A stretch of 64,000 nt of DNA from Warburgia ugandensis (taxonomy: Eukaryota > Streptophyta > Magnoliopsida > Canellales > Canellaceae). Positions 1-64,000 of the stretch are shown piece by piece. The DNA is taken from assembly GCA_035236585.1 (NCBI GenBank), contig CP141135.1, positions 74,687,057 through 74,751,056 of the forward strand. Direction: 5' to 3'. A program made the position numbers and the translations under genes. Under the pieces are notes generated by a model. It made no database searches and was not told the origin of the DNA. It worked only from the letters and a program-made list of their open reading frames with translations. How positions within the stretch are numbered: position 1 is the first letter of the stretch; every line of letters starts with the position of its first letter.

Positions 1-3000
1 TTATATCTTGCCACAAGTTGGGAAGCAAGATTGGTATCCAACTTTTGAAAAGAATCCCAGATAGTTTTTGGTTTTCTCTCAAACTCTGTAGCATCCCTAG
101 TAAAATTTCTTTTGTAACGCACAATAAATATTTGAGGCAAATCAGTAGGATCTTCAAATCTTCTAGGTCCACAAGCCTGATAACTGTTCTCTGAATGGAG
201 GTAAAAGAAACAATATTGCTGGTAGAAAGAAGAATTGGTTAGTCAATGACATTTATTGCAGTTGCAGAAAATAATAATTCAAAAACCAACTCACACATAT
301 TTCCATTATCTATGTTGCTTATGAAAAGTCAAGAATAGGAAACATGACAATTAAGCCTTGAGGCTCGCACATTGCGTGGTTGCTGATTGTCCCAGGCAAC
401 TGAAACAAACAGTTCAATTGGCATTTTGTACCATTTAAACAACTAAAGTTATCTTTACTTTTAATAAAGTATAGAACAGTGAGGGGCACCTAAACTAGGG
501 CTCGGATCAGATCAGTTCTTGGGAATCTGTGATCACACGGACCTTAGTCCAACCAGCAAAACATGGCCCAAAAGCACAAGTAGAAAAAGAGTGAGAGAGA
601 GTGGGAAGGGAAGGGAAGGCCAAATCATCACTATGACACTTTCTAGGTCAACATGGTCACTCACTTTTTGCTTAAAAATCTTCCAATTTGGTCTCATTCA
701 AAAGACAGCTCGCCAGGTGACTTTCGAAACATTAAAAATTACAAGTTTGAAGTTACAAGCAACTTAACAATGAAATGCTTAGCCGAAGACAACTTCAAGA
801 GATGCATTCATGCACATAAGTAGTCATGTAATGTTGGGTGTTGATGGAGGCTAGTGAACTAGATCACCATTACTTTCTAAAGCTGGTAAAAAGAAAACAT
901 TCAGGTGACACCAAAACAGAAAAGATAGATAAAAACAGAAAAAAGAAGAAAAGTGTGACTGTCATTAGCTTCCCATGGGAAAACAGGCATGCAACAAACA
1001 ACCTCATGGTTTTCCTGCATATCATCATTAGAAACTGAAAACAGGGACCTATTGAGGATCCAAATCAAGACAACCCAAGACACTGTTAAGTAACATTAAG
1101 TTACTTGGTTGGGCACTCAATCTTGTCCAAGATCAGCTGCCAATATGTAGCACATCAGATACAGAATCCATCGCATAGAAACAACTAGTTATTAAAAAAT
1201 TGTCTTTTCCTAAAAGCAGAATAACAAATAACAAACTTAAGTAAAAGCAAATGTAGAAAACAGACTTACTTTTTGGGCCTCTCCATCAAGCCATGCAAAT
1301 GTCAAACGCTTTTCTTTTAGTGCATCTGCAGCTGGTTTTCTAACTGAAAAGCTATCTTCATAAGGAGGATCTGACACAACATCATTTAATAATATATCTC
1401 GGGACCTGCGAATGGTCTATGAGAGTATCAGTTACAGGCTGTTCATTCTTAGTTGACAGGCCATGTTAATAATTGTGACAGAAAAGCGGTATTGCATATT
1501 TACGTGTAAATTCCACTAAAAATATCTCAAGGACTTATCTTTCAGTGCCATCAAATTAACTTAGTTAAGAGTCTCATAGCAGGCTAAGAAACACAGCTTA
1601 AGAGAGCTTACTTCGCGCATCATATTAAGTTCACGACTTGCTCTCCCAGCAAGAATCACACAGTACCAAGTTGCAGTACTATTTCGAGCACGGGAATAGC
1701 CTCTTGCATCACAGCCCAACTCCATAGAAGTAATGGTTCTTAACTGGGGAAGATCTGGAGAACAAGTACAACCAAAATGTGTATTAGACCTTCAATCTGG
1801 AAAGTATCATGTTCCGGTAGTCATGTCAAGCCTATCATTCTGCAGTTTTAAAACCTACAGAAGACATGAAGATTATACTTAGCAAAGCATTTTCATATGT
1901 GATACACAACACCCATAAACTGAAGTACAATGTCCCTGTATGCTGCAATCTACTCTATTAAAATTTTAGGGTTATAGAGTACTAATTCTAACTAGCAAGA
2001 CCACTTTGAAGCAATAATTGAAACCAGTATTTCAAATGTTGAAACTAGGAAGGCCCCTCCACTATACTTGTACCAGTCAAGTGGACCAAACCCAACTTCT
2101 AAACAAAATTCTGGGTCAACCTTTACTTTAGGAGTGGTACGAACTCCAAGTAGATCAATCATTAACCTATTAGCAAACCGGGTTCAACTTAGCAGCATGG
2201 CTTGAATAATGTTTGGGAAAAACATAAAAGAAATTACAAATAGAAGTAGATGACTCGTGCGTGAGTCGTTGACAGGTAGAAATGAAGAGAACCCTTCAAG
2301 CATGCAATGGAAAGAACTTAGCTGAAAAAAAAGTATGGTCTTAAAAGTATTGGGTAGCTGAATAATGCCATAAGGTTTGTCAAATTGTCAGAACAATGAT
2401 AAAGATCTTTCATATATCTCAAATATGCGTCTTTATTCACTTTCCAGCCAAAGTTTCCAACATTTATTGGCTACTAAAAAAAATTTCTTTTCATTGTGGC
2501 TGAAACAAACCAGAAGATCACAAGAACAATGCAAAAGCCATTAATAGATATTATGGTTTTAGTTGTCGTCATGTGACCTTGAGGTCACAGGTTCAAGGCG
2601 TGGAATCAGCCTCTTGCAAAATGCAAGGTAAGGCTGCCTACTATAGGCCATTGTGGTCCACCCCTTCCCCAGACCCTGCATAGGCAGGAGCTTCGTGCAC
2701 CGGGCTGCCCTTTTTTTGGGTTTTTTTTTGTATGGTTTTAGTCATACTTAATCTAATATAACAGTAGCACTGATCCTCACCATGGTATTTGTTTAGTTCC
2801 ATCGCATCAAAAAACCATGAACTGTTGAAGGTTCCTGAAACAGTCAGTGGAAAGGCTTGTTTGTTGAACCCAAAGAAACTTCTCATCCCACGGGAAGACA
2901 ACAAAAGGAAAGAAACAAAGAATAGTATCAGACCATGATGCACAACAGGTTTTACACCCTGATCTCTTAGAAATACAATGGCTGGGGCAGACTCCACTCC

Positions 3001-6000
3001 AAACCTGTTAAGAAGAACAAAAAAATTTTAAGCCATTACTCGTTTGGTTGGGTGAGTCTTTAATATCACAACAACAAGATAATATATTATGCATAAGAAA
3101 TTTTGACCATCATTAGATATAAACAGATGGTATTTGGAGGTCATGTCAACAGAGAAAACAATAGTAAATGAGAATCAGGGAATGAGAAATGACTAAAGTT
3201 GCACTAGATTGTTAAATTCATGAGAAACATTTTTATCTATGGAGAAAAATCAAGTGTGTCTGTGATTCTTATCAGTTAGGTCAACATAAGCCCCTACTAC
3301 AACAGATATGTTTACTTCAAAAGATTCAGTTTGCTAACGATGTTATTTCCTAATAAAATGAGCAACGATGACGTTCTGAACAAGTACAAAATGATAAACA
3401 TTCAAACTTCTTTGAAACATAATCTATACATGTATTAATATGTAATATAAATGAAAATTTTATATGTATCTTTAGCTTAATATGCTTGTTATTCATACAA
3501 GTAAGAATTTTAAACATAGATTAAGGATATATTTTGTCTTTACACATGGAGATGCCCACAGAGAGCAATTGGTGGATATTTTAGCAGGAATCAGCACAAA
3601 GCAGTAGGTGATGAAGCAGAAAAGAAGTATTAGGTGATCAAAGAGGGTAATAGTGCAATACCTATATATGATGCTAAAAGTTTGCATTATCATCGTGACT
3701 GGAAACACTTTTTAAGATTGTTATGAGGTTTTCAACCAAACTATTCATCAAGAAAAGAAATTTTATCTAAGCATCACTATTGGAATTGGGCATGCAAGGG
3801 AACTAGCCCTCCCTTGTTGTCTTGCCTTCTTATGTTTTTCGTATTTATAGAGTAAAGAATGTTCCTCTACCACGCAGTAAACATTCTCTCTTCCACCAAA
3901 TGCATCCCCAAATAAACTGAAACCTGTAAGTACCTCCACTTTACTACTAAAGGGCCCAGAGATGGACATGGTAATTTCGGCCAAATATGATTGCAGAAAC
4001 ACTCCCACCCTTCCAGCTCACTAATACAAGATTAAGTTTGATTATTTGAGATGGAAAGGAACCCATCTCGCATTCAGTTACAACTAGGTTCCCACCCAAA
4101 CTGCCATTCAAAAAAATAAAAAACAAAAAGAAAGAGAACCTAGGTCTCAACCCATATTGATAACCTCCCAATTCCTTCAAAGCTCATGAAATTATAAGCA
4201 TCCCTCATTTCGTCTGACTCAATTTAAAATTGTGCATTCTAACTCCAAGTAAGCTTAGGAGTTATGTCTTTCTCAATAAAGGTTTTGGTCTCTTTCCTTA
4301 GAAAATCAATAACCGTTAAAGGGACCATGATTCAACAATATCCATCGGTAAGTCCACTTGACAAGGAGAGAGAAGGAAATAGGAAATACCCCAAGCTTAC
4401 TAACCAATGGATGATGGCACTTCAAACTTTCATGAAAACTAAGCACTGGATATGAAAATGGTTTGCTTTTACAAATTGCACACAGGTCAAGTCAAATGGA
4501 AACAATTCCTCCTGAGGAAGTCTGTACTCTTTATCTTTTGAAGTACCTCCATCCAAAAGCTTGAGTTCTCCTTATGTGGTTCCAAGAAAAGGACAATCTC
4601 TCTTCCAGCAATAAGATTATAGAAGAAAGAAGATACATAGAAAACCCAATGGATCTAGAATGCAAGTCATCAATACAACATCGTCAGGAGTGTGTAGACC
4701 TCATTGGGACAACGTAAATAACTCATTATCTTTGAGGTATTGATTCATGATCACCAAGAGATCTTTACTTCCAGTAAGTGAAAATGGACTCTGTTCCTTC
4801 CTACTCCTGAATGGCATGGCATATTCAGACTTCTCCAACCATAAACCTTCAAGAATCTAACCCTTGCCCTGCCCTACCTTGTATCTCACAATGGAAAGAA
4901 TACTTTCCAAATACTGAAACACAACATCCTGTCAAAGCCAGCACTAAATAATTCTTTTCTCCTGGACCCAGACAACCCGTAGTTCCAGGTAATTTATGAA
5001 AAATCTCCTGGCTATACTCAGTTTCTTGCTTGTTAGGCTACAGAAAAACAAGCAAATCCCTGGCAAGGACCACATGGCACGTATCACAAAGAACTTATCA
5101 AGTTTTGAATCAAATGATTTTCCTTTTTATGTAGCAAAATCTTACTCATATCAACAGAAACAGAATATACAAAGCATAGTGGATAAGAGAAAGATACAAG
5201 TGGTCTAAGAACTCCAATCATTATAAAATATAAAATTAAGTAAATACCCTTGACTAGAAAACTCCGCCAACGCTGGTCCCAAGCCCGGATGAAAAAGGAG
5301 GAGGGTCTTAAGTTAGGTGCCAGCCGGCAAGGGAGAAGTTGAAGATGATTCTGTTATTTCTTTCTTACAAATAAATATGCATTTGTATATTAGTTTGTGA
5401 GGAAGAAATGAAAATCATCTCCAGCTTCTTAAAATACGGCCACCCTTGCATCAGGTTGCCAGCCGGCAAGGGTTTAGCTGAAGATGATTTTTGTTATTTC
5501 TTTTATGCTTGCAAATGAATATGCATTTATATATTAGTTAGTAAGGAAGAAATGAAAATCATCTTCAGCTTTTTAAAACTACGGCAACCCAAACATGACA
5601 TGAATCGAAAACAGACATTCCCTCAAGCTAGGGCGTTCCCCATAAGCAACGTGCTGCATCGGATCTCGGGTGTAGCGAAAAGTGGGCAAGGGCTGCTAGA
5701 GCGTCTCCTCGGAAGCGACGTGCTGCATCAAAACCCAGGTGCAGTGAAAAGTGGACATAGGTTCATACCATAGAGGTTGAGAAAGGCGGTAGTAAATAGG
5801 GTATCTCCAGAACATAAGATTTGCATCGCTACATGGAATATAGAGACATTGACAGGTAAGAGTTTGGAGTTAGTAGACACAATGAAACATAGGAGAGTCA
5901 ACATCACTTGTATCCAAGAAACCATGTGGAAAGAGGCTAAAGCTAGAGAAATAGATGGTATAAATTATGGTACGTAGGAAAGGAAAATAACAAAAATGGC

Positions 6001-9000
6001 ATAGGAATAACAGTGGGTAAGGAATTAAAGGATAAAGTTGTAGACGTTAAAAGAATTAGTGATAGAATTATAATAATAATAATAATTGTTCTAGGACAGC
6101 AGATGATAAATGTTATAAGTGCATATGCACCACAAGTAGGGTTACAAGATATAATCAAGAGACAGTTTTAAGAAGATATGGAGGGAGCCATACAAGAAAT
6201 TCCCAACACTGAGAGGATATTTATAGGAGTAAACTTAAATGGCCATGTAGGAAAAGATACGGAAGGATATAATACAATACACGGAGGGTATAGTATAGGT
6301 GAACGAAATGAGATGGGGGAGAATATCCTCGATTTTGCTTTGTCATATAACCTGTCCATTGCAAATACACTCTTTAAGAAAGGGGGTGAACACTTAATAA
6401 CCTTTAAAAGTGGACTTCATAAAAGCCAAATAGACTTTTTTCTACTTAGGAATAATGAACGATCTATATGTAACGATTGTAAGGTGATACCTGGTGAGAG
6501 TTTAACCTCACAACATAGGTTAATGGTTATGGATATCCATATAAAAAGATGGAGTAAAAGAATTGAACTTAATACACATCCAAAAACTAAGTGGTGGAAC
6601 TTAAAAGGAGAGAAAATAACCTCATTCAAAAATAAGTTGATGGTAGAAGGAAATTGGAACTATGAAGCAGTAAATACCATGTGGACTAATATGGCTGAGT
6701 CCATTAAGAAAGTGGCAAAAGATGTCTTAGGAGTATCTAAAGGTAAAAGGCTATTAGCAAAGGAAACATGGTGGTGGAGTGAAACAGTCCAAAAAGTTAT
6801 TAAAGAAAAACAGATGCGTTTTAAAGCTTAATAGAAGATTAGAAATAATGAAAACTATGAACAATATAAGAATGCTAAAAACGCTGCTAAGAGAATAGTA
6901 AGTGAGGCTAAACTTAAAGTATATGATGAGCTCTATAATAAATTAGGAACAAAAGAAGGTGAGAAAGATGTGTTTAAACTTGCAAAAGTAAGAGAATAGA
7001 AAGGTAAGGACTTAGATCATGTTAAGTGTATTAGAAGCGATGATCAAAGGGCATTAGTCAAAGAAGATGAGATCAAACAAAGGTGGGAAACATACTTTCA
7101 AAAATTATTAAATGACAATGGCTCTGAGAATATAGGGATTGAATAACATTGGATATTATAAATATGAACGTAGGATTAGAATACCTGAAGTAAAAGAGGC
7201 CTTGAAAAAGATGAAATCAGGAAAGGCCATGGGGCCTGATGGTGTACCAATAGAGGTTTGGAAGCATATGGGAGATATTGGGATAGTTTGGTTGACCAAG
7301 TTGTTTAACAAGATTATAAAATCAAAGAAAATGCCTGATGAGTGAAGGAAACGCTCTATTGTACCAATCTATAAGAATAAAGGTGACATTCAGAGCTGCA
7401 CTAATTATCAAGAGATCAAACTTATGAGCCACACTATGAAACTTTTTGAAAGAGTGATTGAGAAGAGGCTACGACATGAAACAAGTGTATCGGAGAATCA
7501 GTTTGGTTTCATGCCTAGGAGGTCTACCATGAAAGCTATTTTCTTGCTAAGACAATTAGTAGAGAAATATAGGGAAAAGAGGAAAGACCTACATATGGTC
7601 TTTATCGATTTAGAGAAAGCTTATGATAGAGTCCCTAGAGAGTTAATATGGAGGGTGTTTGGTGGTAAGGGGGTTTCTCAGGGGTATATAGACATAATTA
7701 AAGATATATATGAGGGAGCGATAACAAATGTTAAGACCACTAGTGGCATGACTGGTGATTTTCCTGTCACTGTATGATTGCACTAAGGATCGGCATTGAG
7801 TCCATACCTCTTCACATTAGTTATGGATGAGTTAACAAAACATTTGCACGAGGAGATCCCCTGGTGCATGCTATTTGCAGATGATAGTCTTACTTGATGA
7901 GACAACGGAGGGTGTAAACATAAAGGTAGAGTTATGGAGAGAAGCATTAGAATCTAAAGGATTTAAAATTAGCCGAACTAAGACAAAATATATGGAATGT
8001 AATTTTAGCAAGGAGTAGAAGTGGAACACCAGTCAAGATTGATAACCAAGAAGTCACCATGAAAGACCTCTTTCGGTACTTAGGATCATTGATCCATGAG
8101 AGTGGAGAGATTGAGAGGGAGGTTACTCAGAAAATCCAAGCGGGTTGGAACAAATGGAGATGTGCATCTGGAGTTTTATGTGATCGACGGGTGCCACTCA
8201 AACTAAAAGGAAAATTCTATAGGATGGCTATAAGGCCGGCCATGCTCTATGGATCAAGAGTGTTGGCCAGTTAAGGAACATGATAATCATAGGATGAGCG
8301 TCGCAGAAATGAGGATGATGAGATGGATGAGTGGTAAGATAAGAAAGGACAGAATTAGAAATGAAAATATTAGAGGAAATTTAGGGGTAGCACCAATAGG
8401 TAATAAGATGAGGGAGATTAGACTTAGATGGTTTAGACATGTCCAAAAGAGACCAACAACGGCACCAGTTAGAAGGAGTGAGGAAATACAAGTAGAAGGT
8501 TCTAAAAGGACAAGGGGAAGGCCCAAAAGAACGTGGATAGAAGTGGTGAGGAAAGATTTAAAAACTTTGGGACTAAATGAAACCATGATATTTAATAGAG
8601 TGGAATGGAGGAATAAGATTCATGTGGCCGACCCCTAATTGGGATAAGGTCTTGGTGATGATGATGATGATGATGATGACCCTTGACTAGAAGTTTCAAC
8701 CACAAAATAATATGATAATTACAGGTGCTATAGATTGAGGTACTGTTTTCTATTTACTGGAGCTTTGATTGAACAAATTCAGCAGAAAATACAGAAATGC
8801 AAGTATTAACAGGAGAATCAGCAGTCTTTACTTAACCACGACCACAGATCTTAAGGAGATTTAGTTAGCACTGAATAATATATCCACTTACATGTTCCAC
8901 CAAATGGAAGCATCCTCTTCTTGCCACAGCACATAAGCAAAAGAGGCATAAGCCCAGTAGTCCCTAGCAGCTTTTCGCAAGAATGGAGCTGCACGCTCCC

Positions 9001-12000
9001 CTGTTCTGGAGAAGCAAATAACTTTCACCTGAGCCAAAAGTTTTACAGACAGTGAGAATAACGAGAAAAAGAGGAGCACATACAGGTGTTATAAGCTATA
9101 ACATGAATTGACAAAGCCAGAGGAATAAAACTAGAAACCAAATTTACAGAGAGTATATAAAATTGATTTACGATTGTAAATTAGTCCAACTCCTTCACAG
9201 TAATTGTATGTATTGGAGAAGATGTAAAGATAAAGGTCAACCAGTCCTCTACTATCAAAAGTGACTCCGGTTGATTGTACTTGTTTCCTTTTCCAGTTTA
9301 ATTTAACCTTGAGTTGAGTTCCAACTTAAATATTTGTGGAAAGCCATATTTGGGTCAAACAACCATTTATCAGCATATGTAATAAGTTACATAGCCTTGA
9401 ATTTTTTTGAACCATCTTACACCACGACCTTCACAAGAAAAGATCAATTAAGTTGAGGAAGCAAACAGAGTTAACAACTACTGCATGTCCATAGCAGGAT
9501 AACCTTCAGTTTCTTATAGACTATGTTCAAATCTGTTTTACATTGTTAATACATCTGAAAGTAGAATGGACAGAAATGGATTTGACAGGATTTCTGTCAT
9601 TCATATTGATATTACTCTACTGGAATTTCTATCTTTTAAGCTCCTGCAAGTTTTATTCGTTCACCTATCTGGATATACCAAGACAGATGGAGAGCTAAAG
9701 AGACTACTATGACATATTTTGTCATGGATGGAGCAAGCTCTTCTATTTGATAAATGGTTTCACTCTGTCTATCTGGTTCATCCAGTGGAGAACTCAAGAT
9801 CGAAGGAATGGTGAATAGTCTATCAATATCAACAACAATAACAATAACAGGAACAACAACAACAACGATAACAATAACAATGATGATATTTAAGAAACTT
9901 CAAGTATTGATATTTAAGAAATAGAAAAGATATAGATTAATTGATGACCATACACTTGAATGGGAGATACAAACTAATTAATGAAGGAAAAGACAAGATC
10001 AAGTTTCGAAATATAGAGATGGATCCTGTCATAGAAACACATATTGAGTACACCCAAGATCACCTAGAAATAATAAGATCACAACAAATAGGCTTATCCG
10101 CCAAAATTGTACTGCCATCATCTAAAAAGTGTGCTCCTTAATTTGCTTATCTGCCAAAATTGTACTGTAACAATCCAGTTATAACTAAATACTATAATAA
10201 ATTTAACTGGTTGGTTGAACATCTGTTCTATCTGGAATAAAGGTGACTGATTCAAGTACAATAGAATGCATTCAAAAAGAGACAACAAATTATAGTACCA
10301 ATACTGTTGGAAAGAAATGATTTTGTACCTTATGTTGTCCACTTTTAACCATGAAATTTTGCACCTGCAATTTGAAATATAGTTCCATATCACTTTGTCT
10401 ACAAGAATGCAGGACAAACTAGTAAAGTGTTAAGTCTACGAGCAAGTCAGGCAATCCAGAGATGCAATGCGAAGTGAATACTAACCATACATTAGTTGTT
10501 CTCTTAATAAAAGATACAAATGGAAATCAACAACATGGTTTTTCCAACACTGTTCAGTCACATCTCAAAATAAGATAGGGATATCTTTTACTCCCAAGAG
10601 AAGGGAGAGAAAAAAAGGTAAAAATGCTATTCCTCTGTCTAAAGTATAAGTAGTTGTTCAAAACTAGGATAAGAATATAGAGCGGGGGAATATTCAAAAG
10701 ACATCTTCAATTATATGGGTTGAAAACAGGTTCCAACAACTTACCAATGACTCCTTGGAGTAGTAAAGAATCCTAGGTAACCCATTTATGCTTGTTGCAA
10801 CCCAATCAACAACTGCATCAGCAGAAAGCTCCTCTTCATACCTGATACATGAAAACTAAAGCAAATATCAAATGCACAAGTGACCATTTATATTACTGGA
10901 GTAACAAAATTGACGGACAGGAAAATATCTGTAAGATAATGCAAGTCACCTACTGCTTCTATTCATATGAATAATAAATGAAACTTGGCATAAACTCACC
11001 TAACAAGACAATCTGAGCTTCTACAACCTGCAGGAAATGCAACAAGGGAAGGGAGGCCTGCATTGTTTATAAATAATCAGGTTCTAACCTAAATATATAT
11101 AGGCAGACATACAGCTAAGAAGGTTTCATTTGAAACAGCTCGCAATAGATGAAATTGGTCACTGAAAAGACTATTTCAGCATACAGAAAGAAGAAAATGA
11201 ATAACTTCCAGCAAGATATTTGCTAGAAGAAGTTTATATTACTTGTATGCCCCTTAGGCCTTCTTGGAGCTTAATAAAATGAAAGGTCTTCATTCAAACT
11301 CTAGAATGCTGCTAACTCCAAATTAGGAAGAGCACACTCACATCAGCAAACTGCAATACAGCTTGAGATCCTAGAATCAGATAGATAAATTGAAAGTTCC
11401 AACTACAAATCACATGCCAGTGAGTATGCAAGCTCTCGTGCAGCATATAAATTACCAGGCTGCACTTCTGACATCTCTATAGCCATAACTCAAGCAAAGC
11501 ACCAGATTCATGTTTGCAAACATGATGGTTGAATGTGGGCAAAGGATATACATAGGCAACTGAATTCCCAAATTCCTCTGTAGAGTAAGAACTAGAAGCA
11601 TGAGTTTCATGAATTCATAAAGAGATAAATGCACCCATAAAGAGTTTTAAGTGAGCTTATTGACTTACTACAAGATGACTCAAACATCTTTGTCACGAGA
11701 CTGCACAACTATGTGTACAAGGCTTGAATTCTATATTAAACATTGAGACTGAAGATAACCTGGAATCAAACTTAATAGAACTCTCAAATTTAACATAACT
11801 TTAAAACTGGAGGAAGATTTCAACTTTTGTTATTTTTCCTTTTTTTTCTTTTCTCATTTTGGTCTATGTCAAACAAAAAAAGGATTTAGGTAAGATCAGA
11901 GCTCACAAACAGACACACAAAAGCAAACCCCAACTTATTCGTGCACAAGTTCAGTGCTAACACATGCATAGGCTTGACGACTCACATATAAATGCTTCTT

Positions 12001-13245
12001 CAGATACTATGTTACCTAATGTATTCATCTAGGTCATAAGTCTAAAAGCACCATGACGTGTAAATACAAAAGCATACGAGAAAGAACGGGGTTTGAGCTC
12101 TTAGCCAAATTGGTTAAGTGCCTTGTCTCACAATCAAGAGGCTGTGGGTTAAAATCCACTCGCAAAAATAAATATTGAAGTCTATAGTCTATAGCATACA
12201 CACTCGCTTATTAATTCAAAAAACAAGAACTCAGAAATGTGTCTGATAAGATAGTAAAATTGATACTGTAACAATGCTGTAAGGACAGGCATTACCATTT
12301 CGGAAGAAAGGTTGCCCAGTAAACCTCCTTTCTGCAAGGTAAGTGACAAGCTGAACTTCACCGAGTTCTACCATACCAGTGTTTGCCACCCCATCCAACA
12401 AACTATCTGGATATACACAAGGCAGATAAGTTTGTTAAACGAAGATGAAATACATAAGGCCAGATCCAACTTTCCCAAAGGATGATAAGCACAGCCAATC
12501 AGCACCACATACTGTGAGGAAAGTAAATTGAGAAGTGGGTATGACAGGGTAAAAGTTAGCAACGTCATATGCATTTCATTGTTACTTTACTTTCAAAATG
12601 CATAGCAACATAAATAGAGGCCCACGCTGAGACTTTTCAGATTCATTAAGTGACTACAAGATACAAAAGAAACAACTCGAGGTAGGCTATATATAGTGAG
12701 TTTTGTCATGTGGAACTGTCCCACATACAATCCCAACTAAGGTTCATAGACATCCATTAATTTGAGAATGCAGGCTAAGGATTATAGGCTTTTCAGCCAT
12801 TCATGTGATTTCTTTTGTTGGCACTTATCTGTCTATTTTGTACCACGACTATTTTTCTTGGCACTTAAGACCTTAGAAATTGCTCTTATTATATTTATAA
12901 GCTACAAACTCCACATGTGTGGTTTTATGATATTGTGGCCAGTCCCAAGTCCAAATAAAGGAGGAGGGTTGCATCAAGTTGCAGACAATGTAAAATCTTT
13001 TGGCAAATCCTATGTCATGAATCTAAAGACTAGGACATTCCCTCGGGGCTAGGGCTTTCCCTATAAGTGACATCCTGCATTGGAGCATGGATGCAGTGAG
13101 AAATGGGCAAGGGCTGCTAGGGTATTCCCCAATAAGCGCCACATTGCATCAAATCTCAAGTGCAATGGAAAATGGGCAAGGGGTGATAAAGCATTCTCTT
13201 AGAAGCAACGTGCTTCTTCAACTCAGGAGAATAAGATTCTTCATG

Positions 13246-13278
<33 letters not shown>

Positions 13279-16200
13279 TGTATGTATGTATGTATGTATG
13301 TATGTATGCACATTAACATGTAAGAGTATGGAGTTAGTAGATACAATGAAACGTAGTAGAGTCAACATAGCTTGTGTCCAAGAAACCAAGTGAAAAGAGG
13401 GTAAAACTAGTGAAATCAATGAGTGTAAGCTATGTTACGTAAGAAAGAACAATATAAAAATAGCGTAGGGATAGTGGTAGATAAAGAATTAAAGGATAAA
13501 GTTATAGACGTTAGAAGAACTAGTGATAAAATTCTACTAATAAAACTTGTTCTAGGAGAGAAGATCATAAAAGTTATAACTGCATACGCCCCACAGGTAG
13601 GGTTAGAAGATATAATCAATAAACAATTCTAGGAGGATATAGAGGAAATAATGCAAGAAATTCCCAACACAGAGGAGATATTTATAGGAGAGACTTAAAT
13701 GGTCATATAAGAAAAGTAAAGGATGATAGGGTACATGGAGGGTATAATGAGGGAGAAAGAAATGAGATAAGAGAAGCTGTCCTAGATTATTATTTTTTTG
13801 GCATATAACCTAACTCTAGTAAGCACATACTTTAAGAAGAGGGATGAACAGTTAGTAACCTTTGAAAGTGGATCATATGGAAGCCAAATAGGCTTTTTTC
13901 TACTAGGAATACCGAAAAATCAATGTGTAAGGATTGTAAGGTCATACTGGTGAGAGTTTAACCACATAACATAGGTTAATGGTTATAGATAATTACATTA
14001 AGAGAAGAAAGAAAGGAAATGAACTTAATAGGTGATTAAAAACTAAGTGATGAAACTTAAAAGGAGAAAAGATAACATCATTCACAAACAAGTTGATGGT
14101 TGGAAAAATAAAACAGAAGTAAAAACCATGTGGACTAATATGCCCAAATCTATTAAGAAAGTGGCAAAAGATTTTCTAAGAGTATGTAAAGGTAAAAGGC
14201 GACCACTAAAGGGAAATTGGTGGAGTAAAAAAGTGCAAAAAGTTATTAAAGTAAAAAGAGTATGTTTGAAGGCATGGAAAAGGACTACACATGACGAAAA
14301 CTTTGAGCAACGTAAGAATGCAAAAAAAGTTGCTAAGAGAGTAGAAAGTGATGCTAAACTCAAGGTGAATGATGAGCTCTATAACATACTAGGGTCAAGG
14401 GAAGGTGAGAAAAATGTATTCAAACTTGCAAAAATAACTGAACAAAAGAGTAAGGACTTAGGTCACTTTAAATGCATTAAAAGTGATGACCAAAGGATAC
14501 TAGTCAAAGATGATGAGATCAAACAAAAGTAGGAAAGTTACTTTGAAAATTTGCTAAACAATAATTGTCTGAAGAATATATAGATTAAAAGAACCGTAAA
14601 CCCAAAGAAAATTAGAGTATATAGATACAACCGTAGGATCGGATATTGGAAGTGAAAAAGGCCTTAAAAGATGAGATTGGGAAAGGCCCTACAGCGCATT
14701 GGTATACAACAGAGGTTTGGAAGTATATAAGAGATATTGGAGTAGTTTGGTTCATAAACTTGTTTAATAACATTGTAAAATCGAAAGAAAAAAAAAACCT
14801 AAGATGAATGAAGGAGAAGCCCTATCATAACAATCTATAAGAATAAAAGAGACACTGAGTTGCACAAATTATCATGAGATCAAACTTATCAGTCATACCA
14901 TGAAACTTTGGTAAAGAGTGATTGAAAGAGGCTAGACATGAGACGAGTGCATAGAAAAAACAGTTTGGTTTAATGCCACGGAGGTCTACCATAGAAGATA
15001 TTTTCCTACTTAGACAAGTGATAGAGAAATATAGGAAGAGGAAAGACCTCTTGGTCTTTATTGACTTAGACAAAGCCTATGATAAGATCCTTAGAGAGTT
15101 AATATGGTGAGGGTTGAGAGAGAAAGGAGTTTCACAAGGGTAAGACAAATGTTAGGACCACCAGTGGAGAGATCAACGATTTCCCTATCACTTTGAGCCC
15201 ATACATTTTCACATTGGCTATGAACAAGTTAATAAAACAGTTGCACGAGGAGATTTCATGGTCCATTTATTTGCAAATAATATAGTTTTGATTGATAAGA
15301 TAAGGAAGGGGGTAAACACAAAGCTAAAGTTATAGCGAAATGCTATAGAGTCTAAAAGATTTAAAATTAGTTAAACTAAGGCAAAGTGTATGGAATGCAA
15401 TTTTAGCAAGGAGAGGAGTGGAAGTGAAGTACCAGTAAAAATTGATACCCAAGAAGTCCCCAAAAAAGACCAATTCCGATGCTTGGGATTGATAATTCAT
15501 GAGAGTAGAGAGATCGAGAGGGATGTTACCCACAGAATCCAAGTGGGTTAGAACAAACAGAGATATGCCTATGAAGTTTTGTGTGATTGGCGGGTGTCAC
15601 TCAAACTGAAAGAAAATTTGTATAAGATGGCTATAAGGCCAGCCATGCTCTATGAATTAGAGTGTTGGGCAGTTAAGGAACAACATGTACATAATATTAA
15701 GGTAGCCAAAATGAGGATGTTGAGATGGATGAGTGGCAAGACAAGAAAAGATAGAATTAGAAATGAAAACATTATAAGAAATTTAGGAGTAGCATCCATA
15801 GGTAACAAGATGAGGGAGGCTAGACTTAGATGAGTTAGACATGTCCAACGAAGATCAAAAATGGTTCCAATTAGGAGTGAGTCAATCCAAGTTGACGGCT
15901 CTAAAAGGGCAAGGAGAAGGCCCAAAAGGACATGGATAGAAGTGATGAGAAAAGACTTAAAACTTTTACACTAAATGAAATCATGACACTTGATAGAGAG
16001 GAATGTAGGAACAAGATTCTTATAGCTGACCTCTAATCGGAGTAAGGCTTTGATGATGATGAGGACGATATTTATGAGGTACAAACCTAACTTCCTTTAC
16101 CAGAAAATTTGAGGTGTCTCAAGCAGCATATAACACCTTGAAGTAGCCATGCTAAGTAGAGATAAAAAAGGGTGATGAAAACAAAGCTTAAAAACAAGTC

Positions 16201-19156
16201 TATGGATGGTATTAAGAAAGAACACTATACAGTACATATTTTAAGAACAAGAACCTACCAAAGATGCATTTGTTACATGAGATTTCTAGTACCCACCCAT
16301 CTTGAGGGGCTGTAAATCCGATGAATGGGTTGGATCACTCCAAAAATCAAGGGATGGGGCCAAACAGGTGATGTGGACTCCTTCCACACTTTTTTAGCAT
16401 GGACTCCTACCAGGACCCTATTTAAAGATGGGTTCCTCCAATGACAACAAGTAATAGACTTACACTTTTATTGTAGAATGTGTCATGTCGAGGTTGAACT
16501 AAATACTGAAATTGATGCTGCTTGAACAGTTAAGACTAAAATACGGTCACCTTGATGTAACTTGAGAAGGTAATGAACAGTTATGAGTTTTCAGTATTAA
16601 GCTTAGAATTTTATCCAACTTTCATCGTGTTTTAAGAAAAAACTACCTTTATCTTTTGCTTTGAAGCTGTTTCTTATGGAGACCTATTAAGTCATTGTTT
16701 CTAGAAAGTTTTTGTTTGGTGTGTAGGGATGGGGGATGAGCAGATTATGCCTCAAACACATTAACAACACTATCATGGTGAGAACAGTACTACTATAGCC
16801 CATATTCATCTTAAGCAACTCAAAAAGTGCAGATTTATATGGAGCGACAAGTAAACCAAAAAATGTACAGAGTTAAAGTTGCAAAATCAAATGAAGGACA
16901 TACCAATTCTTTTCCAAGAAGCAGAAAATTGGGAACACCGAATGCTCCCAGATGAATAAACCTGACCAACAAGAGATTTATTATGTTCAAGTAGTTTTAA
17001 ATATTTAAACTAGTTCGAGAATTGACACAAAGAAATGACATGTACTGATCAACAAAAAAGTCTGATCAAAAAACTACAGTTGCATTTGAATTTAAAACAC
17101 AAGACACCAGGAAAACATTTAGATATGCAAATAGTTAATGGGGATACCTGAATTACCCATAGAGATTTATTATGTTCAAGTAGTTTTAAATATTTAAACT
17201 AGTTCGAGAATTGACACAAAGAAATGACATGTACTGATCAACAAAAAAGTCTGATAAAAAAACTACAGTTGCATTTGAATTTAAAACACAAGACACCAGG
17301 AAAACATTTAGATATGCAAATAGTTAATGGGGATACCTGAATTACCCATATCTTAGAATTGCCAATAGAAGACACAAAGTCCTCAGCAGTGAGTAAGTTA
17401 AAAGCATAGTCTGCTGCATCTGCCAAAAAGAAGAGGTTTAAATATCATGTGTCATCCACTTAACTTACATTCCAAAAATAAGAAATTGACAAACTGAGTC
17501 ACTGGTAGGTAATTAATCTAGAACAACCAAAATAAGTAATGTGAGATGACGCGTCTTAACCAACCAGATGGTGTATCTAGCAATGGAAGTTTTACTTCTG
17601 AAGAGCTTTTCTTATCATATTGGTTTTGCACCTTGGCAAGAACATCCTACCAAAAGGGAGTAGCAGAGTGCCAGATATTTGTCAATGATATTTAGTGATG
17701 GACAAATGAAAAGAAGCAAATACAATAACTGAAAGCTGCAGCAACAGTTAAGCAGGGCACTTCTACATTTTGGAGCAAACAAATCTCACCAAGTGGTCAT
17801 CAATGCCAAATCTATCATAGTCCCTCTTCCATATTGGATTTGCCAGAAGTTCAAATGCATAGCGAATCTGCAAAACTCCAGCACAATTGTAAAGTAAGAA
17901 TCATTAGAAAGAAGAATGAGAGCAAACCCAGAAGTTGATCACTGAATTACACAGAAAATCAAAACATGTCCTTGTAACAGTGGGATTTTCTCTTTTTGAC
18001 AAACCCACATTGCTTTTCAAATAGAATAGAAAATATCTTGAGACATTTCAGAAGGGACTGAAATAACCATACAATATCTCTATACTACAAAAGACCATCA
18101 TTTCATGATTATCAATCATTTCCTTTCCTTAAAAAACAATGTCATTAAGTATTACTACAAAAAAAAATTGCAGTTCTCTTTAGAGAAGCATTATCTATTT
18201 GATTGTTTTCAAAAGTTAACATGGACAATGCCACAATGAATTTGATGGAAAATAATGACCTGATTCAGTTAAAAGAAGGAAGACCAACCTTAATAAAATC
18301 AACTGCGTGTGGCACCTCACTTCCAGAATTCCTGAAGATTATCGAACACGCAAATCCAATAACAAGAATGAATGCCCACATTCCAATTAACTAAAGTTTG
18401 TTAAAAAGAAATGACTGATACAATGCTTGATAAAACAAAGATATACAACTAGAACACAAGGGTTCGAGGTTGTGCTGTCTAACTTTCAGAAGAAATAGAT
18501 TTCAAATTCTTGAACAATTGATACCAAACATGACACGACCAAAGTCCTCCCAGGAAAAGAAAAGAGAAAAATTCTTCTTGACATTAAGAAATTTGAACAA
18601 CTATAAACCTGGATCTCATAATCTTCGAGAATTAGCAACACTTCTCCAGAAAAGCACCAAAAAACCTTACCACTATCCATTACCAGCAGAGAAAACAAAA
18701 TAAGCTAGTGACTGAACCACATGGTAGCATTCGAACTTGCACTATAAGAGAAGCTCATAAATCGTTGTCACAAGCATATTTACCATACCAAAAGCAAGAA
18801 CAAATCCATCTAAAGAAAAAGGAAATCCAGAATCTAGAAACAAAAGAGTGGACCATTTTGACAACAGCTTCTCATAAGCTTCAGTGACTTCTTCGATGGA
18901 TGCAAACTGCCTAACTCCAAGAACTGATCACAAACAAAAATCAGAACAACTATTATATCAGCATCGGAGAAAATTCAAAGAAAAATCCAAACAAAAAAAT
19001 CAAATAGAAGAAGAAGCAGAGAAGTGGAGTCAACTGACCGTCATAATGAGAAGTGAACGCAGAAGGAATTACGTAGAGCTGATAGAAGATCGCCAAAGAG
19101 AGTAGTAGAAGAGTAAAGAAGTAGCGCTTCACAAAGGCAACGATCATTGCAGCCAT
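1..19156 (-). CDS. Membrane-anchored J-like/thioredoxin-like protein, 17 exons seen, 3' end outside the window
   Basis: Exons, in coding order: 19156-19039, 18923-18854, 18331-18289, 17867-17790, 17646-17565, 17419-17337, 16961-16904, 12406-12296, 11057-11000, 10841-10745, 10364-10329, 9028-8892, 3004-2934, 2834-2781, 1754-1612, 1416-1270, 218-1. All introns are GT-AG and phases close, giving 534 residues with no stop. Residues 10-30 form one hydrophobic segment (signal anchor or signal peptide). Residues 37-103 resemble a J domain (YDVLGVRQF, then [18 protein letters not shown]) but have no HPD triad. Residues 150-265 and 279-360 look like thioredoxin folds (second: [12 protein letters not shown]) without CXXC. 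The conserved block [12 protein letters not shown] follows. From memory this architecture matches a conserved plant DnaJ-like/thioredoxin family, probably in the ER; I do not know a symbol. Expected role: a chaperone-like luminal or membrane protein, without normal Hsp70 stimulation or redox activity (inference). Donors of exons 2 (GTCCAC) and 13 (GTCTGA) are weak. Confidence 0.85.
2564..2730 (+). mobile_element. Au-type tRNA-derived SINE, copy 1
   Basis: The copy has the familiar Au SINE body: a tRNA-like head with a B-box-like ggttcaaggcg, then gcctcttgcaaaatgcaagg, then ccttccccagaccctgcat, and an end rich in T after gtgcaccgggctgccc. It is flanked by a perfect 12-bp target duplication, tatggttttagt, at 2552-2563 and 2731-2742. 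It lies in an intron of the J-like gene, antisense to it, just 3' of exon 14. Confidence 0.85.
5333..5570. repeat. Two tandem hairpin (MITE-like) units in the LINE 5' region
   Basis: Two similar units, 5333-5430 and 5475-5570, each begin with gttgaagatgatt or gctgaagatgatt and end with the inverted form aaaatcatcttcagct, so each can fold into a hairpin around an AT-rich loop that contains atgcattt. Each is preceded by gccagccggcaaggg and followed by acggc(c/a)accc. The layout suggests a small MITE that inserted and was then duplicated with its flanks. The second RTE copy at 12.9 kb lacks both. Confidence 0.75.
5817..8638 (+). pseudogene. Degenerate endonuclease/reverse transcriptase ORF of the first RTE LINE
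   Basis: The endonuclease begins near 5819 ([19 protein letters not shown], then ITCIQETMW) and continues as an open stretch at 6178-6831 ([19 protein letters not shown]). Reverse transcriptase follows at about 7190-7900, with [43 protein letters not shown] and the catalytic box LFADD near 7872. The C-terminal part is open at 8059-8274 and 8249-8638. Stops at several places (for example near 6830, 6999, 7345 and 7777) break the frame. Inferred: an old, immobile copy. Confidence 0.85.
9824..9886. repeat. Imperfect (caa)n/(ataaca)n microsatellite
   Basis: A run of caacaa, ataaca and aacaac units lies in the intron between exons 11 and 12 of the J-like gene. No gene signal is visible in it. Confidence 0.8.
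12090..12172 (+). repeat. tRNA-like sequence, probably a tRNA-derived SINE head or tRNA pseudogene
   Basis: An A-box-like ttagccaaattgg (12101-12113) and a B-box-like ggttaaaatcc (12147-12157) stand at tRNA-like spacing, with a possible T-arm stem (gtggg/ccact). The B box lacks the expected ttcga core, and the acceptor stem is poor, so a working tRNA is unlikely. It lies in the intron between exons 8 and 9 of the J-like gene. Confidence 0.55.
13250..13308. repeat. (tatg)n microsatellite
   Basis: About 14 perfect tetranucleotide units lie inside the 5' part of the second RTE copy. Any peptide read from it (YVCM repeats or TYIH repeats) is an artefact. Confidence 0.95.
13320..16035 (+). pseudogene. 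Degenerate ORF of the second RTE LINE
   Basis: Endonuclease and reverse transcriptase segments align by eye with the first copy: IACVQETK near 13363, a long open piece at 14047-14532, [12 protein letters not shown] near 15055, and the C-terminal piece at 15579-15833 ([19 protein letters not shown]). The catalytic FADD box appears as FANN near 15270, and there are many stops and deletions. It cannot encode an active enzyme. Confidence 0.8.
16972..17349. repeat. 189-bp tandem duplication over the end of exon 6 of the J-like gene
   Basis: Bases 16972-17160 are repeated at 17161-17349 with one difference noticed (gatca versus gataa near 17069/17258). The right copy holds the last 13 bases of exon 6 (which ends at 17337) plus its donor GTATCC. 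The left copy therefore gives a second, decoy donor 189 bases downstream in transcript direction. Use of the decoy would add an in-frame stop, so the first donor is probably the working one. Confidence 0.9.
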
Positions 19157-20154
19157 TTACCCGATACCCTAGCATAGGCCTGCAGATGGACCAAATTTCA
19201 GAGTCTCTATCAAGGTGATTGCGATTAGAGATTGGGAGTTCCGCTCCCGCGGGAAATATCTAATTTCGCCTTGCTCGGTCTGATATATGTGGAGGTAACG
19301 ACCTTTTTGGGCGCTTCAGCTTTGTTCTTGCCAGTTCATCTCATCTATAGAATGATTTATGAGATAGACGCTTTTGATCATTGAGGAGTGCGGGCCCCGA
19401 TTGTACGTTTTCAAGTGAAGAAGGGCAAGTCCGCCACGGGCATATATGAGAACCTGATTCTGGTCACGCATCCATCAATGAGATTTAGGGCTATGGCCCA
19501 AAATGATCGCCTTTGCTAAATCTCCATACTGGGGCCCTTAGGCATTAGTGGTTCCGAATTGATGAAATCTGTGTGTGTTTGGTCTCTTTGGTGCATCAAG
19601 ACCGCACCATTGCCTTCTATTCTGTCTGGATATGTAAGCCATTGATGAGTGGCATCTGAAGACAAAAAGTCCAAGAAGCGCATTGTTGGAGAGAGAATGA
19701 GCGGCATCCTGAAATGCTGACAGCCCATAATTCAATTAGGATAGAGGGGCGTCAAGAGGAAGTTTGCCAAGTATAGCAGGACAAACACAAATTAAGACTT
19801 CTCTTGGTTGCACATATGAGATGCCAACCAAAGAGCGTTTCTGGTGGTGTTTCAATGAATTGAAGAAGAAGAAGAAGACGATGAATGTTTTGTTGGCAGG
19901 ATGATATCGATAGGCAAAGTCTCTACTACCAAGCACGATTGGGCTGGAGAGAGAGAGAGAGAGAGGTTAAAGTAACCTTCCCGTTGGTTTTGCGCATCAA
20001 AGATTCATCCTCTCACCATTCAAAGGAAAAATAGGACTATGCTGTCCGACAAGCCCATGAACCATCTATTGTGGCCATTGAGGTGATTCTTTCCAGCCCT
20101 CTATGGGAGGCCCAGCCTGGATTCTAAAGGGAGTCTTTAGAAGTTCTGGAAGCT
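19157..20154. promoter_or_regulatory. Upstream region of the J-like gene
   Basis: This gene-free stretch holds the promoter and 5' leader of the minus-strand J-like gene near its right-hand start (19157 onward). A GC-richer patch with ctcccgcggga lies at 19242-19256. A short (ga)n run is at 19949-19965. I see no convincing TATA box and no coding potential; short open frames here have no recognisable motifs. Confidence 0.4.
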
Positions 20155-20603
20155 TGTCACATACACAGCTGGATATGATATATGCACTTGTGCATACACC
20201 TATCTACTGTATCGAATAGTCTATAATCCTCCTCCGGGAGAATGGTAGAAAAGTCTAGAATATTGTAGACTGATCCAACACAGCTAGATGAGTGATACTT
20301 TGTACATAATCTAGACCATTGCTTGCTCCTCCCAAACGTATAAATAGGAAAAAGTACCTCAGCTCAACACACAAAGCAAAATCATTTGAGTGGCAATACT
20401 AGTTCTCTTTAAGCAAGTATCTTTTCTGGGTTTACTAGAGTTCTCTCATTAATCTATAAGGTGAGTGAGTGTAGGCCTTACAAGGGAAAGTGAGTTACAC
20501 ACAAGTTCCGCACTGGTTGAGCAACGAAAATTGCAACCCGGTGACAGTTGGTGTCAGAGTAGGTCAAAGCAAGAGTTACTTTTGAGAATCATGTGATAAC
20601 ATC

Positions 20604-21807
20604 ATGGCAAGTGAATTATGAGTGACCATCATGCCCGAGGAAGGTCGACATAGGTCACAAAGGAAAAAGTCCAAAGATCCATCATGAGAGTTGGTTTTGG
20701 ACGGTCAACTCACTACTTTAGAAGCTGGAATCGGTAAGTTTAAATACTCTATCTAACTGTTTAAGCAAGTTTGGTGCCTTCATGGATGCTTGCATAGTAT
20801 TAATAATGACATTTGAAGTATTCAAGTCTATGGGCGCAAAGACCACAAAAAAGGTGGAAAGCATGTCTGACCGCCTTGAAAACATGGAAGGTAAGACGGT
20901 CAATCTATATGAGGATGTGAAAATTTGAATGGCCTTATTGGAGAACGTCATAACTAGTGTGGGAGGACTTGGACCATAGGAGTTCACTCATAAAGTCAAG
21001 ATTCCATAACCTAATAGCGACCAAGGAACCAGTAATGCCAAGGACTAGGAAAAAAATTTGTGGCAAATGAAGCAATACTTTAAAGCTACTAAAATTTCAG
21101 AAGAGACCATGAAAATAGATATTGCCACCATGTATCTCACTGATGATGCAATGCTATGGTAGTGACGAAGGTATAATGATGTGACAATGGGTTGATGTAC
21201 TGTATCCACATGGGAAGACTTCGAGAAAGAGATTAAAGCCCATTTTTTCCCGGGAATGTACAGTACTTAGCCTGGAAGAATCTTAAGAGACTAAAGCATA
21301 TGGGATCCATCTGTGAATATGTGAACTAAATGGTGGAGAAGGATAAATTCTTCTTCTTCGTGGATGGATTGCAACATCGAGCAAAGCAAGAGTTGGCTAC
21401 AACACTCTCAACTGCAAAAAAGTTGGTGGAGTTCACCATGAAGGCAGAGGGCATAAGTAAGGACAAGAAAGGTAAAGTAAACCAAAGCAAAGATGAGGGA
21501 GACAAACCTAAGATCCATAAAGAGGAAAGCAAGAAGGCCAATTATGACAAAAAAGCCAAAGCTAAGTTTACCGCTCATTGCTTTGGTTGTTTTATATATG
21601 TGGTGATTATAGGGAATTTGAATGCCAAAATAAGAAGGCCCTCAATGCATTGTGGGTCGACACAGAGAGCCATGAAGAGGAGCTTAAGATGGGGGCACTT
21701 GGACTCCTCAATGTCATGAAAAGGCAAGATTCAATAGCCAAACCTATTTCCCATGCAGTAAAAGAGTTGATGTATAGAGACATGTATCTTAATGGTAAGA
21801 GCACACG
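20604..21807 (+). pseudogene. gag and start of protease of the old gypsy element
   Basis: Frameshifted gag pieces are visible, best at 21330-21719 (MVEKDKFFFFVDGLQ; STAKKLVEFTMKAEG; a lysine-rich tail). They are followed by a damaged zinc knuckle near 21575 (CFGC, then a frame change) and the lead into the protease (MYLNGKSTRAMI at about 21781-21816). The conserved DSGAT active site expected next is interrupted by the inserted LTR. Confidence 0.7.
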
Positions 21808-21817
21808 AGCTATGATA

Positions 21818-23775
<1,958 letters not shown>

Positions 23776-24421
23776 CCACTCACAATGTCATTTTAAGAGA
23801 AGAGGTTAGATCTCAATTTAGAAAAGGATAAAAGTTAGATGAAGCCGATAAACTCTGAGGCTAAGCTGATGCTTGGAGTTGCCAAAGGCTTACCCATTAA
23901 AGTTAGAGAGTGTGAAGGTACTATCAATTTGACTGCAGTGCATATGGATGACTTTAAGGTTGTTTTCAGGATGGATTTCCTTAGTTTGGCTAAAGCCATT
24001 TCAATGTTATGCCTTGGAATATTAAGCTTCCTTGATAGGAAGGCACCTTGCATGATCCTAGTAATAAAGGATGGCAAGAAACAAGGAAGCTTCTATCTTT
24101 TATGCAAGTAGTAAAGGGACTAAAGAAAGAAGATGAGATGTTCTTGACCACCCTAATAGGGAAAAGAGATGAGGACAATATGGCTATACCTCAAGAAGTT
24201 GAGAAAGTCCTCAATGAGTTTAAGGATGCTATGTCACCTGGGCTACCTAAGAGATTGTCACCAAGAAGTGAGGTTGACTGCTATATTGAGACAGAACCTG
24301 GCTCAAGACCCCTTGCATTAGCCCCTTATCGAATGTCACTACCTAAGTTGAAGAATTGCGAATATAGCTATGATAATTATTGAATCCTAGACTCATTCAA
24401 CCCTCAAAAGCCCCTTATGGA
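23776..24421 (+). pseudogene. Protease remainder and start of reverse transcriptase of the old gypsy element
   Basis: The retropepsin C-terminal half reads from 23839 (KGLPIKVRECEGTINLTAV; DDFKVVFRMDFL). A frameshift leads to the pre-RT region (VEKVLNEFKDAMSPGLPK near 24200; DCYIETEPGSRPLALAPYRM near 24278). The frame ends at the target site of the nested solo LTR and resumes on its far side. Confidence 0.75.
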
Positions 24422-27116
24422 TGTAACACCCTGGGTTTTTATGACATCTTTTTATTTATAATAATAGTCGTATTCGGGATCCCATGAAAAAAATGTTATT
24501 AATTATTTTACTAAAACATTTCTTGAAAACCTTCGAGTGTTATTTTCTTTTTCCAAAACATTAAAATTTTAAATTTAACATAATTAAATTGATGCAGTGA
24601 TACCATTGCAACAATATGTATTTTAACCAATGTCAAAATCATCAACGCCTTTATTTTCAAAACAATAATAATGTGGCCCAGGATCTATCCATCATAACAT
24701 CCCATTTAAATTTCCATCATATGTATAACCATCTTAATCAAATCCATAATATAAAAGTATACAGTCCATAAAGAAAATCAAATGGTAGTTCTGTTTATTA
24801 ACTCACGTCACTGTCTATCAAATCAAGTAAAATAATCTCCCACTGCTATCATGGTTTCTCAACGATCTTGCCCTTCCTGCTATTGCGCTCGAGATCTAAG
24901 GCATTGCAAAACAAAGCAATGCCTCAGCAAGCTATTGCTTGTGTAGGTATATAGACAATTAATGTAATAAAGATGGAATAAATGAATAACAGTGGCGACA
25001 TAATAAAAAGATCTATCATTTACGAAATTAAAATCATTATAAGCCATGCTAACATAATATCAAATTATCGAGTACAATAAAACATGCATCTCACTGATTT
25101 AAAACATGATATGATCTATGTAAATGAGCATACTATAATAACAGGGCATCCTAAAATACATGGGTCCCACGAGCGTCGCATACACTTGTATCACTGATCA
25201 TGAGTACTCATATCCAACCTCTGAGTGTCGTCATACCCAGGCATACAATCCTATCTCCATGCTCATCATGCAAACACACAAAATAAGAGTATGGATCGTC
25301 ATACCGCAGTGGCAACCTTCTAGGGTCTCAACCACCGCCGCTCCCCATCGACACTATAACGGGAGACTTAACGTCCGTCCCCATGGAAAGGCCTAGACTG
25401 GTAGTGTGGATTATCCATGTTACCAACCCCTACTGAAAGCCATCTACGGGCAGGTGTCTATCATATCACATCACAAATCTAAGAAGAGGGGTGGCCGGCC
25501 CTCTCCCTCCTAGTATGACGTCCACCGAGTGAAAGCACCTGTCATAAAACTCAAAACACGGAAGCAAGTATGTCAAAAACCCAGCAGCACTCGTGGTTCG
25601 CAATCCTCAAGGCGTGCTCCTCATCCCAGGGTTAGCCTCTAAAATGACCAGCCATCAAGCCTCCACTTTTCTTTATCATGGAAACCCATCCATTTCAGTG
25701 ATAAAATAAAGAAAGAAAATTTCTAATTAAGCATAAATAGATCATATCATTCTCATAAAATCATCGAATCATAAAACCATTCGATACATGATTGAAATCA
25801 AGTAATAATCGTAGTATAAAGCTCTAATCTCACAAAATCAGCGACTAATAATAAGTACCATGTAAATCACAATCAATCATAATGCTGTGATAGATGCAAG
25901 GTTTTAAAAATTAAAATAAAACATTAATTGTCGTCACCTATCTTAATGTGAGATCACTTGGATCAATTATATATCCTCTTTATTTGATATGTTTAGATGT
26001 ACTTATCAATATCCCAATATTATCTTAAAAATTTTATACATTAAAAGTGGTCAATTTTAAGTTTTTAAGTTAAATCTAGGTCCGCGTGGTCAATACGGTC
26101 ACAATGCCTCTTTCGGATCAAGATTTGGACCTCTGTAGCTCTTAAAATCAAGTTTTTTGTGAAAATACTTTGGCGGCCCCAGTTTGCATCGATTTACACC
26201 GGCGCATTGCGGGAACCACGCCAAGGAAGACGACCAGCTTCTGGTCATCACTGGTGACCCCATAGGTGCCCAAATCAAGCCATTTTGATCTAATTTTCAT
26301 GTATTTTTCATTTTCAATACTCCTTTGGCTCAATTTTGCAACAACAAAAAATTTTCATGTTCCTAAAACTTTCTAGCTAAGGTTTTTCATGATTTTCGGT
26401 AACACCAACCGTTGGATCTCTCTAAAATTTAAAGGGCTTGTTCTTGGCTTCCTTATGCCCTAGATAAACAATCTGATTTCTAACCTAACATGGTTTCATC
26501 ATTTGATTTGCCTCCTAACCATACTGTATATAGAACTCCAGGAAAACTCAGTTTTTCCCTACGTTTCTATACATTTCTTTGATTCATACATACTCATGTA
26601 ATAGGAAAAATAGGTGTTAGAACTTACCTCGATTTGCTGGCTGGGTATTGATGCCACCATATCCTTGCTCGCCAAATTTTTTTTGAGTTTTGATGAAGCT
26701 AGGGTTTAGGGAAAAAAACTCCATTGAAACGAGGGAGAAAATGGTGATTATGGCCAACTAAGGGAGATATAGCTCGTGCTGGTATAGGGGAAGGGAAACT
26801 CTTCCCTTACACATTTCCCTTCGACAATTTCTTCGGCGAAATCGCAGATCTAATAAGGTAAGGTGGAAAGGGGTGCCATTATCAATTTAGGCCCCTGTGT
26901 TTTTGGGCTCTACCAATTTACCAAAATGCCCTTATAACTTCAACGGCTCATGACTTCTTCTTTTGAGCTCCGTTTTTCACGTTCTTTATAGCGTTCGAAT
27001 CCTATCGATGTGTACTTTCTAGTTCTCAAGTTTTTATGATCAAATTCTATACATAAGTTTTTTATTTAATTTATTTAGTTAATCATTAATTTATACTTAA
27101 ATTTGAGGATATTATA
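24422..27116 (-). mobile_element. Solo LTR of a chromovirus-like element, nested in the gypsy reverse transcriptase
   Basis: The unit starts TGTAACACC and ends GAGGATATTATA (terminal CA mutated to TA), and is flanked by a perfect 5-bp duplication, ATGGA, at 24417-24421 and 27117-27121. Its sequence is closely related to the LTRs of the element at 49683-58863, in the same orientation. No internal coding is seen, so it is a solo LTR left by LTR-LTR recombination. Confidence 0.92.
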
Positions 27117-27783
27117 ATGGAGCTCTAGTGTTGTTTGAGAAGAAACGTGATGGAAGCCTAAGGATGTGCATCGACTATAGGGTACTTAACAAGGTAACTA
27201 TAAAGAATAAGTATCTATTTCTGCTCATTGCTGACTTGCTCAATCAGTTGGCCAAGACAGTGTACTTTGCCAAACCTAACCTAAGCTTGGGGTACTATCA
27301 GGTACATATTGCTGAAGGAGATGAACTTAAGACAACTTGTGTCACAATATACAGTGCTTATGATTCTTAGTCCTGCCCACTACCTTTTGCACTTTGATAA
27401 ATAAGATGTTTCATCTTATTTAGATCAGTTTGTAATAGTTTATTTAGATCATATTATAGCCTATAGGCAAATGTTGGAGGAACATTTAGATCAACTACGA
27501 ACTATATTCTAAGTATTATGAAAATTGTGACTCTATGTCAAAAGGGAGAAATGGTCTTTTGCCTTGTAGAAAGTGCCATTCATTGGACACTGGATAGGAG
27601 GGGGATGGATATAGATAGATAAGGTGCAAATTCAAGTTATTGCAAAATGGGAAGTCCCTGAGAAAGTGACCAAGTTGCGTTGCTTCTAGGGCCTTTTCAA
27701 CTATTACTAGAGGTTCATAGCTGGGTACTCACAGGGTGCTATTCCATTGACAAATCTACTAAATAAGAATAACTTGTAGTAGT
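27117..27783 (+). pseudogene. Reverse transcriptase remainder of the old gypsy element
   Basis: The reading frame continues from the left side of the nested LTR and shows GSLRMCIDYRVLNKVTIKNK at about 27152, then YFAKPNLSLGYYQVHIAEGD. The catalytic FxDD box falls in a decayed stretch (VIVYLDHIIAYR-like near 27435). It ends with TNLLNKN near 27760. Stops show it is dead. Confidence 0.8.
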
Positions 27784-29716
27784 GGGCGTGTAATACACAC
27801 CATTTTAGAAAATTTTAAAAATGTCTAATTATGCAAATTTTGAAATTTTGTGGAAATTGGACTTTCAAGAATTTGAAAATTTTTAGAAATAGAATCATGT
27901 ACTAGAACCTCGATAATTATAATGTACACGAGAAATGGAGTCCAACAACACTAAGAATACTAAAATTGGAGACCATATGAAAATTTACTAATTATTTTAA
28001 TTTAGATAATTAATAAATTAATTAAGGAGGGCAAATAAATATTTCACTTGTAGGACCCACAAATCAAGCACTGAAACTTATGACTTGACAGGCATTGATG
28101 AGGAGGTATGGTGGTGATTACCAGCATTAATTGCTGGTAAACATACCTACATTTAATGAAAATAAAAAATAAATAAATTTTGATCTTGTTTCTTCGCAAA
28201 TTTGTGTCCTCGGGCCTATCAAATTTGATCTCCTTGATTGATGGAGGTATGTGTTTGTAATAGGCTCATAGGAGAAGCATGAGGGTTGTGCTCATCGTTG
28301 TAAAGACAGCTCCACCTATCTTGGCTTAACTTATTATGAAGAGTTCATCATAAGTTAGCATGAGTGTGTAGGGTAGATCCTTGAGGCTTGATGCTTGGTT
28401 TTTCAAAGATCAAGATTCTTTCTCTCTAGATTTCCAAAGTTACAGACTCTTTGGGATACTTTTTCTTGTGCAATATTTGTAGCTCTACTATGTGGTTTTG
28501 ATTTTCATCTAGGCTCGCTTGTGAGGTCTCTTTTTGTTAATCTTCAAGATCTCAGAATCTTAATTGCTTGACTTAGGTCTCTTTTGTTGATCATCAAGAT
28601 TTCATAATCTTGATTGCTTGACTGAGGTCTCTTTTTGTCAATCTCCATGGTCTCAAAATCTTGATTGCTTACTTGAGATCTCTTTTTCTTGTTGACTTTC
28701 AAGATTTCTATTCTTAATTGTCTGAGTCCTTGAACATTTAATTATTCCTAAGTTTTCTGAGATATTCAATATTTCCAAAGACATTCATTGAAAGAGACAG
28801 GTGTATGGTCTACACTGAGAGCGTAGATCATTGTGAACAAAAGATTAAGTTTGGCTTGGTGGAATCCCAGAATAGAGTTGGCAGAAATCCTTTGCACTAT
28901 GCTTCAACTATCTTCAAGAAGCTACTTTACGAAGTGTACCTCTAAGCCAAGGTTCAAATAATTCATTATTGTGCAAGTGTTACTTATGGAATAATTAATT
29001 CCAACACTATATTCTCTATCCTTCTGTGATTTGAGCAGGAGAGGGTATTTAAAGGCTTTTGGGAGTAGTGTAACAAGGAGTTTAAGAAAGTGGAGGAGTG
29101 GTGGAGTTGGTTAAGAAAGAAGACATGGGATGTTATAAAAGGTAGAGAGTTGTGATTGGCTAGGAGAAGAAGAGAGTGGGAGAAAGGCTAGAAAATGTGG
29201 GGATGGAGGATAGATGAGAAGTTATGATTAGATAGAGGGTTTAAGATGGGATAAAAGAATGGGAGAAAGAGACAAAATCATGGTTAAGTGAGATGTTGGG
29301 TAGGAGTAGCATTTTAGGAGATAGAATGAGTTGGAGGAAGTGGTAGTCTGAGGTGGAGATGAGTGCAGAGTTAAAAAACATGGGATGGATGGATGGGAGA
29401 AAAAGAATAGAACGTGGAGCTGGGAGAGAGAGACCTTTCAATACTAGGATTATGAAATGATTTAAGATTCTTTTAGGAGTTAAGACTCTAGGTGGGCCCT
29501 TTTATCTATTTATGTTTTTTTAAAAATAGTTTAATTTTCACAATAAAACTCTCATAGAAAAGCCAAATCTATTCAAGATTGAGAAAAATAGGTTTATGAA
29601 CTTGGCCTTATTCATCTGCAAATCCCTCAAAGAGTTCAAAACAAAACTCTTCATAGAGACCGTGGTTTTAAAAAGTCTAGGATAATAGTACATAATAAAA
29701 TCATTATCAAGAAAGA
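27784..29716. repeat. Gene-free repeat debris, possibly parts of two LTRs
   Basis: From 27787, tgtaatacacaccattttag and the following AT-rich stretch look like the start of a chromovirus-type LTR. At 28522-28730 there are four imperfect copies of a unit of about 51 bases (gaggtctctttttgt ... gattgcttgact). A possible LTR end, aattaattccaaca, lies at 28993-29006. 29040-29440 is purine-rich. I find no gene and cannot join these pieces into one element. Confidence 0.45.
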
Positions 29717-29733
29717 ACACAACGAACCCCTGA

Positions 29734-31031
29734 AGTTTTTTTTTTTTAATGCAAGAAGTCATTATTAAGAGAGAAGAGAACATAAAATGGAGTCAATATA
29801 AAACAAACTAGGACACTTTCCTGTGGGTACTTAAGACTTTGATTATCAAATCTAAGTGCATCTAGTATGCACACAAGAGGAACAGAGAACCATGACTCAC
29901 TAGTTTTAAATTTGGAGCCTTTGTAGCTAATGTGTCCATTACACACCTTTCATTGCGCCATGCAATTCTTTTACGAATTAACCTCATGATACAAATGTTG
30001 AAAAAAATTCTAGAAAAATCTATTCAATGTTTGAAAACATGCCACCTTTATCCTCGCATTCTTTTACGTCCAAGTTGATATCTTCCCTTTGCCATTGCTT
30101 CTAGTACCAACTTGGAGTTCCCCATTGATTTGTGAGTTCTAAAAAGTGGGATTGAATGCTAAAGAAAGCTCAAGGAATAATGACACTATTCTATGCCATT
30201 GTTAGATTGACATCTAAGGTAGATGCTATAACTTGCAATAAAATTTTCATTATCATTTAGAATCACTTTGCTGCCCAAGCTGCTCTTAGACTCTCTAATG
30301 CTAATTCATCAAAAGCAAGCTAAAGATAGCTTGAAGAAAAAGGTTCTCATGAAATATTTCTAAGTGGCTTGCATAATATTTATTCGTTTCCACTGATCTA
30401 GGAGATTTTTGAAACGTAGAATACCACTGCCAATCCAAATTGAATTTGCATATTCTACAACTCTTGCCATCTACGAAGAGATGATACAATCCTCATTCCA
30501 AGTATCTTTTTGGTGAATTATATGGTTCCAACTGTTCCAAATTCTCATGCCAAATATGCATGTGCTGCTAGGATTAGAGTTGAAATACTATATTTATGTT
30601 TGCCTGGCTTGACCCAAATACTATTAGCCTCCTCAATAGTCATGAAATCTTGATAATTGATGCCACATGGTCCATAATGGTCTCACCTTGGGGCAAGCCT
30701 AGATTAAGTACAAATCTAATTCATCAGCTCAACCACAAAGATGACTAGATGCGTCTACCATATGAAAGATCTTGTAAAAATGCTTGTAAAAATGCAAACA
30801 TGTGGTTAGCCAATGATGAGCTAGAAGCCAAAGGAACATCTTAACTCAATGGAGGCAATAAAGTTTTTAGATATACTTCCATCTATCATGTTATTAGGTC
30901 ATAAATGAGTTTTGAGTCAATATGACGATTTTTTTTTCCATCAACAGCCAGTTTCCAACTATGATTTGTAGCGTGCCCCCCCATTTTCTATCGTGTACAT
31001 ATCACCAACTAAAATATATTGCTAAAATCTT
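29734..31031 (-). mobile_element. 5'-truncated L1-type LINE remnant
   Basis: On the minus strand the translation, through stops, shows the reverse-transcriptase zinc-binding region typical of plant L1 elements (FLWLLAHH-like, then LADELDLYLI-like, then ACPKVRPLW near 30670). It ends in a poly(A) tail (T run 29736-29747 on the plus strand). A 17-bp target duplication with two mismatches flanks it: acacaacgaacccctga at 29717-29733 and acacaacaaccccctga at 31032-31048. Confidence 0.7.
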
Positions 31032-31048
31032 ACACAACAACCCCCTGA

Positions 31049-31877
31049 TTTCCAAAATGGTGATCCCATGAACTCAAGTTCTTAAAGTTTCAAATTTACG
31101 AAGAGTTCACCTTGAGCAGAGGGTGTTGAGTTTCATGTGCTTTACTCTTTATGTCAAATTTTGAAGAGTTCAACTACAGCTGAAGTCATGTCACTTGTTA
31201 TTATGTCTCTACTTCAAGGCAGAAGGCCCTCACAAACTCCTCACGACGGATTTCTGGTGCCACCATCGCTTAAAAAGGCACTTGCTGTTTCTCTACGGCA
31301 AAGCCCTTTTGCATTAACTGATTTACCTGGCATTCCAAATTAACTTCTCATACAGATACACATCAAGAACAAGCACTGATCAATGCTCTATCATGATGCC
31401 GTCTTTCTGTAAAACTGCAGCGGGGTTCCAGACCTGGTCACATCATGCGGATGTCTTTGACATTTACATAAAAACAGAACCGTGTTTCTCCATAGAGACC
31501 GACTTTTGTGGAGTCAAATTGCAATCTTAGTCCAAAGTGCCTGATGATTAATTAATTTTCTGTAATCAATTCAACAAGACAAATTTACAGCACATACCTC
31601 AACTGGCCATTTGTTTCCTTTTCTGAATGGTCACAATTGGGCCAGACAACAACAAAATAAATAGATGACAATTAACAAAAGGAACAGAGAACTAAAAAGA
31701 ACAACCCCAGATGTGAAAAAACCGCCATTAGCTTTCTTTCTGCCATAATTTACAAGTTGTGATGACCATATATTCACTCAGCCCCTATTCTTGCAGGGAC
31801 TCAAATTCAAGGTATCAATAGGTCCCCTATCTCAGCCAATACTGCTGCTATTACCGACTCCCAGGCACTCCACCGTA
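31049..31877. other. 3' flank of the O-fucosyltransferase gene
   Basis: This stretch lies downstream of the stop codon of the minus-strand gene and should hold its 3'UTR and poly(A) site. No second gene is seen; the open frame at 31137-31343 has no recognisable motif. Confidence 0.4.
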
Positions 31878-34800
31878 TCATAGGCATTCTTGAGGATTTG
31901 AATAAAAATAGTCTTCCTCCTTGGGCTTGTCTATAATAACTTTCCGACGGGTTGGCTGTCCCATTCTTTTTTCGTGAGCTTGTTGGACAGCAACTGCAAA
32001 CTCATCCCATGAGAGTTTGATACTGTGATACAACTCGACCAACTCTACAATTCTCTTCCGATCCAACAAGATGCTCTTCCCAAATCCAAGATACCTAAAA
32101 ATGATCCAGGACCCTTCTCTTAAGGCTTATGAAGGCAAACGATGATGCTATGTGCGGGAATATGAACACTGATAACAGAATAAAATTATACCATAATCAT
32201 GAAATAAACCAGAATAAGAATGGACATACCTTCGGTGACCCTCAACAACTTTTGCCATGTTCCCATCATAAGTGGGAATGAATATGTTGCTAGAAACTGA
32301 AACCATGTAATCAAGTGCTGCCATCTGAGATGAATGGTTCTGAAATTGGTACAGATCTTCAGGAGCTAAAAGCATCTCCTTTTTTACCTGAAAATAACAA
32401 TTCAGCCATCCTGCGTGTTAACACTGCACCAGAAAATAACAAATCCATTACAGGCTTCCTGACAAAGAACAAGAGTAATTACAAAACAGCATGTTGGATT
32501 TTCCCTTTCTTCTTGAAAGGGCAACCAAATTTACTGATTACGCTCAAACAGCACATTTCACACGTATCTTTCAGTTTGTTCTAAGAACTAATCATGTAAT
32601 TTTCAAAATTGGGAATCAGAAAATTGGCAGTAAGAATATATAATTGGCTTAATCCATGAACAGATCACCAATCCCAAGAATCATGGGTTTTACATGCTTT
32701 TTCTGATAAAAGAAAATGAAAAAGAAGGAACTCAGTTAATAATCCATCGACCAGATTGATTCAGTTCCAATTTCCTCCATTAACTCACACTCAGACAACT
32801 TTCATGAGCAACCGGGCTTGGCCACTGAATATAGCAGCCAAGTTTGCTTTGCCCTAACTACTTGGTTTGGTGGTCACCAGCGAAATGTTTGCCAAATAAG
32901 CAGAAAATTGCTCATATCATGGTTGGCAGTCTTACTTTTCAACAGAAAATAGGGGCAAAAAGAAAGAATGAATACCAAGACAATCAGCATGGAAAGAGAG
33001 TAGGTAGATAGAGACTCACAAGTCGAGGAAATGCAGCTTTTAATTCCCTGAGCCTCCGTTCACTGCCATATATCTCACCAGAAGCTATGTAGATCTGAGT
33101 GTCCTTCTGAAAGCCTAGTGCTTGTAAAACTAATGCAGTCTCCTCCGGTGTAAGAGGACACAAACCTTGCAATCTCTTCTCTTCAGACTGTATCTCTTTC
33201 TCCCTCCACCATGGATATGCATACCTGGATGAGCACTGGATGTGAGCTGCATTCAATAGAAGAGAATACTATTGCAGGAATCCGTGAAACTAATAATCAA
33301 AACAGTAATACAGCTAAAACCCAAAAAGTTTACTATGACATCAATCTGCAATAATGAAAAGACCATCCTAGAAAGAAGAAAACACAAGCAGACCTCATTC
33401 TCTAACTCAAACTGGTACAGTGGATATTGTAAAAAAAGATAAATTTCTAATAAAAGATAAGAACTTTCAGTACAATTCATCATTTCAATAATCAAATTAC
33501 ATCATGTCAAATAACAATAACAATCAATTTTCACAAAGTTAGCATGTCAGATATGCATGTTAATAAAATGTTTATTTAGTGATTAGTTTTCCTGAAAATA
33601 ATATAATTAGAGGAACACTATGGTGATGGAGCACTGATGTCACGACAATGCTATTGGCTGCCCATATTAGTTTTAAGTGGGTGCTCCTGTTCTGGTTACG
33701 AAACATCCTTCATGATAGTGATACTATTCGTACTTGAGATTTTTCACAACAGAAAATGAATGAGGATTTTATAAAGTCAAATAAATTTTGAGTTATCTTT
33801 TCCATTCAGATCCCAAAATGTTTGATCAGTGTGAAAGAAACATATGGTAGCCTGACTGACAGTCCAAGAGGATTCCTGCTGCAGGTTGAGAGAGAGAGAG
33901 AGAGAGTTTGATACCTGCAGATATGACAAGGAAGAAGTGGCAGTAACAGTTGAAAGGAGCTGAGGTTAAACATCTTTGCTGCTGAGATGGAGACCAATTC
34001 GTTCCAGGTGATTCCAGAAACGTGCTTTCTTCTGCACTTTGCAGGAGTTTGGGTGGATAATATTTTTTATTGTTATGAAGAAGAGGATTTATCCTACAAG
34101 TTAACATATGCCAATGATACATTCAAGGTATTGGCCAAATGAAGACACTTATTGATCTGTGCTAGTTTTGGATGATCTTTGTCCCATCAATTTTCTTTGC
34201 TTTGCTGTCTTAAATAATGCTTCTACTTGAGAAGAAGGCTTGAGAGAGGAATTTCAGAGAGGTAACTTTTAATAAGGAAAAGGTCTTCCCACTGCCTTTG
34301 GTGTTCCTTGTGCACTTTTGGGCAAGACCAGGAGGCTATGAGGGAAACTCACAGAGACGAAGGTCATTGGGGGCAGTCATTGCAGTCAATGATGACCTAT
34401 GTAATTAAAGGCGTGCCTAGGCGCGCACCTAGGCACAAGGAGTAAGGTAGGTGCCTGGGAGGGAGCAAGTCGCAGTGCAACCTAGGCTCAGACGCCTAGG
34501 TGCGTGCCTGGAGCCTCCTTTCAGGCACGCCCCCGACTCCAGGCGCAGTCGACTTTGCCGGTAAGTTATAAACTTCATATCTTTTTTTTGTTTTTCCTTT
34601 TCCAACCCTATTTTCACTATTCCAAAGGGCTAAGAAGATGAAAACGATCATTCCACCTCAATCTTTCACAGATCTAAGCACAAAAAGGTATGGATTCACA
34701 AATCTTACCATTTTGTTACATTTTCTGTTAAAAAACGTAAAAACCAGTACCAGATTTTCAATTTTTTTGTTTACTTTTTTCCATTAATCTTGATGGATTC

Positions 34801-37800
34801 TTATTCTATATGTATAATCAAACATTTCATTTAAGTTTTATGCTTCCTTTCTCTATTTTTGAGTTTGTTTTTAGGTTTTTTTGTGTTTTTCCAAAAATAC
34901 CAGTTACAGAAATATAAAAATGTTTTCATTTTTTTTGTATTTCTTCATTGAAATGTATTTCTATCCACATATATAGCTTTCCCATGTTTGTGTCTTCATG
35001 TGTGATAATTTTTTCATCTTTTTTTTCTATTTTAGGGTTTTTTTTTTAACTTTTCCGAAAATAACAGTTACAGAAATTGGGAAATTTTTTTTAAAAATAT
35101 TTATTAGTTAAAACGTATTCCTATCCACATATATAGCTTTCCCATGCTTGTGTCTTCATGTGTGATGTATTTTTCATGCTTTTTTTGTATTTTAGTGTTA
35201 TTTTTTTCAAAATTTCCAAAAATAACAGTTACAGAAATTAGAAAAAAAAATTGGTTTTTATATTTATTAGTTAAATGTATTTCTGTTCACATATATAGCT
35301 TTCCCATGCTTGTATCTTCATGTGTGATGTTTTTTCATGCATATTTTTGTATTTTAGGGTTATTTTAGCTATTTTTTAAATTATTAAATACACAATTTTG
35401 CACCTCGTGATTCAGGCACACGGCTAGGCACCCCAGGCTCCAGGTGCACCCCTTTGCGCCTCGCACCTCTAACTACATAGATGATGATGCAGACAAAGTG
35501 AAAGATCCATCGGATGCAGTTGCCACAGAGGAATCATGTTGGAACTAGATGGGGTTTGCTGAAATTTCCCAGCACTACTTTTCAAAGCCTACAAGCTTGT
35601 CTGAAATTGCAGGAATTTTCTTCCCTGTCTTTCCACCTGACAGGCAGAATACCTTAGACAAACTAAGCAATACAACAGAATTAGAGTTGTGATTTTCAAG
35701 TTCATGGTCTGATTACAGGAAGAGGATTGGTTGCATTTTGATAGCCTCTGGTAATATCTGGCACAGTTAATGCAGACGTTCCTGGACAAATCATCAGTTT
35801 AGCATCTGATCACATACAAATAATATTATGACAGCATTGCAACATTGAGATCAGGGTAATTTGTATCGTTCTCAAATGGTATCTGAGCTGCAAATGGATT
35901 GAGTTACGAACCTCATCTTCTTTAGATCCTCAGCTTCTTCCTCCGAGCAGCCATGAGTACAACCAGAGAAAGCCAACATGTCCATCTCATATCTCAAATG
36001 CAATGCCACAAAAGGTCCATTCTTTTTAAGTGTTTGAATCAATTTGTGGCCCAAAACTTCAATCCGAGAAGTGAATTTCAGTGCATGATAATTAACCCGG
36101 CATCTAAGCTTCTGAAGCTCAACAGGAAGACCATTGTTTGCCAGACGTGCATCTGTCCTATTAAAATGAACCACTTTATATTTGCTGAAAAGTGGCAGGA
36201 TCTGCACAACATGGAAGAAACTTTAGCAGACACAACACAAGGTCTAAAGTAGTTTAGAAGCTAAAATGAATTTCAAGCATGGAAAAGCTTAGTCACGTCT
36301 AGCAAAGCTGCGACACACAGAATAAAACAAATTTACTGAGATTAACCATCTTCGTCATAGTTTCGACCAACCCATGAGAAGTAAAGGGTATTATTAATCT
36401 TGACCTGTTGCAAATAATACTTCTCACTTGACCAGCTAACTGGAGGCATCTCAAGCAACTCGCCCACATTTTGCCGCTTGAGTCTTTTAGGGAGTCTTTT
36501 AATGATGTGTATCTCGTCTCTCAATGAATCAATGAAATGTTTGACGTCAAAGATGTCACCAAAATTACTGCAAGAAGAACCTTGATGAAATCAAGATTAT
36601 GCAGGAAGCTACAAAGTCAAAACATATAATAACAGTCTTTGGGACTGAGAATTACCTATGATCAGCCCAGAATGATGTCTTATCAAGCTCTGGAACAACC
36701 AATGTGAGGTTCAGAAAGTGAGCAATCGACACCATGTCACAGATCTGACGTGAAGAGGTAACAACAATTAATTTATTACAACAGAAGTTGCCATCAAAAG
36801 GAAACATATTGCAACAGAAATGTGGAAGCATGATGTTCAGTTAGTTGACTCAAGTATAGAAATTCAATTCTGTAAATTAAGCCAAGTAAAACTGGAAAGC
36901 ACAAGACTGCTTTTAGAGTAACTTGAGTTACTAGAATCATTTTAAAAATGGGAAAAGAATGAATATGAATAGAAAACAGAAGAAATCTACAAACCGCCGC
37001 ACGCATTTGATTCAGGCCCCCATTGCAAGATATTTTAAGATAACCGTTGCTTTTATATATTCCTGAAATGTCCGTAACGAAGGTGTCAATCATTAGCAAC
37101 CATAGAGCTTCAAAAATGAATCTTGAAATGAGAAATTCCAGATCATGACAAAAAAGACACTGCTATATTGGTCCCAAATGGAAAAGTTATGATCTTCATA
37201 GAGTTATTTTTTGTAGTTCATTAGTATTTTACATGGTATGCAAATAATCAAGGGCATTATAATGAGAAAAACAACCATTGTTTAAGTAACAGTTATTTAA
37301 GCTTTTTATTCACTGTTGAGTTGTCGCTGTGTGACCTGGAGGTCACGGGTTTGAGGCATGGAAACAGCCTCTTGCAAAATCCAAGGTAATACTACATACT
37401 ATATACCTTTCATGGTCCGCCCCTTCCCCGGACCCCGCATATGCAGCAAGTTCGTGCACCTGGCTGCTCTTTTTATTCACTATATTTGCATAAATGTAAT
37501 CAAAAGAAACAAAAGGATAGGGATCTGAAATCCCTTTTTCCTTTTTTTTTTAATGCTGACCACAAAAGAGGCTCCTTCTTGCACCAATGCCATAGAAGGC
37601 CATTGCTTGAGGGTCTCAAATTTTAATCAAATTATAAGTAATTCACTATATCATAGTCAATACAACACAATTGAAGGGAAGCCTTAGCACAACAGTTGAG
37701 TTGTCACTATGTGACTTGGAGATCGCGAGTTTGAGGCGTGGAAACAGCGTCTTGCAAAAATGCAAGGTAAGGCTGCGTCCTACAGACCCCTTGTGGTCTG

Positions 37801-39637
37801 CCGCTTCCCTGAACCTTGCATACACAGGAGCTTGGTGCACCGGGCCACCCTTTTTTATAGTCAACATAACACAATCAAGCAATAGGAAAACGACCAGAAC
37901 ATCAATAGGAACTCCTTAAAAGAAATTCCAGTCTGTTAACCCAATCAAGGACTTCTCAGTTCTCCCTCACTACAATTTACCAATGTTAGCCCTCAAACTA
38001 TCACTTTCTCGACTAAGGAACTTTTCAAGTTAGATATAGACCACATAAAAACAATCCAAAACAACTTTCACGTGACCTAATAAAACCTACTTCAACAACA
38101 TCAAACAATTGAAAGATAGAAAGAAAAAATGAAGAAAAGATTCATCATACATTGTGACCCTGTTTGACAACTTTATTGATGAATGCAGCTTCCTAAGGCA
38201 TCCTATTGACACTAGTATAGTGTTTGATCTTCATTATCCTCACTATCCAACATATACTGAAACCTCAATCATATAGTTTATTTGATGAACATGTTCAAAC
38301 AGAGAAGAGTTGATTAATGGGAGTAGTTTATACATAAGGCACAGACTCCACACTGTTTCATAGTAGAGCAGGATCAACTGTTTCTCTGAAATTCAAGCTA
38401 GATCATCAGCACCTACTGGGAATTCACTTTAGAACTGCTTCTCTTATATCAGATTACTGATCCCCGCTAAAAAGATGACAACTATTGAAACATCTTGAAA
38501 CCTTCTTCCATTTTCTTCCTCTCAAGTGTTGGTTGCTCCTGCATCAGCCTCCTCCATAACATTGATAGATCTGCGGCTTTCTACTTAGTACAAACACAAG
38601 ACAGAGGAAAGAAACAAATACTGTTCCCGTACATCACTAAAATGCATTTGAATGAATTTGATAAATCCAGTCTTCTATTGGCTGAAACATGAAACTAGCA
38701 ACTTGTTTTGAGTTTGACTAGGAATTGTTCCCAACTCAAGATCCCACCAATGTTTTGGACAACCAAAAGTTAAATGAGTAACTTTTTTCTTTCTCACAAG
38801 TAATCTCTCTACTATATCAAATCCTGCACGGTGCCATGTGTACATACAGAAATGGGAGGGCGCAGCTACTACACATCTAATTGCAAATGATCTCTATCCA
38901 TAACGCTGTGCATGAATTGCTGGAGGCAGGTGCACTGGATCCCATATTCCTGACAATGATTCAAAGATGAATTCATGGGATCTGAAGACAATGTTAATCC
39001 TAGTTGACAAAGATTCACATAGATGTTCCTGGGGCCAAAGAGTGTTCTGAAATTGTGGCATGTTCGGATGTCTTCAGTTAACGGATTCTTGCACATCATG
39101 CAGTTACAAGATAAGGTGACATACATACTATCAGTGGTGTGTTTATAGCAAAAATTACATTGTTAATACTCACAAATAGATTCGGAGGAAGCAGCTCAGC
39201 TCAACTTCACAAGCATATGAAATATACTCATAATTTACAAGTGTACCTTTCAAACAAATTCGTACATTAATAGTGCCGGAATTCATTTGGAAACCGTTTA
39301 TCAAGCAATTGCTAAGAAGGATAAAGGTTTAACTCAAAACCAAAAGATCTTTAGTCACGAAAAAGGAGTTACTCGAGGGAAGGAGAGGTGGAGGTGCTGC
39401 GGTGGCCTCTTCTGCATGGATTGAAAACTGTCTCATCTTGGTGAGCTGAGTGCTCCAGGACTTAGGAAAACGCGGATGCCAAAATTCTCCAACAGTGACG
39501 AGCTGAACAAGGCAGGTCCAGAGCAAAATGCAGGAGCAGATACGGATAAACCACACCTGCAGACTACTCCTTGGAATCATCGATTGTGGCACAAGTACCA
39601 CTCTATCACATTCTGATGCCTCTGATTTATGATCCAT
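31878..39637 (-). CDS. Plant GDP-fucose protein O-fucosyltransferase family protein, complete (9 exons, 494 residues)
   Basis: Exons: 39637-39373, 39199-39170, 37062-36995, 36744-36656, 36567-36405, 36201-35912, 33224-33020, 32387-32230, 32094-31878. They total 1485 bases and close in one frame. Residues 1-27 are cytosolic, about 28-50 a single transmembrane segment (type II, Golgi-like), then a short stem. The catalytic O-FucT region shows [33 protein letters not shown], the family signature [57 protein letters not shown] and the tail [17 protein letters not shown] corresponds to the GDP-fucose-binding region of plant members. Role by family: fucosyl transfer in the Golgi, often linked to cell-wall or adhesion phenotypes; the acceptor is unknown. 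The 30-base exon 2 is the least certain; its ends were fixed by phase. Introns hold two Au SINEs and an inverted-repeat-ended element. Confidence 0.92.
33890..33907. repeat. Short (ga)n run
   Basis: A run of about nine GA units lies in the long intron 6 of the O-fucosyltransferase gene. Confidence 0.85.
34392..35486. mobile_element. 1.1-kb element with long imperfect inverted ends and palindromic cctagg motifs
   Basis: The left end (atgacctatgtaattaaagg, then gcgtgcctaggcgcgc) is an imperfect inverse of the right end (cgcacctctaactacatag, then atgatg). The GC-rich end blocks carry repeated cctagg and aggcacg motifs. The middle (34880-35370) is T-rich and holds three copies of a unit of about 160 bases, anchored by cacatatatagctttcccatg. 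There is no coding capacity. It probably represents a non-autonomous DNA transposon, perhaps MULE-like, in intron 6 of the O-fucosyltransferase gene. The target duplication is not clear. Confidence 0.55.
34880..35370. repeat. Tandem repeat, three units of about 160 bp
   Basis: The anchor cacatatatagctttcccatg recurs at 34966, 35126 and 35288. Each unit also has (a/t)acagttacagaaat and tgtcttcatgtgtgat or a close variant. The array lies inside the inverted-repeat-ended element. Confidence 0.85.
37315..37468 (+). mobile_element. Au-type SINE, copy 2
   Basis: Body: gtgacctggaggtcacgggtttgaggc, then gcctcttgcaaaatccaagg, then ccttccccggaccccgcat (given in parts). A perfect 13-bp target duplication, ctttttattcact, lies at 37302-37314 and 37469-37481. 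It is in intron 2 of the O-fucosyltransferase gene, antisense to it. Confidence 0.9.
37672..37856 (+). mobile_element. Au-type SINE, copy 3
   Basis: The sequence type matches copies 1 and 2, with gtgacttggagatcgcgag, gtcttgcaaaaatgcaagg and gcttggtgcaccgggcc. A target duplication of about 19 bp with two mismatches starts atagtcaa at 37653 and 37857. It lies about 200 bp from copy 2, in the same intron and orientation. Confidence 0.88.
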
Positions 39638-41014
39638 ATCTACCAGATGTCGATCGCCTCAGCCAACCCATTCCGCAGCTCTGACAACGCAAAGAAATGA
39701 AGATTTCTCCTGACGTACATTCAAAAATTCGAATTTCTCCCGTTGTTTCTATTCAAATCAGGGAGAAAGGAGGAGAAGAAAACGAAAAGCTCGGTTGAAA
39801 TTTGGTGAAACTGGAAATGTGAGAATGGGATCTCTTCATAAATCCCGAGGAGAATCCGATCTGAAGAAGAGACAGAGAAGCCGTACAAGATTAAGGAAGG
39901 ATCCGTTTGTTGAGAAAAGTAATTGAAAATGTGTTGGCGTGGAATCGATTCTTGTGGAAAGAAAGGAAATGCAGGACTAGAAAGAACCCTAGAAGTTAGA
40001 AGGATGACTTTCTTCCCCTCTCTGTGTCTCCGGATGGGGGCTGGCGACGCGTGGTGGGGCGTGTCCAAGAGAGAGCGCGGTGTCCAATGTCATGGGGGAG
40101 AAAGAACGCTCAAGGGAGCCCCGTAGATTAAATAAAAGCGCGAGAACGAAATCCCGACTTCATGGTGAAAGCGCCGCTACTGCTGCCTCCGGTTAGCCCG
40201 TTATTTTGGTACCCTAAACTTCCATTTGTTTGCGAGTAGGCTCTGAACTTAACAGCTGAGTCTCTAATTATCTCCTTTGGATGGAATCTGTTAAGTGGAG
40301 CATTTATATAGGGGTATTTTGGAAATTTGCCCCCTTTTCTAGTAAAATTATGAAAAAAAACTGATGAAAAGCCCTTTCTTTCTTCTTCTTCATAGAAATT
40401 GAGTATCTTACGATAAAAAATAGCTTAACATTCGGAGTAATAAATTTGAGCAAAGAAAAGCTAAATCTAATAAAATTGATTTGAAAAGCATCGAAGCAAA
40501 TAGAGACTAAAATTAGAACGAAAAACAAGATTTTTATCACTTGAATGCATGAAATTTATTGACATAAAGATAGACAAATAGCTTGAAAGCTACAATTGAT
40601 CAAATCTAAGCAGAAGAACAAGAATGGAGAAATATTGTCGAAAATGGACTTGCTTTCTGCAGCTAAATACATCAAAACAAGACTACAGAAGAAAAAAGCA
40701 AAGACTTCACACTAGAAATTAATTATTTTCAGTATAAAAAAACAGATTTTTCAGGTAAAAAGCACGATTACTATGCAATTGAACCAGTTTGAAATCTATA
40801 TGAAGCATATCCGAAACAGTTTCAAATATCAAAACAACCTAATCGAAGAAGAAAACGGAAGCACTCATACCAGAAATCAATGATTTTCAGCACAAAAATG
40901 AGATTTTCAGGTGAAAAAGACATTCATTAGGCAATTGAAACAGTTTGAAGCACATACGGAGCAGATCCTACACGGCGATCAAACATCAAAACAAGATCAT
41001 CGAAGAAGAAAACA
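39638..41014. promoter_or_regulatory. 5' leader and upstream region of the O-fucosyltransferase gene
   Basis: The minus-strand gene starts at 39637, so its leader and promoter lie here. The 39640-40130 part is GC-richer than the surroundings. A minus-strand frame at 39721-40068 is probably leader sequence, possibly an upstream ORF. 40200-41014 is AT-rich with no gene. Confidence 0.4.
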
Positions 41015-41118
41015 GTTTACATGGGGCCATTTTGGGGATTTCGTTCCCCTTCTTCTTAAAACAAAAAAACAAACCCAATGAAAAGGGGATCAAAATCCCT
41101 GAAATGCCCCATGTAAAC
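41015..41118. mobile_element. Small MITE of about 104 bp
   Basis: The unit starts gtttacatggggccatttt and ends with the inverse form, aaatgccccatgtaaac. The inverted ends are about 37 bases each around an A-rich loop. No target duplication is evident. Confidence 0.65.
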
Positions 41119-41956
41119 GGCCCACTCAATAGATTTTGTCCAAGGGGGCTGATTATGGACTTGAAATTCAAGGCTCACTTGCAAACAAATCAAGGTTTAG
41201 GACCTATTGCAGACTAAAATGAGAGTTTAGCGATTAATTATGAACGACAGCCACGACCTTTAGGCGTCCAACTATACCAATGAATTATGAAGAAAGACGC
41301 GACGTGCAAATCGTTGAGTCCCACGTAGAACTCTGTCTCGTGTTCTCCTCTACCAGCTCCATGAACAATACTAAAGAAGTGCCAGGTGGCAGTGTTGATT
41401 TGTCCTTCACCCTTGAGCAACTTAGTAGACTTGGCCTTATCATTTTTTTTTAATTATTCTATTTTAATTTACCAGTGTGGTCACGTTCTCCTGCCCCTTT
41501 CAGTAAATCAACGACGAGGAGTCTTCTTGTTGGCGCCGGTCTTATTATGTGAATGGTAGATGCCCCCATTATGTAATGTGTGTTAAAGTAGCTTTCAAAT
41601 TAGAGGAATGCAAGGGGGAAAAGTAAAAAGGCATTGTAAAAGTGACGCAGATCATTGTGTAACATCCTCTTGGTCGAATAGAATTAAGGGAAACAAAAGT
41701 GCCTTAGTATAACTCAAGTTGCAGATTTGCAAACTATTTACGTCCACCAATAAGCCTCCAAAGATCAAAGGACCGGAATCACGATCATCTCATAAGTATA
41801 TGGCCAGTTATACTTATATTTGTCCTTTCTGAAATGAATTAGTATGCATTTTAATTAAGCTAATCATATTTTTCTTTGAACATTGAGAATCTTATTTTTT
41901 ATTGTGCCATGTCAGCATATTTAAATATTTAAATTATCTATTTACCCCACTTTATT
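41119..41956. other. Intergenic, no gene seen
   Basis: AT-rich sequence without recognisable coding motifs or repeat ends; nothing can be supported here. Confidence 0.4.
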
Positions 41957-43525
41957 AGTTATATAAATGGGACTCAAGAGGATTTGTCTCCTTTTCTCTT
42001 CCACATGTCCGTAAATCTCTCTCTCATCACTAACCTTTCCTAAAATCTTTATAGAGAGTCTATCTTTTTCTATTTTCTAGACACCTTTCTTAAAATCTTT
42101 TTATAATATATCCTCTTTAAATAGGGAATCAAACTTCATCTTAATGATCATAGCCATCCATGTAATATATGTTAATACAAACAAATAAACTTCTATATTA
42201 ATGTAAATAAAAAAATCTAAACGTGGTCTCAATGATTAGATCCATCCATCTAATAGTGTACGTTAATATAAACTAATAAATCTCTATATTAATATAAATA
42301 AAGAAATTCTAAAAGAAAAAATATTTCTCAAATAAGCAATATAAATCATCCAATGGTCTAAGTCAACCATCTAATTGTCTATATTTATGTAAACAAAAAA
42401 ATTCTTACAGCAAAACATAATCTAGACACAGTATTTATTGTATCAGACATATTTGTTAAGTATTTCTTGATAATTCTATCAAGAAATATGCATTTTGTTC
42501 CTTTATATTTCATGCATATAAACAAATTGACTTCCATCTCTTTCTATTTCATAACCATCCTATATTAAGTACTAGATCTCTAAGAAAACTCTTGCAATAT
42601 ATAAGGCCAAATCTTTAGTGATTAAAACCATTCATACCCTTGACACTTTAGTAAGTAGATCAAGAAATAAAATATAATAATATTTGAGAGTGAATATTAC
42701 CAATATCTTATATATTCTTATAACCTATTTTTCCTTGTATTATGTTATCATATTATAAAATTTTTAATAATTTTTACAATGGCTTCGTAGTTAGATAAAT
42801 GGATCCTAAGAGGTTTGACTCTCTTTCCCTGACATAGATGGGTTCCTTAAATTTCTCTCTCATTCTAGCCCTTCCTACAATCTCTTTCTATAGTTTATCC
42901 TTTCTATTTTCTAGTCACCTTTCTAAAATCTCTTTATGTTGTATCCATTTTAAAATGGTAATGAAATTTCATCTTAATGATTAAAGCCATATAAATAATG
43001 TTAATGTAAACAACAAAATCAAAACCTCATATCAATGATCAAATCCATCTATCTAATAGTTTACGTTAGTGCAAACCAATAAATCTCTATATTAATATAA
43101 ATAAAGAAATCCTAAGAGTAATCTTTTTTATTTTCAAATAGACAATCTAAGTCATCCACTGAATCCATCTAATAGTCTATATTTATGTAAACAGAGAAAT
43201 CCTAAGAGGAAAACATGAACTAGCCAAAATGTTTATTATATTAAACATAATTGTTAAGTATTTTTGGACTATTCTATCAAGAGATATAAATTTTTGTCTC
43301 TCCTATATATAAACAAGTTGACCCCCAATATGACTCTATCTCTTTCTATTTCATATGCATCATATCTTAGAAAAAGACCTCTAAGAGGGCTCCTGCAAAA
43401 ATGGGGCCACATCTTTAGCTATAAAAAATCATTATCTTCTTAATACCTTATTAAGTATATAAAGAAATAAAATAGAATAATATTTGAGAGTGGATATTAT
43501 TAATATATTATCTCATTTACCTCAG
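41957..43525. repeat. Two diverged direct copies of an AT-rich unit of about 0.8 kb
   Basis: Unit A (41957-42725) and unit B (42790-43525) share, in the same order, ataaatgg...aagagg, tttctattttctag(a/t)cacctttct, aatctctatattaatataaataaagaaat, and aataatatttgagagtg (42674 and 43474). Offsets run from 833 at the left to 800 at the right. There is no coding potential. Confidence 0.75.
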
Positions 43526-43593
43526 ACATTACTTGGGCTCCTTACTAATATTTATATTTAAATTACTTGTTTATTAAGATTAGGCTATTGATG

Positions 43594-46500
43594 TGTAATA
43601 ACCTCAAATTTGAGTTAATTTTTAGGTAATTATAACATATTTAAATTGGAATAAAAAATAAAAAAAATAGAAAGTGAATTGATAAAAATTTGAAAATTAA
43701 GGAAGTGACCCCCTTGAAAACTCAAATTTTGGACTTGAAACTATAAAAAATGAAAACTATGTTTCAAGATTATTCAAACGACATTAATTTTGTGTGAAAT
43801 GGCGATCAGAGCGAAAATCCCCATAATTTTACTAATTTAGGGGGTCCAAATTGATAACAACGCCCCCAGTGTCGTTTGTTTACGAGCTGCGATAAGACAT
43901 GCCTTGTGGGCTATGGATGCAACATGCTTGTGCACCATGCATCAGCCTGTGTCCCCTTGCAATGGGCTGGCAGTTGATAAGAATGGGAGAAAAGGGGGGA
44001 ATGCTGGAGGAAGGAGAAGACCTCGACGTCCATCCCCTATCACTCTAACAACCATCAGTGTTGCCCAGCTGCCTAGCCTAGAACCCACTTGCCTCCCTCT
44101 CTGTCTCGCTCTCCCCTAGTTGGTGCTGCATAGCTAGAGTGCCCAGCCTAGAAAACCTTCTCCTCGTCTTTCATGCTCCCTCTCTCTTGTCTTTCCCTCC
44201 TCTTGAGCATCGCTCGAACTACCCACCAGCGATTGCCACTGGCATGTCTGAGGCAGTCGCTAAAGCACAACTCACCGGCAATGCCATAACCTGGAACCCA
44301 TTCCCTGTTCTCTTTTACCGATGTGGGTCATCATCTCTCCCTCCCTCCTCTAGTTGGGGCACCCCAGGAACTATTTCTCCTTGCATCTCTAAGGTCCTAT
44401 TACATGAAGCACCGATGCCATCCAAAGCAACAGCCAACAGCCAACAGCCACCATCATCTGCCTCCTTCCCCAATTGTTGTTACCAACCCGATAGCCTAGC
44501 CGCACCCATCCCTTCCTCTCTCTCCCTCTTCGTTTTCCCCATCTCTGTCCATTGCTACAAGCTCAAAAATCATCTCTTCCTTGTTGTCTTCTCCAGCCAT
44601 TTTTTACGATAGGGATCGCAGCCAACCTGACAGGGCCTATGCATTTCCCCTTCTCTTTCCATTCTTCTTGGACTAACATAGCCTGATTGGCAGGCCGTGC
44701 CAGTCCTACTCTTCCTTCCCCTTCTCCCTCTAGCCAACACAGCCCCATTGTTGCCAGACCACCCTCCCATTGTCTCCTCCTCCCCTATTTCCCTTTCCTC
44801 CTCTAGTGAGTTAGGGCAAGGCAACTCATCACGTCACTCGCTCTCGACTCACCTCGATGAACAGAGTTGACATAGTGAGCCCCATTACCCCCTAGAATTT
44901 TGACCTCTTGTACTACCAAAGGTAGGAAGGATTTTATAGATCCAAGATAACCTTTGCAATCCTTGCATCGTGAGGAACAAGACCCATATGTTCATTCATT
45001 GATGAGAGAAGATTCCACAGTTGATAGTGACAAGATCTGACCATCCGTTAAGACCTAATCATTGATCTATCTTTGAGTGATGAATCTGCAAATGTTTTTG
45101 TAGATCCTGTCATGATCTAACCATTTATCTACCTCCAAATGGTATATCTGAACCTATCCCAATCAGTCATCATTATATAACCATTGATCTCTCTAAAAGT
45201 TAGATCTGCGATGGATATGAGCTCCCTTTTAGGTCTGGACATAGATTTCACATTAAATTATCTGATATGTGATTAGATCTAGCCCTTCATCTCGATCTGA
45301 TCGTATATGAGTGAAACATACCCTTATATCCATACTTGATTCTAGTATTTGTTCTTATCTGACCATAGATCCATCACCAAATTCCTAGAACAATGACATA
45401 TCTAGCAAATTCCTAAGATCCGACCGTTAGTTAACCATCTAATTCTAGATCTATGAGATCAGGCACTGTACCTCTCTTTGATCTGTAGTGGTTCCACTGT
45501 TGGAGCTACATCAACATATCCTTACTTTTTTGGTACAATAATCAGCTACAGAGATACGATCGAAGTTGTCCATTCACGGATCAACTACAAAACCTACAAA
45601 TTGGTCAATCAGCAGATTGAGCTAAAGGAGTTACACATGAGCACTAAGGATGAATTTCATACAAGGTAGGCGGATTGAGATTGCTATTTTGAAAAGTTTA
45701 ATAATTGTCATCTCTTTATAAGAATGATTGAATGTAGATGATGACTTACAAAGTATTGTCTTTAATTACTAAAATTATGGAAGCATGTGATAAATTTAGA
45801 AGTTATATTGTGACACTTTTTAAATGATCAAATCACAAATAAAATGACTAATTTAAATAGAAAATATTATTGTTACCCTAGTTGCAACACCCAAACAATA
45901 GAATGAAAACCATGCTCATTGACTGGAACTTAGCATGTATATATACATGCACACACACATTTAGCCAACGATAATACGTAGAAACATGATATACACAGAT
46001 TAGCTACAGATGTTAAAGTAAAATAAAAAACTTATTTTTACCCTAATATAACATCAAGAAGAATGAGTAACTGGACTACTTATCTTGTTTTTGAATTTAT
46101 GCTTACATTAAATGGATATGTTAGTACCTTAAACAAGGTTCAATGCTACTGAGACATAAGGACTTGTATATTGATATTATAATATTTGGAATAGAGTGAA
46201 TAGTATGAAATATTAATTAGTATATTAATAATAAAGTAAAGATTTTAGAGTAGCTCACAAGGTTTTGAACTTAGGAAGATATAAGCAAATGTGTTAGAAG
46301 ATGTCATGCTTGTAACTTAATGACTCAAGAATGATGAAATGAATGAATTTGAATGGTTTCTCATAAAACTTTGAAATAGTGGTTTTATTTTCATAAAATG
46401 ATCTTGGAGGTGTATATGATTTATGATTTGGGTGGGCACTAGACAAGTAGCCATAAGTCCTAATGGAAGTAGATTTTTTTATTTTTTCTTATGTTTAGGC

Positions 46501-48782
46501 AGGCGCTCCATGAGCAGCTGTAAGCCCTGGTAGTTATGGTTTCATTGATGCTTTTGGCAAGCACTCTATGATTGGGCATAAGTCCTTATGTATATGCATA
46601 TGTTGATGCATTAGGCATGTGCTTTATAGTAGTTATAAGTCTTGGCATATATGGATTTCATTGATGTTTTGAGCAGTCACTTTTGAAGTGTCTTAAGTCC
46701 TAGATCGCTCTACAAGTGCTCTACGAGTATCGTAAGACTTGGAGGCTTGCACACCTAGGGCATTAGTAACACTTGAAGGTAGGCATGCCACATATTGCTA
46801 TAAGTCTTAGAGACCCTATGTTAGGAGGAGCAGTTGGCCACTTATCTCAAAGATGATATTGATACCAGCCATGTGATGGAGACAACAAATAGTATGAGTA
46901 TCTTTTCATGGAAAAGTGCTCTGAGAGGTAACTGGTTAGCCCCTATGAGGTTCGGTAAGCAATGGTTCGTGCAGGTATCCAAGTGCAAATGTAAAGGCCA
47001 CGGTAGTTGTTAGTGGTTGACAATAGGGCCCTACTAGCATAATTGTCTATGTGTTGATGTTATGTAGGTCATTTTTTGAGAGTTTAGACCTCGTCTAAGG
47101 TGCCACCATGATTAGAGTGATCAGTTTTCTATGGCGATGTGGGCATGGATTTGTGCATTTCGGATTGAAGGCTGTGCATCTTGGTTCGGCTTCGTCTGTT
47201 TTGAGCATGTTGGTTTGATAGACCTATCAGATTCTTTTGAACATTCTGGATGATTTGAGCTCACCAGTCTTTCCTTGTGGAATCTCACCTCAAGTTTATG
47301 AGATTGATTTTCACATTTATGAGTTTAGTTTGATTTGTTGTAGAAAGAACTATTCTCACTTATGAATTAATTGATTATGATTTGAAAACTATGAATAGCT
47401 TTTGGTTTTGTTAGATTATATATTTATGAATGTTGGTTTGCTAACAATTGGACGTTGAGCATATCGTATGCTTTTTTATTTTATCGACTGACTTTGTCTT
47501 TTATTGGTGCTATGCTTTGACGCATACACTTAACCAATAGTTTTACCATTGGGATTTTAATACACACTAATTCTTCTAAATCAATAGTTTTACCCTGGTC
47601 AGATTTATTAAAGTGTTAGATTTATTGAGCATCATGAGTGATTCTGCATGATCATATACTGATTTATACTTACATATGAAAATACATTGTGTTCATGAAG
47701 AGAAAGCTATTAGAGGACTATTTTTACATATGATAATAAAAATGTTAGATACTCCACTCTTTATGAGTAGATTAAACTATCAAATGATAAACAACTTAGA
47801 CATTTAAAGTGATATCTTGACTGATAATATAATGCGAACGAATTTGAAGAACTATATATCATAAATAAATTTAGAATGCATATGTGATTATTCATGAAAA
47901 ATGATCCTAGTACAATTAAATGCTTATGAAACAATAAAAACTTGGAAGGCTTAAATCCTCAGGAAAAAGATAAGGCAAAGAAGACTTTAGAAACCATGAA
48001 AGTCATATGATTCATCAACTATATTGAATTGCACATGTAAACCCAATTTATAGATTTATGATTTGAGAACATAATTTTGGCATGAGTAGTTATTTGAAAA
48101 CACCACGAGTTCTGTTTAGGTATGATAAATACTCAAAATACCTTGATTTATGTAGATCATGAACTGCATGACAAAATAGCTACTCATTCACCTACACAAG
48201 TGTAAGCTTGTTGAGACTTGTAATTGTTTACAGTTTCTCAGATTTGAAGAATTAGAATAGAAAGACGAACAGGTCGAACATAAGAGTAGTTGTGGAGTTT
48301 GAAATTTCAAAACATAGAGATTTTTCAGTATCTAAATGGTGACCCTTTCAACCTTAGATTAGCTTTCTGATTAGAGAAGAATGTGATTGTATATTTACTG
48401 TCATGTTGCAGATTCATTTGTATTTAATGAAATATGTTGTGACATGGTTGTGACCATAGGTTTTAGGAAGTGATAAGTTTTGTGTATTTGTTTTCAAAGG
48501 AATGAAATTTATTTGTATCGTTTATCAAGTATTCACAAGCATGAGTCAAATGTGTATATTTCCGAAAAATAGAGGAAACTTTGTTGAAATTTTAGTAGAA
48601 ATGAGACACTCATTTCTTCATAAAATCTTTGTATTTTGTGAAAAAATGACACCCGAGATTCTTATAAAAAATTTCAGATAAAAAAATTCACTATTTTGTT
48701 TTTAGAAAGGAATTTCAAACAAGGGATATCTCAAGTTTCAAAATAAGTTTCAAAAAGTATTTTGAAAACTGAGGGTGTCACA
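43594..48782 (+). mobile_element. 5.2-kb TG...CA unit with 5-bp duplication, read as a giant solo LTR
   Basis: It starts TGTAATAACCTCAAATTTG and ends GAGGGTGTCACA, flanked by a perfect duplication, TGATG, at 43589-43593 and 48783-48787. The start resembles that of the chromovirus LTRs elsewhere in the window (TGTAATATCCTCAAATTTT read on their strand). No gag, protease, RT or integrase motif is seen inside. 44000-44800 is C-rich on the plus strand, and 46495-46740 has four degenerate units of about 60 bases. Open frames such as 44139-44612 are low-complexity and not supported as genes. Confidence 0.75.
46495..46740. repeat. Degenerate tandem repeat, about four units of 60 bp
   Basis: Units share the pattern (g/a)gcaxgcxct...ataagtcctxg...tttcattgatg(c/t)ttt. 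The array lies within the giant LTR-like unit. Confidence 0.6.
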
Positions 48783-48799
48783 TGATGGCCCATGCAAAT

Positions 48800-49677
48800 C
48801 TTAAGTATTTAGTTTATGATGCATTACTATTTAGATATAAAAGCTCAAAAAATAAAAAATTATTTATTTATCTTGAAATGTCCAATAAATCCAAGGCTTA
48901 GAGTTGTCCAACCAAATAGAATTTTGATATTTGGCCAGTAGTGACAAAGCTTTTGATAATAAATCAATGGATCTTACTTGTAGTTTGGCAGCTTAGTGCA
49001 GCCATGAATGTCTCTTTCTCATCATCTCAGCTAAACTTTTGTCATTCTACCAAACAACTTAAGGTAGCTAACTGTTTGATTTAATTCATGCCTTGTTTTA
49101 TATTTCTAAAATTTAGCATTTTAGAGACACTAGCTCATTGCAAAGTTTTATATGCCGATGAAGCTAATCCTAGATAAGGACTAATCTCTATTTCATTTTC
49201 CTATTATATATTTATAACAACCAATTATATATGGTCACAAGCAACCAAATGTTCTCTCTTCGTACTTGCGGTGGGGATGAAGCTTTTTGCAAGCTCATGG
49301 AATGGACAATCTCCAATTTGATAAAGGATGTAGTTGTGATTATTATAAGTTCTAGTCTAATGCTTACAACATGTGAATGATATCATACTTCTCTAAGCTG
49401 CCAACCAAATCAAGCTTTGAATCTCAATCAAAGTAGTCGCAAGAGTGTTTGAAGCCAAGTCGAGGCAACAGTCAATTGCTAATGAGCTTGAGTGTTCAAT
49501 TGCCTCTCCCCCAGTGACTATCTTAGCTCTCCTAGTTTGGTTTGAAAAACCTCCACAAGGACTGTGAATAAACAGTCCATAAGATGTGGCGGTCTATTTT
49601 CTTCTTAAATTCCCTATGAAATGATGAATTCCATTCAAAATAATTTTCTTCTGATTCATTGGCAAGAAGAAAGAAGG
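48800..49677 (+). pseudogene. Left part of an L1-type LINE remnant, cut by the chromovirus
   Basis: The last part before the target site (about 49500-49677), read with frameshifts, resembles the post-RT region of plant L1 ORF2, and its frame continues on the right of the element at 58869 (KVPLIHWFKICVM-like across the site). The start of the remnant is not defined; 48800-49400 shows no clear motif. Confidence 0.45.
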
Positions 49678-49682
49678 TACCA

Positions 49683-52009
49683 TGTAACACCCATAACATT
49701 TTTTTTAATATCATAATAATAATAATAGTCAGGATCCCAATATCAAAATATTATATTAATTATTTTATTAAAACATTTACTAAAAAAACCTCTGGGCGTT
49801 ATCTCCTTTTTCCAAAAGCATCAAGATCATGATTAAAAGATAAATATAAGTACACAAAAATAAATTTAAGACAATAACCATATCAGATCCAACATCAAAA
49901 TCAACAACGCCTTTATTTTTAAAACAATAAATATCCAAAAAGTATAATAAGGTGGCCCAGGGTCTATCCATCATAATATTTCACCATACTTAAAGACATG
50001 TCTATAATATACATAATGTCATAATTAAATTACTCTAATGAAGATACACACCCCATAAAATAGGTTCAAATAGTAGTTCATCTATCACTCATGTCGAGTT
50101 ATTTGTCAGTCAAATCAAGTGGTACCCATTGCATCATTGTCCTTCCACAACCTTGCCTTTCTTGCTGCCGCCCTCGGTATCTGAGGCATTGCAAAATGAA
50201 GCAATACCTCAACAAGCTATTGCTTGTGTAGGTACATAGACATTTAATATAATAACAAGGAAAACAAAATTGAATAACAATGTTGATATAATGTAAGTCC
50301 ATTTATCCATAAAAATATAAGTATCATAAGCAATGCCAATATAGTCTTAAAACATCATGTGTTAAAACATGCGCCTCATGGATATAAAATATGATAATCT
50401 CGTGGATGTCAAACATTGATGTGATCCAATATCAATGAGCATAAAATAACAAACTGGTGTACCTGTCAGTTTCACAGTACAATTTTTTGTTATTTATTTC
50501 ATCTAAATGGAATCTATGGCGATCCAACCATTGGAATATTCTTTAAGATCTCTATTTATGATTTGGTCCTTGATCCCAATGTTACTTATTATTAATCAGT
50601 CCTATCTAATGTTTATCTGCTCATTTTTGTGTGCATCTATAGTTTACACCTTAATCTGACGTCAGATCATTCTTAGATCAACAATTTCTCAACATCTAAG
50701 TTAGATCAATTACTAGAGTAATTACATCTAATCTGATCCTTGTGACCCTTAGTTAGTATCATATATTATCTAGTTGTTCAAGTCCTAAGGGTTGATCACC
50801 CTTTGATTAGTTGGATCTACGTGATTTGGTACTATTTTATGAATTTGACCTAAATAGATGTGATTAAATTAAGATTCTAATGTTAAAATCATATCTGCAT
50901 CGTCCACACAATTCCAACGAACATTTTGGATCGAAAATCGAGCGTTTGTAGCCTTCAAAATTTTAGAAAAATCATTTCAGATTAAAATCAAATCAAAAAC
51001 TGAATTTTACAACGGTTTGCACCGGTAAGAGGGCATTTACATCGGTTTACATTGGTAGAAAGGGGTTTACACTAGTTTACACTGGAAAAAGGAAGTTTAC
51101 ATCGACATAAATCGGCATCCCGGATTGCACGGATGCTAGAATGTGAGGTACGTTTCGGCTGTTCAGGACAGCACACGTGCGCTGCACACCTGCGACAAAG
51201 TGCCCATGTGCCCCATCAGCTCCAGAGCATCCCAGTTGGTGTCTTGAGCGCCTTGTCCATCCAGGACAATGAGCCTGAGCCATTTGATTTCTTTTGGCTT
51301 GATCAAAGCCCCAGATGCTCTGATTTTTTTATCGATTTTCGCCATTCTTAGGGTTTTTGGCTACAAAGATTACAATGAACAGCTCAGATCTATCATTTGA
51401 GGTGTCCTTAATGTGGGTCTAATCATGTTCTATGGTTTTGACTTTTTAGGCCACCCAACGACCGTTCAGCTCAGATTCAGCCCAACTTTAAGAGGGAAAA
51501 GTTGGAAAATGATGCGAAAAACAAGTTAGAGTGTGTGACTTACCTGATTAGAGCCAGAGAGTGGAGATCTAAGTCCACTAGTGTGTGCAAAGTTTAGTTC
51601 ATTTTAGCAGTGTGCAAAGGGAAAAGGGGGGGGGGGTTTCTCTGGTTGTTTGGCATGGGAATGGAAGGGGAATATGTTTATATAGTTGTAGATCTGATTT
51701 TATTGCAAGGAAAGGTAGATCATAGCCTTCCTCCATTGGAGCTAAAATGGGAGTGAAAAGGGGTGTCGTTATCTAAACAACTCCCTCAAATTAGTGTCAT
51801 TGACAATTTATCAAATTACACTTGTAACTTAAAATGGTCATATCTCACTTATCTGAACTCCGTTTTCGACATTCTTTATACTATTTAATTCCTATCAATG
51901 TGTACTTTCTAGTTTTTGTAGTTTCAAAACCAAATTCTATAAATAAATTTTTTTAATCTAATTAATTTATTTTATTACTAATTTAGGGTTAAAATTTGAG
52001 GATATTACA
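49683..52009 (-). repeat. 3' LTR of the chromovirus, with a large internal deletion
   Basis: 2327 bp, TG...CA ends, bordered by the polypurine tract. Compared with the 5' LTR it lacks about 0.86 kb (the part matching 56515-57376, junction near 50457) and keeps about 0.1 kb near 49900-50000 that the other lacks. Confidence 0.9.
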
Positions 52010-52022
52010 TTCTTCCCACCCT

Positions 52023-52468
52023 ATAAAAATTTCGTCCTCGAAATTTCGGTACATACCTCTATATAAATAACTCTGGGTGGATCCTCTTCATCTCATCTTC
52101 TGTCTCCCATGTAGCTTCCTGCAGTGAATGATATTGCCAGAGGACTTTGACTAATGATATAGTTTTAATCCACATTTCCTTGACTTTCTTATCCAGTATA
52201 TGCACAGGTCTATTCGAAATGTCATATTAGGCTGTAACTCTCCTGGGATCTATTCCAGCATGTGTGATGGGTCTGACATGTACTTCCTCAACATATATAC
52301 ATGGAAGATGTCATGTACATTTGCCAACTAGGTGGTAAGGCTAGCTAGTATACTACTGATCTAACTCTGCTTAAAATCTCAAAAGGCCTAATGTACCTAG
52401 GGCTAAGTTTCTCTTTATTCCCAAACCTCATCACTCATTTCATAGGGGAAACCTTTAAGAATACATGC
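52023..52468 (-). pseudogene. Integrase C-terminal/chromodomain-like tail, joined directly to RT
   Basis: Right after the RT end, the minus-strand reading jumps to the conserved integrase C-terminal segment (HVFLKVSPMK; KLSPRYIRPFEIL; then, frameshifted, HDIFHVYMLRKYMSDPSHML) and a short chromodomain-like end (EATWETEDEM-like near 52110). The RNase H and catalytic integrase parts normally in between are absent. The deletion junction is near 52468. Confidence 0.75.
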
Positions 52469-53119
52469 TCACCCTTGGAGAACTCTTAGGTCTTTCTTAG
52501 TAAGGGTAGTTAAAGGTAACACAATCTTTGAGAATCCCTCAATGAACCGATGATAATATCCTTCCAAACTGAGAAAACTATGCATCTCTATCACCTTCTT
52601 GGGCCTCTCCCAATGTAGCACTGCCTCAACTTTGGTTGGGTCTATGGCCACTCCATCTTTAGATACCATGTGGCCCAAAAACTGCACTTGATCTAACCAA
52701 AAATCACATTTACTGAACTTGGCATACAACCGATGTTGACAAACTGTGTCTAATACAGTGTGAAGATGCTCCCTATGTGCCTCATGACTAGGTGAGTAAA
52801 CTAAGATGTCATCGACAAAGACAATCATGAACTTATCCAAGTAAGCTCAAAAAACATGGTTCATTAAGTCCATGAACACTGCAGGTGCGTTGGTCAATCC
52901 AAATAGCATTAGTAAGAACTCATAGTGACCATAACAACTCCTAAAAGTAGTTTTCGAGATGTCCTCTTATCTAACCTTTAACTGATGGTACCCTGATCTC
53001 AGGTCTATCTTGGAGAATACTCGTGCTGATTGTAGCTGATCAAATAAATCATCTGTGCATGGCAAAGGGTATCACTTCTTTACAATGACACTATTTAGCA
53101 ACTAATAATCAATGCATAG

Positions 53120-53817
53120 TGACACACCCCACCCACCGTGGGGTCCACAGTAACAATATTGTCCGCTTTGGGCCGGGGCCCGAGGTACTGTGAGGCACCG
53201 TGACCTCAAGGGGGGCGGCGAAGCAGCGAAGCGGCGAAGGCCGAGGGGGGTGACGGTTGAGAGTTAGTCCCATACCGCCTGGAGAGGGGAGCTGGGCCGG
53301 GTGATAAGGAGTGGGAACACTCCTCACAGTAACAAGGCCTTTTACCCTGGGAAGCCGGGGTGAAAACAAAGCCGTGCGGGCCCCGGCCCAAAGCGGACAA
53401 TATTGTTACTGTGGACCCCACGGTGGGTGGGGTGTGTCAAATGGTATCAGAGCCAGTCTCCTCGTGGGGATGGGTGGCTAACCGCATGCGTGCCTCGGCA
53501 CACGAGGGCGTGTGTCCCCTAAGGGGGAGAGATCTAGCCCTTGCCGGCTGAGGTACCGTGAGGTACTGTGAGGCACCGTGACCTCAAGGGGGGCGGCGAA
53601 GCAGCGAAGCGGCGAAGGCCGAGGGGGGTGACGGTTGAGAGTTAGTCCCATACCGCCTGGAGAGGGGAGCTGGGCCGGGTGATAAGGAGTGGGAACACTC
53701 CTCACAGTAACAAGGCCTTTTACCCTGGGAAGCCGGGGTGAAAACAAAGCCGTGCGGGCCCCGGCCCAAAGCGGACAATATTGTTACTGTGGACCCCACG
53801 GTGGGTGGGGTGTGTCA
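53120..53817 (+). mobile_element. 698-bp TRIM-like retroelement with perfect 63-bp inverted ends
   Basis: Target duplication CATAG lies at 53115-53119 and 53818-53822. Two direct repeats, 53182-53439 and 53560-53817, look identical over 258 bp and flank an internal part of 120 bp that starts, two bases after the first repeat, with TGGTATCAGAGCC (53442-53454), the exact complement expected for plant tRNA-iMet; a purine run aagggggagaga follows at 53521-53532. This is the plan of a TRIM. In addition, 53120-53182 is a perfect inverted copy of the right terminus 53755-53817, so the element begins TGACACACC and ends GGTGTGTCA. It has no coding capacity. GC content is far above the surroundings. 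It sits in the chromovirus RT. Confidence 0.88.
53442..53454 (+). promoter_or_regulatory. tRNA-iMet primer-binding site of the TRIM-like element
   Basis: TGGTATCAGAGCC is the standard plant LTR-retrotransposon primer site, placed two bases after the CA end of the first direct repeat. Confidence 0.9.
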
Positions 53818-54399
53818 CATAGCCCTAGTGACTTATCCTTTTTCTTCACAAAAAGGATTGGTGCCCCCATGGAGACCAGCTTGGCCCGATGAAGCCCTTA
53901 TCAAGTAACTCTTGCAACTGTACTTTGAGTTCTCTTAACACTACTGGGGCCATTCTGTATGATGCCTTAGAGATAAGTGATGTACCTAACACCAGGTCAA
54001 TAGCAAAGTCAATCTCTCTACTTAGTTGCAATCTTGATAACTCATCAGAAAAAAAATCTGTAAACTCATGAACAACGTCAATATAGTCAATCTGTGGCTG
54101 CTTCCTACCCTCAACGATCACATAAGTAAGAAATGCTTTGCACCCTCGTGAATAAAATCATGCCACTTTCATAGTAGAGATGATGCATGTACTTTCCTGG
54201 CTTTTACTGCCCTAGAACAAAATTTCTGGTTGCTCAAGTATATAAAAAATAATCCACTTCTTACGGCAATCTATGGTAGCCCAATAGTTAGCTAACCAAT
54301 CCATTCCTAATATAACATCGTAATCAACCATGTCTAATCAAATGAAGTATGAGTCCATCCTCACACCTGATATCTCTCAGAGATACTTAGTAGCCTCTA

Positions 54400-55800
54400 C
54401 TGTCTCTCCCACGGGTGTCATAATATCCAATCCAAATGTTAATTTATCCACGCATACATCAAGGCAAGATGCAAAGCTGCATAAAATAAAAGAATGAGTG
54501 GAACCTATGTCAAAGATGGCCTTGGCCCTTGGCATGTCGGTCTGAGACTAGAAGAGTACCTTCAACGACCTGGTTTGAGGCCTGTGCCTACTCTGATGTG
54601 ATGGCAAACATTCGTCCCTTACTAAGTGGCATGGTAGCTGTCTTTGCACCCATCTCGGCCTGCTTCTCCCTCTATCCCTTAGGACAGTCTTTAATGAAAT
54701 GTCCCACTTCTCCATACCTAAAGCACCTATATGGCTATCTTTGAAAAGGTGGTTAGTGCTATTGCTGTTGTTGGGGCTACCTCTGATGTTGTGGCCTATC
54801 AAATCTATTACACCTTCGTTTAGGGTGCCAACCCTTGCACCTATCACATCTCTTCTTCTCTATGTCTCTCTTAGGCATGGTCTGTGGCTGATAACCTGGT
54901 GCCCTATGTACTTCCTCTAGTCCTAAGAGAATTCTTCTCCAGCATGGAGGCCATGTTAGCTACATCTTACATAGTTGTGGGTCGTGAAGTAATCACTCAA
55001 TCTTTTAGCCAAGGTATCAATCCATCTACAAATCTGTCTGTTGCCTCCTTATCTGAGGCAAGTGCATTAGGAGCAAACCTCCTCAATCAGGTAAATCGGT
55101 TCAAGTACAACTAAATTGTCATATCTCTCTGCTCCAAGGTAGCAAACACTTTCTTCAGTTATTGTAATGCATGACGTGAAAAGTACTGAGTATCAAAAGC
55201 TTACTTAAAGGCCTCCCATGTCATCATCTCTGTAGGGTATGGTTGCCTATGTGTAAAAGTCTGCCACCAAAAGCATGCTTCACCCTTCAGTAGGTAGGTA
55301 ACTACCATAACCTAATCCTCTAGTGCAATCTTTATTGCGTCAAATGTCTTCTATGCCTCAAATAACCACCGCTCAGCCTCCTCAGTATCATTGTCAACAT
55401 AGAAAGGTGGCACCATCTTTTGGAGTCGTTCCAATAATTTATCTATTTTCTTTGAGTCAATCATAGCATCACCCTCAGTGGTCTTAGGTGTTGGTAGTGC
55501 CTGCACCTGGTGGGTAGAATGAACAAACAAATCCACTGGAAGAGTTGTCGTAGGGTTAGGGTTCACAACCTGAACTGCAGTCCTAATCTACTTCTGTATG
55601 AGGGGTATCAACCTTAGCATCACCCTATTCAACAACTCAACATAACAATCCCATTGATTAGAGGACTCAATAGGTGTGGGCAACTAGAGTAGCAGGGGTA
55701 AACCTTATCCTTCTTCGAGGAGCTATCTATCAGGGATTCAAATATCAATAAGTGTAAATTCCTCTCTCCTAGTTCCTTTTTAACTACAATTCATGGATTG
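54400..55800 (-). pseudogene. gag of the chromovirus, degenerate
   Basis: The N-terminal part is open at 55566-55351 (KIDKLLERLQKMVPPFYV; EEAERWLFEA). Further in, the reading is frameshifted. A CCHC zinc knuckle is visible near 54720 as CFRYGEVGHFIKDC, with the second cysteine changed to tyrosine, and a second damaged knuckle (RCKGWHPKRRCNR) precedes it near 54830. Confidence 0.75.
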
Positions 55801-55864
55801 TCACCTATATATAAGTGGACATTTGTAAAGATTATGATGGAATAGACTAGGCTTTGATACTAAC

Positions 55865-58863
55865 TGTAACACCTCGAGTTTTTTTTATAACATTTTTATA
55901 TAATTATAATAATAGTTGGGATCCTAATATCAAAAGATTATATTATTTTATTAGAACATTTACTAAAAAACCTTCAGGTGTTATCTCCTTTTTCCCAAAA
56001 TATCACTACCATGATTAGAAGATAAATATAAGTATGTAGAAATAAATTTAAGACAATACCCATATCAAATCCAATGTCATAATCAAATTACTCCAATGAA
56101 GATAATAATCCATAAAATAGGTTCAAATAGTAGTCCATCTAATCACTTACGTCGAGTTATTTATCAGTCAAATCAAGTGGTCTCCACTGCTATCACTGTT
56201 CTTCCACAGCCTTGCCTTTCCTGTTGTCGCGCTTGGTATTTGAGGCATTGTAAAACAAAGCAAGGCCTCAACAAGCTATTGCTCGTATAGGTACATAGAC
56301 ATTTAATGTAATAATAAGAAAAATAAAATCGAATAATAATATTGATATATTATGTAGGTCCATTTATCCATGAAAGTATAAGTATCATAAGCAATGCCAA
56401 TATAGTCTTAAAACATTATATGTGATAAAATATGCGCCTCATGGATATAAAACATGATAATCTTGTGGATGTAAAACATGACATGATCCAATATCAATGT
56501 GCATACAATAATAAATAGGGCACCCAAGGTACGTGGGTCTCATGAGTGTCCCATGCACTCGTCTAAGAGATCATGAGTACTCATATCAATCTTCTAAGCG
56601 TCGTCACACCCAGGCATTCAATAAGATCTCCATTCTAATCATGCAATCATATAGAACAAGAGTATGGATCATCATGCTGCAGTGGCAACCCCTCTAGGGT
56701 CTCAACCACTGCCATTCTCCATCGACACCATAACAGGAGACTTAACATCCGTCCCTATGGAAAGGCCCGAACCGGTAGTGTGGACTATCCATGTTACCAA
56801 ACCACTACCAAAAGCCATCTATGAGTAGGTGTCTATCACATCACAATTTCGAAGGGTGGGTGGCCGGCTCTAATCCCTCCTAGCATGACATCCATCGGAT
56901 GAGTGCACCTGTCATAAATCCTAAAACACAAAAATTGCGTATCTCGTAAACTAGGAGCACTCATGGCTCACAATCCCCAAGGCACACCTCTCATGCTGGG
57001 ATTAGCCTCTCAAAGGATTAGCCACAAAGCCTCAACTATCAATTTTCATGAAAACTCATCAATCTCAGTGATGTAATAAGGAAAGATAATTACTAATCAT
57101 ACATAAGATACGTGGTATTAATATCATACAATAATTGATCATAAAAAACCCATTTAATACACTATCGAAATCTCATATCAATCATAATATAAAACTTTGA
57201 ATCTCACAAAATCTTTGACTAATAAACAAGTGACAATCAATCACAATCACTCATGATGCTATGATAATGCAAAGTTTTAAAAATCAAACATAACATTAAA
57301 TGTCGTCACCTACCTTAATGAGAGATAACCCAAATCAAGCGTGTAATCCTCTTAGCTTGCGCGCTCTGATGTACTTATCAGTATCGCAGTACAATTTTTT
57401 ATTATTCTTTTTATCTCAATGGAATCTATGGCTATCCAACCATTGGATCATTATCTAAGATATCTATTTATGATTTGGTCATTGATCCTAATGTTACTTG
57501 TTATTAATCAGTTCTATCTTATGTTCATCTGCTCATTTTTGTATGCATTTACATTTTACCCCTTGATCTGACAGTCAGATCATCCTTAGATCAATAATTT
57601 TTCAATATCTAGGTTAGACCAATGGTCTAGATCAATTATGGGAGTAATTACATCTAATCTGATCCTTGGGACCCTCATTTAGTATATCACCCTTTAATCA
57701 GTAGGATCTAAGTGATTTGCTACTATTTTATGAATTTGTCCTAAATAGATGTGATTAGATCAAGATTCTAATACTAAAATCATGTCCGCATAGTCGACAT
57801 GATTCCAATGGACCTATCGGATAAAAAATCAAGCTTCTGTAGCTTTTAAAATCTCAGAAAAACTATTTTAGATCAAAAATTGAATTTTACGCTGGTTTGC
57901 AATGGCGGGAGGGCGTTTAAACCAGTTTACACTAGCAAAAAGGGGTTTCACACTAGTTTACACAGTGAAAGGAAGTTTACATTGGCATAAACCGATGTCC
58001 CAGATCGCACGGACTCTAGGACGCGCGACGCATTTCGGCCGTCCAAGATAGCGCGCATGCACGCGACCGAGTGCCCGTGTGTGCTATTTGCTCCAGAGCA
58101 TCTTGGTCGACGTCCGAGGTGCATCGTCCATTGAGGACAATGAGCCTGAGCCATCCAATTTCTTTTGGCTTGATCGAAGCCCTAAATGCTCCAAATTTTT
58201 TTATCTGTATCACTGTTCCAATGGTTTTTCGGTCCAAAGATCACAATGAACGACTCAGATCTACCATATGAGATGTCCTTAATGTGAGTCTAACCATGCT
58301 CCATGGTTTTGACTTCTTAGGCCATCCAATGGCCGTTCAACTCAGATCCAAACCAGATCTGAGAGGGGAAAGTTGGAAAATGATGTGAAAAACAAGTTAA
58401 AGTGTGTGGCTTACCTGATTAGAGCCGGAGAGTAGAGATCAAGCTCCTCTAATGGGTGCAAAGTTTTGTTTGTTTTAGCAGCATGCAAAGGGAAATGAGG
58501 GGTTTTTCTCTAGTTGTTCGGCGCGGGAGTGGAAGGGGAATGCGTTTATATAGTCGTGGATTTGATTTTAACGCAAGGAAAGGCAGATCATCTCCTCTAT
58601 CCATTAGAGCCAAAATGGGAATGGAAAGGGGTGCCGTCATCAAAATGAACCCTCAAATTCGTGTCACGGACAATTTATCAAATTACTCTTGTAACTTAAA
58701 ATGGTCATATCTAACTCATCTAAACTCTGTTTTTGACGTTTTTTATACTGTTCAATTCCTATTATCGTGTACTTTCTAGTTTTTGTGGTTTCAAAACCAA
58801 ATTCTATGCATAATTTTTTAATTTAATTAATTAATTGTGTTACTAAAAATTGAGGATATTACA
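55865..58863 (-). repeat. 5' LTR of the chromovirus
   Basis: 2999 bp, TG...CA ends, bordered on its inner side by the primer-binding site at 55847-55862. It is also similar over much of its length to the solo LTR at 24422-27116. Confidence 0.9.
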
Positions 58864-58868
58864 TACCA

Positions 58869-59860
58869 CTTATCCATTAGTTTAAAATTTGTGTTATGAA
58901 GAAATTTGGGGGGACTCGTTTAAAAGTTGGAAATTTATTACCAGTGCATTGTTACTTAAATGGCTTTAGAACTTTGAGGAATCAAATGTGCTTTTAGAGG
59001 GAAGTGATCAAAATCCAACATGGTGCAAATTCTATCAAATTTCAAGTTAAAGAAGGTGATAAAAGTGAACATTTGAGATGAACTTTGGATGAGAAATACC
59101 ATTCTTACAATCCAATGCAACTTCTTCCACAGGGCTTTTCTCAAGTAGGATGGTGTGGTCATAATTGTGTTTGGATTCTTGGCAGTAGTTGGGGAAGCTA
59201 TCCTTTTGAAGTAATCAAAAGTTTTGGAATGTGTTCATTTCCCCCTCCAAGGAGGATAAGGCAATTTGGACAAGAGAGCAATCCATGCCTTTCAAGATGA
59301 AGTATTTCTCTTATGGCCAATTTTAGGATCAACCTTAAGAATTACAAGCATGACAATGTGTGGAACAAACAAATTACACTACGAGTCTCCTTTTTTACTC
59401 AAATAGTCATGTGAAACAAGAAATTCACTATTGATAACCTTGCAATGGCAAATATATATTATCATTGCCACAAGAACGATTGTGAATCAATAAACCATCT
59501 TTTCATATTTTACTCCATTGTTGCTAAGATTTGGCAATTAATTTTTAGCTTATTAAAAACTGGCACAAGGAAAAACTCAACTTGCAACTCAATGGCACCT
59601 CAACTTCAAATCAAATAAGGCCAAAGTTCTCTATATTAGTTGCTTTAACAAATGTCTAGATCAGTCAATAGGGAGGAGGACCAGCATGCTTGGAGACAAG
59701 TGACAATTATAGGCATTTCCTTATTATCTTTGGCCTTATATTATACTATTTCGTATGTAACTCTTAAGAAAAAAAGCTTGTACTCTCTCTTTACCCTTAG
59801 GCTCCTCCTTGAGTCCTAATTTCCTTTCAATGAAATCATCCATTTCTCAAAAGAATAAAT
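58869..59860 (+). pseudogene. Right part of the L1-type LINE remnant
   Basis: Frameshifted reading shows the post-RT conserved region of plant L1 ORF2 (FGGTRLKVGN-like near 58905; REVIKIQHG near 59000) and the zinc-binding domain near 59430-59520 (FTIDNLAMANIYYHCHKND; INHLFIFYSIVAKIWQL). It ends with the usual plant L1 tail peptide (SLFTLRLLL, FPFNEIIHFSK, near 59790-59845) before an A-rich tail. Together with 48800-49677 it forms the target of the chromovirus insertion. Confidence 0.7.
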
Positions 59861-60560
59861 AAGCAAATAAATAGTTTGGTATTGGTGGCACTTCTAAGGG
59901 ATGATAATGATGACAAGGACACCCTCTTGCACTCATTCATTTGTATTCCTCTCGTTGCTAGGCTTATTATTCTATGTATCTGTGAAGGTTCCACAAAAAA
60001 ATCTGGACTGTAGTCCTCAAGAATCATTTTCGCATGCTACCATCCTACACTCTAGTTTTATGTTCTGTGGCTTCCTTGGAAGATAAAAGATGGATGTTCA
60101 TGCTGCCTATAGTTTGGTATAAGTTTATCTTCATCCATTCTTTGTAAGAAATTTATGATAGTTGCAATTATTTAGTGGTTTGCAAAGTTTATTGTGGGGC
60201 AACCTATCTCTTATCTTTTAGTCCACTACTAAGCAAGGCCTTATTTTTTTTATGAAGGAAGTACCCTTTTGGGCTCCAATGGAGACATCTATAGATCCAA
60301 TACTAATAAACTTGCATGATATTACCCAAAAACCAACCATTTGTGTTTTTTTTATTTTTGAAAGTTAGACTAATGTACCCATGCACATCCTTGAACCCTA
60401 ACCACTGAGGCAAGAGATTTCTGATACCATTGCACTAGAATGAATTTGATTGCATCAATGATACAAAAATAAAACTCAGTGGTGCTTTCAAGCCACATCA
60501 TTTTGCACCTAGTGGCATGGCGTTGTTGGATGTTTTTTTTATCAATAGAACAAGAAAATG
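59861..60560. other. Intergenic, no gene seen
   Basis: AT-rich sequence between the L1 tail and the next LTR. Short open frames lack recognisable motifs. Confidence 0.4.
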
Positions 60561-60565
60561 AGTTA

Positions 60566-62622
60566 TGTTGATGTGTTTTACTACAAGTGTAAGAGCTATT
60601 GTAGTATAGCTAATGCAAGTACAGGTCGATCCCACAGGGACTTGACTTAAAAAGTGGGAGTTTAAATAAAATTTAATTGATAAAAATTTAAAAAGAAATA
60701 ACAAAAAGTACTGGAATTGGAATCATACAGATCAAATCAACTTCTAAAAATTACAAAATTTTTAGTTCTTGAATAAAGCAAATAAAGCAAATAACATAAA
60801 AAACTTCTTCCCTAGCTTAATCACTATTACTATTTTCAATTCTATTCTTCTTGGAGTTGATCAACCTTTATAAACATCTTCAGCATTTCCTTGACTAGAG
60901 ATCTACCGGTTGGATTTGTCAGATTCTTCAAAATCCTAAAAATCTATGCTAAATTGTGATTTTGGGATTTGGACAGTTTAGATCAAGTTATGAATTTCAG
61001 ATTAAAGATCAAAGATGTTAATTAAGTCTAGGGATGTCCTAAGAATGAAACTGGAAAGTTAATTGAAAAACAGAGAAGAAATTGAGAAGAAATTGAAAAA
61101 TCTTGGTATGTTAAGGCTAACATGTTGATTGAGTTAAGCCTTGATTGATCAGGTTGGATTGGATTGTTTTTGGATAAGTAAAACACGAATATAATAGAAC
61201 TAGGATAGACAAGGACATAGAAGGAAATAGAATAGGGATAGAAATGTAATTGGATTTAAAGGATAAAGGGCGATTTTAGAATTTAAGGAAAAACATATTT
61301 AAAAGGAAAAACAAATAGGGAAGAGAGAAAACTACCTGATGGAGGAGATCGGAGGAGAACAAAGAAGAAGGGAGAAGAGTGGGGGAGAAGAAAGAAGGGA
61401 AACCTGGATCGGGTTTTCGTTTCCAAGCTGACTGATGAATAGAGATTTGCCTGTGGTGCAAAGAGAAGGTGGGAATAGAGGGAGTCCGGCCAGTGGGGAT
61501 GAGACTAGTGTTGAGCAGTGAAATTGGTTAGTTCGATGTGGAGAAGAGGAGGTGTTAGGAAGATCGAAATTGGTGAGCGAGAGGTGATGCCGTGCTGGCT
61601 TCTAAAGGAGATGGCTGGTGTTGTGCTTTGACCGTGGTAGGTTTGTGGAAGGTGAAGGCGATGGTGGTGATTGGAGACATAGATAATGGAGAGAGTTGGA
61701 AGGAGATGGGGAAGGTGAGCAGCAGGGAACATTTTCGGACTTGGAAGGGGCTTGTCTGGCTGGTGGAGACTAGGCGATAAAAACAACTAGGAACAAAAGG
61801 TAGCAGAGGCGATGAATCTGGCTAGTGATTGGGGGTTGATATTGGAGCATTGAAGGAGAAGCTGGAAAGAGGTCTGTTGGGTGGTGGTGCTAGGAAAATA
61901 GCAAGTGAGACAGAGGAGGGATAGTAGAGGAGGGCAAGGGAGGAGCTATTGACTGTTTTGCTTGCCTCCTACACGTCAGCCAAAGGGGATAGGAAGTGAA
62001 GAATGTGAGAGAGAAGAGGGAAGAAGAAAGAAGGAAAGAGGGAGTGAGGGAAGGAGAGGAGAGAGAGACGTAAGAGAGAGGGACTGAAAGAGAGGTAGGG
62101 GGAAGAGGAGATAAAAGGTACATACGGGTTTCCTCCTAAGTGTCCTGCCAAAATAAGAGTGTAGGAGTCCTAGGAAAATGGGGCAACTATAATTTATAGC
62201 CATCTCTCCTTCTAAATTTGGTTTTTTTCCCTTCTTTGGAAACTTCTCTAAGCGAATCTTTCCATCTTCTCTATGTTTAGTAATCAATTTTCATTTATGA
62301 AACTATCATATCCATCTTTGTGAGTGATCTAGTCCATCCAATGCTCTTTAGGATAATCAACACCGTTAACTTTTGATCTTAGCAATTCATGCCTCTTTTG
62401 GTTAATCTGCAAAATAAAAGACCAAATTAGAGTCATCTGAATAATACATTAATCATTTGATAAGCTCTAATGATCATCTGACGATTAATTTTGACAAATT
62501 AATGATAGATAGTTAATTGAAGCTAAATTCAAAATTAAGCTAAAAATTACAAATTTGATCGATCAGATGATCTAATTGAATGCTAAATTAGGGGTATTTT
62601 GACCAAAATTAAACACTTAACA
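60566..62622 (-). mobile_element. Solo LTR, 2.06 kb
   Basis: It starts TGTTGATGTG and ends CACTTAACA, flanked by a perfect duplication, AGTTA, at 60561-60565 and 62623-62627. Read on the minus strand it begins TGTTAAGTGTTTAATTTTGG and near its end carries gtccctgtgggatcgacctg, a segment I recall from LTR ends of plant gypsy elements. It is related to the insertion at 21818-23775. No internal coding is seen. Confidence 0.9.
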
Positions 62623-62627
62623 AGTTA

Positions 62628-63849
62628 CCAAAAACTAAACACTTTGGATGATGGAGCTAAGAGTGTCCAATGAAGACAAATTTAGTGTTAATGGGATAGT
62701 ATATCACTGTGTCATAGGTTTGTGGATTGGATGATGTGAATGTGTCAAATGTAGGTTCTCAAAATGTATACTTATTCGTTGACCAAGCAAGAGCCGAAGA
62801 GGGATTTCGATAGGGTGGGCTAGGGTAGACTTTTATGACCTTGCCTTGGCCCTAATGCTTTAACTTTGCCCCTAACTAAACTTTTATTGACTTCGATTCA
62901 CAAATTTTTGTCCCTAATATTGTTTATGTAAAATTTTTTTTCTTGTCCTTAATATTGAACCTTATAGGTCAATTCGGGTAAGGTCCCTATGAGGCTTTCC
63001 TACACTTATTCCAATAATCAAGAATGGAGTTTCGTTTGTGTATACCAAATAAAATGCTCACCAATAATTAATTTTATTAAAATAAAAAGAAACATGTAGA
63101 ATAGTGACATAAAATACTCTTATCTCATCCTAAATAACTCATGTTACTACATTATAAGATTTTACAAATTGTTATCAACAATAATAATTGATTTATCTCC
63201 ATCTACAAATAAAATACTCACCAGCAATTGAAAAAATCTTTTGAAGATGAAGAAAAGGGAAGAACCATTGAACTCAACAAACCAATCTGACCTCTTTCTG
63301 CTCCTCTTTTCTACTTTGCCTTATCTCTGTCTACAATCTCAGTAGCACACATAGAAACCAGCCTGAAATCACGGGCTGTTTATTCTTGTTCATGTTTTAG
63401 GCTTTCAATGGCAAGGAAGACAAGTAGCCTTGGTGTATTTTTCACATGCCAAACATTGCTTCAGCAAGATTTGGGGATTCGGGTAATAACAAAGAGTAGG
63501 CTATTGTTTTGGGCTTGTAGAGCCATCTCTTTTCTGGTTGGGCAAGGAACAGGAAACTTGTCTCGATGTTTCCGTTTCACTCTACCATCTTTCTATTTCT
63601 TTTATTATTTTTGCTGGGTCCGTCTAGGGGAGTTAACTACTGACCAGGGTTACGTGGACGCGTGGCCGGCCAAGAACACGCCTCATTCTGCTCCTGAATT
63701 TTAACTTAATTTCAATATCGGTTAGTATTGCTTTTCCCTTATTGTTGTCCCGACGGTCCGTAGAGCGTTGAAGTTTCATTCTCTCAGCAGATCAAAGAAA
63801 GTCGATCTCCATCGATTCCAAACAACCCTCCTGCATCTCTTCGTCTAAG
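62628..63849. promoter_or_regulatory. Upstream region of the p24 gene
   Basis: This stretch should hold the promoter and 5' leader of the p24 gene starting at 63850. The last 150 bases are less AT-rich and typical of a leader. I find no sure TATA box. The open frame at 63408-63704 has no known motif and is not supported as a gene. Confidence 0.4.
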
Positions 63850-64000
63850 ATGAACAGGATGGGCGGCCTTAGGATTGTGATGGTGGTGCTTCTAGGGTTT
63901 TTGTGGAAGACCGTTGAATCCCTGCGATTTAATCTAGAATCAGGTCACACCAAATGCATCGCAGAAGACATCAAGATTAACGCCATGTCCGTCGGCAAGT
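63850..64000 (+). CDS. p24-family (EMP24/GOLD) cargo receptor, N-terminal exon, cut by the window end
   Basis: Fifty codons are visible. Residues 1-24 form a signal peptide (VMVVLLGFLW core, likely cut after VES). The mature start LRFNLESGHTKCIAEDIK is typical of plant p24 delta-type proteins: the start of the GOLD domain with the first cysteine of its disulfide pair. Known role of the family: type I membrane proteins cycling between ER and Golgi in COPI/COPII vesicles, helping to sort cargo. A second ATG at codon 4 could also serve as start. The rest of the GOLD domain, coiled coil, membrane segment and cytosolic tail lie beyond the edge. Confidence 0.88.
   Translation, partial: MNRMGGLRIVMVVLLGFLWKTVESLRFNLESGHTKCIAEDIKINAMSVGK

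Follow-up and report, generated by a model that had tools for sequence, protein, structure and literature searches.

A TRIM-like element with two U5 ends

The window (the whole stretch of 64,000 nucleotides that we analyzed) contains a 698-bp element at positions 53120-53817, which begins with TGACACACC, ends with GGTGTGTCA, and has CATAG on either side. An earlier note on this DNA had called the element TRIM-like, and its features bear this out: it has 261-nt direct repeats that are 100% identical (53182-53442 and 53560-53820), a primer binding site (PBS), a purine run, and the CATAG duplication. The note had also described the outer 63 bases as a perfect inverted repeat. In a self-comparison of the window, we found inverted arms of 64 nt (53119-53182 and 53755-53818) that are 100% complementary; the outermost of the 64 base pairs sits inside the duplication, so 63 nt of each arm count as part of the element. 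The features of the locus are given below, with unit coordinates in which A1 is position 53440 and A378 is position 53817. (A, B, C, and D are subfamilies of the repeat unit.)

53115..53119, no strand: left copy of the target-site duplication, CATAG
53120..53182, minus strand: left arm, an inverted U5 tip (unit A378 to A316), one of the U5 ends used in integration
53182..53817, plus strand: right arm, with a partial LTR, an internal part, and an LTR (A121-A378, A1-A378), and the other U5 end last
53182..53439, plus strand: first LTR (A121-A378), short of its initial 28 nt
53302..53309, plus strand: TATA-like TGATAAGG in the first LTR, a putative promoter, spotted by eye
53442..53454, plus strand: primer binding site TGGTATCAGAGCC, directly after the first repeat
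53521..53531, plus strand: polypurine tract (PPT) AAGGGGGAGAG; in unit D, the same tract lies directly before the U3 start
53532..53817, plus strand: second, complete LTR, whose U3 end is ATCTAGCC, without the TGTGAAGCC/TGTAAAGCC terminus of its ordinary relatives
53680..53687, plus strand: TATA-like TGATAAGG in the second LTR, a putative promoter, spotted by eye
53755..53817, plus strand: right terminal 63 nt, a perfect inverted repeat of the left arm
53818..53822, no strand: right copy of the target-site duplication, CATAG

Base 53182 is common to the left and right arms, which overlap by this 1 nt. Homology to subfamily D places the U3 end at 53532, so the LTR in the window is about 286 nt long and its first 28 nt are missing from the first direct repeat; this refines the view of the earlier note that the repeat lacks the start of a normal LTR. 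We had also considered TGACGGTTGAG (at 53249 and 53628) as the U3 start, and dropped it because B and D put the purine tract and the U3 start further upstream. The PBS motif TGGTATCAGAGCC, which we take to be the complement of the 3' end of the plant initiator tRNA-Met, also lies 3' of the LTR in units B, C, and D, with a spacer of 2-3 nt. The element does not contain any open reading frame of 200 amino acids or more (our cutoff), and an Rfam scan of the window (at the gathering threshold) and a tRNA scan of the window gave no matches.

If the element and one copy of CATAG are taken out of the window, then a single RVT_1 domain is continuous across the site (Pfam, E = 4e-26). Because the joined flanks read through as one reverse transcriptase, we consider the element to be a clean insertion. 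The target is a decayed reverse transcriptase gene with several stops (window positions 52300-54300, minus strand); Pfam itself gives RVT_1, and that it is Ty3/gypsy-like is our own reading. Elsewhere in the window, a 189-bp unit is tandemly duplicated with a 99% match (16972-17350), and there is a perfect (GA)48 run (23019-23114).

Fold-back copies across the genome

We searched the assembly of one genome (1.12 Gb in 14 contigs). The whole element as a query gave 322 matches genome-wide, and those listed were grouped by eye into at least 39 clusters, including the window. A second query, the left 131 nt of the element, gave 102 matches, from which 19 further loci were picked by eye. The sample consists of 58 loci (the window, 38 others, and these 19), and all 58 were counted.

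At 48 of the 58 loci, we found two outward U5 ends with a 5-bp duplication around them, which is exact in 45 cases and has one mismatch in the other 3 (L020, L059, and L060). These duplications are all different among the 48 loci. Several pairs of tips were tried at each locus, and the pairs with exact duplications were the outermost ones. Seven looser readings are included among the 48 and fall into two groups, with L060 in both: the one-mismatch duplications, and the copies in which the terminal base is changed or the tip is a variant, which were spotted by eye (L031, L033, L060, and L053). In a typical array, minus units lie to the left of plus units, so that U5 faces outward on both sides. 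The 48 fold-backs range in size from 124 to 5000 bp, and the smallest (L061) consists of 89 + 35 nt between copies of GACGT.

The structure in the window therefore recurs genome-wide with other duplications, and it is not a lone rearranged copy; this recurrence and the continuous RVT_1 domain across the empty site put the structure far beyond chance. The earlier note had proposed that the element has a U5-type terminus on either side and that it might belong to a distinct fold-back lineage, and it had asked for a genome search, in which all the other copies might have proved to be normal. They did not: the pair of U5 termini is present at 48 of the 58 loci, and the 48 different duplications agree with a distinct lineage. 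We also noticed two B fold-backs with the same layout of matches that are about 69 kb apart (C8:75343941-75345769 and C8:75412721-75414549), which are perhaps a segmental duplication.

Ten loci were excluded from the 48. L024, L027, and L065 have a single U5 end, and we saw no duplication around them. L014 has a single U5 end as well, and ATATG from its left flank occurs again 15 bases past the aligned right end, which may reflect a duplication whose right end is odd. Two further loci, L023 and L043, are truncated or complex copies, and L047 and L056 are fold-backs that extend beyond the retrieved stretch. In L042 (L042:1539-2260), the left end is the PBS (TGGTATCAGAGCC, TGGTATC...) and there is no second U5 tip; an exact duplication, AACAA, was found by eye. 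This copy looks like a cDNA that terminated at the PBS. (The PBS end of L042 also happens to start with TG.) The last of the ten, L063, is described with subfamily D below.

The target sites of the 48 fold-backs have a symmetric preference. Counting the left and right sides each alone and comparing twelve offsets, we found A at position -3 of the duplication in 29 of 48 sites (background 0.325, P = 7e-5) and T at position +3 in 31 of 48 sites (P = 4e-6), and no other offset of the twelve was equally skewed on both sides. A fixed 5-bp duplication together with a symmetric target preference is the mark of a retroviral-type integrase.

The outer tips of the 48 elements, counted by eye, are A/A in 23 cases, A/B in 21, and B/B in 4; elements with B/B tips are under-represented because the sample was found with A-type queries. 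(Subfamily A, of which C is the short form, is about 70% similar to B in the aligned parts.) In eight elements, one arm is entirely A/C and the other is entirely B, as judged from segments of more than 25 nt (L010, L011, L012, L018, L026, L035, L051, and L057). As 21 of the 48 elements have A/B tips, two different RNAs often contributed to one insertion. This speaks against the snap-back of a single molecule, which the earlier note had offered as an origin, and we reject it as the rule for these elements: self-folding would give like ends, and A-type and B-type tips are found together in these 21.

The U3 terminus and the central junctions

Subfamily D consists largely of ordinary elements. 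With D as the query, 40 of 3005 candidates were scored, and these gave 40 clusters. The matches have one orientation in 39 of the 40 scored clusters, and 29 of the 40 are of ordinary length (585-602 bp, or one LTR-internal-LTR element). All 20 of the D copies that we examined have ordinary ends: they start with TGTGAAGCC or TGTAAAGCC and end with CTGTTACA. At these normal U3 and U5 ends, there is an exact 5-bp target-site duplication in 12 of the 20 copies and not in the other 8. The D copies L066-L085 have two forms of U3, TGTGAAGCC and TGTAAAGCC. We also noticed two arrangements of D elements: at C9:55007880-55011468, ordinary D matches are in tandem with a period of about 600 bp, which is the full element, unlike in arrays that share LTRs; and at C12:20711753-20712950, two D elements in the same orientation are four bases apart by match coordinates.

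Subfamilies A, B, and C do not have the U3 terminus (TGTGAAGCC or TGTAAAGCC) that D keeps. The run of bases after the PPT is TGTGAAGCC in D, ATCTAGCC in A and C, and ATGGCTACC in B. The U3 start of B still has TG, and that the U3 end of B is "dead" is our inference from the structure of its copies. Among the B matches listed, 25 of 39 clusters are of mixed orientation, 20 with a single turn and 5 with more turns, and minus lies to the left of plus in all 20 of the single-turn clusters. The remaining 14 of the 39 have a single orientation in the B matches alone. We read three of these: in L010 and L051, A/C units complete a fold-back, and the third, L042, is the copy that ends at the PBS. The hybrid L063, whose U3 end is of D type and whose U5 end is of C type, is inserted in ordinary polarity, with TTAAG on both sides (read by eye). 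This is a correlation across four subfamilies and one hybrid, and in it the lost U3 terminus is the likely cause of the fold-back structure.

We aligned each element to real copies of the units, with jumps, and placed 50 minus-to-plus turns in the 48 elements (two apiece in L025 and L054). The 50 central junctions are all distinct, which rules out a palindromic master that is copied or moved as DNA. In the 46 single-turn elements, the arms are from 22 nt to 4.9 kb long, and there are 13 cases of arms under 120 nt. The 27 junctions without filler have a mean microhomology of 2.07, versus 0.69 by chance, and none of 5000 random sets was as high. The other 23 junctions of the 50 have filler (1 to 244 unassigned bases), and in 18 of these 23 the filler is just 1-6 bases. 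Some of the junctions join U3 to U3, either without filler (B end to A end in L010, and C end to B end in L026) or with it (5 bases in L064 and 11 bases in L045).

Of the 100 inner arm ends, 94 could be mapped (the other 6 are on a piece that we call E). Thirteen of the 94 lie in a five-base window at the U3 end (A91-95, B98-102, or C93-97), versus 1.3 expected (P = 6e-10); the U3 end was partly recognized from the junctions of L010 and L026 before we did this count, and the alignment with subfamily D gives the same coordinate. Within 30 nt of A91, B98, or C93, 31 inner ends are inside the LTR and 6 are outside of it (P = 4e-5). Inner ends are marginally enriched near the R start (11 of 94 versus 5.5 expected, P = 0.02) and near the PBS (5 of 94, P = 0.05), and they are not enriched in the outer 62 nt of U5 (18 of 94, P = 0.27). 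Jumps within the arms also favor the U3 end: 16 of 90 land on it, versus 2.0 expected, and 5 of 90 go from the U5 end, or from the first 8 bases past it, to the U3 start. Many of the arms look like normal products of reverse transcription, with a PPT-defined end, that were afterwards trimmed and joined. The five U5-to-U3 joins within arms suggest that some cDNA ends were ligated, and the tandem arms may derive from read-through transcripts, repeated strand transfer, or joined cDNAs. Piece E is 189 nt long and lies inside many arms near the presumed R start (L030, L037, L045, L046, L052, and L060); in L037, it is itself in tandem.

Probable mechanism and relation to known systems

Starting from what can be seen directly (two U5 ends, 5-bp duplications, heterotypic ends, unique junctions, clustering at the U3 end, and ordinary relatives that bear the U3 terminus), we think it probable that the U3 att site of these elements is dead, that a pair of cDNAs goes in jointly through the U5 end of each, and that the two U3 ends are end-joined. 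Subfamilies A, B, and C would then be a non-autonomous TRIM lineage that lost integrase recognition at U3 and kept a working U5. Ordinary reverse transcription would give linear cDNAs whose U5 end is set by the tRNA and whose U3 end is set by the PPT; this is indicated indirectly by the inner arm ends that fall on the U3 end. An integrase, presumably borrowed, would bring together the U5 ends of a pair of cDNAs, which often derive from different RNAs, and would insert both of them 5 bp apart, on opposite strands of the target. The dead U3 ends would be joined by the end-joining enzymes of the host, with trimming and with short microhomology or a few filler bases. As for the order of events, strand transfer probably comes first and the U3 joining follows as gap repair between the inserted molecules; we favor this order in view of the few copies that show a single U5 end without a visible duplication. 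L024, L027, L065, and perhaps L014 fit failures of the second arm. In the window, the first cDNA would have been trimmed to 63 nt of U5, and the second would have lost 28 nt of U3.

Several observations count against this reading. The arms of under 120 nt need heavy trimming or incomplete cDNAs, and the inner ends near the R start and the PBS suit incomplete cDNAs better than trimming. The PBS end of L042, the multi-turn elements L025 and L054, and the 8 of 20 D copies without an exact duplication are against it as well, and so are the TG that B keeps at its U3 start and the correlative nature of the link between U3 loss and fold-backs. With more reserve, we lean toward the view that the lineage became an obligate two-molecule integrator after it lost one integration site, so that each copy would be a new fold-back with its own center and many (21 of 48) would cross two subfamilies.

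The host might instead join free linear cDNAs at their U3 ends before integration, and the product might then be inserted in the manner of a provirus. This variant of our reading explains the same junctions, heterotypic ends, and duplications, and the 5 of 90 in-arm jumps to the U3 start resemble the ligation of free ends. However, it leads us to expect many internal tail-to-tail joins of U5 to U5, and a plus-to-minus turn is seen only in L025 and L054 of the 48; nor does it predict the one-ended copies without a visible duplication (L024, L027, and L065). Within our reading, we consider this order possible and clearly the less likely. It seems rather unlikely to us that the head-to-head form is made during reverse transcription, by two minus-strand cDNAs that cross-prime at short matches or by one that snaps back, with integration in one step. 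Such an origin would account for the microhomology at the centers, the unique junctions, the mosaic arms, and the very short arms, and, marginally, for the arm ends near the R start and the PBS, the places at which minus strands would terminate. There is no need, though, for a strand switch to stop at the PPT-defined U3 end, where 13 of the 94 inner ends lie and near which the ends are trimmed inward (31 versus 6), and the filler in 23 of the 50 junctions (1-6 bases in 18 of them) also speaks against it. The ordinary D copies are unexplained by it, and its snap-back form does not explain the heterotypic ends of 21 of the 48 elements. The strand switch that the earlier note had suggested is thus possible, but it fits less well than the end joining of finished cDNA ends, which would give just this pile-up at U3 and inward trimming. 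A further idea, in which two minus strands prime each other and no plus strand is made, lost ground because of the clustering of inner ends at the U3 end that the PPT defines.

A class II fold-back transposon, whose inverted ends would be transposase sites and whose tandem units would be repeats within long terminal inverted repeats, would resemble these elements in its inverted ends, in its duplication, and in modular arms that vary in length. We nevertheless consider this explanation very improbable: the units contain a PBS and a polypurine tract, the relatives are ordinary LTR-internal-LTR elements with 5-bp duplications, the 50 centers are all unlike, and the two ends are often of different subfamilies. 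Inverted repeats and tandem arrays are also hard to assemble, and one copy alone could be an assembly artefact or an ordinary TRIM that was rearranged after insertion. For the family, this is scarcely credible, given two U5 ends with 48 different duplications at 48 places, the symmetric target preference, the clean empty site in the window, and the D copies that are ordinary in the same assembly.

Retroviruses and LTR retrotransposons are described as integrating through the joining of one cDNA's two unlike ends. In this one genome, a natural series (D with the U3 terminus, and A, B, and C without it) makes it possible to ask what follows when one end fails, and the structures that survive point to a pairing of two cDNAs through the good end that each still has. 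They also suggest that a single integration complex can receive cDNAs from two RNAs. If two cDNAs are indeed inserted by their U5 ends, then two-donor insertion, a test-tube reaction, becomes testable in a living lineage, and there would be a route from retroelements to fold-back DNA without a transposase. Such DNA could seed inversions and small RNAs.

We compared these elements with known classes. As in a TRIM, there are direct LTRs around a short internal domain (in the right arm; D is plain LTR-internal-LTR), a PBS and a PPT (the identity of the tRNA is presumed), and a target duplication within the range of 4-6 bp (CATAG in the window, and 5 bp in 48 of the 58 loci). In contrast to a TRIM, which has U3 at its left end and U5 at its right, both outer ends are U5 tips. 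TRIMs have a total length below 1 kb, and the element in the window has 698 bp while the 48 fold-backs span 124 to 5000 bp; TRIMs also lack coding capacity, and the element in the window has no open reading frame of 200 amino acids or more. The inverted terminal repeats, which are internally repetitive in the longer copies, are as in class II fold-back elements; those lack the signals of LTR retrotransposons, whereas a PBS, a PPT, and LTRs are present in units A, B, C, and D. DIRS-type elements are likewise retroelements with inverted ends, but they use a tyrosine recombinase and have no target duplication of fixed length, whereas there are 5-bp duplications here. Fold-back DNA transposons are transposase elements without a PBS, a PPT, or LTRs. 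They are alike in having inverted, internally repetitive ends of variable length; examples are Tetris (PMC4079207) and Galileo.

Tandem TRIM arrays and one inverted maize pair are already known. As far as the accessible parts of the article go, Gao et al. 2016 (PMC4717578) report that tandem TRIM arrays are common in plants, with short units, shared LTRs, and a 5-bp duplication, and the legend of their Fig. 2 mentions one Zma-SMART array from maize, "with two inverted TRIMs", whose target-site duplication is CTTCA. This inverted pair is one named example, for which those parts give no mechanism; here, fold-backs are the prevailing form in three subfamilies (A, B, and C), and they have U5 on both sides, unique centers, and a missing U3 terminus. 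The tandem arrays of Cassandra (PMC7215508) are likewise TRIM-class retroelements in tandem, and the accessible text uses "inverted" of primers or PCR and does not contain "head-to-head". The Wukong TRIM of maize (PMC4528315) is similar in that it has elements with three to seven LTRs, and according to the available portion of that paper, the LTRs are usually in one orientation. Two further papers on tandem arrays (PMC11899658 and PMC6934838) describe no head-to-head family in their accessible text. Across the literature that our search covered, which takes in a minority of subscription papers, a two-U5 family was not found described, and the maize pair (PMC4717578) is the one precedent.

A published counterpart to the proposed mechanism is avian viral DNA with one mutated end: according to the accessible text of PMC5041404, integrase inserts the good end, and host enzymes take care of the bad one. 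The likeness is that one end is inserted by integrase and the other is joined by the host, with deletions or insertions. In those vectors, it is host DNA to which the bad end becomes joined. Here, in contrast, the good ends of two molecules appear to be paired and the bad ends to be linked together, and a clean 5-bp duplication flanks the insertion.
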